Source of the DNA: Candidatus Promineifilum breve
GTDB taxonomy: Bacteria > Chloroflexota > Anaerolineae > Promineifilales > Promineifilaceae
Reading direction: 5' to 3'
Assembly: GCF_900066015.1 (NCBI RefSeq)
Contig: NZ_LN890655.1
Span: forward strand, 3,698,726 to 3,762,725
Length of the DNA: 64,000 nt
Shown: positions 1 through 64,000 of the stretch, one piece after another
How the letters are laid out: each line of letters starts with the position of its first letter
How positions within the stretch are numbered: position 1 is the stretch's first letter
Made by a program: the position numbers and the translations under genes
The notes under the pieces: generated by a model
The model's database searches: none
What the model saw: the letters and a program-made list of their open reading frames with translations, nothing else
Told to the model about the DNA's origin: nothing

Positions 1-1095
1 GCGCTCCCAATAGTTGGGGGCGATGTAGCGGGTGACGTCCTTCACTTCCAGTTCTGCCTCGGGCAGGCCGGAGTTCAGGCGGTCGAACGCCTGGCGCACG
101 TTGGCCCCGTTGACGGCCAGGAAGATCTTGGAAGCGGCTTCATCCAGGTCGCCGCCACTGAGGCCGAACAGGCGGTTCTCCTTGATCCAGTTGACGGCCG
201 AGAGGGACTTCATCTCGTCCACGCGCTGGCGACCGGCATCGGTGACGAGCACGACCATGGCGTCCTCGCGCTTCATCTCTTCCAGGGTGATGGCCTCGTG
301 CAGCCGCATCCCCGCGCCCAGACCGGGCACATCGACGATGCGCAGATAGCCGTTCATCAACAGGTTGGGCACGCCCGGCTTGGGGTGAACGCGGAAGGTG
401 GCCGCCTTGATGAGCCGGATTTGGCGGCGGTCGCTGCCCTTGAAGCCGTCCTCGCGCAGATGCTTGAGCGATTCCTCGTTCTCCAGGGCCAGGTTGACCG
501 GCGGCGGCGAACCAGCCTTGAACAGTTCCTTGTTATTCTCGTAGGAGTCGATGCAGTCGAGCAGGATTTCCAGGAATTCGTCCCGTTCGGTCTTGGCCTG
601 ATCCTTGCGCGACTCTTGCAGCGCGGTGATGTCCTTGCGGGCCTGCTCGCGCTCGCCGCTGTTGGTGATGTCGAAGCCGTCGATCTCGGCCAACTGGCAC
701 AGCCGGCGCACGCGCTCGGCGAATTCGTCCTTGCTCCAATAGTTGAGCACCAACGACTCGGCCTCGCCTTCGGCCGCCTGCTCGATGTAGACGATGGTGC
801 CGGTGACGGCCGTGACCGCGCCGGTGGGCAGCAGGTTGCGGCCCAGCAGGGCGTTGATCAGCGTGCTCTTGCCCACGCCCGTGCCGCCGAAGAAGACCAG
901 CGTATAAGTGCGCTGGGCCAAAATCTTCTGGGCTTCGTCAATGCTGAATTGCGCCTGGGGGACGGCCCGGATAAGATAATCGCGGGTGCGGTCGATGGTC
1001 TGTTGCAGATCGACCCATTGTTCGACCTGGGCCGGACTGATGAATGGCAGTTCCGCCAGGGACGTTCGTAAGGATTCGTTATCGTTTTTGCTCAT
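1..1095 (-). CDS. Dynamin-type GTPase, N-terminal part (runs off left edge)
   Basis: An open frame of 365 codons starts at ATG 1095 on the minus strand and continues past base 1, so the C-terminus is missing. Visible GTPase motifs are a P-loop GGTGVGKST (about residues 70-78) followed by LINALLGRNLLPTG, and a G3-type DVPGLGAG near residue 265. The spacing and the NALLG signature fit the dynamin/YdjA-like superfamily, whose members bind GTP and often remodel membranes. The exact role is not deducible from this half. It is divergent from rplU. A TATAAT-like -10 lies at 1235-1240 on this strand. Confidence 0.8.
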   Translation of the reverse strand, partial: MSKNDNESLRTSLAELPFISPAQVEQWVDLQQTIDRTRDYLIRAVPQAQFSIDEAQKILAQRTYTLVFFGGTGVGKSTLINALLGRNLLPTGAVTAVTGTIVYIEQAAEGEAESLVLNYWSKDEFAERVRRLCQLAEIDGFDITNSGEREQARKDITALQESRKDQAKTERDEFLEILLDCIDSYENNKELFKAGSPPPVNLALENEESLKHLREDGFKGSDRRQIRLIKAATFRVHPKPGVPNLLMNGYLRIVDVPGLGAGMRLHEAITLEEMKREDAMVVLVTDAGRQRVDEMKSLSAVNWIKENRLFGLSGGDLDEAASKIFLAVNGANVRQAFDRLNSGLPEAELEVKDVTRYIAPNYWER

Positions 1096-1234
1096 GTTCT
1101 ATTCCTTGCTTTGCCAAAACCAATGCCGATGCTGTTGACCAACGGGGGTGAGCGTTGTCGCCGACACGCGGTGATATGTTCAATTCGTTATCTACATTAC
1201 GCGGCGTGGCGGCCAGGGTTGCAGGGTTAACCAC

Positions 1235-1240
1235 ATTATA
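1235..1240 (-). promoter_or_regulatory. -10 element for the dynamin-type gene
   Basis: On the minus strand this reads TATAAT, about 140 bases upstream of the ATG at 1095. No good -35 is visible at 17 bases. An alternative minus-strand -35, TTGACG, lies further upstream at 1299-1304, inside the inverted repeat. Confidence 0.4.
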
Positions 1241-1299
1241 GCCGATCCAACGCGCATGTTTGTAATGCGGCAAGGATAAGGCTCATTTGTAAGTATTAC

Positions 1300-1330
1300 G
1301 TCAAAACTTCTCAAAAGGAGAACTTTTGAC
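1300..1330. repeat. Inverted repeat spanning the divergent -35 elements
   Basis: Arms GTCAAAACTTCTC (1300-1312) and GAGAACTTTTGAC (1318-1330) are complementary at 12 of 13 positions around a 5-base centre. Each arm contains a TTGAC -35-like core, one facing rplU and one facing the GTPase gene. The position suggests an operator controlling both directions. This is inference from symmetry and location only. Confidence 0.5.
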
Positions 1331-1354
1331 ATTTCAGACCGAACAATTTATAAT
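1326..1354 (+). promoter_or_regulatory. Consensus sigma-70 promoter of the rplU operon
   Basis: TTGACA at 1326-1331 and TATAAT at 1349-1354 are both perfect consensus hexamers with a 17-base spacer. Transcription should start near 1361, leaving a leader of about 110 bases before rplU. The -35 sits in the right arm of the inverted repeat. Confidence 0.85.
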
Positions 1355-1429
1355 CCTACTTCGCGCGACGCAGGTACACCAACCACACCGGCGTCGGGCA
1401 ACCATAACAACGAGTCATAACGACGCAAG

Positions 1430-1457
1430 CCGGCATCATGTACGGATGCCGGTTCTT
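1430..1457 (+). promoter_or_regulatory. Terminator-like hairpin in the rplU leader
   Basis: CCGGCATC (1430-1437) pairs perfectly with GATGCCGG (1445-1452) across a 7-base loop. TTCTTTTT follows, immediately before the GGAGG ribosome-binding site (1461-1465). It looks like an intrinsic terminator or attenuator placed in the 5' leader, where L21 leader regulation is known in other bacteria. The T-run is short and interrupted, so termination may be partial. Confidence 0.55.
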
Positions 1458-1470
1458 TTTGGAGGTCTAC

Positions 1471-1785
1471 GTGTACGCAATTGTGGAAAGTGGTGGCCGG
1501 CAATACCGCGCCGAAGAGGGCAATACCTTCTCCGTGGAGAAGCTGCCCTATCAAGTCGGTGACCAGGTGGAACTGAATAACGTTTTGCTGATCGCCGCCG
1601 GAGATTCGTTCCAGGTGGGCCAGCCAACCGTGGCCGGCGCCGCCGTCAAAGCGACTGTCGTGGAGCAATATCGGGGCAAGAAGATTCTGGTGTGGAAATA
1701 CCATGCCAAGCTCCGCTATCGCCGGCGTCGTGGTCATCGTCAGGATTATACGCGCCTGCGCGTCGACACGATCGTGGCCGGTTAG
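1471..1785 (+). CDS. rplU: 50S ribosomal protein L21
   Basis: This encodes 104 residues starting VYAIVESGGRQYRAEEG and ending in the basic LRYRRRRGHRQDYTRLRV region. Both are typical of L21, which binds 23S rRNA domain VI. The GTG at 1471 is preferred over the upstream in-frame ATG at 1438, because it gives the canonical N-terminus and length and sits 5 bases after GGAGG. It is the first gene of rplU-rpmA-rpmE, with rpmA starting 32 bases downstream, a very common bacterial order. Confidence 0.97.
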   Translation: MYAIVESGGRQYRAEEGNTFSVEKLPYQVGDQVELNNVLLIAAGDSFQVGQPTVAGAAVKATVVEQYRGKKILVWKYHAKLRYRRRRGHRQDYTRLRVDTIVAG

Positions 1786-1817
1786 TCTGGTCGAAGCTAG
1801 TTTAGGAGAGTTGTAAG

Positions 1818-2090
1818 ATGGCACACAAAAAAGGTGGCGGTTCAACCCGCAACGGCCGCGACAGCAACGCCCAACGTCTGGGCATCAAGCGTTATGGCGG
1901 CGAGAAAGTCGGCCCTGGCGTGATCATCGTCCGCCAGAAAGGCACAAAATACCGTCCGGGCAACAACGTCGGGCTGGGCAGCGATTATACGATCTACGCC
2001 CTCATCGACGGCCAGGTGACGTTCGAGAATCGTTACGGCCGCAAGGTCGTCAGCGTCTATCCGGTGCAGGCCGCCGGTCAGGGGGAGTAA
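1818..2090 (+). CDS. rpmA: 50S ribosomal protein L27
   Basis: This encodes 90 residues beginning [20 protein letters not shown], the classic L27 N-terminus that reaches towards the peptidyl transferase centre. There is no Firmicute-type cleavable N-terminal extension. An AGGAG-type site precedes the ATG. It lies between rplU and rpmE and is presumably co-transcribed with both. Confidence 0.98.
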
Positions 2091-2097
2091 GGTCGCC

Positions 2098-2544
2098 ATG
2101 AAGGAATCAATCCATCCCAAGTGGTACCCTAACGCCAAGGTCATCGTCGAAGGCGAAGTCGTGATGACCGTTGGCTCGACCAAGCCGGAAATCTCCGTCG
2201 AAGTGTGGTCGGGCACGCATCCCTTCTACACCGGCACGCAGCGCCTGATGGATACCGAGGGCCAGGTGGATCGCTTCATGCGTCGCCTGCAAAAGCGCGA
2301 GGAAATCCAGGTGCAGACCGAGACGGTGAAGACGCGCCGGATGCCGGAAAACCTGAGCGTGGAAGAGATGGAGCTGGGCACGCGTGTGAACAACGCCCTC
2401 ACCGCCGCCGGTCTGACGACAGTGGGCGATGTGCTCCAGTTGCTGAAGCAAAGCGACGATGCCGTGCTGGCGCTCCAGGGCGTCGGCCAGACGGCGCTGA
2501 TCAAGATCAAGCGCTACATGCGCGATGAGGAATTGATCGACTAG
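2098..2544 (+). CDS. rpmE: 50S ribosomal protein L31 with a C-terminal alpha-CTD-like domain
   Basis: Residues 1-63 are a cysteine-free (zinc-independent) L31, with [11 protein letters not shown] near the start and SGTHPFYTG at about 39-47. A linker of about 20 residues follows. Residues 87-143 then read like the RNA polymerase alpha C-terminal domain: [17 protein letters not shown], then LTTVGDVL, then a helix-hairpin-helix [16 protein letters not shown]. Ordinary L31 is 65-90 residues, so this 148-residue protein is about twice normal length. There is no frameshift and one continuous frame. It is 7 bases after rpmA and is followed by a terminator. The L31 assignment is firm; the function of the added domain (RNA, DNA or protein contact) is unknown. 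Confidence 0.93.
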
Positions 2545-2590
2545 GTTTTGCCCCGCCGCTTTGTGCGATTACCCAATCGCGAGGATAATA

Positions 2591-2626
2591 GGCAGGTACG
2601 TTTCATCACGTATCTGCCTTTTTCTT
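2591..2626 (+). terminator. Intrinsic terminator after rpmE
   Basis: GGCAGGTACG (2591-2600) pairs with CGTATCTGCC (2609-2618) over an 8-base loop, including one G-U pair, and is followed by TTTTTCTTT. It separates rplU-rpmA-rpmE from tdk, but the tdk ribosome-binding site lies directly after the T-run, so read-through may express tdk. Confidence 0.8.
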
Positions 2627-2643
2627 TATCAGGAGAAATCGCC

Positions 2644-3261
2644 ATGACCCAGCCCCATGCGACTCATCCCCGAGGACGCATCGAAATCATCTGCGGCAGC
2701 ATGTTCAGCGGCAAGACGGAAGAGATGATCCGCCGCCTGCGCCGCGCCGTCATCGCCCGCCAACAAGTCCAGGCCTTCAAGCCGGCCATCGATTCCCGCT
2801 ATCACGTGGAGAAAGTGACGTCCCACAACGGCCTGCACTTCGAGGCCCAGCCGGTGGCCCGCGCCGCCGACATTTTGGACGTCGTTGACCCGCTAACCGA
2901 CGTGGTCGGTATCGACGAAGTGCAGTTCTTCGACGCGGGCATCGTGGCCGTCTGCGAGCAATTGGCCGAGCACGGCAAGCGGGTCATCTGCGCCGGGCTG
3001 GATATGGACTTTCGCGGCCTGCCGTTCGGCGCGATGCCGGAGCTTTTGGCGCGCGCCGAGGACGTCCACAAGCTGCACGCCATCTGTGTTGTCTGCGGCG
3101 AAGAGGCCAGCCGCACCCAACGGCTGATCGGCGGGCGGCCGGCGGCCTTCGACGATCCGGTCGTGCTGGTCGGCGCGGCCGAGGTCTACGAGGCGCGCTG
3201 CCGCCAATGCCATCAGATTCTGGCCGTGTCCGAACTGGCCGCCATGCAAGGAGGGCATTAA
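2644..3261 (+). CDS. tdk: Thymidine kinase (type II)
   Basis: This 205-residue enzyme phosphorylates thymidine to dTMP in pyrimidine salvage. It shows a Walker A GSMFSGKT at residues 18-25, a DEVQFF Walker B-like segment near residue 98, and the structural-zinc cysteine pairs CVVC and CRQC in the C-terminal half. The ATG at 2644 follows AGGAGAAA (2631-2638). The longer in-frame opening upstream overlaps the terminator and is not used. rpmE-tdk adjacency is common in Gram-positive-like genomes. Confidence 0.95.
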
Positions 3262-3263
3262 TC

Positions 3264-3824
3264 ATGCGCGACATCTGGGCCGACATCGACAACGTCCTGA
3301 TCGACGAGGACGCCTTACAGGCCCGCATCCGGGCCATGGGCGCGCAAATCGAGGCCGATTACGCCGACAAGGATGACCTGTTGCTCATCTGCGTCCTGAA
3401 GGGCGCGTTCATGTTCCTGTCCGACATCAGCCGGGCCATGAAGCGGCCCCACAGCGTGGACTTCATGGGCATCTCCAGCTACGGCAAGGGCACCACCAGC
3501 AAGGGCGCGGTGCAGATCATCATGGACCTCAAGGCCCCCATCGAGGATCGCCACGTCCTCATCGTGGAGGACATCATCGACAGCGGCCGGACGCTGGATT
3601 ACATGCGCCGTAGCCTCATGGCCCGCTCGCCGGCCTCGCTGCGCATCTGCACCTTGCTCAACAAGCCCGCCCGCCGCGAGATCGACGTGGCGGTGGAATA
3701 CGTCGGCTTCGACATCCCCGATGAATTCGTCGTTGGCTACGGCCTCGATTTCGATGAGTACTATCGCAATCTGCCGTTCATCGCCGTGCTGAAGCCCCAG
3801 GTCTTTGCCCATCTGCTGCATTAG
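3264..3824 (+). CDS. hpt: Hypoxanthine phosphoribosyltransferase
   Basis: This 186-residue type I phosphoribosyltransferase salvages hypoxanthine and guanine with PRPP. The PRPP-binding loop VLIVEDIIDSGRTL and the C-terminal VGYGLDFDEYYRNLPFIAVL are diagnostic. The ATG at 3264 follows AAGGAGGG (3248-3255) and lies 2 bases after the tdk stop, so translation is probably coupled. The gene forms a nucleotide-salvage pair with tdk. Confidence 0.95.
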   Translation: MRDIWADIDNVLIDEDALQARIRAMGAQIEADYADKDDLLLICVLKGAFMFLSDISRAMKRPHSVDFMGISSYGKGTTSKGAVQIIMDLKAPIEDRHVLIVEDIIDSGRTLDYMRRSLMARSPASLRICTLLNKPARREIDVAVEYVGFDIPDEFVVGYGLDFDEYYRNLPFIAVLKPQVFAHLLH

Positions 3825-3851
3825 CCGGGGCGAATGGAGAAGAACGGCGTG

Positions 3852-5348
3852 ATGGAACCGGCTGATCTGCGGCTGCCCCCTCTGCTGGAGCGGTTGCGCC
3901 CGCTGCTGGCGGCCGAATCGCGGCCGGTCTACGTCGTCGGCGGCACGGTGCGCGATGCCCTGCTGCGGCGGCCGATCCATGACATTGACCTGGTCGTGGC
4001 CGTCGAGGCCATCCCGCTGGCGTTCCGGCTGGCCGACGCGCTGGGCCTGCCCGCCTACGTCCTCGATGCCGAGCGCGACGTCGGCCGCGTCATCGTGCCC
4101 GGCGACGACCTGACCCTTGACGTGGCCCGTTTTCGCGGCCCCACGCTGGAGGATGATCTGCGCGGCCGGGATTTCACCATCAACGCCCTGGCCCTGCCGG
4201 CCACCGAATCGTCGGCGGCCGTCATCGACCGGCATGGCGGGCTGGACGACCTGCGCGCCGGGGTCATCCGCGCCATCCACGAGCGTTCGCTAGCCGATGA
4301 CCCGGTGCGCGCCTTGCGGGCGGCGCGCTTCGCGGCTCAGTTCGGCTTTGCTCTGACCGGCGACACGGCGACGGCCGCCCGCTCGGCGGCAACCGACCTG
4401 CCCGATCGGGCGTCACCGGAGCGCATTCGCGACGAGCTGACCAAGGTGCTGCTGACCGGCGCGCCCCAGCGGGGGGTTGCCCTGCTCCACGAGCTGGGGC
4501 TGTTGGCGGTCGTCTTGCCGGCGGTGGCCGCGCTCGACGGCGTGGCCCAATCGCCGCCGCACCACGAGGATGTGCTGCGCCATACGCTGAGTGTGTTGCG
4601 CTATCTGGTGCAGGTGGAAGGAATTGTGGGCCAGGAGACGGCGGACTCGGCCGCGCCGGACGACTGGGCCGCCGACGTGGCGATGCTGGTCGCGCCCTAT
4701 CGCCACGGCTTAACGGCCCATTTGGCCCGCCAACTGGACGGCGGCTTCAGCGGTCTGGCGCTATTGCGGTGGGCTGGGCTGCTCCACGACGCGGGCAAGG
4801 CGGCCACCCAAACGATTGACGCCGACGGCCGTATCCGCTTTCTGGGCCACGACGACGTGGGGGCTGACCTGAGTCGCGGGCTGCTGGCGCGCCTGGCTTT
4901 CAGCAATGAAGCCGTGCGCCACGCGCGCGACATCGTGGCCGGCCACATGCGCCCGCTCAACCTGGCCCTGGAGCGGCGAACACCCTCGCGCCGCACGACC
5001 TATCGCTACTTCCGCGCGCTCCACGAGGCCGGGCTGGACGTGGGCCTGCTGGCGCTGGCCGACCATCTGGCGACGTATGATGGCCGAGGCCAGGCGGACG
5101 ATTGGGCGGCGCTGCTCGACGTGATCAGGACGCTGTTCGCGGCCTACTTCGACGACCACGAGCGCACCATCGCTCCGCCGCGTTTGCTCGACGGGCTGGC
5201 GATTATGGCACTGCTGGAAGAGCCGCCGGGGCACGAGATCGGCCGCCTGCTGGGCCTGCTCGAAGAAGCCCAGGCCGCCGGCGAAGTCAATTCGCGCGAT
5301 GAGGCCATCGCCCTGGTTCGCCGCCATCATAATCGCCTGCCCTTATGA
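3852..5348 (+). CDS. cca: CCA tRNA nucleotidyltransferase / poly(A) polymerase family with HD domain
   Basis: This class II nucleotidyltransferase adds or repairs the tRNA 3' CCA. The N-terminal head has VYVVGGTVRDALLRR and the metal-binding DIDLV, followed by RGRDFTINALALP. The central RNA-binding part contains DDPVRALRAARFAAQFG. The C-terminal half carries an HD-type motif, LLHDAGK. ATG 3852 is preferred because GGAGA (3836-3840) precedes it; ATG 3834 is possible and adds six residues. No CCA is encoded at the tRNA in this window, consistent with a need for this enzyme. It could instead be a poly(A) polymerase-type paralogue. Confidence 0.88.
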   Translation: MEPADLRLPPLLERLRPLLAAESRPVYVVGGTVRDALLRRPIHDIDLVVAVEAIPLAFRLADALGLPAYVLDAERDVGRVIVPGDDLTLDVARFRGPTLEDDLRGRDFTINALALPATESSAAVIDRHGGLDDLRAGVIRAIHERSLADDPVRALRAARFAAQFGFALTGDTATAARSAATDLPDRASPERIRDELTKVLLTGAPQRGVALLHELGLLAVVLPAVAALDGVAQSPPHHEDVLRHTLSVLRYLVQVEGIVGQETADSAAPDDWAADVAMLVAPYRHGLTAHLARQLDGGFSGLALLRWAGLLHDAGKAATQTIDADGRIRFLGHDDVGADLSRGLLARLAFSNEAVRHARDIVAGHMRPLNLALERRTPSRRTTYRYFRALHEAGLDVGLLALADHLATYDGRGQADDWAALLDVIRTLFAAYFDDHERTIAPPRLLDGLAIMALLEEPPGHEIGRLLGLLEEAQAAGEVNSRDEAIALVRRHHNRLPL

Positions 5349-5658
5349 CGCCCACCCGCCTGTTAAGGATAGAGAATATTTACGCATGGTGTAGGGGTCA
5401 GGCAACCGGGATAGGTGTTGGTGAAAAGCGCGCATATTTCTCTCCCGGTTGCCTGACCCCTCTGCGGTCGCGGCTGAAGAAGGGCGAGGCGGCGGCGAGA
5501 CAAGGTGATTGGCTTCAACCACGCTAATCGCCGCCGCCTCGCCCGTGCACCGTGTTAATCTTTTTAGCTGCAAAACACAGAAGGAGCCACAGGCAACAAA
5601 AAAGGGCGGCGCACCATATGGTCCGCCGCCCTCAACATGCGCGTTAAGCCGTTCTGAA
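5349..5658. other. Intergenic region between convergent cca and Fe-S carrier gene
   Basis: No gene is seen. The region contains the 5393-5461 inverted repeat and several shorter GC-rich dyads. One is GGGCGAGGCGGCGGCG (around 5485) with its near-complement CGCCGCCGCCTCGCCC (around 5529). Another is GGGCGGCG (near 5607) with CGCCGCCC (near 5624) around an ACCATATGGT centre, just past the end of the minus-strand gene and plausibly its terminator. These serve as bidirectional 3' ends. Confidence 0.5.
5393..5461. repeat. 19-bp perfect inverted repeat downstream of cca
   Basis: AGGGGTCAGGCAACCGGGA (5393-5411) and its exact reverse complement (5443-5461) flank a 31-base centre. No T-run follows, so it is not a standard terminator. 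It resembles the long palindromic intergenic words seen elsewhere in this window. Confidence 0.75.
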
Positions 5659-6072
5659 TTAGTGGCCGCAACCACAACCGCCGGCCGCTTCCGCGTAACC
5701 GCCGCTCTCCTTCGTCTTGAAGGATGAGCCGCAGCCACAGGACGTGACGGCGTTGGGATTCTCGATCTTGAAGCCGCCGCCCATGATGCTGTCCACGTAG
5801 TCGATGGTGGCGTGATTGAGGTACATCATGCTCGTCGGATCGATGAAGACCTTCACCCCATCCTGCTCGATGATGTGGTCGTAGTTGCGCGCTTCGGCCT
5901 CCAGGGCCATGCCGTATTGCATCCCCGAGCACCCGCCGCCGGCCACGAAGACCCGCAAGCCATAGTCGGGGACGTTCTTTTGGATCAACAGGTTACGCAC
6001 CGTCGCTGTAGCCGCGTCGGTCAGAATAACTGTTTCGGTCTCAACCTGTTCTAGCGTCTGAACATCCATCAT
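5659..6072 (-). CDS. A-type iron-sulfur cluster carrier (IscA/ErpA family)
   Basis: This HesB/IscA family protein has the three expected cluster-binding cysteines: GGGCSGMQYG in the middle and SCGCGSSF near the C-terminus. Such carriers hand Fe-S clusters to apo-proteins. It has an additional C-terminal tail ending GGCGCGH that adds two cysteines. ATG 6072 follows GAGG at 6080-6083; the alternative is ATG 6069. No isc/suf genes are adjacent, so it is a stand-alone carrier, perhaps ErpA-like. Confidence 0.9.
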   Translation of the reverse strand: MMDVQTLEQVETETVILTDAATATVRNLLIQKNVPDYGLRVFVAGGGCSGMQYGMALEAEARNYDHIIEQDGVKVFIDPTSMMYLNHATIDYVDSIMGGGFKIENPNAVTSCGCGSSFKTKESGGYAEAAGGCGCGH

Positions 6073-6265
6073 TTTCAATCCTCGCCTCTGTGATTAAATG
6101 TTGTTCCGATTCTAGCAAGCGCGGCGGCGAAAGTCAATTTTTATCATAAATTTCGATAATATTCTTACGCAACGTCCGCAAATCGCGCTCCGGTATGAGC
6201 GCCGGATAGGGCGGGTTGGCGCGGCCTTGACGCGGCTCACACCCTTGGATATTCTGACTGGCGAT

Positions 6266-7369
6266 ATGGTTCCACAACTCATTCGCCAAGAGAAAAACGG
6301 GGCGAAAACCCGCTATTTTCATCTGTTACCGGCCTTGCTCGGTCTGATGATCGCTTTCGCGCTGTCGGCGGCCTGCACGCCTCAAGCCGCCCCTGAACCG
6401 GGCGCACCCCCGCCGCCGGTCGAGACGCCAGGACAATTGGCCCAGCCAATCGTCCAGACGCTACCCACGGCCGCCGCGACCCTGACACCGCCGCCATCGC
6501 CGACGCCCGCGCCGACCATAGCGCTGGACGCGACGGCGGCCATCCAGGCCACGCGCACCGCCGCCGCTTCGCCCCCCACCCCACCCATCATGCCCCTGGC
6601 GACGACGTCGGGGCTGGCGGCCGAACCGCTGCCGACGCCCTCCGGCGTCTATAGCTGGACGCTCAAGGTGCCCATCCTGATGTACCATTACGTCAGCGAC
6701 CCGCCGGCCGACGCCGACGAGTATCGCGTCGATCTGTCCGTCGCGCCCGATCAGTTCCGGCAGCAGATGGCCGCCCTGCGCGATAACGGCTATACAACCA
6801 TCGATCTCTACGACCTGACGACAGCCATCGTCGGCTATAGCGAGTTGCCCGACAAGCCGGTACTACTGACCTTCGATGACGGCTACCTGGACAACTATGA
6901 GATCGCCTTCCCTATTTTGGAAGAGTTCGGCCTGAAAGGTACGTTCTTCATCATCAGCGAATTTATCGACACCGGCCGCGAGGGGTACATGACCTGGGCC
7001 ATGGTCGAAGAGATGGCGCGGGCCGGGCATCGCTTTGAATCCCACTCGCGCACCCACCCCGACCTGACGAAGAAAGACCACGACGATCTCATCTGGGAGA
7101 TATTGGGCGCGCAGGAAACCATCGCCGCCCACACCGGCTCCCGCCCGCGCTATTTCTGCTATCCCGGCGGCGACTATAACGCCGACACCATCCAGATGTT
7201 GCGCGATCTGGATTACTGGGGCGCGGTGACCACCACCAACGGCAGTTGGCACGGTTTCAACGGCCGCTTTGAATGGCAGCGCATCCGCATCCACAACTTC
7301 ACGCCCATCGGCGAATTTATCAAACTCATCGATCTGGAAGGCACGGTAGGAGGCAAGCCGCCGGCCTGA
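6266..7369 (+). CDS. Lipoprotein polysaccharide deacetylase (NodB domain)
   Basis: This 367-residue exported protein has a hydrophobic segment LLGLMIAFALSAAC with a lipobox cysteine, so it is likely membrane-anchored on the outer face. A Pro/Ala/Thr-rich linker of about 100 residues follows, then a carbohydrate esterase 4 domain. The domain shows TFDDGY (metal-binding Asp204/Asp205), SHSRTH (His260 and His264) and RYFCYPGGDYN. It probably removes acetyl groups from cell-wall or exopolysaccharide. ATG 6266 gives a plausible signal peptide; the upstream TTG would lengthen the n-region without an obvious ribosome-binding site. Confidence 0.88.
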   Translation: MVPQLIRQEKNGAKTRYFHLLPALLGLMIAFALSAACTPQAAPEPGAPPPPVETPGQLAQPIVQTLPTAAATLTPPPSPTPAPTIALDATAAIQATRTAAASPPTPPIMPLATTSGLAAEPLPTPSGVYSWTLKVPILMYHYVSDPPADADEYRVDLSVAPDQFRQQMAALRDNGYTTIDLYDLTTAIVGYSELPDKPVLLTFDDGYLDNYEIAFPILEEFGLKGTFFIISEFIDTGREGYMTWAMVEEMARAGHRFESHSRTHPDLTKKDHDDLIWEILGAQETIAAHTGSRPRYFCYPGGDYNADTIQMLRDLDYWGAVTTTNGSWHGFNGRFEWQRIRIHNFTPIGEFIKLIDLEGTVGGKPPA

Positions 7370-7406
7370 GAGCGACAAACCCTGACGTCAGCACCGAGAG
7401 GTATTT

Positions 7407-7772
7407 ATGGATAAAATCATCATCAAGGATTTATTACTGCGCGGCATCATCGGCATCAACCCCGACGAGCGCGAGAAGAAGCAGGACATCCGTCTGAATA
7501 TCGTCCTCTACCACGACATTCGCCGCGCGGCCGAGACCGACGACATCAACGACGCCGCCAACTATAAGGTCATCAGCAAGCGAGTCATCGAGTTTGTCGA
7601 GGATTCCACCTTCTTCCTGGTCGAGCGGCTGGTCAGCGAGATCGCCCGCCTCATTATGACCGAGTTTCCCATCGAGCGCGTGCGCGTGCGCGTCGAGAAG
7701 CCCGGCGCGCTGCGCTTCGCCCAATCGGTGGGCATCGAGATCGACCGGCGGCGCAAGGACTTCGGCCTATAA
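7407..7772 (+). CDS. folB: Dihydroneopterin aldolase
   Basis: This 121-residue folate enzyme converts 7,8-dihydroneopterin to 6-hydroxymethyl-dihydropterin and glycolaldehyde. It begins MDKIIIKDLLLRGIIGINPDERE and has the conserved NYKVISKRVIEFVE and the late VRVRVEKPGALRFAQSVG, with the catalytic lysine in VEKPGAL. A GAGAGG site precedes the ATG. folK follows after 11 bases, so the two consecutive pathway steps are in one operon. Confidence 0.95.
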   Translation: MDKIIIKDLLLRGIIGINPDEREKKQDIRLNIVLYHDIRRAAETDDINDAANYKVISKRVIEFVEDSTFFLVERLVSEIARLIMTEFPIERVRVRVEKPGALRFAQSVGIEIDRRRKDFGL

Positions 7773-7783
7773 GGGCCGACGCC

Positions 7784-8332
7784 ATGCACGAGGTCGTCGT
7801 CCTCCTCGGTTCCAATATCGATCGGGAGCGCCATCTGCCCGCGGCGGTGGAGTTGCTGGCCGCCGCGGCCGAGGTCGTGGCCGTCTCCACCGTCTATGAG
7901 AGCGCGGCGATTGACCGGCCGGAACAGCCCAACTTTTTCAACGCCGCCGTGCGGCTGCTCACGTTGCTGTCCCCGGTCGAACTGAAGGATGGCCCGCTGG
8001 CGGCCATTGAGCGACGGCTGGGGCGTGTGCGCGGCACCGACAAATACGCGCCGCGCCCGATCGATCTCGACATCGTTCTCTACGATGACGCCATTCTCGA
8101 TTACACCCCGGCCGACGGCCGCGCCCGCCACATTCCCGAACCCGACCTGCGGCGCTTCGCCCATTGCGCCCTGCCCGTGGCCGAGTTGCGGCCGCACGGG
8201 ACACACCCCGAAACCGGCGAACCGTTGCCGCAACTGGCGGCGCGTCTGGTGGCCCAATTGGACGCCGCCGCCCGGCCGCGCCCCCGTCCCGATATCGACC
8301 CGTGGCCGGGCGACCCATCGGCTAGGGCGTGA
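7784..8332 (+). CDS. folK: 2-amino-4-hydroxy-6-hydroxymethyldihydropteridine pyrophosphokinase
   Basis: This 182-residue HPPK activates the folB product with ATP. It shows VVLLGSNI at the N-terminus, RPEQPNFFNAAV, and the metal-binding PRPIDLDIVLYDD. A Pro/Arg-rich tail of about 20 residues is variable. The 3' end overlaps the convergent membrane-protein gene on the other strand by 11 bases (8322-8332). Confidence 0.95.
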   Translation: MHEVVVLLGSNIDRERHLPAAVELLAAAAEVVAVSTVYESAAIDRPEQPNFFNAAVRLLTLLSPVELKDGPLAAIERRLGRVRGTDKYAPRPIDLDIVLYDDAILDYTPADGRARHIPEPDLRRFAHCALPVAELRPHGTHPETGEPLPQLAARLVAQLDAAARPRPRPDIDPWPGDPSARA

Positions 8333-10259
8333 GCGGGAATTCCACCGCGTCGGCCGCCGGGTTGGCCGCCTCATCCAGCACCGGGACGTTCTCCAATGAG
8401 GGGAAGCGATACATGCCCACGCGCATCAGCAACGGCGGCTGGGGTTGCGTCGCCAGCGGCAGATGGAAGCGGCTGATCACCACGTCGCCCGGCCGCCATT
8501 GCGCCCCGGCGAACGCCGCTGCGTCGGCCTGGGCCACTCTGTTTTGTTGGCCGTTGATCAGATGGTTGAAGATGTGGAAGTCGGCCGGGTCGGGATTGTC
8601 GGCCGGCCGCCAGAATACGTCCCACAGAATGCCGGACGCTATCTCGCGCGGCGTGTTGTGGCCGGTCAGGTGGACGAAGTTAGCCAGCAGCGCCGGCTCC
8701 GGTAGGGCCACATCGGGCGGTGGCGCGGATGCGGCGGGCAACTTCCCAACAACATAGAACGAGAGAGATGGGACTGGCTGCGAATCCGTGAGGGTTTGTT
8801 CGTAGAGATCGCGCGTAGAGGTGAGGCTATCGGCGGCCGGTGTATCGAGCAAGACGGCGACAGTCGTCCCCGGAAAGAGAGCCTCGCTGTTTATGTCAAT
8901 GTAACGCAAGGGCAATCCGTGGAGCAGCGCCCGGAATTCGGCCGGAAAGTCGTCCTGCTGGGGGTCGGAGCCGCCGCCGACCAGCAACACTTCGGCCGCG
9001 TCGCCCGCGGCCACCAGCCGGCGCGCGCTGTCGGCCGCCGCCAGTTTCGTCCCCAGCGGGATGCTGAACCCGCCGGCCAACGGATCGCGGGCCACCGCCG
9101 CCATGATCCCCACCCACGACGCCAGTTGCCAGGCCGCCACGAGAACCAGCGCCAACCCGGCTGAGAGCCTGACCGCCCGACTGGCTCGCCCAACAAAACG
9201 CCACATGAATAGCCCGGCCAACAGGTACGGCGCGGGCAGGGCGACGATGAAATAATGGATGTAGACCGGCGTCCATTGCCACAGAAAGAGCAGCGCCGGT
9301 CCCAGAAACCAGGCCAGATAGATGGTCAGCGTGCGCCCCATCCGTTGGTCCGGCCGCCGGGCAAGGTGGGCGATCGCCCAGATGGTCGCCGCCACGATGA
9401 GCGCCAGCCACAGCACGCGGGCGATGGTTTCGCCGGGCAGGCCGGCATACTCCGCCCCGGCCAGAGGGCGCAGGCCCACCCCACCGGCGAGTTCAAATGT
9501 CAGGCGAAATGAATCCAGCGCCAACCCGCCCGCCGTCCGGCCGCCCGAAAAGGGCAGGCCGCCGGTCGTAGGGGTGCGTTGCCACAGGTAGATCAGGAAC
9601 GGCGCGGCCGTCAGCAGGGCCACCGCCGCGCTCAGCGCCACGTAACGCCAATCGATCTGACGGCGATAGAGGATCAGAAAGAGCAGCGTGGCCGGGGCCA
9701 GGCCGATGGCCGCCGGGTGGATCTGCACGGCCACGGCCAGGCAGATGAGATGCAGGGCGATGAACGGCCGCCGCCCCTCGACGAAGGCTAACACCGCGCC
9801 GATGGCCCAGCCGACGGCAAAGGCCGGCAGCAGGTTTTGCGCCCAAATTTTGCGCGAGAAGACGATGGCCCACGGGCTGACGGCCAGCATCAGGGCCGCC
9901 ACGCTGGCGACCGTGATCCCGCCGTGGCGCCGGCCCAGCCAGTAGACCCCGACCACGGCCAGCACGCCCAGTGCGCCGGTGAACAGGGTCGCGGCGTAGG
10001 GGTGCTGGCGGATGAACAGGGGTAGCGAATAGAGCCAGACGCTCATCGGCGCGTTGGGGAAGCCGACGGAGCTGCTGATGCCGCGCACGGCGAATTCGCC
10101 GGAACGCATGGTTAGGGCCAACGATAGCAAGCGCCCCTCGTCGGCCTTGAATTCGGTCAGCCCCGGCCAGCCCAGCCGCGCCACGGTGGCCACGGCCAGG
10201 ATGGCGATGAGGACGGCCGCCTCGCGCCGGGTCAGCGGCCCGGCCGTCTCATTGGTCAT
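8322..10259 (-). CDS. PMT/GT39-like multi-membrane-spanning glycosyltransferase
   Basis: This 645-residue protein has about 10 hydrophobic segments in the first 400 residues, an Asp-Glu pair (EFKADEGR) in the first external loop, and a soluble C-terminal half. That layout is typical of GT-C/PMT (glycosyltransferase family 39 or 83) enzymes that take sugars from polyprenyl-phosphate donors. ATG 10259 is chosen because it overlaps the xthA stop (ATGACCAATGA) by 11 bases, suggesting translational coupling. The substrate is unknown, and the link to xthA is probably only positional. Confidence 0.75.
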   Translation of the reverse strand: MTNETAGPLTRREAAVLIAILAVATVARLGWPGLTEFKADEGRLLSLALTMRSGEFAVRGISSSVGFPNAPMSVWLYSLPLFIRQHPYAATLFTGALGVLAVVGVYWLGRRHGGITVASVAALMLAVSPWAIVFSRKIWAQNLLPAFAVGWAIGAVLAFVEGRRPFIALHLICLAVAVQIHPAAIGLAPATLLFLILYRRQIDWRYVALSAAVALLTAAPFLIYLWQRTPTTGGLPFSGGRTAGGLALDSFRLTFELAGGVGLRPLAGAEYAGLPGETIARVLWLALIVAATIWAIAHLARRPDQRMGRTLTIYLAWFLGPALLFLWQWTPVYIHYFIVALPAPYLLAGLFMWRFVGRASRAVRLSAGLALVLVAAWQLASWVGIMAAVARDPLAGGFSIPLGTKLAAADSARRLVAAGDAAEVLLVGGGSDPQQDDFPAEFRALLHGLPLRYIDINSEALFPGTTVAVLLDTPAADSLTSTRDLYEQTLTDSQPVPSLSFYVVGKLPAASAPPPDVALPEPALLANFVHLTGHNTPREIASGILWDVFWRPADNPDPADFHIFNHLINGQQNRVAQADAAAFAGAQWRPGDVVISRFHLPLATQPQPPLLMRVGMYRFPSLENVPVLDEAANPAADAVEFPLTP

Positions 10260-11037
10260 CGGTCTCAATGGCGAGTGTCAGGCTGACCGGGCAATGGTCG
10301 GAGCCTAATACGTCGGGATGGATGGCCGCGTCCATCACGCGCGGCCGTAGGTCGGGCGAGATGAAGAAGTAGTCGAGCCGCCAGCCCACGTTTTTCTGGC
10401 GCGAGAAGGTGACCTGCGCCCACCAGGTATACGCGCCGGTGGTGTCGGGGTAAAGGGTGCGGTAGGTGTCCAGATAGCCGCGTTCGACGACCCGGTCGAT
10501 CCACTCCCGCTCAATCGGCATGAAGCCGGTTGCATTCATATTCTGGCGCGGCCGGGCCAAATCGATCGGCTGGTGGGCGGTGTTCACGTCGCCGCAAAAG
10601 ATGACCGATTGGCCCCCCTGGCGCAGATTTTCGATGGTGTCGAGGAAATCGGCGTTGTATTGCATCTTGAACGGCAGGCGGCTGTGGTCGCGGCTGCCGT
10701 TGGGAAAGTAAGCGTTGACCAGGGTGAAATCGCCAAAATCGGCCACGAGGGTGCGCCCTTCGCGGTCGAAATCGGGGAGGCCCAGGCCGACCTGGACGGA
10801 GAGCGGCGGCTGCTTGCAATAGAGGGCCACGCCGCTGTAGCCGGGGCGCTCCGACACCGCCCAATAGGTGTAGTAGCCGGGCGGGTGCAGCACGTCCTCG
10901 CTCAATTGATCGGGCCGGCACTTCGTTTCCTGCAAGCAAAGGATGTCGGGCTGGGTGCGCGCCAGCCAATCGAGGAAGATGCCCTTGCGGTGGACGGCGC
11001 GCAGGCCGTTGACGTTCCAGCTATAGAGCGTGAGCAT
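10249..11037 (-). CDS. xthA: Exodeoxyribonuclease III
   Basis: This 262-residue AP endonuclease/3' exonuclease acts in base-excision repair. Family motifs in order are SWNVNGLRAV, LQETKC (catalytic Glu37), GDVNTAH, WWAQVTFSRQKNVGWRLDYF and GSDHCPV at the C-terminus. It is the first gene of a two-gene minus-strand unit with the GT39-like gene. Its promoter region contains the CACAGAG repeat block. Confidence 0.95.
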   Translation of the reverse strand: MLTLYSWNVNGLRAVHRKGIFLDWLARTQPDILCLQETKCRPDQLSEDVLHPPGYYTYWAVSERPGYSGVALYCKQPPLSVQVGLGLPDFDREGRTLVADFGDFTLVNAYFPNGSRDHSRLPFKMQYNADFLDTIENLRQGGQSVIFCGDVNTAHQPIDLARPRQNMNATGFMPIEREWIDRVVERGYLDTYRTLYPDTTGAYTWWAQVTFSRQKNVGWRLDYFFISPDLRPRVMDAAIHPDVLGSDHCPVSLTLAIETDDQ

Positions 11038-11065
11038 GAACGGATTCTAGCATTTTTAACATTTA

Positions 11066-11172
11066 GCACACAGAGGACGCAGAGAGTCACAGAGGTACAC
11101 AGAGGCTCTCGGAGAAAGAATGCCCTTCCTCCGTGATCTCTGTGACTTCTCCGTGATCTCTGTGATCCTCTT
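11066..11172. repeat. CACAGAG-type palindromic word array
   Basis: The left half repeats CACAGAGG, CGCAGAGAG, TCACAGAGG and ACACAGAGG. The right half repeats the complement, TCTCTGTGA and TTCTCCGTGATC. The two halves form an imperfect long hairpin between divergent xthA and rlmN. This kind of degenerate short-word palindrome is a recurring intergenic element in Chloroflexota and cyanobacteria. Confidence 0.7.
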
Positions 11173-11230
11173 TGGACAACTAAAAGAATCGGTGGCTAGA
11201 TGTACGGTCGGCAATGACCACCAATCCGGC

Positions 11231-11236
11231 TACAAT
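11231..11236 (+). promoter_or_regulatory. -10 element placing the rlmN transcript start at its ATG
   Basis: TACAAT lies 7 bases upstream of ATG 11244, and TCGGCA at 11208-11213 is a weak -35 at 17 bases. The transcript would begin at or next to the start codon. Confidence 0.45.
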
Positions 11237-11243
11237 GTCGCCC

Positions 11244-12293
<1,050 letters not shown>

Positions 12294-12303
12294 GATCGAA
12301 TGA

Positions 12304-12361
12304 AAAGTGTCGGGTGGCGGGTATAAACCTACTAAGGTTTATACCCGCCACCCGACACTTT
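12304..12361. terminator. 27-bp perfect palindrome between convergent rlmN and yhhQ
   Basis: Arms at 12304-12330 and 12335-12361 are exact reverse complements around a 4-base loop (ACTA). The stop codon of yhhQ uses the outer end of the right arm. It may act as a bidirectional terminator, but the arms are far longer than needed and only three T's follow. The core word is TGTCGGGTGGCGGGTATAAA. Confidence 0.75.
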
Positions 12362-13061
12362 ATGCATCTTCGCGGTCGGCCGCCCAGTCGCGGTCGGGCG
12401 TGGTGTAGATCAGCGGCAGGCTGACCAGCGTCACGACGAACTTGACGGCCACGTTGAACAGGAAGATCTGCCAGACCGTGGCCCAGGGCAGGCTGAGCGG
12501 ATCGTTAGCCAGCCCCGGTAGCGGCCCGAAGGCCACGACGGTGAAGATCAGGGTGTCGATGGGGATGCTGATGCTGTTGCTGAGCAGCACCCTGGCCCAC
12601 TGGTAGCGTGTGGTCACTCGCGTGACGAACCAGTGATAAATCTCGGTATCGAGCAATTCGCTGACGATCTCGGCCAGGATCGAGGCGATGACGATACGCC
12701 ACACCGGCCCCAGGATGGCGGCGAACGATTCGCCCAGACCCCAGGTCGGGTCGCTGGGCACGGTGGCCGCCCAGGCCAGATAGGCGGCCATGACCAGATT
12801 GATAACCGCCGCGGTGACGATCAGCGTCTGGGCGTTGCGCTTGCCCAGCGTCTTGTGAACCATGTCGCGCAGAGTGAAGGTGATGGGATAGATGAACGTG
12901 CCCATGTCCACGGCCAGGCCGAGCACGACGCCGATCTTGAGGCTGGCGATGTCGGCCACCATCTGCGCGCCGACGTAGGCGGCGGTCACGAGGATGGCCG
13001 CGCGGCCAAACGAAACGGCCGCTGCCCGCCGGGCAACGGCCGCCGATTCCAATTGGGTCAT
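12360..13061 (-). CDS. yhhQ: Queuosine precursor transporter (VUT/YhhQ family)
   Basis: This 233-residue membrane protein has about six hydrophobic helices and the family hallmarks GTFIYPITFTLRDMVHK and SNSISIPIDTLIF. YhhQ proteins import queuosine precursors such as preQ0/preQ1 for tRNA modification. The start ATG 13061 is preceded by AAGGAG (13070-13075), which lies inside a preQ1-I-like aptamer tail. This supports both the function and its control by preQ1. No que biosynthesis gene is in the window, consistent with salvage. Confidence 0.92.
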   Translation of the reverse strand: MTQLESAAVARRAAAVSFGRAAILVTAAYVGAQMVADIASLKIGVVLGLAVDMGTFIYPITFTLRDMVHKTLGKRNAQTLIVTAAVINLVMAAYLAWAATVPSDPTWGLGESFAAILGPVWRIVIASILAEIVSELLDTEIYHWFVTRVTTRYQWARVLLSNSISIPIDTLIFTVVAFGPLPGLANDPLSLPWATVWQIFLFNVAVKFVVTLVSLPLIYTTPDRDWAADREDA

Positions 13062-13069
13062 ACCACTTT

Positions 13070-13104
13070 CTCCTTGTTTTGTTCAGGCGGGTGCATCGAC
13101 CGCC
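13070..13104 (-). promoter_or_regulatory. preQ1-I riboswitch aptamer 2 (proximal, overlaps SD of yhhQ)
   Basis: Read on the minus strand: P1 GGCGG/CCGCC encloses the loop UCGAUGCAC and is followed by the A-rich tail UGAACAAAACAAGGAG. This is very close to the Thermoanaerobacter preQ1-I aptamer as I recall it (P1, loop UCGCAGUAAC, tail UUAACAAAACAAGG). The AAGGAG of the tail is the yhhQ ribosome-binding site, so ligand-stabilised pseudoknot formation would block translation. Confidence 0.8.
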
Positions 13105-13138
13105 GCAGTTTTAGTCAGCCGGGTAGTCTGCCACCGGC
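13103..13138 (-). promoter_or_regulatory. preQ1-I riboswitch aptamer 1 (distal, tandem)
   Basis: Read on the minus strand: P1 GCCGG/CCGGC encloses UGGCAGACUAC and is followed by the tail UGACUAAAACUGCGG. GCAG in the loop can pair with CUGC in the tail, giving the H-type pseudoknot of preQ1-I RNAs with an A-rich linker. It abuts aptamer 2 with no spacer. It matches less closely than aptamer 2. Confidence 0.6.
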
Positions 13139-13145
13139 GAAGGGG

Positions 13146-13151
13146 AGTATA
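13146..13151 (-). promoter_or_regulatory. -10 element of yhhQ
   Basis: On the minus strand this reads TATACT. Transcription would start near 13139, exactly at the 5' edge of the first preQ1-like aptamer. No good -35 is visible. Confidence 0.5.
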
Positions 13152-13194
13152 GCAGGGTCGATGGCGCGGCGGCTACTTTTCGGTGGGGCAGCAT

Positions 13195-13851
13195 TCAGTA
13201 GGCGCGCGCATGGATGCACAACAACACCCCGCTCGCCAGGCGGACTGTCGCCTCAGCGGCAATCAGGCGGTTGCTGACGCCGCGGGCCGGGCCGAAGGGT
13301 AGCGTCTCGTCGTTTAGCGGCCACTCCAGGCCGGTGGTGGCCGTGATGCGCGCCGGGCCGCCCAGGGGGATGAGCGAGACGGTGTCGCCGAGGTGGCCGA
13401 CGATGCGGGTATCTTCGGTGATCAGCCAGGCCGTCTCGCGCCCCTCGACGAAGCGCACGGAGCGGCCGGCCAGGGCGGGATGGGCCAGGAGGAGTATGTT
13501 CGCCAGCGTCTGATCGAGGCGGCCGCCGAACCCACCACAGACGACGAGGGCCGCCTCGGGGAAATGGGCCGCGGCGTGGAGCAGCGCCAACTCCAGGTCG
13601 GTCTCGTCCTTGGCCGTTGGATGGCGAATGACTGCCATCGCGCCGTCCTCAAGCCATTGTTCAACGGTGGCCGGCAATGAGTCCAGGTCGCCGATGAGCA
13701 AATCGGGGCGGCGGCCGAGCGCCCACAGATGGCCGATCCCGCCGTCGGCGGCGATGACGAACCGGGCGCGGGCCAGGTAGCTGGCCGGCACGGTCAAATC
13801 GGCGATGACGCCATTGGCAAAGATGAGGATCAGGTCTTCGGTCGCGCTCAT
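13195..13851 (-). CDS. Thiamine pyrophosphokinase
   Basis: This 218-residue enzyme converts thiamine to thiamine diphosphate. It shows ILIFANGVIAD at the N-terminus, VIAADGGIGHLWALG, the metal-binding GDLDSLP, and KDETDLELAL plus GGFGGRLDQTLAN, all diagnostic of the family. ATG 13851 has GAGAGG at 13862-13867 and gives the usual length; in-frame upstream starts would add a non-conserved extension. It complements the TPP-riboswitch-controlled thiBPQ importer at 41.7 kb, the two together giving thiamine uptake and activation. Confidence 0.92.
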   Translation of the reverse strand: MSATEDLILIFANGVIADLTVPASYLARARFVIAADGGIGHLWALGRRPDLLIGDLDSLPATVEQWLEDGAMAVIRHPTAKDETDLELALLHAAAHFPEAALVVCGGFGGRLDQTLANILLLAHPALAGRSVRFVEGRETAWLITEDTRIVGHLGDTVSLIPLGGPARITATTGLEWPLNDETLPFGPARGVSNRLIAAEATVRLASGVLLCIHARAY

Positions 13852-13940
13852 TTCCGGCTGCCTCTCCATTTCGACTATCCGCTCATGGTATCGCCGCAAC
13901 GGTCTATGCGCCAGAAGCCTGCCGTACTGATCATTTGCGC

Positions 13941-13970
13941 TTGACCCAAGCGGCGCATAGGGACTACACT
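13941..13970 (+). promoter_or_regulatory. Promoter of sppA
   Basis: TTGACC (13941-13946) and TACACT (13965-13970) are separated by 18 bases. Transcription would start near 13977, about 30 bases before ATG 14007. Confidence 0.55.
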
Positions 13971-14006
13971 TCCCGGCGCGGCCATTTGAGCCGACACAAG
14001 CTAAAG

Positions 14007-15851
14007 ATGAGCAACTCACCCACCACACCACAGCCACACAATAGCATCCTTACCGACCTGCGCCACGAAATCAGGCGCGGCCGGCGCGCGCTGGGCGAGG
14101 GCTGGGCCGCGGCCGGGGTGGAGTTGCGCAATAGCTGGAAGCGGGCGCGCAAGTTGCGCCTCGATTACGTCGTCCTGCCCATCGGCGGCCCCCTGCCGGA
14201 GCGCAACGGCCCGCGGCGTGGCTTCATCGAGCGCCGGTTGCCGTTGCCGGCCGACCCGCTCAGCCTCCAAACCCTCAACTACATCCTGCGCGACGTGGCC
14301 GACGCCGGCAACGTGCGTGGCGTCGTCTTCATCTTGCGCGACCTGAGCGCCGGGCTGGCCTCGCTACAAAACCTGCGGGCGGCCATCGGGCGCTTGCGCG
14401 CCGCGGGCAAGGAAGCCATCGTCTACACCCCCTATCTGGACCTGGCCCACTACTACGTGGCGACGGCCGCCGACCGCATCGTCGCCCCGCCCGGCGCGCG
14501 CTTCGAGGTGCTGGGCCTCTTCTCTGAAGTGACGTTCCTGAAGGATGCGCTGGCGCGGGTGGGCCTGTCGGCCGAGGTCGTGCAGATTTCGCCCTACAAG
14601 ACGGCCTACGATCGCCTGAGCCGGGCCGACATCTCGCCCGAGTACCGCGAACAATTGGACTGGCAGCTGGATGATCTGTATGACCAACTGACCGCCGACA
14701 TGGCCGCCGGGCGCAACATGGCGCAGGCCACGCTCAAGGAATGGATCGACCGGGCGCCGTTCGCGGCCGACGAGGCCCGCGCCGCCGGGCTGATCGATCA
14801 CGTCGCCTACGATGACGAACTGGCCGATTGGCTGGGGCAGATCATCCACGTCCGGCCGGATGGCAGCATAGAACCAGCCGAAAAGACCGGCCACCCGGCC
14901 TCGTCCCGCCCGGCGATCCTCAAGACGGGGCGCGAGGCGCGCAAGCTGCTGCTGGAGCGGGTTCACCATTACACCACGGACTTTATCGGCGTCATCTCAT
15001 TGGAAGGGCTGATCACGATGGGGCCAAGCCGGCAACCGCCCATCGATCTGCCCATCCCTCTCCTGGGCGGAGCAACGGCCGGCGAACAGACCATCGTCAG
15101 CTTGTTGCGCCGTGTGGAGCGGCTCGACGACATGGCCGCGCTGGTGCTCCACGTCGATTCCGGCGGCGGCTCGGCCCTGGCCTCGGAGCTAATCGGCCGG
15201 CAGATCGAGCAACTGGCCGCCAAAAAGCCCGTCGTCGTCTACATGGGCAACGTGGCCGCGTCGGGCGGCTACTACGTCGCCGCGCCGGCGGCCTATATAA
15301 TGAGCCAGCCGGCGACCATCACCGGCTCCATCGGCGTCATCATGGCCAGGGTCAGCGCGTCCGGCCTCTACGATCAATTGGCGATTAACCGGGTCAGCCT
15401 CAGCCGGGGCGAACACGCCGGCCTGTACCAAGACAGCGATCCCTGGTCGGAGTCTGAACGCGCCATCTTCCGCCGGCAGATCGATGACATCTACGGCCAG
15501 TTCCGGGACGTCGTCGTCCGTGGCCGCCACATGACCGCGGAGCAGGTGGATGAGGTCGGGCTGGGGCGGGTATGGACGGGGCGGCAAGCGCGGGCACATG
15601 GCCTGGTCGACGGCCACGGCGATTTTCTGGACGCGATCAAAAAGGCGGCCGAATTGGCCGCCTTGCCGGTTGAAGATTTTGATGCCGTCTCGGTATCGAA
15701 TTTCTTTGCCCGTAGTTCAGGCTACGTGTTGCCGGCCGCGCGCGCGTCGTCTATCTTGACCGAGGCCAACCGCCTGCTATCCGGCGCGGCGGCGCGGGAA
15801 CTGACCGGGCAGCCGCTGATGTTGCTACCAACTGAGTTGCGGTTCCGGTGA
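14007..15851 (+). CDS. sppA: Signal peptide peptidase SppA, 67K-type (protease IV)
   Basis: This 614-residue serine protease degrades cleaved signal peptides. It has two S49 domains. The N-terminal one supplies the general-base lysine in [12 protein letters not shown] (Lys198). The C-terminal one supplies the nucleophile in [13 protein letters not shown] (Ser419), followed by [12 protein letters not shown] 14007 is chosen because it lies just inside the predicted transcript. No clear N-terminal transmembrane anchor is present, which is unusual for bacterial SppA. The 3' end overlaps the convergent GNAT gene by 27 bases. Confidence 0.9.
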
Positions 15852-16430
15852 GTAATCGGCGGCGGCGTCCAGGTAATCTTCCCGCCGGTGGGCCGACTCG
15901 TGCAGGTGGATGATGATTTCCGAGTAACTGCCCTCCGACTGGTGCTCCACGCGATAGTTCAGCTTGTGCAGCATGGCCCACATCGGCGCGTTGCTGTTCT
16001 GCACCGTGCCCACCAGTTGCTCGATTCCCCGGATTTTGGCGTGGAGGATTAGCAGCCGCATCATTTCCGTGCCGATGCCTTTGCGCTGCATATCATCGCG
16101 CACCGATACGGCAATCTCGGCCCGGCTGGTCGTAAGCTCCACGTAGCGCGCCGCGCCCACGGGCACGTCATCCCGTTCGGGCATATCGACAAACGCCACC
16201 AGCCCATAGGATACAGTCGCGACCTTTTCGGCGATCTGTTCGGCCTCGGTCCACACGTAGTCCATGTCGACCTGATCGAGCGGCTGCAAGAAGCGATTAT
16301 AGCGACTCTCCGAACCCATATTCTCGAAGAGGTCTACCAAATACGGCGCGTCCTGGGGCAATAAAGACCGCACATGGATCCATAAGCCGGAGCCTGTCTG
16401 ATATGAATTGATTTCTTGTAACTTTACCAT
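15825..16430 (-). CDS. GNAT family N-acetyltransferase
   Basis: This protein of about 201 residues has the acetyl-CoA-binding motif A, VRDDMQRKGIGTEMMRLL, and the following C-terminal GNAT strand pattern NAPMWAMLHKLNYRVE. The fold resembles the GNAT domains found with acyl-CoA synthetase-type protein acetyltransferases, but the substrate is unknown. Start is uncertain between ATG 16430 and ATG 16451; neither has a good ribosome-binding site. Its promoter region carries a 17-base palindrome. The 3' end overlaps sppA by 27 bases. Confidence 0.8.
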   Translation of the reverse strand: MVKLQEINSYQTGSGLWIHVRSLLPQDAPYLVDLFENMGSESRYNRFLQPLDQVDMDYVWTEAEQIAEKVATVSYGLVAFVDMPERDDVPVGAARYVELTTSRAEIAVSVRDDMQRKGIGTEMMRLLILHAKIRGIEQLVGTVQNSNAPMWAMLHKLNYRVEHQSEGSYSEIIIHLHESAHRREDYLDAAADYSPEPQLSW

Positions 16431-16442
16431 ATTGTTCACCAC

Positions 16443-16459
16443 ATGACGCATTGCGTCAT
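16443..16459. promoter_or_regulatory. Palindrome at the start of the GNAT gene
   Basis: ATGACGCA-T-TGCGTCAT is perfectly symmetrical with 8-base arms. It sits over the predicted transcription start (about 16457), just downstream of the TATCCT -10, an operator-like position. The binding protein is unknown. Confidence 0.45.
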
Positions 16460-16463
16460 AAGA

Positions 16464-16492
16464 AGGATAACATAAGCCGGGACGAAAAGCAA
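16464..16492 (-). promoter_or_regulatory. Promoter of the GNAT gene
   Basis: On the minus strand TTGCTT (16487-16492) and TATCCT (16464-16469) are 17 bases apart. Confidence 0.45.
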
Positions 16493-16630
16493 CCCTTTTG
16501 GTAACTGTTCACATTAACAGAAAATTGATTGCCCTCTCCGGCAGCATCGGTCGCCATCTCCGACAGCTTTTGTTATACTGCCCCAAATTTTATGGGCTAT
16601 GCAGAAACCTACCTACCTGCCGCGAGCAAG

Positions 16631-17266
16631 ATGACGAATCGGCCGATTGATGCCGCCATCGACGAATCAGCGCTGATCAGGCAAGCCAAAGATGATCAGG
16701 ACGCTTTCGGCCAACTCTACGAGCGCTACTCGCAGCGTATCTACCAATATATCTTCTATCGCACCGGCAGCGAGGCCGACGCCGAAGACCTGGCGGCCAA
16801 GACGTTTATGCGCGCCTGGCAGCACATCGCCACCTACGACGACCGCGGCGTGCCCTTTTCGGCCTGGCTCTATCGCATCGCCCATAATCTGGTCGCCAAT
16901 TGGCACCGCGACCGCAGCCGCCGCAAGATCATCTCGCTGGATGACCTGAGCCGCTGGCAGGTGAATGAAGATGGGCCGGAGGCGGTGGCCTTACTGGCCG
17001 AAGATCGGGCGGCGCTGCTGACGGCGTTGCGTCGCCTGCCGGCCGAGCGGCAGGAGCTGCTGGCCCTCAAATTTGTGGAACATCTATCGAACGCGGAGAT
17101 CGGCGCGGTGATGGGCCGCAGCGAGGGGGCGATCAAGTCGCTGTACCATCGCACGTTGTTGACCCTGCGCGAGGAGTTGCAACAGGAAATGCCCACCGAA
17201 CAGGATCGCTCGCGCCTACGACGGTTGTTGGGGCGTCTGGGCGACCGAGGATTGGGCCGGGAATAG
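16631..17266 (+). CDS. ECF-type RNA polymerase sigma factor
   Basis: This protein of about 211 residues has sigma region 2 (AFGQLYERYSQRIYQYIFYRTGSEADAEDLAAKTFMRAW), with RIAHNLVANWHRD after it. Sigma region 4 (LPAERQELLALKFVEHLSNAEIGAVMGRSEGAIKSLYHR) forms the helix-turn-helix that reads the -35 element. The start could be ATG 16592, 12 bases after a TATACT box (16574-16579), but ATG 16631 gives the usual sigma N-terminus. It lies directly before the oxidase operon on the same strand and could control it. No anti-sigma gene is evident, unless the next membrane protein plays that part. Confidence 0.9.
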   Translation: MTNRPIDAAIDESALIRQAKDDQDAFGQLYERYSQRIYQYIFYRTGSEADAEDLAAKTFMRAWQHIATYDDRGVPFSAWLYRIAHNLVANWHRDRSRRKIISLDDLSRWQVNEDGPEAVALLAEDRAALLTALRRLPAERQELLALKFVEHLSNAEIGAVMGRSEGAIKSLYHRTLLTLREELQQEMPTEQDRSRLRRLLGRLGDRGLGRE

Positions 17267-17367
17267 CCGGTGGCGGGGAGAAATCTGTTGCAAACCGCTA
17301 ATTGTGATAGTATACGCAACCGTGGGCGGTATTCGCCCGATGGCCGAGTTTAAGTGGAGATGGACTC

Positions 17368-18102
17368 TTGAGAAACAAGCGATCATGGATAACCTGGGGA
17401 ATTATCTTTGCCATTCTGGTCGGCAGTGGCCTTCTCACCATCCTGTTGCCGGCCATGTTTGGCGGCAATTCGGCGACGGCGTTGCCGCGCGACCCGACCA
17501 CGGTGACGATCCCCTTGCCGCTGCCCATTAGCGGGCGCTCCGAAGTCACGTTGCCCAGTTGGCAACTGATGCTGGGCCTGGCTGTTCTGGTGCCAGGTTT
17601 GGTGATCGGCGCCGGTTTGACGCTGGGGATCGTCATTATCCTGATCCAGCGCCTGATTGCTCGCACGACGACCAGCTCCGATTATCAACAGAGCGCCGCC
17701 GCCCTACAGCGGCGGCAGACCGAGCAAATAGCCAAACTGCGCGAGACGCGGCCGACGAGCGCCGCGCCCGAATCCACGTGGCGGCGTTGGGCAGTGTTCA
17801 CCACGGCCCTGACCGTCTTGCTATTCACCGCCTTTCTGGCCTTCCTGCTCGGCAGTACGCTCTTTCCCCAATGGCAGATCGTGCGCCAGGAAGCCATCGT
17901 CAATATCGTCAGCCTGATCGTTCTGGCGGCCCTGTTACTCGCCGTCATTTTTATGATTATGTGGCTGCGGGCCGATCGGATTGCCGCGTTCAATGGCCGC
18001 GATACGCTGGCTATCCCGTGGGATTTTCTGGCCGTCATCGTCACCGGGCTTTTGGTGGTGGGATTGGGCATCGGGCTTATTGCCGTTCTGAATGCCCCCT
18101 AG
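17368..18102 (+). CDS. Multi-spanning membrane protein of unknown function
   Basis: This 244-residue protein has an N-terminal hydrophobic helix (residues 9-30), a second near 69-95, a basic coiled stretch (QQSAAALQRRQTEQIAKLRE), then three more helices to the C-terminus. It begins with TTG preceded by GGAGA (17356-17360). I do not recognise the family. Its place between an ECF sigma factor and the cytochrome oxidase operon suggests a respiratory or sigma-regulatory role, but nothing in the sequence shows this. Confidence 0.65.
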   Translation: MRNKRSWITWGIIFAILVGSGLLTILLPAMFGGNSATALPRDPTTVTIPLPLPISGRSEVTLPSWQLMLGLAVLVPGLVIGAGLTLGIVIILIQRLIARTTTSSDYQQSAAALQRRQTEQIAKLRETRPTSAAPESTWRRWAVFTTALTVLLFTAFLAFLLGSTLFPQWQIVRQEAIVNIVSLIVLAALLLAVIFMIMWLRADRIAAFNGRDTLAIPWDFLAVIVTGLLVVGLGIGLIAVLNAP

Positions 18103-18269
18103 TAGAATCCTGCCGCGGTGGCATGGCTCCCAAGCTGCCTTCGGGCTGGGTGTCGGTTTGTTTCGCCACGCTGTGGCGTTTGTCGTTTCGGGGGGCCGCG
18201 AGGTTGGTACGACGCGGCTGAATTGAGTCGAAAAGAAGAGATGATCTAGCATAGTAGGACGATTGTGGA

Positions 18270-19340
18270 ATGGGACGATTAAAACATCCAATCAGCATCA
18301 TCATTCTGGTCGCGTTAGCCACGCTCGGCTTGCGGTTCCTGTTCAGTTACATCCTGGCGTTGCCCTTCGCGGCCAGCGCCGAGGCCGGGCCGATCGATAC
18401 ACTGTTTAACGCCCACTTCTGGATGATCGCCTTTCTGTTTTCGCTCATCATGGTGATGATGATCTATTCGGTTTTCGTCTTTCGCCGGGCGGATGACGAC
18501 GACAGCGACGGGCCGCACGTCCACAGCAACACCCGGCTGGAGATTGGCTGGACGATTGTGCCGACCTTCGTCGTGCTGGGCTTCGGCGTGTGGGGCGCGG
18601 TTATCCTGAACGAGATCACCCGCCCCAAAGAAGGCGAGATGACGGTCAACGTCACCGGCAAGCAGTGGATCTGGAGCTTCGCCTACCCGGAGCAAGAGGA
18701 CGTCCAGTCGGGCGAGTTAGTCCTGCCGGTCAATCGCACCACTGTCCTGAAGATGAACGCCGAGGATGTCATCCACTCCTTCTGGGTGCCGGAGTTCCGC
18801 GTGAAGCAAGACCTGGTGCCGGGGCGCGAGACAACGTTGCGCATCACGCCGACGGAGACCGGGGCCTACAAGTTGCGCTGTGCCGAGATCTGCGGCCTCA
18901 ACCACACCCAGATGGAAGCCGACGTGCGCATCCTCAGCGTCGAGGAGTTCGATGCCTGGGTGGCCGAGAAGTCGGCCGCACCGGCCTTTGCCGAGATGAC
19001 CCCGGAAGAACGGGGCGCCTATTGGGCCAGCGCCGAGGGTTTCGGCTGCGTGGCTTGCCATTCCTCCGACGGCACGCCCGGCGTCGGCCCCACCTGGCAG
19101 GGCCTCTATCAGCGGCAGGAGCAATTGACCGACGGTTCGACCATCACCGCCGACGACGCTTACATCATCAACTCGATCAACGAGCCGAACGCGCAGATCG
19201 TTGTTGGCTTCAACCCCAACATCATGCCGCAGAACTATCTGGAACAGTTCACCACGCGCGAACAAGAGATCGAAGCGGCCGAAGCGATTGACCTCGACAT
19301 CGCCGCCGATCTGATCGCCTACATCAAGACACTCCAGTAA
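18270..19340 (+). CDS. coxB: Cytochrome c oxidase subunit II with fused cytochrome c domain
   Basis: This 356-residue subunit carries electrons to subunit I. It has an N-terminal membrane helix pair, then a CuA cupredoxin domain with His169 (VIHSFWVP) and Cys204, Cys208, His212 and Met215 (CAEICGLNHTQM). A C-terminal class I cytochrome c domain follows, with haem site CVACH (Cys260-His264) and distal Met319 (NIMPQNY). The fusion defines a caa3-type oxidase. It is the first structural gene of the operon coxB-coxA-subunit IV-coxC. Confidence 0.96.
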   Translation: MGRLKHPISIIILVALATLGLRFLFSYILALPFAASAEAGPIDTLFNAHFWMIAFLFSLIMVMMIYSVFVFRRADDDDSDGPHVHSNTRLEIGWTIVPTFVVLGFGVWGAVILNEITRPKEGEMTVNVTGKQWIWSFAYPEQEDVQSGELVLPVNRTTVLKMNAEDVIHSFWVPEFRVKQDLVPGRETTLRITPTETGAYKLRCAEICGLNHTQMEADVRILSVEEFDAWVAEKSAAPAFAEMTPEERGAYWASAEGFGCVACHSSDGTPGVGPTWQGLYQRQEQLTDGSTITADDAYIINSINEPNAQIVVGFNPNIMPQNYLEQFTTREQEIEAAEAIDLDIAADLIAYIKTLQ

Positions 19341-19364
19341 AGGCCGCCATCAGGGAGCAGAAAG

Positions 19365-21239
19365 ATGTTCAGAACACTCAAAGTACTACTCACCTCAGCC
19401 TTGGTCAAAGGTCTTGTCGGCCAGTTCGTGGCCTGGGCGCTGGGCTATGCCTTCATCGCCGGGTTGCGCGCGCTGCGCGGCATGCCGACGCCGTGGCTCT
19501 ATGAACCGGCGGTGGCCTTCGGCGGGATTATCAGCGTCATCGGCTTCCTGCTGGCCGCGGGCGTGTTGACCGACTGGCTCAAGTGGGTCGTCGGCAAGCG
19601 GACGCCCCTGCGCCACGGCACGCCGGAAGGCAAGCCGGAGTGGTCGCGCTACGTCAACGTCGACTACAACCACAAGGTCATCGGCATCCAATATGGCATC
19701 ACGTCCCTGTTGGTGCTGTTGATCGGCGGCAGCTTCGCCATCATCTTCCGCATCGAACTGGCCCAGCCGAGTATGCAGTGGTTGAACAACGACCAGTTCA
19801 ACACGCTGTTCAGCGCCCACGGCATCGTGATGATCGCCAGCATCCTCTTGGGCGTCGGCGCGATGGTCAACTATCTGGTGCCGCTGATGATCGGCGCGTC
19901 GGACATGGCCTTCCCGCGGCTGAACGCCTTCAGCTACTGGGTCGGTCTGCCGGCGGTCGTCCTCATCCTGATGGGCATGGCCGTCGGCGGTTGGGATACC
20001 GGCTGGGTGGGTTACGCCACGCTCAGCCTGCGCGCGCCGCTGGGCGTCGTGCTCTTCCTGTTGGGGTTCTGGATCAACGGCTTCTCGTCGATTGCCAGCT
20101 CGATCAACATGCTGGTGACGACGGCCACCATGCGCGCCAAGGGCATGACCCTGTTCCGCATGCCCATCTTCGTTTGGGGCGCGGCGGCGGCCTCGATCAT
20201 CCAGTTGACCTCGACGCAGACCGTCGGCGTGGCCCTGACGATGAGCATCGCCGAGCGCGTGCTGGGGTTGAACTTCTTCGACCCGGCCGGCGGCGGCAAT
20301 CCCATCCTCTATCAACATCTTTTCTGGTTCTATTCCCACCCGGTTGTCTACGTGTTCGTGTTGCCCGGCCTGGGTGTCATCAGCGAGTTGCTGCCCGTCT
20401 TCGCCCGCAAGCCGCTATTTGGCTACCGCTGGGTGGCGCTGTCCAGTATGGGCATCGCCCTGGTCGGCTTCCTGGTCTGGGCCCATCATATGTTCACGTC
20501 GGGCATGGCTGACGCGTTGCGCGTGCCATTCATGTTCTCCACGATGCTCGTGGCCGTCCCGACCGGCGTCAAGTTCTTCAGTTGGGTCGCCACCATCTGG
20601 GAGGGCAAGCTGCCCAAAAACCCGCCGACGCCGCTGCTGTTTGTGCTGGGTTCCATCTCGGTCTTCCTCATCGGCGGCGTGACCGGGCCAATCCTGGGCA
20701 CGATTCCCACCGACCTGCATTTGCACGATAGCTACTGGATCGTCGGCCACTTCCACGCCACGATGTTCGGCGGCTTCATCTTCCCGTTCTTTGCCGCGCT
20801 CTACTACTGGTATCCCAAGATCAGCGGCCATATGTACAAGGAATCGCTGGGCAAGCTGCATTTCTGGCTGATGCTGCCCGCCTTCTGGGTGATGAGTATC
20901 GGGCAGATGAGTGTTGGCCTGCTGGGTATGCGCCGGCGCGTGGCCGACTATGACCCGGCGTTGGGCATCACCACAACCCACGTCCTGATCACCCTGGCCG
21001 CGCTGGTCATCGGCTGGTCGGTCTTGATCATGATCTACAACTTCATCGCCAGCGCCCGGATGGAGCGCGTGGCCGAGACGAACCCGTGGCGGTCGCGCTC
21101 GCCGGAATGGCAGATTCCCTCGCCGGTGCCCGAGTTCAACTACGATGTACCGTTCGAGGTCGTCGGCGATCCCTACGACTACGGTCTGGTCGGTTCGAGC
21201 TATATTCGTGATGCCCTGCCCGCGCCTTCGGGTGATTAG
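19365..21239 (+). CDS. coxA: Cytochrome c oxidase subunit I (A2/caa3 type)
   Basis: This 624-residue haem-copper oxidase core reduces O2 and pumps protons. Visible ligands are the low-spin haem His in FSAHGIVMI, the CuB His and cross-linking Tyr in FYSHPVVYVFVLPG (His325), the CuB pair in WAHHMFTSGM, and the haem histidines in GHFHATMFGG. The motif YSHPVVY lacks the D-channel glutamate of mitochondrial-type enzymes and has the Tyr-Ser pair typical of subtype A2. An N-terminal extension adds about two membrane helices. Confidence 0.96.
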   Translation: MFRTLKVLLTSALVKGLVGQFVAWALGYAFIAGLRALRGMPTPWLYEPAVAFGGIISVIGFLLAAGVLTDWLKWVVGKRTPLRHGTPEGKPEWSRYVNVDYNHKVIGIQYGITSLLVLLIGGSFAIIFRIELAQPSMQWLNNDQFNTLFSAHGIVMIASILLGVGAMVNYLVPLMIGASDMAFPRLNAFSYWVGLPAVVLILMGMAVGGWDTGWVGYATLSLRAPLGVVLFLLGFWINGFSSIASSINMLVTTATMRAKGMTLFRMPIFVWGAAAASIIQLTSTQTVGVALTMSIAERVLGLNFFDPAGGGNPILYQHLFWFYSHPVVYVFVLPGLGVISELLPVFARKPLFGYRWVALSSMGIALVGFLVWAHHMFTSGMADALRVPFMFSTMLVAVPTGVKFFSWVATIWEGKLPKNPPTPLLFVLGSISVFLIGGVTGPILGTIPTDLHLHDSYWIVGHFHATMFGGFIFPFFAALYYWYPKISGHMYKESLGKLHFWLMLPAFWVMSIGQMSVGLLGMRRRVADYDPALGITTTHVLITLAALVIGWSVLIMIYNFIASARMERVAETNPWRSRSPEWQIPSPVPEFNYDVPFEVVGDPYDYGLVGSSYIRDALPAPSGD

Positions 21240-21260
21240 CCGAGGAGATGAGACGAAACG

Positions 21261-21461
21261 ATGAATGACAAAAAAGCGGCCGCCTACCGGCTGGGCCTGA
21301 TCACCCTGGGGCTTCTGGCCGTGCTGACCATAGGCGAGTACTTTGTGGCCGTCAACCTGGGATCACTGGTGTTGCTGTTTATCATCGCCGTGGTGAAGGC
21401 AGCGATTATCGTCCAAAACTTCATGCACATCACGCGGCTATGGCGTGAGGAGAGTCACTGA
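21261..21461 (+). CDS. Cytochrome c oxidase subunit IV-like small membrane protein
   Basis: This 66-residue protein with two hydrophobic helices (AYRLGLITLGLLAVLTIGEYF and LGSLVLLFIIAVVKAAIIV) and a C-terminal FMHITRLWRE matches the prokaryotic subunit IV pattern. It helps assemble or stabilise the oxidase. Its stop overlaps the coxC ATG by one base. Confidence 0.8.
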   Translation: MNDKKAAAYRLGLITLGLLAVLTIGEYFVAVNLGSLVLLFIIAVVKAAIIVQNFMHITRLWREESH

Positions 21462-22102
21462 TGAGCGCTGTATCCGCCCACGCCCCCCACGACGAGGCCC
21501 ACGCCCACGAAATACCCTATGCGACCCAGCTCCGTTCCAACCGGCTGGGGCTGTGGCTGTTCATGTTCTCCGAGATGTTCCTGTTTGGGGCGCTTTTCGC
21601 CGCGCGCTTTGTGCTGTGGGGCAATACGCGGCCCGACCTGAGCCAGGAGATCGGCCTGTTGGCGACGGGTATCCTGCTCCTGAGCAGCTTCTTCATGTAC
21701 CGCAGCGAAGTCGGCGCGGCCCACGGCGACCGCACCAGGTTCCTGCGCAGCGCCCTGCTGGCGGCGTTGATGGGCACGATCTTCTTCGTCATGGTCGTGG
21801 TCATGGAGTGGAACGTCTTCGGCCTGAGCGGGGAGCTATTCGGTATCGAACTATTCGGCCATCTCAAGCCGTCGGATGGCGTCTATGGCGGCGTCTTCTA
21901 CGCCATGACCGGAATGCACGCGCTCCACGTCCTCAGCGGCATCGTCCTGATCCTCATCATCTGGTGGAACGGCCGGCGCGGCTTCTTTACCCCTGAGCGG
22001 CATTGGGGCGTCGAGGCCACGGCCATCTACTGGCATTACGTTGACGTGGTGTGGGTCTTCTTCTACCCGGCCCTCTACCTGATGGGCCAGGTTGCCGGCT
22101 AA
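21461..22102 (+). CDS. coxC: Cytochrome c oxidase subunit III
   Basis: This 213-residue membrane subunit has about five helices and the family signatures NRLGLWLFMFSEMFLFGALF, AMTGMHALHVLSGIVL and VEATAIYWHYVDVVWVFFY. A His-rich N-terminus (HAPHDEAHAHE) is typical. The start overlaps the previous stop. A strong terminator follows and ends the operon. Confidence 0.95.
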   Translation: MSAVSAHAPHDEAHAHEIPYATQLRSNRLGLWLFMFSEMFLFGALFAARFVLWGNTRPDLSQEIGLLATGILLLSSFFMYRSEVGAAHGDRTRFLRSALLAALMGTIFFVMVVVMEWNVFGLSGELFGIELFGHLKPSDGVYGGVFYAMTGMHALHVLSGIVLILIIWWNGRRGFFTPERHWGVEATAIYWHYVDVVWVFFYPALYLMGQVAG

Positions 22103-22146
22103 CCGGTCAACCGGCCAACCGCGGGGCAACGCTTGAACAAGAGAAG

Positions 22147-22184
22147 GGCCACGGCTGAACGTTGGGTAAGCCGTGGCCTTTTTT
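22147..22184 (+). terminator. Strong intrinsic terminator of the cox operon
   Basis: GGCCACGGCT (22147-22156) pairs perfectly with AGCCGTGGCC (22169-22178), and six T's follow. ctaG therefore needs its own promoter. Confidence 0.92.
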
Positions 22185-22209
22185 GATCCCCATCCGGCCC
22201 GTCACTCGC

Positions 22210-22215
22210 TACAAT
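22210..22215 (+). promoter_or_regulatory. -10 element of ctaG
   Basis: TACAAT is 7 bases upstream of ATG 22223, which places the transcript start at the start codon (leaderless-type). No clear -35 is seen. Confidence 0.4.
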
Positions 22216-22222
22216 TATCATT

Positions 22223-23143
22223 ATGGATCCTGTCGCGCGGGCGGCGCTAGCCTCATGGGATTGGCGCCCGGAAGTCATCGTGGGCGTGCTGCTGCTGGGC
22301 ACGCTCTTCTGGGTCGGCTGGCGGCGGCTGCGGGCCATCAGCGGGCGGAGCCGGGGCCGGCGCGCGCTGGGGGCTGGGTGGCGGCCGGTGTCCTATACCG
22401 CCGGTTTGCTGGTCATCGCTCTCGCCCTCATGTCGCCGCTGGACGTGCTCGTCCAACAACTGTTCTTCATGCACATGATCCAGCATTTGCTGCTGATCAT
22501 GGTCGCCCCGGTGTTGTTGCTCCTGCCTAACCCGCTGCCCTATCTGCTGTGGGGCTTGCCGGGGCGGGCGCGGCTGGCGGCGGGGCGCGGGTTGAATAGC
22601 CTGATTCACAAGGAATCGGCCGTTGGCCGTGTCCTGCGCAAAATGACCGGGCCGGGGGCGGTGTGGTTCATCATGATCGCCTTCATCATCGGCTGGCACG
22701 ATCCCGGCATGTACAACGCCGCGTTGCGCAGCGAACTTGTCCACGACCTGGAACACCTGACCATGTTCGCCGCCGGGATGCTGTTCTGGTGGACGGTGCT
22801 GGGCGTGGGGCCGCGGCTGCACAAGAACCTCAGTCGCCCGGCCAAGATCGCCTTCGTCATCGCCGCCATCCCGCCCAATATGGCCCTGGGGGCGGCGCTG
22901 GCCTTTAGCCGGCAACCCATTTACACCTACTACAGCGATATGCCCCGCCTATGGGGCATCTCCGTGCTCGATGATCAGCGCCTCAGCGGCATCATCATGT
23001 GGATTCCGGGCAGCATGATGTATTTTATGATTGCCCTGGCGCTCATCTTCCTGATCCTGTCGGGCGAAGGGCGCAAACCGGCGTTGGATCAGGAAATATG
23101 GTCAGCCGACGAATCGCTGATCGCCCCGGGCGTCGGCCGGTAG
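22223..23143 (+). CDS. ctaG: CtaG-type cytochrome c oxidase (caa3) assembly factor
   Basis: This 306-residue membrane protein has about seven helices and conserved histidines in FFMHMIQHLLLIMVAPVLLL, IGWHDPGMYN and ELVHDLEHLTMFAAG, typical of the CtaG family that inserts copper into caa3 oxidase in Bacillus. It lies directly after the oxidase operon and before SURF1, supporting an assembly role. Confidence 0.9.
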   Translation: MDPVARAALASWDWRPEVIVGVLLLGTLFWVGWRRLRAISGRSRGRRALGAGWRPVSYTAGLLVIALALMSPLDVLVQQLFFMHMIQHLLLIMVAPVLLLLPNPLPYLLWGLPGRARLAAGRGLNSLIHKESAVGRVLRKMTGPGAVWFIMIAFIIGWHDPGMYNAALRSELVHDLEHLTMFAAGMLFWWTVLGVGPRLHKNLSRPAKIAFVIAAIPPNMALGAALAFSRQPIYTYYSDMPRLWGISVLDDQRLSGIIMWIPGSMMYFMIALALIFLILSGEGRKPALDQEIWSADESLIAPGVGR

Positions 23144-23150
23144 AGAGTGT

Positions 23151-23960
23151 ATGAAAACACAAGTGGGGAGAGTGGCGCGGGCGCTGGTCGGCCGCCGCTG
23201 GTGGTGGGTCACATTGCTGGTGTTAGCTCTGATGGCCTTGCTGGCCCGGTTGGGCTTTTGGCAACTGGATCGGCTGGCGCAGCGGCGCGAAGCCAACGCC
23301 CAACTCCAGGCCGCCATCGAGTCAGCGCCCATTGACCTGAACGCGGCGTTGGCCGAGTTTGCCGGCCTCGCGCCGGATGAGGTCGAGGCGGGTCTGGCGA
23401 ACCGCAATGTGGTGATGCGCGGCGCGTATGACTTTTCGCAGCAGCGGGTGGTGAAGCTGCAAAGCTGGCAAGGGCAGGCCGGCGTCCATCTGCTCACGCC
23501 CTTCGTTTTGGAGGGCACGGATACGGCCGTGCTGGTCAATCGTGGCTGGATACCGGACGCCGAGCACGCCGCCGGGCTGGCCTTCGACACGCCGGCTGGG
23601 CGGCAAACGCTGACCGGCTACGTGGCCCTGACCGAGACGATCAGCCGCCGCACGGTCGACGCCGTCGTCCCTGCCACTCTTGGCGAAGAACTCTTCCGGG
23701 TCGACGTGGCCGCGCTGGGCGAGGCGATGCCGTTGGCCTTGTTGCCGTTCTACGTGAAACTGGACGCGCCCGAAGCGACGGCCGCGCAACTGCCGGTTCC
23801 CATCCCCAAAGAGGTCGATCTGTCCGAGGGGCCGCACCTGAGTTATGCGGCGCAATGGTTTATCTTCTCGCTAGGGCTGGGTATCGCCTACGTGGTCTTC
23901 GTCAATCGCTCGCTGGCGCAGGAAGACCGCCAAGCACCGGCTGAAAGCGCCGCCATATGA
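23151..23960 (+). CDS. SURF1 family oxidase assembly protein
   Basis: This 269-residue protein has an N-terminal helix followed by LGFWQLDRLAQRREANAQL. The central periplasmic domain contains GVHLLTPFVL and VLVNRGWIP, and the C-terminal helix follows LSYAAQWFIFSLGLGIAYV. These are the standard SURF1 landmarks; the protein assists haem a insertion into subunit I. It starts 7 bases after ctaG, in one operon. Confidence 0.93.
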   Translation: MKTQVGRVARALVGRRWWWVTLLVLALMALLARLGFWQLDRLAQRREANAQLQAAIESAPIDLNAALAEFAGLAPDEVEAGLANRNVVMRGAYDFSQQRVVKLQSWQGQAGVHLLTPFVLEGTDTAVLVNRGWIPDAEHAAGLAFDTPAGRQTLTGYVALTETISRRTVDAVVPATLGEELFRVDVAALGEAMPLALLPFYVKLDAPEATAAQLPVPIPKEVDLSEGPHLSYAAQWFIFSLGLGIAYVVFVNRSLAQEDRQAPAESAAI

Positions 23961-23987
23961 GTTAGCTGTTAAAACATTGTCACCAAG

Positions 23988-24015
23988 TTGACACCTTTGG
24001 GTCACTCGTTAAAAT
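23988..24015 (+). promoter_or_regulatory. Promoter of the transglutaminase-domain gene
   Basis: TTGACA (23988-23993) and TAAAAT (24010-24015) are 16 bases apart. The -35 is part of a small dyad TGTCA-N6-TGACA (23978-23993). Confidence 0.6.
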
Positions 24016-24093
24016 TGCGACGGCTCAACCCAAAACCTGAAACCGGTAATCAATCGCCAGGGCGGTTCTCCCGCTGAAAATAAAAAGGGTCAT

Positions 24094-26376
24094 ATGACTT
24101 CAATCGATCGGCACACGGATACGACAGGACGATGGCGCGAGGGCCTTCTCTCCCTGATGTTGGTCTGGGCCATGCTTCTCGTTGCCAGTATGGCCGTGCT
24201 CCAGGCCGACCTCATCGACGGCCTCCACATCCTGCCCATCGTCGCCACGCTGGCGCTGTTGGCCGGTTGGCTGCTGGGCAAGAGCGTCTTCTCTGAACGC
24301 ACCGCCCACTTCTTCGCCCTGGTCTATGGGCTATTCATCGTCTTCTACCTGGTGGGCACGACGCTGCCCTTCGATGGCCCCTGGCGCGAGCGCATCCTGG
24401 AGTTGCTCGGCCGGCAATTCGACTGGCTGCAAAAAGCGTTCGACGGCGGCACAAGCCGGGACGGCATCATCTTTGTCATCCAGACCACGGCCGTCTTCTG
24501 GCTGTTGGGCTATCTGGCCGGCTGGTATACCTTCCGCCAGGCCCACGTCTGGCGCGTGGTCGTGCCGACGGGCATTGTGCTGTTGAGCGTCGTCTATTAC
24601 TACAATGGCCCCCGGCCCCTGCTGCTCTATCTGGCTGTCTATACTCTCCTGGCCTTGCTGTTTATCGCCATTACCCACGTGACGGCCGAGGAGCGCGGCT
24701 GGCGCAGCGCCGCCGTGCGTTTCGACCGGGGGATACAGTTCGACTTTTTGCGCGCCGGGCTGGTGGCGGCGCTGCTGGCGCTGCTCCTGGCCTGGAGCCT
24801 GCCGGGATTGAAGGCCAATACTTCGATCAGCGCGGCCATGGCCGGCGCGGGCGGGCCGTGGCGCGCCTTCCAGGATACCTGGACGCGCCTCTTCTCGTCG
24901 CTGCGCTCCTATGGCGCGGGCACGTCCGATCCCTATCAGGATACGCTGGTGCTGGGCGGGCCGCGCACCGTGGGCAACACGCTGGTCATGGACGTGCAGG
25001 TCGCCAAGGAACTGCCCTATGGCGTCTATTGGCAGGCCATCGCCTACGACACCTATGAGGATGGCGGCTGGCGGGCCACCGAGAGCGACCTGGATGAGTT
25101 GATTCATTATCCCGACGATGGGCCGCTCGACGTGCCCTTCTCCACGTCGCGTACGGTCATCACCCAGACGGTCACCAACTATCTGCCCAACTCCAGTTTT
25201 CTCTATGCCGCGCCGGAAGTGATCAGCAGCGACCGGCAGATGGTCGTCGATGCCACATTCGACCCCAACGGCCGCACGCTGATCACCTCGCTGCGCTCGC
25301 GCTTCATCTTGCGGCAGGGCGACCAGTATCAGGTCACCTCGCGCGTGTCGCTGGCCGACGGCAACAGCTTGCGCGCCGCGTCCACCACCTACCCGCAGTG
25401 GGTTCAGGATCGCTATTTGCAACTGCCGGACACCATCAGCCCGCAAACGTTGGCCCTGGCCGAGGAGCTAACCGCCGGCCTGACCAATCCCTACGACAAG
25501 GCGATTGCCGTGCGCGATTATCTGCGGGCCAACATCGACTACAACGACCAGATCGCCGCCGCGCCCGAGGGCGTCGATCCGGTGCATTACACCTTGTTCG
25601 ACCTGGGCGAAGCGTATTGCACCTATTACGCCTCGGCCATGGCGGTGATGCTGCGCGCACAGGGCATCCCCACCCGCATCATCAGCGGCTACGCCCTGGG
25701 CGAGTACGACGAGGCCCAGCAGTCCTATCGCGTGCGCGCCGTCAACGCCCACTCCTGGGTCGAGGTCTACTTCCCCGATTACGGCTGGATTCATTTCGAG
25801 CCGACGCAGACCATCCCGGTGGCCGAGCGGCCGTCGGCGGGCGGCGGCGAGCTGACGAGCGTGGTGGATGAGGCCCTGGCCCCCGACCCGGAGAGCCTGC
25901 TGCCCCCCGAAGACCAGCTCGACGTTGAACGGGCCGATGGTTTGCTGGGCGGCGTGGGCGATGAGAGCGCCAACCAGGGGCTTCTGGGCCGCGCCGGTGT
26001 CTGGCAAATCCTGGTGGGGCTGGCCCTGCTGGGGGTGTCGGGGGCCACGATCCTGGCCGGCGTGCGCTATAACCGGCGGGTCGAGGGGGACGTGGATCGC
26101 AGTTATATTCGCCTGGGCGAATGGGCCGGCTGGTTGGGCCTGCCCTGGCGGACGACGCAGACGCCCTATGAGCAGGCCGACACGCTCGTGGCCCTGGTGC
26201 CGGAAGGGCAAAAGCCGGTGCGCAGCCTGACCCGCCAATACGTTTTGCAGCGCTTCAGCCCGGCGAAGGAAGCGGAAGGGGATTTCGATGCCCATCAGGA
26301 GTGGCGCGACCTGCGGCCGATGCTCTTGCGCAAGCGGCTGACCCAGCTCCTCAGCCGGCCGCCCAAGAAAAAGTGA
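24094..26376 (+). CDS. Membrane transglutaminase-like protein (TgpA type)
   Basis: This 760-residue protein has about six N-terminal membrane helices, an external domain with a transglutaminase core, a further helix (VWQILVGLALLGVSGATILAG) and a cytoplasmic tail. The catalytic triad is visible as Cys509 (GEAYCTYYAS), His553 (NAHSWVEVYF) and Asp562 (PDYGWIHFEPT). This architecture matches TgpA/DUF3488 proteins, which often neighbour MoxR and DUF58 genes, but none are here. It probably acts on envelope proteins; the substrate is unknown. Confidence 0.85.
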   Translation: MTSIDRHTDTTGRWREGLLSLMLVWAMLLVASMAVLQADLIDGLHILPIVATLALLAGWLLGKSVFSERTAHFFALVYGLFIVFYLVGTTLPFDGPWRERILELLGRQFDWLQKAFDGGTSRDGIIFVIQTTAVFWLLGYLAGWYTFRQAHVWRVVVPTGIVLLSVVYYYNGPRPLLLYLAVYTLLALLFIAITHVTAEERGWRSAAVRFDRGIQFDFLRAGLVAALLALLLAWSLPGLKANTSISAAMAGAGGPWRAFQDTWTRLFSSLRSYGAGTSDPYQDTLVLGGPRTVGNTLVMDVQVAKELPYGVYWQAIAYDTYEDGGWRATESDLDELIHYPDDGPLDVPFSTSRTVITQTVTNYLPNSSFLYAAPEVISSDRQMVVDATFDPNGRTLITSLRSRFILRQGDQYQVTSRVSLADGNSLRAASTTYPQWVQDRYLQLPDTISPQTLALAEELTAGLTNPYDKAIAVRDYLRANIDYNDQIAAAPEGVDPVHYTLFDLGEAYCTYYASAMAVMLRAQGIPTRIISGYALGEYDEAQQSYRVRAVNAHSWVEVYFPDYGWIHFEPTQTIPVAERPSAGGGELTSVVDEALAPDPESLLPPEDQLDVERADGLLGGVGDESANQGLLGRAGVWQILVGLALLGVSGATILAGVRYNRRVEGDVDRSYIRLGEWAGWLGLPWRTTQTPYEQADTLVALVPEGQKPVRSLTRQYVLQRFSPAKEAEGDFDAHQEWRDLRPMLLRKRLTQLLSRPPKKK

Positions 26377-26378
26377 TC

Positions 26379-26421
26379 GACCGGACAGGTGGGCGAACGC
26401 CGTTCGCCCACCTGTCCGGTC
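26379..26421. repeat. 21-bp perfect hairpin of the GGGCGAAC repeat family
   Basis: Arms 26379-26399 and 26401-26421 are exact reverse complements around a single base. The core is GGTGGGCGAACG/CGTTCGCCCACC. It follows the transglutaminase gene stop by two bases and could terminate transcription, though no T-run follows. The GGGCGAAC word recurs at 32861-32882. Confidence 0.75.
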
Positions 26422-26447
26422 TACATGGCGCAGGCCCGCGCCTTTGC

Positions 26448-26453
26448 TATAAT
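26448..26453 (+). promoter_or_regulatory. -10 element of the cyclase gene
   Basis: A perfect TATAAT follows a GC dinucleotide, giving a leader of about 70 bases before GTG 26529. No -35 is obvious. Confidence 0.5.
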
Positions 26454-26528
26454 CCCTCCGTTCGCTGACCCGATTCCAACTCACCGCGCCGCGTCTCATG
26501 GTCATTCGCCGCGGCGCGCCAACCTAGC

Positions 26529-28250
26529 GTGGATACTCTGCCCACAAGCCCCACAACGGATGAATTGCTCGGCCAGATCGAGCAGCTTCAGGCCGCGCTG
26601 ATCGAGCAGCAGCGCCTGTTGGTGCGCGCCCCCGACGAACTGGCCCGCCCCACGGCCCTGCGCCACTCCAGCGCGTTGGCGGGGCGCATCGAAGCGTTGC
26701 GCGCCGCCGCCGCGCGCCACGAGAGCGAACTCAAGGCCCAGGCGATGGAGAAAGGGCGGCTGCTGGCCCTGCAGGAAGTGGGCGCGGCCATCAACTCCTC
26801 CCTCGATCTCGACGTGGTGCTGCAACAGGTCATGGACGCCATCATCCACCTGACCAGCGCCGAGCGGGCGATGCTGCTGCTCGATGGCGGCAATGGGCTG
26901 GAAGTGAAGATCGCCCGCAACCTGTCGCGCGAGACGCTGGAGAACGACGCCTCGCTGGACATCAGCCGCAGCATCGTGCGCCGCGTGGCCGAGACCGGCG
27001 AAGCGATCGTGACCATCAACGCCCAGGAAGATGAGCGCTTCTCGGCCCAGCATAGCATCGTTAGTTATAAACTGCGCTCCATCCTGTGCGCGCCGCTCAA
27101 CATCAAGGGCCATACGACGGGCGTCATCTACGCCGACAATCGCATTGCCAGTGGCATCTTCGGCGACGCCGACCGCGATTTGTTGGCCGCCTTTGCCGAT
27201 CAGGCGGCCGTCGCCATCGACAACGCCCGCCTGTTTCAGGAAGTGGCCGAGATGAAACGCCTGATGGACAGTGTTTTCGCCTCCATCGCCAGCGGGGTCA
27301 TCACCATCGACGCCGAGGATCGCATCGCCCTCTACAATCGCGCCGCCGAGCGCATTCTCGGCGCGCCGGCGGCCGACATGGCCCAACGTGCCGCCGGTGA
27401 CGTATTGGCCGAGTTGGGCTTGCCGGTGGCATCAATTGTCGGCCGCGTGAAGGATGAAGGCCGCACGCAAAGTGTCGAGCTGGAGCTGTCCGCCCTGCGC
27501 CGCCCGACCGGCCCGACGACGATTAACCTGACCGCCTCGCCCCTCCACACCGTCGAGAACGAGCGTCTGGGAGGCGTGGCCCTGGTATTGGAGGATGTGT
27601 CGGAGAAGAAGCGCATTGAAAGCCTGCGCCGCTACTTGCCGCCGGCCCTGGTCGACCGGGTGCGCGACCTGGACGGGGCGCAGAAACCACAGCGGCGCGT
27701 CATCACAGTGCTTTTCGCCGACATTCGCGACTTCAGCCGCCTGGGCGAACACATCGACCCGGAAGAGTTGATCGACCTGGCGAACGGCTTCTTCTCGGAG
27801 GCGGTGGCGGCCATCAGTGATTGTTATGGCCTGATCGACAAGTTCATGGGCGACGCGGTGATGGCCCTCTTCAACACCCCGCTCAATCCGCAGGCCGACC
27901 ACGTGGAGCAAGCCATCCGGGCGGCGTTGGCGATTCAGAAGCGGCTGGCCGCCCATCGGCGCGCCCAGCCGCCGGACAAGGCGCTCCATTTCGGCATCGG
28001 TATCCACACCGGCGAGACGGTGGTGGGCAACGTCGGCAGCGCGCAACGCAAGGATTATTCGGCCGTGGGGGACGTGGTCAACCTGTGCAAGCGGCTGCAA
28101 GAGATGGCCGGGCATGACGAGATTCTCATCAGCCGTGATGTCTATGAAGAAGTGCGCGACCGGGTGGTGGTGGAATCCCTGCCGCCGGTGCAGGTGCGCG
28201 GCCGGCGCACGCAAGAGGAAGTCTATCGCCTGATCAGGGCCACCGGCTGA
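26529..28250 (+). CDS. GAF-PAS-class III adenylate/guanylate cyclase
   Basis: This 573-residue soluble signalling enzyme starts with a coiled-coil-like segment (residues 8-85). A GAF domain (about 90-240) and a PAS domain (about 255-365) follow. The class III cyclase domain (about 385-570) has metal-binding Asp398 (LFADIRDF) and Asp442 (DKFMGDAV). The Lys in DKFMGD and the Asp in YSAVGDVVN favour ATP over GTP, so cAMP is the likely product. A Crp/Fnr regulator is encoded at 40.2 kb. Start GTG 26529 lacks a clear ribosome-binding site. Confidence 0.88.
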   Translation: MDTLPTSPTTDELLGQIEQLQAALIEQQRLLVRAPDELARPTALRHSSALAGRIEALRAAAARHESELKAQAMEKGRLLALQEVGAAINSSLDLDVVLQQVMDAIIHLTSAERAMLLLDGGNGLEVKIARNLSRETLENDASLDISRSIVRRVAETGEAIVTINAQEDERFSAQHSIVSYKLRSILCAPLNIKGHTTGVIYADNRIASGIFGDADRDLLAAFADQAAVAIDNARLFQEVAEMKRLMDSVFASIASGVITIDAEDRIALYNRAAERILGAPAADMAQRAAGDVLAELGLPVASIVGRVKDEGRTQSVELELSALRRPTGPTTINLTASPLHTVENERLGGVALVLEDVSEKKRIESLRRYLPPALVDRVRDLDGAQKPQRRVITVLFADIRDFSRLGEHIDPEELIDLANGFFSEAVAAISDCYGLIDKFMGDAVMALFNTPLNPQADHVEQAIRAALAIQKRLAAHRRAQPPDKALHFGIGIHTGETVVGNVGSAQRKDYSAVGDVVNLCKRLQEMAGHDEILISRDVYEEVRDRVVVESLPPVQVRGRRTQEEVYRLIRATG

Positions 28251-28251
28251 G

Positions 28252-29427
28252 CTAGTCCACCACCATCGGCAGCGGCGGTTGCTCTTCCGGCGGAGGTTCG
28301 TCGGGGAAGGGCGGCAGGTCGAACAGCTTGCGCCAGGTGTAGAGGCCCAGCACCTTGAGCGAGGCGACAACCGGCGCGGCCAGGATGGCCCCCAGGATGC
28401 CGGCGATGGCCGCGCCCATGAAAACGCCGACGATGACCAGAATCGGATGCAAGTCGAGCGCGCCGCCGACAATGCGCGGCACCAGCAGGTTATTCTCCAC
28501 CTGCTGAATCACCACCATCAGACCCAACACCAGCAGCGCGAACTGCCACGACTCCAGGCCAAAATAGTTCGACGGCTGGAAGAGGGCCACCAGGATGGCG
28601 ACGCCGGCGCTGACGACCGGACCGAGAGTGGGCACAAATTCGAGCAACCCGGCCAGCAAGCCCAGGGCCAACGAGTTCTGCACGCCCAGGATCGTCAGCC
28701 CAATCCAGACGACCAGAAAAATGACCAACCCCAGGATGATCTGGCCGCGCAAATAGGCCCGCCAGACGCGGCTCAACTCCGGCAACAGGCGCTCGGCATC
28801 GGCGCGATAGCCCGGCTGCTGGGCGATGCTCTTGATGTGGCTGCCCAGATTCGGCAGATCGGTCGCCAGATAGAGGGAGATGATGAAGATGAAGACAATG
28901 TTGAACGCGGTGCGCACCGTGGACGTGGCGAAACGGCTGACGATGGTCGTGCTTTGGCTGAGCACCGGATCCAGAAAACCCAGTAGTTGCTCGGTGATCC
29001 GATCCCAGGGGATGATGGTCGGTTCAATGACGAACGGCCCGATGCCGATGGGGTCGGTGCGGTTGACCAACGAGGTGATCGTCGCCCCGACATCCTCAAT
29101 CAACTCCGGTGTCAGGTCGATTAGATTGGCGACCTGCTGGTAGGAGGCGAAACCGAGGGCCGAGAAACCGCCAATCAACGCCACGGCCAATACCAGATAG
29201 ACCAGGGCGATGATGATGCCGCGCCGAATGGTCGTGCGCTGGTCGATAAAGTTGATGATCGGTTCCAGCAAGTAGCCTAAAATGGCCGCGATAACCAGCA
29301 TACCGATGAGCGTGCGGAAGCGGCCGATGAGCAGGAACAGCACGATCAGCATCACGACCACCACGATCACTTTGGTGGTGCGGCTCCAGGGCGGCGAATG
29401 GTAGTTGACGGGCGGCTCAGGCGTCAT
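28252..29427 (-). CDS. AI-2E family transporter (TqsA/PerM-like)
   Basis: This 391-residue membrane protein has about eight helices, with two at the N-terminus, a soluble middle domain, and a C-terminal bundle containing GLLEFVPTLGPVVSAGVAIL and DLHPILVIVGVFMGAAIAGILGAILAAPVVA. These are family hallmarks. Members export AI-2 or act as Na+/H+ antiporters; which applies cannot be read here. A Pro/Glu-rich tail ends the protein. It is convergent with the cyclase gene, with one base between stops. Confidence 0.88.
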   Translation of the reverse strand: MTPEPPVNYHSPPWSRTTKVIVVVVMLIVLFLLIGRFRTLIGMLVIAAILGYLLEPIINFIDQRTTIRRGIIIALVYLVLAVALIGGFSALGFASYQQVANLIDLTPELIEDVGATITSLVNRTDPIGIGPFVIEPTIIPWDRITEQLLGFLDPVLSQSTTIVSRFATSTVRTAFNIVFIFIISLYLATDLPNLGSHIKSIAQQPGYRADAERLLPELSRVWRAYLRGQIILGLVIFLVVWIGLTILGVQNSLALGLLAGLLEFVPTLGPVVSAGVAILVALFQPSNYFGLESWQFALLVLGLMVVIQQVENNLLVPRIVGGALDLHPILVIVGVFMGAAIAGILGAILAAPVVASLKVLGLYTWRKLFDLPPFPDEPPPEEQPPLPMVVD

Positions 29428-29504
29428 GTGTTTACTTTATCCGACGATATCACCAATCATAGGGGACATTCGCCGGCGCGGCAAGGCGGGGGCAATCGAG
29501 AGGT

Positions 29505-30374
29505 CTAGGCCGGGCGCGGTTCAGCCACCGATAAGGGGCGCGGCGGCGGCAGTGTGGCCGCGATGGGCCGGTCGGCCACCTTGCGGGCGATGAGCAGCAG
29601 ATAGGCGCCGCCGTCGAGCGATGCCTCTTCTTCGTAGAAGGGGCGCAGCCAGCGCTCGGTGGGGCCGAGGCTGCTCTGCCAGGGGGCGATGATCCAGTGG
29701 CCGGTCAGGGCGTGAAGCGCGGCCGACGGCAAGCCCTGCACGTGGCCCATCTCCAGGGCGCGCAACGCGCCACGCGAGAAGTAATATTGCCACCGTTCGA
29801 CGGCGAACCCGGCCGCGGCCAGCCGTTCGGCCCACGTCTGGGGCGAGTCGGTGTGGGCGTGGCGCGAGATGAAATTGAAAAAGTCGCGGTAGCGCCCGGC
29901 CGGCCCGCCCAGATGCAGCCGATCCAGCAGCGCGCCGCCGCCCAGGTAGTCGGCAAAGAATTGGCTGGGCGTGGTGATGACAAACGGCGCGTCGGGCTGC
30001 AACACGCGCCCCACTTCGTTTAGCACCGGCTGGATGTCGGGGATATGTTCTAACACCGAATTGCTGAAGGCGGCGGCGAAATAGTGCTTCGGGAAAGGCA
30101 ACCGGTCGCCCAGGGCCTGGATAGGCAGGCCATAATTGCCGGCGCGCACGGCTTTGTTGAGCGGCCGCCACCACGGATCGATGCCGGCGGTGATCGTCCG
30201 GCCGGGCAAGGCCATCTGGGCGAAGTGGCCGTCGCCGCAGCCCACGTCGAGCAGCGGATCGGGCAGCGGCAGGTGGGCGAAAAAGCGCGCTTCGACGGCC
30301 CGCAGCAGGGCGCGGAAAGCGGGCAACGTTTTCAGTTGTTGCCAGAGCAGATCGTCTTCTTCAGTCCGTTCCAT
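29505..30374 (-). CDS. Class I SAM-dependent methyltransferase
   Basis: This protein of about 289 residues has motif I LLDVGCGDGHFAQ and the post-motif NSVLEHIPDIQPVLNEVGRVLQPDAPFVITTPS, as in UbiE/Coq5-like small-molecule methyltransferases. The gene overlaps the stop of the upstream glycosyltransferase by 14 bases, so both are likely translated together. Its first residues are encoded by a repeat word (ACGGATGG). The start could be ATG 30374 or 30383. The role is probably glycan or lipid modification, inferred from context only. Confidence 0.8.
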   Translation of the reverse strand: MERTEEDDLLWQQLKTLPAFRALLRAVEARFFAHLPLPDPLLDVGCGDGHFAQMALPGRTITAGIDPWWRPLNKAVRAGNYGLPIQALGDRLPFPKHYFAAAFSNSVLEHIPDIQPVLNEVGRVLQPDAPFVITTPSQFFADYLGGGALLDRLHLGGPAGRYRDFFNFISRHAHTDSPQTWAERLAAAGFAVERWQYYFSRGALRALEMGHVQGLPSAALHALTGHWIIAPWQSSLGPTERWLRPFYEEEASLDGGAYLLLIARKVADRPIAATLPPPRPLSVAEPRPA

Positions 30375-30405
30375 CCGTCCCATCCGTGTCCAATCCGTGT
30401 TTGAT
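30361..30405. repeat. ACGGATGG-type word array inside overlapping gene ends
   Basis: On the minus strand this reads CACGGATTGGACACGGATGG, then GACGGATGGAACGGACTGA. It encodes the tail DTDGTDGTD of the glycosyltransferase in one frame and the start MGRMERTE of the methyltransferase in another. The same kind of short-word array occurs as an intergenic element in related genomes. Confidence 0.6.
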
Positions 30406-31629
30406 TTCTCTCTGTGCCCCGTCGCGCATGGCCCGCAGGCGTTCGTAGGCCGGCGGCTCGATGGCCCGCGACGGCCGTTCGCCGCGGCGCAGCCCTTCGA
30501 AGAGGCGGGCATATTCGGCCGCGGTCTGGGCCGGGTCGAAGCTCGCGCCGATCAGGTCGGCCGGGCGGCTGTAGCGCGCGCGGTCGGCCAGGATGCGGAT
30601 GAGCGCCTCGGCCAGCGCGTCGGGGTCGCCCACCGGCGTCACCTCGCCCATGCCGGTCATCGTCACCGGCTGGCGCACGCCGGGCAGATCGCAGGCGGCC
30701 ACCGGCACGCCGTTGCGCATCGCCTCGATTTGCACCAGGCCGAAGCTCTCGGTGCTGTTCAGGCTGCATATGCACAGCACGTCGAGACTGCGGTAGAAGG
30801 CGGTCAGTTCCGCGCCGTGGAGCGTGCCCAGCAGCCGGTAGTGGGCTTCGTATTGTTGAAAAAGGGGCGCGAGGCGGGCGGCGTAGGCTTCTTCACCGAT
30901 GATATCCTTGTACGGCCCGGCGTGGAGCACCAGCGCGTTGGGGAAGGCGGCCAGCACACGCGGCAGGGCCTGGAGCAAGACCTCGACCCCCTTCTCGGCC
31001 GCCAGCCGGGCGGAGATGCCGATGACCGGCCGGTCGCCGAGGGCGTGCTTGAGCTTGAAATCGACCACGGCCGTTTCCGACACCGGCTCCAGGGCGATGG
31101 GCGGCGGGATGATGACCAGCTTGCGGTCGACGTACTGCGACAGGTAGGGGGAATGGGTGGCGTAGTCGCGGGTGTAGGTGGCGACGGCGTCGGCCAGCCG
31201 GCCGGCCGTGTTGTTCTGGAACTGTACGACGCGGTCGACCATCTGATTAAAGGCTCCGACGGGCAGTTGCAGATCGCAATGGTAGGTCAGGACGACCGGC
31301 TTGCGCAGCAATCGGCCGCGCAGGGCCAGCCCCGGCGCGTCGAATTGGGGCAGGTGGAGATGGAGCACGTCGGCCCGGCGCGCCAGCTTCCAGGCCATTG
31401 GCCCGAAGTCGGGCATTAGTACGCCCTTGCTGACGCGCAGGGCGACGGGGATGCGCACGACCTTCACCCCGTCCAGCACGTCATAGCGCGGCAGGTCGGG
31501 GTCGTACTGCGAGGTGAGGACGGTGACGTCGTGGCCCTGGGCCGCCAGGGCGCGGCTGAGGCGTTCGACGTAGATCGTCAGGCCGCTGACCCACGGCCGA
31601 TAGTAAGTCAATACTTCGAGAATTTTCAT
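30361..31629 (-). CDS. Glycosyltransferase family 4
   Basis: This 422-residue GT-B enzyme shows the N-terminal MKILEVLTYYRPWVSGLTIYVERLSRALAAQGH donor-side Gly-rich loop. The acceptor part has VLTYHCDLQLP, and the C-terminal nucleotide-sugar site has STESFGLVQIEAMRNGVPVAACDLPG, the E-x7-E motif of GT4. It probably builds a glycolipid or exopolysaccharide. TATAAT on this strand at 31667-31672 is a likely -10. The C-terminal DTDGTDGTD tail is repeat-derived and probably not functional. Confidence 0.9.
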   Translation of the reverse strand: MKILEVLTYYRPWVSGLTIYVERLSRALAAQGHDVTVLTSQYDPDLPRYDVLDGVKVVRIPVALRVSKGVLMPDFGPMAWKLARRADVLHLHLPQFDAPGLALRGRLLRKPVVLTYHCDLQLPVGAFNQMVDRVVQFQNNTAGRLADAVATYTRDYATHSPYLSQYVDRKLVIIPPPIALEPVSETAVVDFKLKHALGDRPVIGISARLAAEKGVEVLLQALPRVLAAFPNALVLHAGPYKDIIGEEAYAARLAPLFQQYEAHYRLLGTLHGAELTAFYRSLDVLCICSLNSTESFGLVQIEAMRNGVPVAACDLPGVRQPVTMTGMGEVTPVGDPDALAEALIRILADRARYSRPADLIGASFDPAQTAAEYARLFEGLRRGERPSRAIEPPAYERLRAMRDGAQREIKHGLDTDGTDGTD

Positions 31630-31716
31630 AGACAGTGCATGAATGGTGGGCGGATTAACACGGTGGATTATACACGGGCCGGGTGATTCGCCCGTAGTTG
31701 GGCGGGGCGATTCAAC

Positions 31717-32745
31717 TCAGGGGGTTTCGGCCCGCTGGCGCGAGACGAACGATTGGGCCGAATTCAGCACGTGGCGGAAGGTGACGCCCGTGCCCAGAAT
31801 GCCGATGACGCCGAAGAGGAGCATCATCACGATGTTGAGGACGTGGTAGAGGAAAGCGAACGCGGCCGAGGGGGCCGCCGGCTGGCCGTAGAGTTGCAGC
31901 GCGGTGATGACCGCGAAATGGAAGGGGCCGGCCTGCCCCGGCGTCGACGGCACGGCGACGCTGAAGGCCGCGGCGCAGACGACGAACCCGGCCATGACCC
32001 ACGTCGGATTCAGGCCCACGGCGCGCATGGTAAAGAAGTAGGCCACCAGGATGGGAACCCAGATGAGGATGCTGAGAATGGTCAAGATCAGCCCGTCGCG
32101 CAGCGTGGTCAGGCTTTTCAGACCGATGAGCAGCTCATCGAAGCGGCGCACCCAGGCCGCCCGGTCGAGGAAGGGCAACAGGCGGGCCAGGACGCCATCG
32201 GCCAGCCGCGTGGCCCGTTCGCGCTGGTTAGCGGCGATGACCAGGACGACGATGCCGCCGATGGCCGCAAAGCCGGAGAACACGGCAAAGGAGCGCATCC
32301 AGTCGGGCAGGGTGGTGATCCCCGACAGGGTGAAGGGCAGCAGGACGACGATCAACAGCATATCCAGCAGGCGCTCCACGACCATCGTGGAGATGCCCTG
32401 GGCGATGGTGATGGGCGGCACGTTGCCGATAAGGATGGCCCGCGCCACGTCGCCCAGACGGAACGGCAACAGTTGGGTCAGCATGTAGCCGATGTTCTGG
32501 ATGTGGAACACCTGGCTAAAGGGCGGGCCGCTATCCAGCATGAACCGCCAGCGCACGGCCCGCAGGAATAGAAAGGCGACAATGCCCAGCGCGCCGATTG
32601 CCAGATAGCCCAGATGGACGTGGCGCAGGCTGTCGATGATTTCGCCGGGGCGCGCATAAAAGATGAAGACCGCTGCCAGACAGGCCACCCCGATGAACAG
32701 GCCCACCCACAGTTGCCATTGACCCTTGCGGGTGTTTTGCTCCAT
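31717..32745 (-). CDS. Flippase-like (LPG synthase TM-domain, UPF0104) membrane protein
   Basis: This 342-residue protein has about eight helices, with NIGYMLTQLLPFRLGDVARA near residue 85 and VPSTPGQAGPFHFAVITAL near residue 265. These match the lysylphosphatidylglycerol-synthase membrane domain/AglD family, which is thought to move lipid-linked substrates. It lies upstream of GT4 on the same strand, with 87 bases between them, in an envelope-glycan group. Confidence 0.85.
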   Translation of the reverse strand: MEQNTRKGQWQLWVGLFIGVACLAAVFIFYARPGEIIDSLRHVHLGYLAIGALGIVAFLFLRAVRWRFMLDSGPPFSQVFHIQNIGYMLTQLLPFRLGDVARAILIGNVPPITIAQGISTMVVERLLDMLLIVVLLPFTLSGITTLPDWMRSFAVFSGFAAIGGIVVLVIAANQRERATRLADGVLARLLPFLDRAAWVRRFDELLIGLKSLTTLRDGLILTILSILIWVPILVAYFFTMRAVGLNPTWVMAGFVVCAAAFSVAVPSTPGQAGPFHFAVITALQLYGQPAAPSAAFAFLYHVLNIVMMLLFGVIGILGTGVTFRHVLNSAQSFVSRQRAETP

Positions 32746-32775
32746 AGATGGGGGATTATAGCAGGCCTGTTACCC

Positions 32776-32885
32776 AATCGCTATCGCTATCGTGATCGCT
32801 ATCGTAATCGTAATCGAAGATCGATTGCGATAGCGATTGCGATTGCGATGGCGAGCCAGAGGGCGAACAGGGATGTTCGCCCCTA
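32776..32885. repeat. Hexamer palindromic array plus GGGCGAAC hairpin
   Basis: The left half (about 32776-32815) repeats ATCGCT/ATCGTA with period six. The right half (about 32820-32850) repeats the complement GCGATT/GCGATA, forming an imperfect hairpin. Directly next to it, GGGCGAACA (32861-32869) pairs with TGTTCGCCC (32874-32882). On the minus strand this hairpin starts TAGGGGCGAACA, and its TAG is the stop of the dehydrogenase gene. Confidence 0.75.
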
Positions 32886-33734
32886 CGGGTAATCGTAGAA
32901 GCCGCGGCCGCTTTTGCGCCCCAGCCGGCCGCTGTCGACCATGCGCCGCTGGATGGGGTGCGGCCGGTAGCGCGGCTCCTGGAAGTAGGCGTCGTAGACC
33001 GATTGGGTGACGGCCAGATTGACATCGAGACCGATGAGATCGAGCAGGGCGAACGGCCCCATGCGGAAGCCCAGCGAAGTGATCAGCCGGTCGATGGTCT
33101 CCGGGTCGGCGGCGCGCTCGCCCAGCAGGCGGAACGCCTCGCCATAGAACGGCCGGGCCACGCGGTTGACAATGAAGGCCGGCGAATCGATGCAGACCAC
33201 GGCCGTCTTGCCCAGGCTCTGCACGAAGGCGCGGGCCGTGGCGACCGTCTCGTCGCCGGTCAGATCGCCGCGAATGACCTCGACCAGTTGCATCAGGTGG
33301 GCCGGGTTGAAGTAGTGCAGCCCCAGCACCCGGTCGGGGCGGCCGGTGGCGGCGGCGATGGCGCTGATGCTGAGGCTGGACGTATTGCTGGCGAGGATGG
33401 TGTGGGGTGGGGCGGCGGCGTCGAGGCGGCCGAAGAGGTCGCGTTTGACCGCGAGGTCCTCGACCACCGCCTCGATGACCAGATCGACCTGCGCCGCCTG
33501 GGCCAGATCGGTCGTCGGGATGAGCGACTCCCTGGCCCAATCGGCCGTGGCCGCGGCCGTCTTGCCCCGCCGCACGCCCTCGTCAATGGATTGGACGATG
33601 GCCTCGCGCGCCTGCTCCACGAGTTCCGCGGTCAGATCGAACAGCAGCACGCGATAGCCGGCCAGCGCCGCCGCTTGGGCGATGCCGCGGCCCATGGTGC
33701 CCGAACCGATGACGCTGACGGTTTCGATGGCCAT
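32883..33734 (-). CDS. 3-hydroxyacyl-CoA dehydrogenase (3-hydroxybutyryl-CoA type)
   Basis: This 283-residue NAD-dependent enzyme oxidises 3-hydroxyacyl-CoA in fatty-acid or butanoate metabolism. It shows the Rossmann motif VIGSGTMGRGIAQAAALAGY, the catalytic His in VLGLHYFNPAHLMQLVEVI, and GFRMGPFALLDLIGLDVN in the C-terminal domain. It starts two bases after the rny stop, so it is co-transcribed with rny, an unusual but probably fortuitous pairing. Confidence 0.93.
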   Translation of the reverse strand: MAIETVSVIGSGTMGRGIAQAAALAGYRVLLFDLTAELVEQAREAIVQSIDEGVRRGKTAAATADWARESLIPTTDLAQAAQVDLVIEAVVEDLAVKRDLFGRLDAAAPPHTILASNTSSLSISAIAAATGRPDRVLGLHYFNPAHLMQLVEVIRGDLTGDETVATARAFVQSLGKTAVVCIDSPAFIVNRVARPFYGEAFRLLGERAADPETIDRLITSLGFRMGPFALLDLIGLDVNLAVTQSVYDAYFQEPRYRPHPIQRRMVDSGRLGRKSGRGFYDYP

Positions 33735-33736
33735 TC

Positions 33737-35269
33737 TTATTTGGCGAACCCAACCGCTCGCGTCTCGCGGATGACCGTCACCTGAATCTGACCCGGATAT
33801 TGCATCGAGTCCTCGATATTCTTGGAAATATCCTTTGACAGGCGCACGGCGGCCAGATCGTCGATCTGGTTGGGCTTCACGAGTACGCGGATCTCGCGAC
33901 CGGCTTGCAGGGCGTAGGCGCTCTCCACGCCGGGGAAGGACGTGGCGATGTCTTCCAGGGTGCGCACGCGCTTGATGTAGTTCTCCAAATTCTCGCGCCG
34001 CGCGCCGGGACGGGCGCCGGAGATGGCGTCGGCCGCCTCGACCAGGATGGCCTCGATGGTCTCTTGCTCCACCTCGTGGTGGTGCGAGGCGATGGCGTTG
34101 ACGACCACCGCCGGTACCTTGAAGCGCTTGGCGAACTCGGCCCCGATCTGGGCGTGGGTGCCTTCCTGATCGTGATCCATCGCCTTGCCCAGGTCGTGGA
34201 GCAGCGCGCCCATCTTGGCCGTCTCGATGTTGGCCCCCAGCTCGGCGGCCAGCATGGCGGCGATGTGGGCCGCCTCGACGGAGTGGTTGAGCTGGTTCTG
34301 GCCGTAGGACGTGCGGTATTTAAGCCGCCCCAGGGTTTTCAGGATTTCGGGGTGCAGCCCGTGGACGTTGGCCTCGTAGGCGGCCTGCTCGCCCGATTCC
34401 TTGATGACGCGCTCCACCTCTTCCTGGGCGTCGCTGATCAGCTTCTCGATGCGGGCGGGGTGGATGCGGCCGTCGGTGATGAGCTTGGCCAGGGCGCGGC
34501 GGGCCACTTCGCGGCGCACGGGGTCAAAGCTACTGACGGTGACGGCTTCGGGCGTGTCATCGACGATGATATCGACGCCGGCGGCCTGCTCGAAGGCGCG
34601 GATGTTGCGGCCGTTGCGGCCGATGATGCGCCCCTTCATCTCATCGCTGGGCAGCGGCACGACGGACACGACCATGTCGGCCACCTGATCGCCGGCCAGC
34701 CGCTGGATCGACAGGGCGATGATCTTGCGCGCCTGCTCCTCGGCCGTTTCCTTGGCCCGGTTATCGATCTCGCGCACGACGCGGGCCAGGTCTTGCTGGG
34801 CTTCTTTCTCCACCTGCTGGATGAGCACCTGCCGCGCCTCATCGGTGGTCATGGCCGCGGTCTCTTCCAGCTTCTGGCGATGCTCCTGTTCCAGATTGCC
34901 CAGGTCGTTTTGCCGCTTATCCAGCCGGCCCTGGCGCTTGTTGAGCACCTGCTCGCGTTGTTCCAGATTCTTGGCCTGTTGGTCCTGGTTGGCGCCGCGG
35001 CGGTCGACGCGCTCTTCGGCGCGGGCCAGGTCCTGATAGCGGCGTTCGATGGCCTTTTCGGCCTCCAGTCGTAACTCTTGAGTCTCTTCGCGCGATACGC
35101 GCAGGATATTGTCGGATTCGCGCTCGGCGGCCAGGCGCTTTTCGCTGATTTCAGCCTCGGCCGCGGCGACGGTCTCGGCGATACGGGGCTGCAAGACGGC
35201 GCGGGTGACGAGGGCGGCGATAACCGCGCCCACGACCACGCCGATCAGCAGGCCTATCCATAGTTCCAT
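33737..35269 (-). CDS. rny: Ribonuclease Y
   Basis: This 510-residue membrane-anchored endoribonuclease initiates mRNA decay. The order is an N-terminal helix ([19 protein letters not shown]), a long charged coiled coil (residues 30-190), a KH domain with [19 protein letters not shown], and an HD domain with [15 protein letters not shown] and [14 protein letters not shown] precedes ATG 35269. It lies 12 bases after recX, in a possible recA-recX-rny-dehydrogenase transcript. Confidence 0.96.
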
Positions 35270-35281
35270 GATGGTGTCTCC

Positions 35282-35914
35282 TTATTGTTCTTCGTCAAGT
35301 TGAATCGCCAGCCAGACCTCGGTGACAACCTCGCTAACGATGTCGTAGGCGTATCCCTGACGCATCAGATAGCGGGTGAGTTTGGCGCGCCATTCCGTTT
35401 CCGGTAAGCCGCGCCATCGTCCGGCTTGCTTCCGCGCGACCCGCCGGGCGGCGTCGGCTTCGTCCACGGTGGACAAGGCCTCGCCGGCTATCTCGCGACT
35501 GATGCCCCTCTGGCTGAGTTCCTGCCGCAGGGCCAGGCGGCTGCGCGGCCGAAAGGTCTCGCGCTGCTCCACCCAGTAGGCGGCAAAGGCATCGTCATCG
35601 ATCAGCTTGGCTTCGGTCAGGTCATCGATAACGTTCTTGATAATCTCTTCCTCGACTTTATGGCGGCGCAGATTGCGCGCGATTTCGGCCGAGCTATAGG
35701 GCCGGCGGGCCAGCAGGCCCAACGCCCGCTCGCGCGCCCGGTGCTTCTCCTCGCGCCGGCCCAGTTGCTCCAATTCCGCCTGGGTGATCTCCTGCCCAAT
35801 CCGCAGCCCGTCGGCCACCGACAGCGCCAGCCCCAGGGCAAAATCGCCGTCGATAAACACGCTGACGCGCTCCGGGTTTTTCACCTGCGCGGTGAGTGCT
35901 GTGATCGTACCCAT
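35282..35914 (-). CDS. recX: RecA regulator RecX
   Basis: This 210-residue protein starts MGTITALTAQVKNPERVSVF, as in RecX, and has the three-helix repeats RALGLLARRPYSSAEIARNL, DDDAFAAYWVEQRETFRPRS and RWRGLPETEWRAKLTRYLMRQGY. RecX binds RecA filaments and limits their activity. ATG 35914 fits the family; the upstream in-frame ATG 35941 lies inside the terminator hairpin. No ribosome-binding site is visible, consistent with low expression by read-through. Confidence 0.9.
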   Translation of the reverse strand: MGTITALTAQVKNPERVSVFIDGDFALGLALSVADGLRIGQEITQAELEQLGRREEKHRARERALGLLARRPYSSAEIARNLRRHKVEEEIIKNVIDDLTEAKLIDDDAFAAYWVEQRETFRPRSRLALRQELSQRGISREIAGEALSTVDEADAARRVARKQAGRWRGLPETEWRAKLTRYLMRQGYAYDIVSEVVTEVWLAIQLDEEQ

Positions 35915-35926
35915 CGTATAAAAAGC

Positions 35927-35952
35927 AAAAAGCCGTGGCATGAGGCCACGGC
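35927..35952 (-). terminator. Intrinsic terminator between recA and recX
   Basis: On the minus strand GCCGTGGC (35945-35952), loop CTCAT, GCCACGGC (35932-35939), then TTTTT and further T's. It sits 13 bases before recX, like the leaky recA-recX terminator known in E. coli. Confidence 0.88.
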
Positions 35953-36421
35953 TAGCGATTAGGCGTTCCAGGTCTTGCGATCTGTTGTCAATAAAGCCTC
36001 GCCCAGTGTCGGGCGAGGTCCCACTTAGCAGCGGCGTGAAGACGAGCAGTGACAGTATCTGTTGCGAGAAGACGAGAACACGCTGTACTCGATTGTGCGC
36101 GGGAGCGGTGTGCCTGTGGGCGCCATGATCAAGTTCCTATGTCGATCCGTCGCGCCACTCCGGCGATCCCGGTGGGGAATCGTGCCGTGGAGCGACGCGT
36201 TTATCATTCGCAGTTATAAGCAAGTATCCTGTTCGCTACCTATACTTGACGCAACCAGCTAACTGGGTTGTTCCTTATCGACCTTAGTGCCGCGACGTTC
36301 GCCATAGGCGAATGCCGTTTTCTAGCTGTGGCAGTAAGCCGTCAGTCATTTAATTGATGTAAAACGTCCGGTTCCAATTTATTGCGCGTCTTCTCGGCGC
36401 GCCAAGCGAGGCTTGAACCGG
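35953..36421. other. Unexplained structured gap between recA and recX
   Basis: There are about 470 bases with no convincing ORF and visibly lower GC than the neighbours. Dyads include CCTCGCCC/GGGCGAGG (35997-36018), TTCGCC/GGCGAA (36299-36313), CAACC/GGTTG (36252-36270) and CCGGTTC/GAACCGG bounding 36368-36420. On the minus strand the 35997-36018 hairpin is followed by CTTTATT, a possible weak terminator. A non-coding RNA is possible. I could not match it to tmRNA, RNase P, SRP or 6S RNA. Confidence 0.4.
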
Positions 36422-37429
<1,008 letters not shown>

Positions 37430-37524
37430 TTGTTCTGTTATCAGGCCGGCAACCTCATGCCGATCGCATCGTCCTGACTTCCCTTTTATAACCGCACAGA
37501 GTCACCCAAGATACTTATGTAGTG

Positions 37525-37530
37525 TACAAT
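37525..37530 (+). promoter_or_regulatory. -10 element of the recA-divergent GNAT gene
   Basis: TACAAT is six bases upstream of ATG 37537, so the transcript probably starts at the start codon. Confidence 0.45.
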
Positions 37531-37536
37531 AGGGCC

Positions 37537-38454
37537 ATGCAATTGGCAAACTCGTTGACCGGCGAGGTGGGGGCGGATGGGCGCGCGCGGCAAGCCACGC
37601 GCGAGGATGCGGCGGCCATCCAGCGCCTCTTGCGCATGGGCGGCTACGTCCACGTCCACGTCGATTGGCGCACGCCGGGCGAATGGCTGGGGACGCCGGG
37701 GTTTGTCGTCTATGAAGATGGTCGCCCGACGCGGGAACAGCGGCGCAACAGCCGCCCCGGCGCGGCCGGCATCACCGGCTGTCTGGCCGTGGCCGCCGAG
37801 CCGCTACCGGCGGCCTGGGTGCGCGCCGCCGCCGTCGAATCGACGGCCGCCTTCAACCAGGCCGAGGCCATGTTGGCCCGCCTCCTGCCGGCGCTGGACC
37901 CGGCCATCGAGGAGATCGCCTGGTTCCTCACCGACTACTGGCCGCTCCATTGGCTGGAGCGGCTGGGCTTCGTGCCGGTCAGCGAGGTGTTGGGCTATCA
38001 AAAGGGCGATCTGGCCGTCCCCGCTTTCGATGCGCCCCCCGGCCTGTGCCTGCGTCCGCTGCTGATGGAAGATCTGCCCGCGCTGGCGGCCATCGAGGCC
38101 GCCGCTTTTGAGCCGCGCTGGCGACACAGCGCCGGCGATCTCTACCTGGCCTGGCGTCATTCCATCGGCTTCGATGTGGCGCTGCTCGATGATGAGCCGG
38201 TGGGCTTCCAGTTCAGCACCGGCGGCGGCGGCAGCGCCCATCTGTCGCGCATGACCGTCCGGCCCGACCGGCAGGGGCTGGGCATCGGCGCGGCGCTGCT
38301 GGCCGGGGCCATCGATAACTACCGGCGGCAACATATCAGTTCGTTGACCCTGAATACCCAGACCGATAATCTCGCTTCCCGGCGTCTCTACGAGCGCTTT
38401 GGCTATCGTCTGACCGGCTACTCGTACCCGGTCTGGTCTTATTTCCCGCGATGA
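37537..38454 (+). CDS. GNAT family N-acetyltransferase (tandem-domain)
   Basis: This 305-residue protein has a degenerate N-terminal GNAT-like half (residues 20-165) and a complete C-terminal GNAT domain. The latter has VALLDDEPVGFQFST, SRMTVRPDRQGLGIGAALL (acetyl-CoA loop) and LTLNTQTDNLASRRLYERFGYRLTG. The substrate is unknown. ATG 37537 is chosen because the TACAAT box lies just before it, inside the otherwise longer frame. Confidence 0.8.
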   Translation: MQLANSLTGEVGADGRARQATREDAAAIQRLLRMGGYVHVHVDWRTPGEWLGTPGFVVYEDGRPTREQRRNSRPGAAGITGCLAVAAEPLPAAWVRAAAVESTAAFNQAEAMLARLLPALDPAIEEIAWFLTDYWPLHWLERLGFVPVSEVLGYQKGDLAVPAFDAPPGLCLRPLLMEDLPALAAIEAAAFEPRWRHSAGDLYLAWRHSIGFDVALLDDEPVGFQFSTGGGGSAHLSRMTVRPDRQGLGIGAALLAGAIDNYRRQHISSLTLNTQTDNLASRRLYERFGYRLTGYSYPVWSYFPR

Positions 38455-38500
38455 CGGGGCCGCTTGGGGCCGGCGCGGCGATTGTTACCAGGAGATCGAT

Positions 38501-38791
38501 ATGGCACGCAGAAAGCTGACCGAAAAAGAAATCCAGACCGCCCTGGAGGAGCTGACCGATTGGGCGGTCGTGGACGGCAAATTGCACAAAGCTTACAAAT
38601 TCGGCTCATTCGCCCAGGCCATCGGCTGGATGGTCAGCGTCGCCCTGTTCGCCGACAAGACCGACCATCACCCCGAGTGGCGCAACGTCTACAATCGCGT
38701 CTGGGTCGATCTGGCGACGCACGATCTGGACGACGCTATCAGCGAACTTGACGTTAAATTAGCCCGGCAGATGGACAAACTGGCCGGGTGA
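38501..38791 (+). CDS. phhB: Pterin-4a-carbinolamine dehydratase
   Basis: This 96-residue protein has the active-site pattern [28 protein letters not shown] (His-His and later His/Asp), which defines the family. It dehydrates carbinolamine pterin during tetrahydropterin recycling. AGGAG precedes ATG 38501. No aromatic-amino-acid hydroxylase is in the window, so a stand-alone role, such as in folate or molybdopterin-related pterin metabolism, is possible. Confidence 0.92.
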
Positions 38792-38801
38792 GGAAAAGGA
38801 A

Positions 38802-39803
38802 ATGGCATTCAATCTTCGCAACCGCAGCTTTTTGAAAGAACTGGATTTTACCCCCGATGAACTTCGCTTTCTGCTGAAGCTCTCGGCCGACCTGAAGGCG
38901 GCCAAATACGGCGGCTATGAGCAACAGCGGCTGGTGGGCAAGAACATTGCCCTGATATTCGAGAAGGCTTCGACGCGCACGCGCTGCGCCTTCGAGGTGG
39001 CCGCCCACGACCAGGGGGCGCACGTCACCTATCTGGGGCCGGAGGGGTCGCAGATCGGCCACAAGGAGTCGATGAAGGACACCGCCCGCGTGCTGGGGCG
39101 CATGTATGACGGCATCGAGTATCGCGGCTTTGCCCAGGAGACAGTGGAGACGCTGGCCCGCTATGCCGGCGTGCCCGTCTGGAACGGGCTGACCAACGAG
39201 TTCCACCCGACGCAAATCCTGGCCGACATTCTGACCATGAGCGAACACTCGACCCGGCCGCTGGGCGAGGTCGCTTACTGCTACATGGGCGACGCGCGCT
39301 TCAATATGGGCAATTCGCTGATGGTCGGCGGCTGCAAGCTGGGCATGGACGTGCGCATCTGCGCCCCGCGCCATCTATGGCCGGGCGATGCATTGATCGC
39401 CGCCTGCCGCGACATCGCCGCCGCGACGGGTGCGCGCCTGACGCTGACCGAGAGCGTGGAGGAAGGCGTCACCGGCGTGGACTTCATCCATACCGACGTC
39501 TGGGTGTCGATGGGCGAGCCTGATGCGGTCTGGGAAGAGCGCATCCAGTTGTTGAAGCCGTATCAAGTGAACGCCGCGGCGCTTCAATTGAGCGGCAACC
39601 CGCAGGTGAAGTTCATGCACTGCCTGCCGGCCTTTCACAATCGCGAGACGAAGGTTGGCGAGCAGATTTTCCAGAAGTTCGGCCTCGATGGCATGGAGGT
39701 GACCGAAGAGGTCTTCGAGTCGCCGGCGTCCATCGCCTTCGATCAGGCCGAGAACCGGATGCACACCATCAAGGCGGTGATGGTGGCAACGCTGGGGGCG
39801 TGA
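38802..39803 (+). CDS. argF: Ornithine carbamoyltransferase
   Basis: This 333-residue arginine-pathway enzyme shows the carbamoyl-phosphate site STRTR (residues 57-61), HPTQ, and the ornithine-site [10 protein letters not shown]. Its sequence is of the anabolic/catabolic argF-arcB type, with [22 protein letters not shown]. It follows phhB by 10 bases. No other arg genes are adjacent. Confidence 0.96.
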
Positions 39804-39812
39804 TCGTACTAC

Positions 39813-40088
39813 TTATTCGACGAGATAGAATTCAAGCTCCTGATCGAACGTGATGCGCAACGGCCGGGATGCTGCCGATTCCCCATTGGGCAACGACGGC
39901 ATTCCGGCCCCGTTTGGCTCTGGATTCGGTAAGCGGATGGCTTTACAACCGGAACTTGATCGATGGGCGGCAAATTGGTACTGGCCCACCACCAGACTGT
40001 CCAGAAGTATTTGTTCTTCGTCGGTCAGCGTCGCCCTCAGCGCCGACAGTTTTTTGAATAAGCTCCGCGAAACACTCTTCACAGCCAC
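39813..40088 (-). CDS. Small protein of unknown function
   Basis: This 91-residue protein starts with GTG 40088 after a GAGGAGG-type site, which supports translation. The N-terminus SRSLFKKLSALRATLTDEEQILLDSLVVG is amphipathic-helical and basic. The middle is Pro/Asn/Ser-rich and low in structure (PNPEPNGAGMPSLPNGESAAS), and the end DQELEFYLVE is acidic. I do not recognise a family. The layout (helical leader plus variable core) could fit a small regulator or a peptide precursor, but nothing proves this. Confidence 0.55.
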   Translation of the reverse strand: MAVKSVSRSLFKKLSALRATLTDEEQILLDSLVVGQYQFAAHRSSSGCKAIRLPNPEPNGAGMPSLPNGESAASRPLRITFDQELEFYLVE

Positions 40089-40172
40089 TTCCCTTTCCTC
40101 CTCGTGCTGTATCCCTGACCGGGCGAGAGCACTATAGCATAAAGGTGAGGGCGTTGTCTGTCAGCTAGGCGA

Positions 40173-40201
40173 CATATCGCCCCAATTCAAGGGGCGATGT
40201 G
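40173..40201 (-). terminator. Hairpin downstream of the Crp/Fnr gene
   Basis: CATATCGCCCC (40173-40183) and GGGGCGATGTG (40191-40201) pair over a 7-base loop, with one mispair. No T-run follows on the minus strand, so terminator function is only suggested by position. Confidence 0.4.
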
Positions 40202-40205
40202 GGCG

Positions 40206-40919
40206 TTAGAGAAGACTGTGATCTTGAACGTGGCGGAGTTCGTCGCGCTGGAGCAGCATGATCCGCCCGCGACCGGTGAGGATCCACTGTTGTTTACGCC
40301 AACGGCTGATGACACTGGTGACCGTCTGGCGCGAGAGGCCGGTTCGCCGGGCCAGTTCATCCTGAGATAAGATGATGAAGCCTTTGTCCGGGCCGCGGCG
40401 GTCGGCTTCGTCCATCTCCAGGAGCACACGGGCCAGGCGGGCGGGGGCATCGAGGAATGCCAGGGCGCTTTCCCGCTTTTGCGATTTGAAGAGTCGCTGG
40501 GTGGCGACGGTGAGCATCCGCCGGGCGAGTTGCGGTTCGGTGTCGAGGACGCTCAGAAACGCCCCGGCGGCGATCTCCAGCACCTCACAATCTTCGCGGG
40601 CCTGCGCCCCGGCGGTGCGCGTGCCGGAAGCCAGCAGCGCCACCTCGCCAAAACAGTCGCCGAGCTTCAACTCATCGATGAGCATTTCGCGGCCGTCGAT
40701 GCTGGTCAGAATGACGGCCATCTCGCCCGCGCACAAGATATAGAGTGCGTCGGCCGGGTCGTGTTGCAGAAACAGGTAGTCCCCCTTATGCACCGTGACG
40801 AACCGGCTGCTCTGGGCCAGCCGCATCAGGTTCTCCGCGCGCAGCCCGGCGAGGAGGGGGGTATTACGGATCAGCTCAATTTGTCTTGGCTGCCGATCAC
40901 TTGTTATCTGGAGTACCAT
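40206..40919 (-). CDS. Crp/Fnr family transcription regulator
   Basis: This 237-residue regulator has an N-terminal cyclic-nucleotide-binding-like beta-barrel (LCAGEMAVILTSIDGREMLIDELKLGDCFGEVALLASG) and a C-terminal winged helix with QDELARRTGLSRQTVTSVISRWRKQQWI. The barrel keeps the GE-A pattern (FGEVALLASGTRTAGAQA), but the phosphate-binding Arg-Ser/Thr is altered to RTAG, so cAMP binding is uncertain. No N-terminal Fe-S cysteines are seen, so it is not a classical Fnr. The start overlaps the HNH stop by 16 bases. Confidence 0.9.
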   Translation of the reverse strand: MVLQITSDRQPRQIELIRNTPLLAGLRAENLMRLAQSSRFVTVHKGDYLFLQHDPADALYILCAGEMAVILTSIDGREMLIDELKLGDCFGEVALLASGTRTAGAQAREDCEVLEIAAGAFLSVLDTEPQLARRMLTVATQRLFKSQKRESALAFLDAPARLARVLLEMDEADRRGPDKGFIILSQDELARRTGLSRQTVTSVISRWRKQQWILTGRGRIMLLQRDELRHVQDHSLL

Positions 40920-41332
40920 CCCCGTTCCGAGTGGGTTTTCCTTCTATGACAATTGGCACAAAGAACCTGACACTTGGAAATTTCGGCGGTGATTGTTTCA
41001 AATCCGTAACCCAGCCTTACCATATCACTGACAGCCATTTTCTTGTCGCCTGCTATATGGTCAAATTCAAGGACTCTTGGATCTGTTTCACCGCACTCGA
41101 CGCAAGGGTGAGTTGAAAGATAATCCCAAACAAATTCACGGGCGGCATCAAGCCTTGCTTTCTTGTCTTCCTTTACTTTAATCTTGTACTCATCACTGCG
41201 CCTTTCATAACTGATACGGCTCATCTCTTTAATGCAGGCACGACATTGCTTTTGTTTTACTTTTAATATCTTATTGGCCCAGGCAAACTCTTCCTCTTCT
41301 TTATATTCTTTGCAATGTGAGCACTGCTTCAT
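40904..41332 (-). CDS. HNH-type nuclease-like protein
   Basis: This 142-residue lysine-rich protein has zinc-finger cysteine pairs at the N-terminus (CSHC and CRAC) and an HNH-like core CVECGETDPRVLEFDHIAG, ending CANCHRRKTHSERGW. The pattern matches a widespread small HNH family found in phages and mobile regions. The gene is visibly more AT-rich than its neighbours. It has no obvious ribosome-binding site and lies 63 bases from tRNA-fMet, all suggesting acquisition by transfer. Confidence 0.8.
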   Translation of the reverse strand: MKQCSHCKEYKEEEEFAWANKILKVKQKQCRACIKEMSRISYERRSDEYKIKVKEDKKARLDAAREFVWDYLSTHPCVECGETDPRVLEFDHIAGDKKMAVSDMVRLGYGFETITAEISKCQVLCANCHRRKTHSERGWYSR

Positions 41333-41362
41333 TTATACAAGATTTAATTTCTATGTTTGAAA

Positions 41363-41387
41363 GAAAAAACCCCTCTTTCAAGGGGTT
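41363..41387 (-). terminator. Intrinsic terminator of tRNA-fMet
   Basis: On the minus strand AACCCC, an 8-base loop, GGGGTT, then a run of six T's overlapping the arm end (41364-41369). It ends the tRNA transcript a few bases after the mature 3' end. Confidence 0.88.
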
Positions 41388-41395
41388 CTTCAGAG

Positions 41396-41467
41396 TCGCG
41401 GGGGGCCGATTCGAACGGCCGACCTCCGGGTTATGAGCCCGACGAGCTGCCTCTGCTCTACCCCGCA
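41396..41467 (-). tRNA. Initiator tRNA-fMet (anticodon CAU)
   Basis: This 72-base tRNA has a cloverleaf: acceptor TGCGGGG/CCCCGCG, D-stem GAGC/GCTC, anticodon stem-loop CGGGCTCATAACCCG with CAT, and T-arm GGCCG-TTCGAAT-CGGCC. Initiator hallmarks are three G-C pairs under the anticodon loop, A11-U24, and a non-Watson-Crick 1-72 pair, here U-G. The discriminator is A and CCA is not encoded. Confidence 0.95.
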
Positions 41468-41552
41468 ATGACAAGATGGGATTATAGCCCATTGGCCGCA
41501 TAAGTCAAATACCGATTCATTTAGACCTGACTTGTCACTTAATTGCTTCCAA

Positions 41553-41581
41553 TTGACGGGTTGTGCCCGGCCCACTATAAT
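41553..41581 (+). promoter_or_regulatory. Promoter of the thiBPQ operon
   Basis: TTGACG (41553-41558) and TATAAT (41576-41581) are 17 bases apart. Transcription begins about 20 bases before the TPP aptamer. Confidence 0.82.
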
Positions 41582-41604
41582 GGCTTTGTTCGACAGTTAA
41601 ATAG

Positions 41605-41700
41605 GTGTCTTGCGGGTGCACGGTGAAACCGGGCTGAGATGCTCCTTCGGGTGGGGCAAACCGCTTAACCTGATCCAGGTAATGCTGGCGTAGGGAAATG
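41605..41700 (+). promoter_or_regulatory. TPP riboswitch (THI element)
   Basis: Conserved landmarks appear in order: GCGGGTGC, GGGCTGAGATGC, CTTAACCTGATCCAGGTAAT and GCTGGCGTAGGGAAATG. The variable P3 stem-loop lies between GAGATGC and the CUGAUC core. Together with the terminator at 41719-41743, it should switch off thiBPQ transcription when thiamine diphosphate is abundant. Confidence 0.97.
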
Positions 41701-41718
41701 ACGAAAATTCGTTTCATG

Positions 41719-41743
41719 CGCCCCTGATTCAGGGGCGTTTTTT
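41719..41743 (+). terminator. Expression-platform terminator of the TPP riboswitch
   Basis: CGCCCCTG (41719-41726), loop ATT, CAGGGGCG (41730-41737), then TTTTTT. It lies between the aptamer and thiB, as expected for transcriptional control. Confidence 0.92.
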
Positions 41744-41759
41744 ATTGCGGAGGAAGATA

Positions 41760-42812
41760 ATGAAGTCCAAACTATTGGCTTGTGTCCTGCTCGTCTGGCT
41801 CGTCGCCACGGCCGCCTGTGGTGGGGCCGCGACGAATGAACCGGCCACCGTCCGGCTGATGACCCACGATAGCTTCGACGTCAGCGCCGAATTGTTGGCG
41901 GAGTTTCAGCAGGCGACGGGGATCACGGTCGAAGTCTTCAAGGCCGGCGACGGCGGCGTGATCGTCAACAAGGCCATTCTGGCCAAGGACGCACCGTTGG
42001 CCGACGTGCTCTTCGGCGTCGATAACACGTTTCTGAGCCGCGCCCTGGAGAACGACATCTTTCTAGCCTACGAATCGCCTCTTTTGGTCAACGTGCCCGA
42101 AAACCTGCGCCTCGATCCGCAGCATCGCGTGACCCCGGTCGATTTCGGCGACATCTGCCTGAATTATGACGTCGCCTGGTTTGCCGAGCGCAGCCTGCCG
42201 CCGCCCGCCGACCTGGCTGCCCTGATCGATCCGGCCTATCGCGGCCTGACGGTGGCGCAAAACCCGGCCACCTCGACGCCGGGGCTGGGCTTTCTCCTGG
42301 CGACCATTGAAACCTTTGGCGAGGACGGCTATCTCGATTATTGGCGGGCGCTGGTCGATAACGACGTGCTGGTCGTCGACGGCTGGGAGACGGCCTACTA
42401 CAGCCACTTCACCGCCGCCTCGGAGGGCGACCGGCCCATCGTCGTCAGCTACGCCAGCAGCCCGGTGGCCGAGGTCTATTTCGCCGAGCAGCCGCCGGCC
42501 ACCGCACCCACGGCCGCGGTCGTGGCCGACGGCGCTTGCTTCCGCCAGATCGAGTTTGCCGGCATCCTGCGCGGCACCGAGGTCGAGGACGCGGCCCGCC
42601 AACTGATCGATTTTCTGCTCGACCGCCCTTTCCAGCAGGACATCCCGCTCAAGATGTTCGTCTATCCGGTCAATGAGGCCGCCGAACTGCCGGAGGTGTA
42701 CGTTGCCCACAGCCACCTGTCGGCCGCGCCGGCGCAAATGACCCCGGAGCGCATCTCGGCCAACCGGGAGGCCTGGTTACAGGCGTGGACGGAGACGGTG
42801 CTCCGGCCATAA
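41760..42812 (+). CDS. thiB: Thiamine ABC transporter, substrate-binding lipoprotein
   Basis: This 350-residue protein has a signal peptide with lipobox (LVWLVATAACGG). The bilobal binding domain is typical of ThiB/TbpA, with VRLMTHDSFDVSAELLAEFQQATGITV, PLADVLFGVDNTFLSRAL, and NPATSTPGLGFLLATIETFG with GWETAYYSHF. It captures thiamine outside the membrane. ATG 41760 follows GGAGGAAG. It is the first gene of thiB-thiP-thiQ under the TPP riboswitch. Confidence 0.94.
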   Translation: MKSKLLACVLLVWLVATAACGGAATNEPATVRLMTHDSFDVSAELLAEFQQATGITVEVFKAGDGGVIVNKAILAKDAPLADVLFGVDNTFLSRALENDIFLAYESPLLVNVPENLRLDPQHRVTPVDFGDICLNYDVAWFAERSLPPPADLAALIDPAYRGLTVAQNPATSTPGLGFLLATIETFGEDGYLDYWRALVDNDVLVVDGWETAYYSHFTAASEGDRPIVVSYASSPVAEVYFAEQPPATAPTAAVVADGACFRQIEFAGILRGTEVEDAARQLIDFLLDRPFQQDIPLKMFVYPVNEAAELPEVYVAHSHLSAAPAQMTPERISANREAWLQAWTETVLRP

Positions 42813-42839
42813 CCAGCGGCCTGGGATGAGGAGATAGCC

Positions 42840-44573
42840 GTGACAACCGCCTCGGGTGATCGACAAAAACGCCGGTGGGGACGCTGGGTGATACCGCTGG
42901 GTCTCATGCTGCTCCCGGTCGGCTTCTTCATCCTGTTCTATTTCTATCCGCTGGGGGCCATCCTGCGGCTGGGGTTGTTGGCCGAGGGGCGGCTCAACAC
43001 GGCCGCGTTGACCGAACTATTCTCGTCCAGTTATCTGTTGCGGGTGCTGTGGTTCACCACGTGGCAGGCGGTCGTCTCCACCGCGCTGACGTTACTGCTG
43101 GCCTTCCCCGGCGCTTACGTGATGGCCCGCTACCGTTTTCGCGGCAAATCGCTGGTGCGGGCCGTGGCGACGTTGCCCTTTGTGTTGCCCACGGTCGTCG
43201 TCGCCGCGGCCTTCCTGGCCCTCATCGGCCCGTCGGGGGTCATCAACAGTTGGCTGCGCGACGTATTGGCCCTGGAATCGGCCCCCTTAAAACTCGACCA
43301 GACGGTGTGGATTATCCTGCTGGCCCACGTCTTCTATAATTACAGCATCGCCCTGCGCATCCTCAGCGCCTATTGGCAGAACCTGCCGCCCTCGCTCTCG
43401 CAGGCGGCGCAGATGCTGGGCGCGTCGCCGCCGCGGGCGTTCGTCGCGGTGACGCTGCCGCTGCTGCGCCCGGCCATCACCGCCGCGGCCACGCTGATCT
43501 TCATCTTTTGCTTCACCAGCTTCGGCGTCATCGTCATCCTGGGCGGGCCGCGTTTTGCCACGCTGGAGGTGGAGATTTACCGCCAGGCGCTCAATCTGTT
43601 CAATCTGCCGCTGGCCGCGGCGTTGTCGCTATGGCAAATCCTGTTCACCCTGATCCTCATGGCCGTCTACACCCGCACCCAGGCGCGTATCGCCCGGCCG
43701 ATCAAGACCGCCGCCCGCGCCGCCGTCGAACGGCCGCCCCGTTCGCCGCGCGAAAAGGCGCTGGTGGCGGCCAACGTCGTCGCCATCGTCGGCCTGATCG
43801 GCGCGCCGCTATTGGCCCTGGCGGCGCGCTCGCTGCGCGGCGAGAATGGGCTGACGCTGACCTACTATGGCGCGCTGTTCACCAACCGCGACGATTCGCT
43901 CTTTTTCGTGCCGCCGGGCGCGGCCATTCTCAACTCGGTCGCCATTGCCCTGGCGGCGATGACCCTGTCGGTCGGGCTGGCCCTCATCGCCGCGCAGGCC
44001 GTGGCCGGCTGGGAGCGGTCGGCCACGACGGGCCGCGGCGGGCGGGCGGCGCTGGCCCGGCTGCTCGACGTGGCCCTGATGTTGCCGCTGGCGACCTCGG
44101 CCGTGACCCTGGGCCTGGGCTACCTCATCGCCCTCGGCCGCCCGCCGCTCAATTTGCGCACGTCGATCCTGATTTTGCCCATCGCCCACGCCGTGGTCGC
44201 CATCCCCTTCGTTCTGCGCAGCATCCTGCCCGGCTTTCGCGCCATCCTGCCGTCCTTGCGCGAGGCGGCGGCGATGCTGGGGGCCAACGGCCGGCAGGTG
44301 TGGCGCGAGGTCGATTGGCCGCTGGTGCGCCGGCCGGTGCTGGTCGGGGCGCTGTTCGCCTTCACCATCAGCCTGGGCGAGTTCGGGGCGACCGTCTTTC
44401 TGGCCCGGCCGGAGACGCCGACCCTGCCCGTCGCCATCTACCGCTTTCTGGGCCGGCCGGGGGCGCTCAACTACGGCCAGGCCTTGGCGATGAGCACCCT
44501 GCTGATGCTGGTCTGCGCCGTAGCCTTCGTGGCGATTGAGCATTTTCGCTTTGGCGATGAGGGGGAGTTTTAG
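42840..44573 (+). CDS. thiP: Thiamine ABC transporter permease (fused two-domain)
   Basis: This 577-residue protein has about twelve helices and two binding-protein-dependent transport domains, as in ThiP and Fe(III) permeases. The EAA-like loops are SLSQAAQMLGASPPRAFVAVTLPLL and SLREAAAMLGANGRQVWREVDWPLV. Each loop contacts the ThiQ ATPase. It starts with GTG 42840, 27 bases after thiB, and ends one base before the thiQ start. Confidence 0.94.
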   Translation: MTTASGDRQKRRWGRWVIPLGLMLLPVGFFILFYFYPLGAILRLGLLAEGRLNTAALTELFSSSYLLRVLWFTTWQAVVSTALTLLLAFPGAYVMARYRFRGKSLVRAVATLPFVLPTVVVAAAFLALIGPSGVINSWLRDVLALESAPLKLDQTVWIILLAHVFYNYSIALRILSAYWQNLPPSLSQAAQMLGASPPRAFVAVTLPLLRPAITAAATLIFIFCFTSFGVIVILGGPRFATLEVEIYRQALNLFNLPLAAALSLWQILFTLILMAVYTRTQARIARPIKTAARAAVERPPRSPREKALVAANVVAIVGLIGAPLLALAARSLRGENGLTLTYYGALFTNRDDSLFFVPPGAAILNSVAIALAAMTLSVGLALIAAQAVAGWERSATTGRGGRAALARLLDVALMLPLATSAVTLGLGYLIALGRPPLNLRTSILILPIAHAVVAIPFVLRSILPGFRAILPSLREAAAMLGANGRQVWREVDWPLVRRPVLVGALFAFTISLGEFGATVFLARPETPTLPVAIYRFLGRPGALNYGQALAMSTLLMLVCAVAFVAIEHFRFGDEGEF

Positions 44574-44574
44574 G

Positions 44575-45648
44575 ATGGCTCTGCTGGAAGTGGATCGGGT
44601 CAGCAAATCTTTCAACGCCGCCTTGGCCGCTGTGCGCGACGTCAGCCTGACGCTGGCGCGCGGCGAAATCCTGTGCCTGCTGGGGCCGTCGGGCTGCGGC
44701 AAGACGACGCTGCTGCGCCTCATCGCCGGGCTGGAGCAGCCCGACGCGGGCCGCATCCGCTTCGACGGCCGCGATCTGGCCGGCGTGCCGCCCCACGAAC
44801 GTGGCTTCGGCATGATGTTCCAGGATTTCGCCCTCTTCCCTCATCAGAACGTGCAACAGAACGTGGCCTTCGGCTTGCGGATGCAGCGTCGTCCAGCGGC
44901 GGCCATTGCTGAGCGCGTGACGGAGATGCTGGAACTGGTCGGTCTGGCGGCCCTGGCCGACCGCGACATCGCCCGGCTGTCCGGCGGCGAGCAGCAGCGG
45001 GTGGCCCTGGCGCGCGCCCTGGCCCCCGGCCCGGCGTTGCTCATGCTCGATGAACCGCTGGGGGCGCTCGACCGCGCCCTGCGCGAGCGGCTCATGCTCG
45101 ACGTGCGGGACATCCTCAAGCGGCTGGGAATGACCGCCGTCTACGTCACCCATGACCAGACCGAGGCCTTTGCCGTGGGCGACCGCGTGGCGGTGATGAA
45201 CGCCGGCCAGGTGGTGCAGATCGGCCCCCCGCAGGCCGTCCATGAGCGGCCGGCAACCCCCTTTGTGGCCCAATTCCTCGGCTATCAGAACCTGCTGCCC
45301 GGCCGGGTCGTCGCGGATGGCCTGGTGGAGACGGCCGTCGGTTGCTTCCGCCCCGCCGGCCCGCCCGCGGTCGCCGGGCAGGCGGTGGCGTTGTTGATCA
45401 AGCCGGTCATGGCCGCCGCCGGTCGGGGTTCGGCCGCGCCGGAGTGTAACGTCATCAACGGCACTGTGGCCGCCGTCACGTTTCGCGGCCGGTTCTCGCA
45501 GGTGTGGGTCATGGTCGCCGGCGAGCGGCTGCTGTTCGAGGAGCCGGGCGATCCCCCCTACGCGCCGGGCGATGCCATCTGGCTCACCATCGCGCCCGAG
45601 CAGTTGTTGCTTTATGAATCATCGCCCAATTCCGGCGCGCACTCGTAA
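44575..45648 (+). CDS. thiQ: Thiamine ABC transporter ATPase
   Basis: This 357-residue ATPase has Walker A GPSGCGKTT, Q-loop MMFQDFALFPH, signature LSGGEQQRVALARAL, Walker B LLMLDEPLGALD and H-loop VTHDQ. The 120-residue C-terminal TOBE-type regulatory domain is of the kind found in Pot/Fbp ATPases, making it longer than enteric ThiQ (about 230). The TPP riboswitch and thiB indicate thiamine as the substrate. ATG 44575 lies one base after the thiP stop. Confidence 0.92.
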   Translation: MALLEVDRVSKSFNAALAAVRDVSLTLARGEILCLLGPSGCGKTTLLRLIAGLEQPDAGRIRFDGRDLAGVPPHERGFGMMFQDFALFPHQNVQQNVAFGLRMQRRPAAAIAERVTEMLELVGLAALADRDIARLSGGEQQRVALARALAPGPALLMLDEPLGALDRALRERLMLDVRDILKRLGMTAVYVTHDQTEAFAVGDRVAVMNAGQVVQIGPPQAVHERPATPFVAQFLGYQNLLPGRVVADGLVETAVGCFRPAGPPAVAGQAVALLIKPVMAAAGRGSAAPECNVINGTVAAVTFRGRFSQVWVMVAGERLLFEEPGDPPYAPGDAIWLTIAPEQLLLYESSPNSGAHS

Positions 45649-45732
45649 GTGAGCGGCCTTATGGGTATACTTGGCCGCGACGCTTCGCTGTTTTTGCCAA
45701 GCCGACAGACCGGCCGGCGGGACTTAGACATT

Positions 45733-46368
45733 ATGCTTCAAGACTTCAACCTGACGACAATCATTGCCCGCGTCATCGTACTGCTCATCGCCTTCACGAT
45801 TCACGAACTCTCCCACGCGCTGACGGCCGATTACCTGGGTGACCCAACACCACGCCATATGGGGCGCATTACCCTCAATCCCCTCAAGCATCTTGATCCG
45901 ATCGGCACCATCATGCTCATCGTCGCCGGGTTCGGCTGGGCCAAGCCGGTTATGGTCAACCCGCTGAACCTGCGGGGCAATCCGCGCACGTCGATGGCGA
46001 TTGTGGCCGTCGCCGGGCCGCTGTCCAACGTCATCCTGGCCTTGTTGGCGGCGATTATCTTCCGGCTGGGGCTGGTGGAATTCACCCCTAATCCGCCGTC
46101 CGGCGGCGCTTCATTGATCGGCTACCTGATGACGCAATTCATCTGGATCAATCTCATCCTGGCCTTTTTCAATTTGATCCCCATCCCGCCGCTGGATGGC
46201 TCCAAAATCCTGTTCGCCATCCTGCCCGCCGATCTGGTCTATCGCCTGCGTCCGCTGGAGCAATTCGGCTTTCTCATCCTCATGGCGCTCATCTTTATCT
46301 TTCCGACGGCCATCGACTTGCTGGTGGGCGCGCCCGCGGGGGCCACGTTGTCGTTCTTAATCTTCTAA
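45733..46368 (+). CDS. Site-2 protease family membrane metalloprotease (M50)
   Basis: This protein of about 211 residues has the zinc motif HELSH (His24, Glu25, His28) in the first helix and NLIPIPPLDGSKIL as the second ligand motif. GRITLNPLKHLDPIGTIMLIVAGFGWAKPV is typical of the minimal FwdE/YwhC-like S2P group. It cleaves membrane-embedded substrates, often anti-sigma factors; none is identified. A TATACT box at 45666-45671 supports an own promoter and ATG 45733 over the GTG at 45649. Confidence 0.88.
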   Translation: MLQDFNLTTIIARVIVLLIAFTIHELSHALTADYLGDPTPRHMGRITLNPLKHLDPIGTIMLIVAGFGWAKPVMVNPLNLRGNPRTSMAIVAVAGPLSNVILALLAAIIFRLGLVEFTPNPPSGGASLIGYLMTQFIWINLILAFFNLIPIPPLDGSKILFAILPADLVYRLRPLEQFGFLILMALIFIFPTAIDLLVGAPAGATLSFLIF

Positions 46369-46374
46369 CGCGCC

Positions 46375-46893
46375 GTGGGTCTAGCCTATCGCTTGCGCCA
46401 ACTGTGGGCTAATATTGCCGCCGGGCCGCTGTCGGCCGCGGCCGGGGCCGAGGTGGCCGCGCTCCTCACGCCGGCGGAGCAAGACCTCTTCCATCGCTTC
46501 AACCATGCCGACCAATGGCATAGTGTCCGGGTACTGCGCATGCTGCGCGAGGCGGGTTATAATCATCCCGACTTGCTGGTCGCCGCGCTGCTCCACGACG
46601 TGGGCAAGACGCGCTACCCGCTGTCGGCCGGGGATCGAACGCTCATCGTCGTGGGCGAGAAGCTGTTTCCGGCGCGGGCCGAGGCGTGGGGGCGGGGCGC
46701 GGCCGACGGTTGGCGGCGGCCGTTCGTGGCCCGCGCCCGGCATCCCGAATGGGGCGCGGAGTTGGCCGCCGCCGCCGGAAGCCGGCCGGCCGTGGTCGAG
46801 TTGATCGACCGTCATCAGGATCGCCCGGCCGAGATAGTCAATGAAACCGACTGCCTGTTGACCTATTTGCAATGGGCGGATGATCGCAATTAG
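46375..46893 (+). CDS. HD-domain phosphohydrolase-like protein
   Basis: This 172-residue protein starts with GTG 46375. The core has HRFNHADQWHSVRVLRMLREAG, HPDLLVAALLHDVGK (the HD doublet) and HQDRPAEIVNETDCLLTYLQWADD. It looks like a metal-dependent phosphohydrolase acting on nucleotides, but the substrate is not evident. It lies 6 bases after the S2P gene and 12 bases before the next gene. Confidence 0.75.
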   Translation: MGLAYRLRQLWANIAAGPLSAAAGAEVAALLTPAEQDLFHRFNHADQWHSVRVLRMLREAGYNHPDLLVAALLHDVGKTRYPLSAGDRTLIVVGEKLFPARAEAWGRGAADGWRRPFVARARHPEWGAELAAAAGSRPAVVELIDRHQDRPAEIVNETDCLLTYLQWADDRN

Positions 46894-46905
46894 AGGAGAG
46901 CAAAC

Positions 46906-47895
46906 ATGAAGGCGCAAACCGTGACGATCGTGGGCATGGGGCGGATCGGTATCGCCATTGCCCGTGCCTTGCGGGCTTCGGCCGCCGGCCTGACCATCGT
47001 CGGCCACGACCGCTATCGCGAGCTGGTGCAGAAGGCCAAGGATGAGTGGGGGGCCATCGACAAGGCCGAGTGGAACCTGGTCGCCGCCGCGTCGGTGGCC
47101 GACATCCTGGTGCTGGCCGTGCCCCTGGCTGAGTTGGAAACGACCCTCAGCGTCATCGGCGGCGAGGTGCAGCCCCATACGCTGGTGCTCGATCTGTCGG
47201 TCAACAAGACCCGCAGCCAGAAATGGGCGGAGCAACACCTGCGCCACGGCCATTTCGTCGGCGTTGTGCCCGTCCTGTCGGTGGCCCACCTCAATGACGG
47301 CCGCGACGGGCCGGAGGCGGCCCCGGCCGATCTGTTCCACAACAGCATCTTCTGCCTGATGCCCTCCGTGTCGGCCGATCCCCACGCGGTGGAGACGGCG
47401 GTCAACTTCGGCCGCCTGTTGGGGGCCACGCCCTATTTCCTCGACCCGGCCGAATATGACGGCCTGGCCGGGGGCATCGAGACGCTGCCCGGGCTGGCCG
47501 CGGCGGCGCTGTTCTCCGCCGTGCAGAAATCGACCGGCTGGCGCGATATGTTGCGCTTTGCCAACACCACGTTTGCCTTGGCGACCCAGCCGCTGCTATA
47601 TGGTACCGACATCACCGGGCTGGCGCTGAACGACAAGGCGGCCACGCTGCGCTGGCTGGATGCCTATCTGCAAGAACTGACCGACCTGCGCCGTCTCATC
47701 CACAGCGGCGACCGCGAGATGATCGATCTGACCCTGGGGAATCTGCTTATCCAGCGCGAGCGCTGGCTGCGCGAGCGAGGCGAGAATGAGTGGGCCGAGG
47801 GCATCGATGTCCAGATCGACCGGCCGACGGTGAGCGATCAGTTCCTCGGCGGCTGGTTGGGCGGCAAGCTGAAAAAAGGCAAGGGGGATGAGTAG
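46906..47895 (+). CDS. Prephenate dehydrogenase-like NAD(P)-binding protein
   Basis: This 329-residue protein has an N-terminal Rossmann fold VTIVGMGRIGIAIARALRAS, ADILVLAVPLAELETTL and VLDLSVNKT, with an all-helical C-terminal half, as in the TyrA/prephenate dehydrogenase superfamily. Classical catalytic His/Ser residues are not clearly recognisable, and no aromatic-biosynthesis genes are nearby. It may act on another substrate. AGGAG precedes ATG 46906. Confidence 0.7.
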   Translation: MKAQTVTIVGMGRIGIAIARALRASAAGLTIVGHDRYRELVQKAKDEWGAIDKAEWNLVAAASVADILVLAVPLAELETTLSVIGGEVQPHTLVLDLSVNKTRSQKWAEQHLRHGHFVGVVPVLSVAHLNDGRDGPEAAPADLFHNSIFCLMPSVSADPHAVETAVNFGRLLGATPYFLDPAEYDGLAGGIETLPGLAAAALFSAVQKSTGWRDMLRFANTTFALATQPLLYGTDITGLALNDKAATLRWLDAYLQELTDLRRLIHSGDREMIDLTLGNLLIQRERWLRERGENEWAEGIDVQIDRPTVSDQFLGGWLGGKLKKGKGDE

Positions 47896-47962
47896 GATTG
47901 CGGCCGAATTGGGCGGGGACTGGCGCGCCGGAGCGTGGCGCGGAGCAAGCAGGAGTCGTTGA

Positions 47963-49162
47963 TTGCGCGTTTTGATGATTGCGCCCACGTCTTTTTTCAG
48001 TGACTACGGCGGCCACATTCGTATCCTGGAGGAGATTCGGGCGCTGGGCGACAGGGGGCTGGAGGTGGCCGTCGTTACCTATTATAAGGGCAACGACGTG
48101 GCGGGCATCGATATTCGCCGCACCGCGCCACTGCCCTGGCACACCGACTACGAGGTCGGCTCGTCGCGCCACAAGATCGCCTTTGACGCCTATCTGGCCG
48201 GGCAGGCGCTGCGCGAGTTCCGCCGCTTCCGGCCCGACGTCATCCACGGCCACATGCACGAAGGGGCGCTCATCGGTGGCCTGCTGGGGCGGCTGTTCAA
48301 CGTGCCGCTGGTCTTCGACTATCAGGGCAGCCTGACGGCCGAGATGGTCGACCACCATTTCCTGAACCCGCGCGGCCCGCTCTACCCCTGGGCCTATCGT
48401 GTGGAAGGGAGCATCACCCGCCGGCTGCCGCAGGCCATCCTCGCCAGTTCCGGGCAGGCCGTGGCCCTGCTGCGCGACAAGTTCCACGTGCCGGCCGAGC
48501 GCATCCATGCATTGCCCGATTGCGCCGACACGGTTCAGTTTGACCCGGCGCTATTCCCTTTTGCGCCGGGCGACCACCCGTTGCGGCGGCAACTGGGCCT
48601 GGCCGAGGACACGGTTGTGGTCGGCTATCTGGGCTTGCTGACCGACTATCAGGGCATCCCCCACCTGATCGAGTCGGCGGTGGAGTTGAAGCGGCGCGGC
48701 GAAAACGTCCACTTCCTGATCATGGGCTACCCCAACGTGGATCGCTACCAGATCATTGCCGGCTGGCGCGGCGTGGCCGACGTGATGACCTTCACCGGCC
48801 GAGTGCCCTTCGTGGATGCACCCTACCATCTGGCGGCCTGCGATATCGCCGTCGCGCCCAAGATGTCGACCAGCGAGGGCAGCGGCAAGCTGCTCAATTA
48901 CATGGCGATGGCGCTGCCTATCGTGGCCTATGATACGGCCGTTAACCGCGAATACCTGGCCGAGCTGGGCGTCTATGCCCAATCCGGCGACGTCGGCTCG
49001 TTCACCGAGGCCATCGCCGGGCTGCTGCCTGACCCGGAGGAACGCGCCCGGTTGGGCCGGCAATTGCGCCGCCGCGCCGCCGAGCATTTCAGTTGGCCGG
49101 CCGCCGCCGAACGCATCGAGAAAATCTACCAATCGCTTGACAATAAAAGCCATTCGTTATAA
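47963..49162 (+). CDS. Glycosyltransferase family 4
   Basis: This 399-residue GT-B fold protein has MRVLMIAPTSFFSDYGGHIRILEEI at the N-terminus, VIHGHMHEGALIGGLLGRLF, VVVGYLGLLTDYQGIPHLIESAVEL, and the GT4 donor-site pattern AVAPKMSTSEGSGKLLNYMAMALPIVAYD. The sugar and acceptor are unknown. It uses TTG 47963 after AGGAG (47951-47955). A weak terminator follows before rpoB. Confidence 0.87.
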   Translation: MRVLMIAPTSFFSDYGGHIRILEEIRALGDRGLEVAVVTYYKGNDVAGIDIRRTAPLPWHTDYEVGSSRHKIAFDAYLAGQALREFRRFRPDVIHGHMHEGALIGGLLGRLFNVPLVFDYQGSLTAEMVDHHFLNPRGPLYPWAYRVEGSITRRLPQAILASSGQAVALLRDKFHVPAERIHALPDCADTVQFDPALFPFAPGDHPLRRQLGLAEDTVVVGYLGLLTDYQGIPHLIESAVELKRRGENVHFLIMGYPNVDRYQIIAGWRGVADVMTFTGRVPFVDAPYHLAACDIAVAPKMSTSEGSGKLLNYMAMALPIVAYDTAVNREYLAELGVYAQSGDVGSFTEAIAGLLPDPEERARLGRQLRRRAAEHFSWPAAAERIEKIYQSLDNKSHSL

Positions 49163-49240
49163 ACTACAGGTTCGCGCAAGACTTCCTCTTGAACGTATGC
49201 GGTTGGAAGCCGTCCGAATAACGAATGAGCAATCGAACAG

Positions 49241-49265
49241 GGTGCAAGCATGGATTGCACCTTTT
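49241..49265 (+). terminator. Hairpin terminator before rpoB
   Basis: GGTGCAA (49241-49247) and TTGCACC (49255-49261) with loop GCATGGA, then TTTT. It is moderate in strength and ends the preceding GT4 transcript or attenuates entry into rpoB. Confidence 0.6.
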
Positions 49266-49335
49266 GCGCGTTAGGTGGTTGGTAAGTTTATAGATGGCGA
49301 TTGGTGTTTGTCCACCAGGGAGCAGGTGACCCTAC

Positions 49336-53271
<3,936 letters not shown>

Positions 53272-53283
53272 ACGACCGCAACT

Positions 53284-53321
53284 GATTTCCAGCCGGATGG
53301 GCAACCGTCCGGCTGGAAATC
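53284..53321 (+). terminator. 14-bp perfect hairpin after rpoB
   Basis: GATTTCCAGCCGGA (53284-53297) pairs exactly with TCCGGCTGGAAATC (53308-53321) across 10 bases. No T-run follows, so this may stabilise the rpoB 3' end or pause polymerase rather than terminate strongly. Confidence 0.6.
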
Positions 53322-53342
53322 GATCAACAGCCGGGATTGGCC

Positions 53343-53370
53343 TTGACAAGCAAATCAAAGCTGATAAGAT
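53343..53370 (+). promoter_or_regulatory. Promoter of the rpsL (str) operon
   Basis: TTGACA (53343-53348) and TAAGAT (53365-53370) are 16 bases apart, with transcription starting near 53377. Confidence 0.72.
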
Positions 53371-53435
53371 TAGCGGTCGTATGTCTAACCGTTAGGGTAG
53401 CGACAAAACAAGTCGTTACGAATTGAATAGATTGT

Positions 53436-53452
53436 ACGATGGAGGTCATCGT
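53436..53452 (+). promoter_or_regulatory. Hairpin presenting an SD in its loop in the rpsL leader
   Basis: ACGATG (53436-53441) pairs with CATCGT (53447-53452). The loop and 3' arm contain the Shine-Dalgarno core and the first bases of GTG 53451. Such a fold would limit access to the leader-peptide start. Confidence 0.4.
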
Positions 53453-53531
53453 GAGTAATAGACGAACGATGGCCTTCAACTTGTCGGGTTTTGGTAGGGT
53501 GTTTCTGTCCCCTTCCTCTTTTAATAGTTGA
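53451..53531 (+). CDS. Possible 26-residue leader peptide before rpsL
   Basis: GTG 53451 is preceded by GGAGGT (53441-53446), a strong ribosome-binding site 5 bases away. The frame runs [19 protein letters not shown] and ends at TGA 53531. No homology is recognised. The strong initiation signal within a long ribosomal-protein leader suggests a translated regulatory uORF, but chance cannot be excluded. Confidence 0.4.
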
Positions 53532-53685
53532 TTCTATTTTTATTCACAACCGAATAGAAAGCACACTCACTACTGCGGGTGATAAGGGTCGAAAATTCGT
53601 CCTCTTCCGACGCAGCGGTATATCGTGTTTTCTGTCTTGTGGTCGATTTCGGCGCAGAGAGTTTCACCAAGGAGAAACGGAAGCG

Positions 53686-54114
53686 GTGCCTACAATTAAT
53701 CAACTTGTCCGCAAAGGACGTAGTAATAAGTCGAAGAAGAGCAAGTCTCCGGCATTGCAATATACCTTGAATTCCTTCAAGCAGCGGCGGACTCGTCAGC
53801 CGATGGGCGCGCCCCAGAAACGTGGGGTATGCACCCAGGTCAAGACGATGAGTCCGAAGAAGCCGAATTCGGCGTTGCGCAAGGTGGCCCGTGTTCGTCT
53901 GTCGAACGGCATTGAAGTGACGGCCTACATCCCCGGTGAGGGGCATACGTTGCAAGACCACTCGGTGGTATTGGTGCGCGGCGGTCGGGTGAAGGACCTG
54001 CCCGGTGTGCGCTATCACATCGTCCGCGGCACACTGGATGCCGGCGGCGTGGTCAATCGCAAGAAGGGTCGTTCCAAGTACGGCACCAAGGTAGCCAAGA
54101 ACAAGAAGAAGTAG
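53686..54114 (+). CDS. rpsL: 30S ribosomal protein S12
   Basis: This 142-residue decoding-centre protein starts with GTG 53686 as [11 protein letters not shown] after AAGGAGAAA. The streptomycin-related loop [20 protein letters not shown] and the segment [16 protein letters not shown] are intact. The longer open frame upstream is leader sequence. It heads rpsL-rpsG-fusA-tuf. Confidence 0.97.
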
Positions 54115-54161
54115 GGTTGATGAAAAGGTGGCCGTCGACGGCCGCCGGGGAAAGCAAAGTC

Positions 54162-54632
54162 ATGTCCAGACGATACCGTCCTGAAAAACGAGAGATCGCG
54201 CACGATCTGCGTTACGACAACCTGCATGTGGCGATGTTCGTCAATCGCCTGATGTACGACGGCAAGAAGAGCACGGCCCAAACCCTGCTCTACGACAGCT
54301 TCGATATGATCGAAGAGCGCGTCGGCCGGCAGGGGGTTGAGGTATTCGAGCAAGCGCTGAATAACGTGATGCCGCAGATCGAAGTACGGCCGCGGCGCGT
54401 CGGCGGGGCCACCTATCAGGTGCCCGTGCCCGTCGAGCCGTACCGCCAGACATCGCTGGCCATGCGCTGGCTCCTGTCGGCGGCCCGCAATCGCGGCGGC
54501 CAGACCATGTCGGAGAAACTCGCCAACGAGTTCCTCGACGCCGCTAACAACCAGGGCGCGGCCGTTAAGAAACGCGACGATGCGCACCGCATGGCCGAGG
54601 CCAACCGCGCTTTCTCGCATTTCCGCGCCTAA
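54162..54632 (+). CDS. rpsG: 30S ribosomal protein S7
   Basis: This 156-residue, normal-length protein starts [15 protein letters not shown]. It has [14 protein letters not shown]-type ([19 protein letters not shown]) and [33 protein letters not shown] signatures. It nucleates assembly of the 30S head. GGGGAAAG precedes ATG 54162, 47 bases after rpsL. Confidence 0.97.
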
Positions 54633-54654
54633 GAGCATAGGAATTTGTTTTGTA

Positions 54655-56733
54655 ATGGCTGATTATCCGTTGGAACGAGTCCGCAATATTGGCATCATTG
54701 CCCATATTGACGCCGGCAAAACGACGACGACCGAGCGCGTCCTGTATTACACAGGCGTGATCCATCGCATGGGCGAAGTCCACGAGGGCACGGCCACGAT
54801 GGACTCCATGGATCAGGAGCGCGAGCGGGGTATTACCATCTCGTCGGCGGCCACGACGGCCTTCTGGCTCGACCACCAAATCAACATCATCGACACGCCG
54901 GGTCACATCGACTTCACGGCCGAGGTGCAGCGCAGCCTGCGCGTCCTCGACGGCGGCGTCGTCGTTTTCGACGCCGTGGCCGGTGTGGAGCCGCAATCCG
55001 AGACGGTCTGGCGGCAGGCCAACGGCTATGGCGTGCCCCGCATCTGTTTCGTTAACAAAATGGACCGCGTCGGCGCCGACTTCAAGCGCACGATCAGCAT
55101 GATCAAGGAACGCCTCGGCGCCAACCCGATTCCCATCCAGTTCCCCATCGGCGAGGAATCCAATTTTCGCGGCATCGTCGACCTGCTGACCATGCAGGCG
55201 TTCTTCTGGAGCGAGGTTGATTCCGGCTCCCGGCCCCAGGCCGCGCCCATTCCCGATGATCTGCTGGCCGACGTCGAAGCCGCCCGCCACGATATGGTGG
55301 AGCGCATCGCCGAGACCGACGACGAACTGACGACGCGCTATCTGGAAGGGGAAGAGATCGACGCCGACGAATTACGGGCGGCATTGCGGCGGGCGACCAT
55401 CGCCGGCGCGGCGACGCCGGTATTGTGTGGCAGCGCGCTGCGCAATCGGGGCATCCAGCGTGTGCTGGACGCCGTCGTCTACTACCTGCCGTCCCCGCTC
55501 GACATCCCCGCTATCAAGGGCGAGAACCCGTTCACCGGCAAGACCGAAGAGCGTAACCCCTCGGCCCAGGAGCCTTTCTCCGCCCTCGTCTTCAAGATCG
55601 TCACCGACCCCTATGTGGGCCGTCTGGCCTACTTCCGCGTCTACTCCGGCGTGGTGCAGGTCGGCGATTCGGTGCTAAACAGCACCAAGGACAAGCGCGA
55701 GCGCATCGGCCGTATCCTGCGGATGCACGCCGACCATCGCGAGGATTTGAAAGAAGTGCGGGCGGGCGACATCGCCGCGACGCTGGGGCAGAAGAACACC
55801 TTCACCGGCGACACCCTGTGTGACGCCAAGTCCCCCATCATCCTCGAATCCATCGACTTCCCGGAGCCGGTCATCCAACTGGCGATTGAGCCGAAGAGCA
55901 ACATCGACCAGGACAAGATGGGCAACGCCTTGCGTTCCCTGTCCGAGGAAGACCCCACGTTCCAGGTCAAGGTCGATGACCAGACAGGCCAGACGGTCCT
56001 CTACGGCATGGGTGAGCTGCATCTGGAAGTGCTGGTCGACCGCCTGCTGCGCGAGTTCAAAGTGGCGGCCAACGTCGGCCAACCACGTGTGGCCTACCGC
56101 GAGACGATCACCCGGGCCGTCGACAAGATCGAGGGCCGGTTTGTGCGCCAGTCGGGCGGCCGGGGCCAGTTCGGCCACGTCGTCCTGCGCGTCGAACCGC
56201 TGGAGCCGGGGTCGGGCATTATCTTCGAGAACGCCATTATTGGCGGCTCCATCCCGCGCGAGTTCATCGGCCCGGCCGAGGCCGGCATTCGCGAGGCGCT
56301 GGAGAGCGGCGTGTTGGCCGGCTACCCGGTCGTTGACCTGAAGGCGACGTTGATCGACGGCTCGTTCCACGAGGTTGACTCGTCGGAAATGGCCTTCAAG
56401 ATCGCCGGTTCAATGGCGATTAAGGAAGCCCAGCAGCAAGGCAAGCCCATCCTGCTGGAGCCGATGATGTCGATTGAAGTTGTGGCCCCGGATGATTACA
56501 CCGGCGACGTGATCGGCAATCTTTCGGCCAACCGTGGGTTGATCGAAGGCATGGAACTGCGCTCCGACGGCCTGCAAACCGTGCGGTCGCTGGTGCCGCT
56601 GGCGACCATGTTCGGCTACGCGACTCGCCTGCGGTCGATGACCCAGGGTCGCGGCACTTTTACGATGGAATTCCACCACTACGCGCCGGTCAGCGAATCG
56701 GTCGCCCAGGAAATCCTGCACGGCCGCAAGTAA
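54655..56733 (+). CDS. fusA: Elongation factor G
   Basis: This 692-residue translocation GTPase shows G1 [14 protein letters not shown]2/G3 [13 protein letters not shown] and DTPGHIDF, and G4 NKMDR. Domain IV has [20 protein letters not shown], and the C-terminal domain V has [32 protein letters not shown]. The ATG at 54655 gives [13 protein letters not shown], the standard start; only a weak AGGA ribosome-binding site is present. Confidence 0.98.
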
Positions 56734-56844
56734 GGCCCGCGCGTGTGTGGTTTATCTTAAGTGTATTCAGAGAAGCGTTATACAAGTAATTATCAAACTC
56801 GCCGGTTGGCGGCGAAGAAGTAGGACAGAGAAGGAAGCAATACG

Positions 56845-58047
<1,203 letters not shown>

Positions 58048-58069
58048 GGCCAGACTGAACGAGGCAGAT

Positions 58070-58378
58070 ATGTCGAAACAGAGAATCCGTATCCGGTTGA
58101 AGGCGTACGATCATCGTGTTCTGGATCAGTCGGCCAAGCGTATTGTCGGCACGGCCGAGCGCACCGGCGCGCGGGTCATTGGCCCTGTGCCCTTGCCCAC
58201 CCGCCTGGAGCGCTTCACCGTGCGCCGCAGTCCGTTCATTGATAAAGACTCGCAAGAACATTTCGAGATCAGAACCCACAAGCGGTTGATCGACGTGATC
58301 AACCCCGACTCGAAGACGATCGATACGCTGATGCGGCTCAATCTGCCGGCCGGTGTGGACATCGAGATTTCGCTCTAA
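58070..58378 (+). CDS. rpsJ: 30S ribosomal protein S10
   Basis: This 102-residue protein has [19 protein letters not shown] at the start and [24 protein letters not shown] later, the NusE/S10 signature. It opens the S10 operon here, only 22 bases after tuf, so the str and S10 clusters are joined. Confidence 0.97.
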
Positions 58379-58412
58379 GCACGAACGGCTGTCGATCGCC
58401 GGGAGGTTAGTC

Positions 58413-59075
58413 GTGAAAGGATTGATTGGAAAGAAAGTCGGCATGACCCAGGTCTTCGATGACGCCGGCGTTGTCACGCCGGTGACCATCATTCAGGCCG
58501 GGCCATGCTTTGTGACCCAGGTGAAGGACGAGAAGTCGGACGGCTATAGCGCCGTGCAACTGGGCTTTGGCGAAGTGTCGGTCAAGCGCCTGACGCAGGG
58601 CCAGCAAGGCCATCTGGGCGTGATGAAGGCCGATAAGAAAGGCCGCCGCAAGGGCAAGGGTATTCCCGCCGTCCGCTATCTGCGCGAGTTTCGCACAGGC
58701 AAGACGACCGATTACCACGTCGGCCAACAGCTGACCGTGACCCAGTTCGAGGTCGGCGACAAGGTCGACGTCGTGGGCAAGACCAAAGGCAAAGGCTTCG
58801 CGGGCGTCGTCAAGCGGCACAATTATGCCGGTGGCGTGCGCACGCACGGCCAATCGGACCGCTGGCGCGCCCCCGGCTCCATCGGCTCGGCCACCGAGAT
58901 GTCGCGCGTGCCGAAGGGCAAGACGATGGCCGGCCACATGGGCAACGAGCGCCAGACGGCGCAAAACCTGGAGGTCGTCCGCATCGATGCCGAGCGCAAC
59001 CTGATCGCCATTAAAGGCGCGGTTCCCGGCGCGAAGGGCGGCCTGGTCATCATCCGCGACGCGGCCAAAGGCTAA
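58413..59075 (+). CDS. rplC: 50S ribosomal protein L3
   Basis: This 220-residue protein starts with GTG 58413 (VKGLIGKKVGMTQVFDDAG) after GGGAGG (58401-58406). RHNYAGGVRTHGQSDRWRAPGSIGSATEMSRVPKGKTMAGHMG is the conserved loop near the peptidyl transferase centre. A frame opening upstream inside rpsJ is not used. Confidence 0.97.
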   Translation: MKGLIGKKVGMTQVFDDAGVVTPVTIIQAGPCFVTQVKDEKSDGYSAVQLGFGEVSVKRLTQGQQGHLGVMKADKKGRRKGKGIPAVRYLREFRTGKTTDYHVGQQLTVTQFEVGDKVDVVGKTKGKGFAGVVKRHNYAGGVRTHGQSDRWRAPGSIGSATEMSRVPKGKTMAGHMGNERQTAQNLEVVRIDAERNLIAIKGAVPGAKGGLVIIRDAAKG

Positions 59076-59119
59076 GGCAACCCAGCGCGGCACAGCGAGT
59101 TGTCGTGGGAGACAGTAAG

Positions 59120-59791
59120 ATGGAACTTCCAGTTTATAACATGGCCGGCGAACAGGTGAGCACCTTCGAGCTACCGGCTACCATTTTTGAAGCGAATATC
59201 AATCGCGACCTGATGCACCAGGCGCTCGTCCGCCAATTGGCGAACAAGCGGCTGGGCACGCACAAGGCCAAGACCCGCTCCGAGGTGAACCGCACCACGG
59301 CCAAGGTCTATCGCCAGAAGGGCACGGGTCGCGCGCGCCACGGCAGCCGCAAGGCGCCGATCTTCGTCGGCGGCGGTGTGGTCCACGGGCCATTGCCGCG
59401 CAAATATACCAAGCAGATGCCGCGCAAAATGCGCCGCGCCGCGCTGTGCTCGGCGCTGTCGGTGAAGGCCGAACAGGGCGACATCGTCTTGCTCGACCAG
59501 ATCAGCATGGACGCGCCCAAGACGAAGCACATCGCCGGGATGATGAAGTCATTGACCAACGGCGAGAGCGTTCTGCTGCTGCTGGCCGACCGCAACGAGA
59601 TCGTCGAAAAGTCGGCGCGCAACCTGACGGACGTAAAAACGCTGCGGGCCAACTATCTCAATATCCGTGATCTGCTGGGCTACAGCAAGATCGTCATGCC
59701 CTTGGCGGCGCTCGACGTCGTGTCCGGTTTCCTGGAGCAGGAAGCCGGCGACGAGTGGGTGGATGCCGAAGACGCGACGGTGGAGGCGTAA
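59120..59791 (+). CDS. rplD: 50S ribosomal protein L4
   Basis: This 223-residue protein starts [15 protein letters not shown] after GGGAGA. The exit-tunnel loop shows [34 protein letters not shown]. In E. coli L4 represses its own S10 operon; here the leader before rpsJ is too short for the same mechanism. Confidence 0.97.
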
Positions 59792-59793
59792 TC

Positions 59794-60087
59794 ATGCATT
59801 GGCGCGACATCATTCGCCGGCCGGTTGTGACCGAAAAGAGCAACCTTCTGGCCGACCTCAATAATCAGTATACGTTTGTGGTTCATCCGCGCGCGAACAA
59901 GATGCAGGTGAAGCAGGCCATCGAACTGGCCTGGCCCAACGTGCGCGTCGAAAAGATCCGCATCGCCAATATGCCCGCCAAGCGCGCCCGTCGTCTGCGC
60001 CGCGTGACCATTCGCAAGGACGGCTGGAAGAAGGCCATCGTCACGTTGCAGCCCGGCAATCGCATCGACTTGTTCGAGGGCGTATAA
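59794..60087 (+). CDS. rplW: 50S ribosomal protein L23
   Basis: This 97-residue protein has IIRRPVVTEKSNLLAD and YTFVVHPRANKMQVKQAIELAWPNVRVEKIRIANM, typical of L23 at the tunnel exit, where SRP and trigger factor dock. It starts two bases after the rplD stop. Confidence 0.97.
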   Translation: MHWRDIIRRPVVTEKSNLLADLNNQYTFVVHPRANKMQVKQAIELAWPNVRVEKIRIANMPAKRARRLRRVTIRKDGWKKAIVTLQPGNRIDLFEGV

Positions 60088-60111
60088 GTTGGCGCCTGAC
60101 TGGAGGAATCA

Positions 60112-60951
60112 ATGCCTGTAAAACTATTTAAGCCAACTTCGCCGGGCCGACGCGATATGAGCGGCTATACGTTCGAGGAAATCACCCGGTCGAAGCCGGA
60201 GAAAAGCCTGGTGTACGGCCTGCGCAAGCGCGGCGGCCGTAATGTGCGCGGCAAGATCACCGTGCGCCATCAGGGCGGCGGCCATAAGCGGCTCTACCGT
60301 GACATCGATTTCAAGCGCGACAAGGCCAACATCCCGGCCCGTGTGGCGTCCATCGAATACGACCCGAACCGCTCGGCGCGCATCGCCTTGCTGGCCTATG
60401 CCGACGGCGAAAAGCGCTACATCCTGGCTCCGTTGGGGGTCAAGGTGGGCGATCAGCTCATCAGCAGCGCCAAGGCCGAAATTCGACCGGGCAATTGTAT
60501 GCCGCTGCGCAACATCCCGTTGGGCACGACCATTCACAACATCGAGTTGTATCCCGGCCGCGGCGGCCAGATGGTGCGCTCGGCCGGTGTATCGGCCCAA
60601 TTGATGGCTAAGGATCATGCGCAATACGCCACGATCCGCCTGCCGTCCGGTGAAGAGCGCTACGTCTTGCAGGAATGCATGGCAACCATCGGCCAGGTCG
60701 GCAACGTGGAGCACGGCAATATCAAGCTGGGCAAGGCCGGCCGCAACCGTCACAAGGGCATTCGCCCGTCGGTGCGTGGCTCGGTGATGAGTCCGCGCGA
60801 CCATCCCCACGGCGGTGGCGAGGGCACGTCGCCCATCGGCATGGCCGCGCCGAAGACGCCTTGGGGCAAGATCGCCCTGGGCAAGCGGACACGCAACAAC
60901 AAATCGACGGACAAATATATCTTCCGTCGTCGCGGCAAGAAGCGTAGATAG
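60112..60951 (+). CDS. rplB: 50S ribosomal protein L2
   Basis: This 279-residue protein has the conserved [17 protein letters not shown]-like segment near residue 55 and the C-terminal [26 protein letters not shown] with the critical histidine. Its stop TAG is the first triplet of the TAGGTTCTAGG repeat. AGGA precedes ATG 60112. Confidence 0.97.
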
Positions 60952-61020
60952 GTTCTAGGTTTTAGGGGCTAGGTTCTAGGGCAGAGCGTTCTGTCCCTAG
61001 CCCCTAGCACCTAGCACCTA
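60949..61020. repeat. TAGGTTCTAGG-type palindromic array between rplB and rpsS
   Basis: The left half has TAGGTTCTAGG, then TTTTAGGGG, then CTAGGTTCTAGGG. The right half has CCCTAGCCCCTAGCACCTAG. They form a long imperfect hairpin inside a ribosomal operon. The word is a common dispersed intergenic repeat in Chloroflexota. Confidence 0.78.
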
Positions 61021-61036
61021 CGAATGGAGACTGAAT

Positions 61037-61318
61037 ATGTCACGTTCATTGAAGAAAGGGCCATTTATTGAGCCGAAACTTCTGAAGAAGGTGGAAGATC
61101 TGAATACCGCGCGCAAGCGCCAGGTTATCCGCACGTGGTCGCGGGCCAGCACCGTCTTCCCCCAGATGGTCGGCCACACGATCGCTGTCTACGATGGCCG
61201 CCGCCACGTTCCGATCTACATCACGGAAAATATGGTGGGCCACAAGCTGGGCGAATTCGCGCCGACGCGTTTGTTCCGCGGCCACGTGGCTAAGTCGGAG
61301 AAGAAGGGGCGGAAGTAA
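61037..61318 (+). CDS. rpsS: 30S ribosomal protein S19
   Basis: This 93-residue protein starts [19 protein letters not shown] and contains [46 protein letters not shown], the classic S19 core. A GGAGA site follows the repeat element directly, so the repeat did not remove translation signals. Confidence 0.97.
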
Positions 61319-61320
61319 TC

Positions 61321-61689
61321 ATGGCTGATGTATTTGAAGTCAAAGCGATTGCCCGCCACATCCCCATGGGGACGCAGAAAGTGCGCCTGGTGGTGAACGC
61401 GGTGCGCGGCAAGGGTGCGTCTGAGGCGCTGGATGCGCTGCGATTCATGCCCCAGGCCGCGGCCGAGCCGGTATTCAAGCTCATCGCCTCGGCGGTGGCC
61501 AATGCCGAAGAGAATTATGGGCTGGAGATGGACGAACTGGTCGTCAGCGAGATCTGGGCCGACGAAGGCCCGCGCCACCGCAAAGCGCCGCACGGCGGCC
61601 GTTTTGCCGGTCGCGGTCGCTTCCGGCCCATTGTACGCCGTTCATCACATATCACGGTCGTGCTGGCCGAGCGCGAGGCGGCCCAATAG
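61321..61689 (+). CDS. rplV: 50S ribosomal protein L22
   Basis: This 122-residue protein has KAIARHIPMGTQKVRLVVNAVRGK and the late loop DEGPRHRKAPHGGRFAGRGRFRPIVRRSSHITVVL, which lines the exit tunnel. It starts two bases after the rpsS stop. Confidence 0.97.
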   Translation: MADVFEVKAIARHIPMGTQKVRLVVNAVRGKGASEALDALRFMPQAAAEPVFKLIASAVANAEENYGLEMDELVVSEIWADEGPRHRKAPHGGRFAGRGRFRPIVRRSSHITVVLAEREAAQ

Positions 61690-61731
61690 GGCCGGGCGCT
61701 AACTGATCCGGTTTGCCGGATGGAGGATTAA

Positions 61732-62397
61732 GTGGGACGAAAAGTACACCCAGTAGGCTTTCGCCTGAAGTCGATCCGTGATTGGAATGCCCGGTGGTAT
61801 GCCGAAGGCGGCCGGTATCGCGCGCTCTTGCAGGAAGACATGGTCATCCGCCGCGTGGTCAAGCAAGACCTGAACGCCGCCGGCGTGGCCCATATCGAGA
61901 TTGAGCGCTTCCCGAACCAGGTGCAGGTGACCATTCACACGGCCCGGCCGGGTATCGTCATCGGCCGCAAGGGCGCGGCGGTGAAGGACCTGCGCCAGAA
62001 GCTGAAGGACCTGACCGGCAAGACGGTGCGCGTCGAGGTGGAAGAGATCACCCAGCCCGACGCCAACGCCCAACTCATCGCCGAGAACATCACCGGCCAG
62101 TTGGAGCGCCGCATCTCCCATAGCCGGGCTATGAAGCGCGCGGTCTTGCAGGCCATGCGCTCCGGCGTCAAGGGCATTCGCATCGAGGCCAGCGGCCGGC
62201 TCTCCGGCTCGGAAATGGCCCGCAACGAAAAGCTGTGGGAAGGGCGTGTGCCGCGCAATATGATTCGCGCCGACCTGGACTATGGCTTCGCCGAGGCGCT
62301 GACCACCTACGGCCGTATCGGCGTGAAGGTCTGGGTCTTCAAGGGTGAAATCCTGCCGCAGCGCGTGGAAGCGACCGACGTCTACATTAGTGAATAG
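61732..62397 (+). CDS. rpsC: 30S ribosomal protein S3
   Basis: This 221-residue protein starts with GTG 61732 (VGRKVHPVGFRLKSIRDWNARWYAEG). It has a KH domain with RPGIVIGRKGAAVKDLRQKL and the C-terminal GRVPRNMIRADLDYGFAEALTTYGRIGVKVWVFKGE. Its stop TAG is the first triplet of the TAGTGGACAGTGG repeat. Confidence 0.97.
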   Translation: MGRKVHPVGFRLKSIRDWNARWYAEGGRYRALLQEDMVIRRVVKQDLNAAGVAHIEIERFPNQVQVTIHTARPGIVIGRKGAAVKDLRQKLKDLTGKTVRVEVEEITQPDANAQLIAENITGQLERRISHSRAMKRAVLQAMRSGVKGIRIEASGRLSGSEMARNEKLWEGRVPRNMIRADLDYGFAEALTTYGRIGVKVWVFKGEILPQRVEATDVYISE

Positions 62398-62467
62398 TGG
62401 ACAGTGGACAGTGGTTAGCGGTCAGTGCGTTTTACTGACCATTGTCCACTGACCACTAACCATTGAT
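62395..62467. repeat. TAGTGGACAGTGG-type palindromic array between rpsC and rplP
   Basis: The left half reads TAGTGGACAGTGGACAGTGG then TTAGCGGTCAGTG. The right half has ACTGACCATTGTCCACTGAC then CACTAACCATTG. It forms an imperfect hairpin. It lies inside the S10 operon and precedes the GCGGAGAAAG site of rplP. Confidence 0.75.
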
Positions 62468-62485
62468 TAAGCGGAGAAAGTCATC

Positions 62486-62902
62486 ATGTTAATGCCCAAA
62501 CGGGTAAAGTATCGCAAGCAGTTCCGGGGCCGCATGCAAGGCATGGCCAAGGGCGGTACGACGCTGCTAAACGGCGAATTCGGCTTGCAGGCGCTGGAGG
62601 CCGGCTGGGTCACCAGCCGCCAGATCGAGGCCATCCGCCGCTCGATCGTGCGCCAGATGCGCCGCCGCGGCAAATACTGGGTTCGCATCTTCCCCGACAA
62701 GCCCGTTACCGCCAAGCCGGCGGAAACCCGCATGGGTAAGGGCAAGGGTTCGGTCGACCATTGGGTGGCCGTCGTGAAGCCCGGCCGGGTGATCTTCGAG
62801 GTCTCCGGCGTGCCCGACGATATTGCCCTGGCGGCCCTGCGCTCGGCCGGCTACAAGCTGCCGATTCGGACGCAGGTTATCACGCGCGAGGAGGCCCTGT
62901 AA
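62486..62902 (+). CDS. rplP: 50S ribosomal protein L16
   Basis: This 138-residue protein has [19 protein letters not shown] and [79 protein letters not shown], the standard L16 sequence. Its stop codon overlaps the rpmC ATG (TAATG). Confidence 0.97.
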
Positions 62903-63318
62903 TGGCGAATATCGTCGAACTCAATCAGATGAGCAACGATAAGCTCGAAAAGAAGCTGGAAGAGGCGCGCGAAGAGTTGTTCAACCTGCGCTTCCAGGTG
63001 GCCTCGGCCCGGCTGGAAAACACGTCCCGCTTGCGCGTGGTACGCCGCGAGGTGGCCCAGGTGGAGACGGTTCTCCACCAGCGCGTGCTGGCGACGGAAG
63101 CCGCGGCGGCCGAGCCGGAGATCGCCACCCGTCTGAAGGGTAAGGAATGGCAGTCCAACGCCCGGTACGTCTACGAGGACAGCGCCTGGCAAGTGGAATT
63201 CAATGAGAAAGGCGGCAAGAAGCTGGCGACGGCCTGGGTGAACCTGAACAAGGTGCAGCCCAAGGGCCGGGGTGCCAAGGCGCCGCAGATGGTCGTCCGC
63301 CACGAGTTGGCGCGTTAA
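62902..63318 (+). CDS. rpmC: 50S ribosomal protein L29 with a long C-terminal extension
   Basis: This 138-residue protein contains L29 in residues 1-65: QMSNDKLEKKLEEAREELFNLRFQVASARLENTSRLRVVRREVAQVETVL. The usual protein is about 65-70 residues. Residues 66-138 are an added part with ATRLKGKEWQSNARYVYEDSAWQVEF and a basic end KVQPKGRGAKAPQM. One continuous frame exists and the extension is charged, so it is not obvious read-through junk. L29 lies by the tunnel exit, where an extension could reach rRNA or nascent-chain factors. ATG 62902 overlaps the rplP stop. Confidence 0.9.
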   Translation: MANIVELNQMSNDKLEKKLEEAREELFNLRFQVASARLENTSRLRVVRREVAQVETVLHQRVLATEAAAAEPEIATRLKGKEWQSNARYVYEDSAWQVEFNEKGGKKLATAWVNLNKVQPKGRGAKAPQMVVRHELAR

Positions 63319-63354
63319 GACGCGACGGCGCGTCGGGACACATAAGGTAACAAG

Positions 63355-63606
63355 ATGAGAGAACAGCGTAAACGACTCGTGGGCGTCGTCACCAGTGACA
63401 AAATGGACAAGACCATCGTCGTCGCCGTGGCTACCACCAAGCGCCATCCTATCTACGGCAAGATCGTCAGCCGGGTGAAGAAATATAAGGCCCACGACGA
63501 GAACAACGAAAGCCGGACGGGCGATCGGGTATTGATCATCGAATCCAGCCCCTATAGCCGGGAGAAGCGGTTCGCGCTCGTCTCCGTGCTGGAACGGGCC
63601 GACTAA
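63355..63606 (+). CDS. rpsQ: 30S ribosomal protein S17
   Basis: This 83-residue protein starts [23 protein letters not shown] and contains [20 protein letters not shown] and [18 protein letters not shown]. These are typical of S17, a primary 16S rRNA binder. Confidence 0.97.
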
Positions 63607-63624
63607 TCGTAGCGAGGCATCCCA

Positions 63625-63996
63625 ATGATTCAGAAGGAAAGTCGTCTCAACGTAGCCGATAATTCGGGAGCCCGCGAACTCCTGGTGATCCAGGTCATGG
63701 GCGGCTCGCGCCGCCGCTATGGGACCGTGGGTGACGTCGTGACCGCGACAGTGAAGAAGGCCACGCCGAACGCCACCGTGAAGAAAAGCTCGGTGGTCAA
63801 GGCCGTCATCGTGCGCACGACCAAAGAGTACAAGCGCGAAGATGGCAGCTACATTCGCTTCGACGATAACGCCGCCGTCATCCTCGACGCGGAAGGCAAG
63901 AATCCGGTCGGCACGCGCATCTTTGGGCCGGTGGCCCGCGAACTGCGCGACAAGGGTTTCGGGCGCATCCTGTCACTGGCCCCGGAGTCGCTGTAG
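63625..63996 (+). CDS. rplN: 50S ribosomal protein L14
   Basis: This 123-residue protein is complete, ending at TAG 63994-63996. It starts [33 protein letters not shown] and ends [19 protein letters not shown]. The rest of the S10/spc cluster is expected beyond the right edge. Confidence 0.97.
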
Positions 63997-64000
63997 TAGG

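Follow-up and report, generated by a model that had tools for sequence, protein, structure and literature searches.

The recA–recX intergenic region

The DNA analyzed here (the window) is a stretch of 64,000 nucleotides from Candidatus Promineifilum breve. On its minus strand, to which all feature coordinates below refer unless stated otherwise, recA (36422–37429; PF00154, E 1.3e-135) is followed by a gap of 507 nt, by recX (35282–35914; RecX_HTH1, HTH2 and HTH3) and by an RNase Y gene (33737–35269). Measured from the recA stop to the recX start, the gap occupies 35915–36421; its fold and its conservation in the genus make it a candidate attenuator RNA. In the first-pass annotation it was described as a gene-free stretch of ~470 bases. 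The stretch is real, and slightly longer than first stated, since it includes the last hairpin. It is also AT-richer than its surroundings, as had been remarked: its GC content is 54.8%, where the window as a whole has 63.4%, and of 635 equal-length sliding stretches 29 are as AT-rich. The minus-strand transcript of the gap gave a folding z-score of -3.77, and 0 of 100 shuffles folded as well.

Four ORFs of 56–66 aa lie within the gap, and none matched a Pfam family. The one on the minus strand showed no similarity to congeners better than E 0.12. On the plus strand, two of three ORFs have similar sequences in congeners (best E 5e-11 and 1e-3) and the third has no match; the similarities are attributed to conservation of the DNA for the RNA on the opposite strand. 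The ATG of the best-matching plus-strand ORF sits in the loop of the terminator described below and is not conserved in the genus alignment. With no domain match and no conserved frame with a start, a protein-coding gene in the gap was rejected.

The Rfam search proposed in the first-pass annotation returned no match to any model at gathering score, riboswitch aptamer families included; this holds for the gap and for 40 related loci alike. At a permissive threshold five matches appeared in the gap, all far below their gathering scores (best E 2.4) and regarded as chance; four of them cover the terminator hairpin. Covariance models of 6S RNA and RNase P RNA gave no match in the gap; both genes were found elsewhere in the genome. 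The minus-strand frame ANDKRVAP, earlier likened to the start of a tmRNA tag peptide, is present on direct reading. The hint at tmRNA (RF00023) that it carried was nevertheless excluded: the gap has no covariance-model match, and the genome's own tmRNA gene lies at C1:1138873-1139285 (E 4.8e-59), with none in the window. The gap RNA is assigned to no known RNA family. Elsewhere in the window, a TPP riboswitch (41602–41714, plus strand, 71.5 bits) and a tRNA-Met gene (41395–41467, minus strand) were noted.

A second recA was seen in the same genome at G000:C1:650893-651873 (about 1394–2374 of extracted locus L208). It is 90% identical to the window recA over 327 aa and is followed by an ORF that, by eye, resembles an S1-domain RNA-binding protein. 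Two strong recA matches are present in many of 52 family genomes.

Terminator, helix P0 and the folded domain

An intrinsic terminator hairpin precedes recX at 35931–35953. Its stem of 9 bp, seven of them G–C, is invariant in the genus, and by direct reading it is followed by a T-rich tract, TTTTGCTTTTT (35920–35930). The hairpin ends 16 nt short of the recX ATG and is placed between the promoter-proximal RNA and the recX coding sequence, as the terminator of an attenuator is. Together with a second terminator-like hairpin at 35997–36018 (CCTCGCCC..GGGCGAGG), it accounts for the two terminal hairpins reported earlier. In the 2 kb scanned there are three terminator-like sites compared with 1.8 ± 1.3 in shuffles, a number that is unremarkable by itself. 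Near position 22180 of the window (plus strand) a further site has a stem of this GCCACGGC/GCCGTGGC type and looks like a terminator, and the stem sequence is therefore not special to recX.

The hairpin might instead control mainly translation, hiding the start region of recX until P0 frees it. In 27 of 44 measured family gaps the stem end and the start codon are 5–16 nt apart, and direct reading of the window revealed no clear motif for ribosome binding ahead of recX, both of which would suit such a role. A T-rich tract after the stem, present in 8/8 genus rows, would be superfluous for it, and translation control is considered very improbable.

The 5′ arm of the terminator has an alternative partner. 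The block GCCACNGCTAG begins 90 nt past the recA stop and is complementary to CTAGCCGTGGC (35945–35955), nine bases of which are the terminator 5′ arm. The helix so formed, P0, is the putative antiterminator; its 5′ strand, GCCACAGCTAG (36322–36332), is complementary to 35945–35955 at 10 of 11 positions. Owing to the shared nine-base arm, P0 and the terminator stem are mutually exclusive. The P0 5′ strand is conserved in seven genus sequences, in which the unpaired position holds A, T or C but in no case G; the only other changes in the block are two cases of C to T opposite G, and the pair is kept. Within genus g22 (six sequences) the P0 core reads GCCAT[C/T/A]GGCAACCA, the sole variable base being the unpaired one, again never G. 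An alternative helix that excludes the terminator and is conserved in relatives is likewise expected of an attenuator, although from the window's own genome alone the P0 pairing is not significant (p 0.34–0.49).

In the genus alignment, invariant blocks alternate with variable stretches, and the blocks pair with each other. Hairpin P1 (36293–36317), an inverted repeat that follows CTAGAA, is predicted in 7/7 genus sequences despite a different sequence in each. Helix P2, predicted by RNAalifold and almost invariant, joins GTCGATAAGG (36273–36282) to CTTTATTGAC (35987–35996), with 70/70 cells paired in the genus. Helix P3, taken from the genus alignment, joins AACCCA (36264–36269) to GTGGG (36020–36024); as AACCCA/TGGGTT it has 37/42 cells paired, and both sides changed at one position. 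The hairpin at 35997–36018, on the 5′ side of the P2 3′ strand, recurs with changed bases in 7/7 genus sequences. A small hairpin at 35969–35984 has a loop of GCAA, GAAA or GAGA, which is always GNRA across the genus sequences.

For g22, RNAalifold predicted a multibranched domain of 122 pairs, 13 with two-sided changes. The terminator and the inner part of P0 are formed, and the outer antiterminator strand is folded on itself (UGCC..GGCA); this predicted fold is the terminated state. The covariation looked for in the first-pass annotation is present in that helices are retained through sequence change in the genus. A formal count on g22 of P0 and its adjoining helices found 96% of cells to be paired, with a single two-sided change, and 96 of 500 shuffles reached as much; covariation beyond shuffles is lacking in this set because P0 hardly varies there.

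Stripped of its terminator, the sense-strand gap RNA folded with a mean z of -2.76 compared with -2.12 for the reverse complement (Wilcoxon p 0.0012, n = 44); stretches from the recA coding sequence had a mean of -1.32, and this difference was significant too (p 0.0002, n = 37). The earlier suggestion of a non-coding RNA transcribed with recA is thus well supported as regards a structured RNA running in the recA direction. Its anatomy points to a cis-acting attenuator more than to a free RNA.

A free RNA was weighed all the same. The gap could yield a non-coding RNA of ~400 nt that either stands alone or is processed, with P0 closing the mature molecule, the terminator as its 3′ end and recX merely lying behind. 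The long structured domain with a terminal helix would agree with this, as would a weak match to TG-N-TAGAA in the P0 motif, noted by eye in the genus alignment, that can be read as an extended -10. The site scan, however, found no sigma-70-like site in the gap, and the location before recX is maintained in the gaps examined. Moreover, the P0 5′ strand lies 2–25 nt after the recA stop in several lineages (e.g. G020, G049, G026 and G019), which leaves no room for a promoter outside recA. A stand-alone RNA is judged unlikely.

Conservation and pairing across the Anaerolineae

A DNA search of 59 genomes detected the gap RNA in the window genome and in 6 of 7 other genus members, so that the conservation in relatives on which the first-pass proposal of an RNA had been made to depend is present. 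The genus copies adjoin recX and, contig permitting, recA. The lone congener with no gap match (G007) has a recA and no recX match at E 0.001; its assembly is 79% complete. The exact 3′ block occurs in seven public contigs, assigned to Promineifilum sp. (four), Ardenticatenia bacterium (two) and Anaerolineae bacterium (one). Among 298 class genomes it was found without mismatch in four (the window's own and three congeners) and with three mismatches in one more. As far as the searched genomes go, the exact block appears restricted to the genus. Two weak DNA matches outside it (L016 and L017) were taken as chance, as both fall within ORFs (about 200 and 400 aa long) and lack any terminator context. 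When other genera were scanned with a profile of the genus RNA, it was chiefly the terminator that matched; the remaining matches were weak (the 5′ motif in G034, E 0.35, and matches in G026 and G073).

In the family, recX was found in 48 of 52 genomes, and recA was in reach in 44 of 49 extracted gaps. In 33 of 44 measured gaps, no more than 30 nt separate the end of the terminator stem from the recX start; five further gaps were too short for the terminator test. In other Anaerolineae families recA was in reach in 24 of 30 loci, with gaps of 11 to 785 nt. The short ones measure 11 nt (f34), 27 nt (twice, f12) and 91 and 93 nt (f35). Gaps of this size, 11–93 nt, have no room for the folded domain; those of f35 hold a terminator-like hairpin only. 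Forty further Anaerolineae stretches included recA within the piece in 25 cases, with gaps of 108–714 nt. In 20 stretches from other Chloroflexota classes, recA was found in 10; there the gaps ranged from -50 to 90 nt, apart from a single one of 323 nt. One locus from another Chloroflexota class (L151, genome G355) has a gap with a strong inverted repeat (-34 kcal/mol) that resembles a repeat element and is unlike the attenuator; this genome was tested and then excluded from the counts. In the second outside set a terminator-like hairpin was chosen in 23/23 Anaerolineae gaps of at least 150 nt, a count that includes some poor tails and for which no background was computed. T-richness was a selection rule of the automatic scans of other lineages and so does not count there as evidence against translation control.

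The complementary segments are often unrelated between lineages, for example ACGCTGCAGCTTTCGCG in G083 (f30), CCGTTACAGCTTTTA in G256 (f46) and GATCATAGCTTTC in G086 (f33). Many other Anaerolineae keep a long gap and a predicted terminator/antiterminator design while the sequences have changed. Conserved interior blocks are found inside the genus and none across the class, where no 6-, 7- or 8-mer rose above the maxima of 20 shuffled sets. The missing class-wide word argues against one classical aptamer and suggests that the switch is kept while the intervening domain drifts.

Pairing of the terminator arm with its own gap was compared with several controls. The family swap test used the first 150 nt of gaps from 40 genomes in 19 genera with recA in reach and a gap of at least 250 nt. 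Arms paired with their own gap at a mean of -17.5 kcal/mol versus -15.4 kcal/mol with the gaps of other genera (12 of 20,000 permutations as low), and in a swap among 25 other families (40 genomes) the means were -24.3 and -21.0 (0 of 20,000 permutations); matched GC content could favor the swap test, and not the shuffle test. When each genome's own gap was dinucleotide-shuffled for comparison, 10 of 40 genomes in the family reached p < 0.05 (Fisher 5e-8), as did 8 of 18 genomes in the first outside set (Fisher 5e-9) and 5 of 23 in the second (Fisher 1e-4). The same arms tested on equal recA stretches, a control covering the family and the first outside set, gave 4 of 40 (Fisher p 0.10) and 1 of 18 (Fisher p 0.88). 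Ten other terminator-like sites of the window gave none below 0.05 and one at 0.05 (Fisher 0.20). Taken singly, most genomes do not show significant pairing. The automatic terminator choice was wrong in at least G021, G034 and G118, and G118 was positive in its recA control as well.

These comparisons bear on whether the hairpin is simply an ordinary terminator of recA that lets through a fixed part of transcription, as in E. coli, while the complementary segment plays no part in regulation. Such a terminator has a precedent in the E. coli recA–recX terminator, which passes 5–10% of transcripts (Pages et al. 2003, cited in PMC6662834). The hairpin-only gaps of f35 and the recurrence of a GCCACGGC-type stem at window position 22180, which makes it not unique, point the same way. 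Nevertheless, complementarity to the own gap exceeds that of shuffles, swaps and recA controls, the P0 5′ strand is conserved in the genus and long gaps are maintained in many Anaerolineae, all of which leave an ordinary terminator decidedly unlikely.

Switching was predicted with truncated RNAs from 26 cases, namely the seven genus sequences and 19 examples picked for evident or likely pairing. When the RNA is cut after the terminator 5′ arm, P0 is predicted to be at least half formed in 22/26; when the whole terminator is present, it is predicted to be less than half formed in 23/26. As exceptions, P0 is weak even before the terminator in 4/26 and persists with the terminator in 3/26. Computation thus shows both pairings, their mutual exclusion, their conservation and their lineage-specific complementarity, and it predicts switching.

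Proposed readthrough control and comparison with known systems

What defines an attenuator anatomically is a terminator and a conserved helix that competes with it. Here this arrangement lies between genes with opposing products, and control of readthrough from recA to recX is the most economical mechanism. We consider it probable, with moderate confidence, that the gap encodes a cis-acting, riboswitch-like attenuator that sets readthrough from recA to recX. Once copied by RNA polymerase, the terminator 5′ arm would pair with the conserved segment after recA to form P0. This helix would close a folded domain of some 370 nt, the antiterminator state, and transcription would proceed into recX. 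Where P0 fails, the 5′ arm would pair with the terminator 3′ arm and transcription would end just short of the recX start codon. P0 contains a mismatch or bulge; it is therefore weaker than the terminator and probably in need of stabilization.

We infer that the switch operates in cells and that its purpose is to adjust the RecX:RecA ratio, with tuning by the folded domain or by ribosomes finishing recA. In most examples the distance from the recA stop to the P0 5′ strand is between 2 and about 170 nt, and in some lineages such ribosomes might therefore cover this strand. Alternatively, the interior domain may bind a protein or ligand. It is possible, though rather doubtful, that the attenuator is a class-wide RNA sensor that uses its folded domain to read DNA damage, RecA/RecX level or recA translation and sets the RecX:RecA ratio by antitermination. 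If so, it would represent a new class of regulatory RNA for DNA repair, one that retains its switch while the sensor domain diverges.

In ON-type transcriptional riboswitches, such as the adenine riboswitch of pbuE, the 3′ strand of the closing helix is the terminator 5′ arm, and a held domain means expression. By analogy, P0 and the terminator of the gap RNA would work like an ON expression platform. The gap RNA differs in having no Rfam aptamer match and no interior motif shared across the class, and in lying between two genes, whereas riboswitches lie at the start of an mRNA.

RecX restrains RecA (PMC3062782, PMC7029489), and the RecX:RecA ratio therefore bears on the limits set to both recombination and the damage response. 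As described in part of the text of PMC6662834, E. coli likewise has an intergenic terminator and reaches recX by readthrough from recA; no antiterminator or large folded domain is mentioned in that part, whereas here a gap of ~500 nt carries a conserved competing helix. In M. tuberculosis, recX also lies downstream of recA and is co-transcribed with it, but according to the relevant portion of PMC3062782 the two coding regions overlap, a recX promoter lies inside recA and there is no gap RNA. A 2010 survey of 104 candidate RNAs reports Chloroflexi-1 and pan for Chloroflexi, and its main text, as far as seen, contains neither recA nor recX (PMC2864571). No RNA switch of recX is described in titles or abstracts among the matches listed. 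Judged by this literature search (including parts of PMC12448304), an antiterminator with a large folded domain between recA and recX seems to be new. In the bacteria of the cited papers, as far as their excerpts tell, plain readthrough or overlap connects the two genes. A switch made of RNA, if true, would be a regulatory RNA away from the metabolic genes with which such RNAs are usually found. It would also be a directly testable means for many members of the Anaerolineae, a class both large and little studied, to adjust the RecX:RecA ratio.
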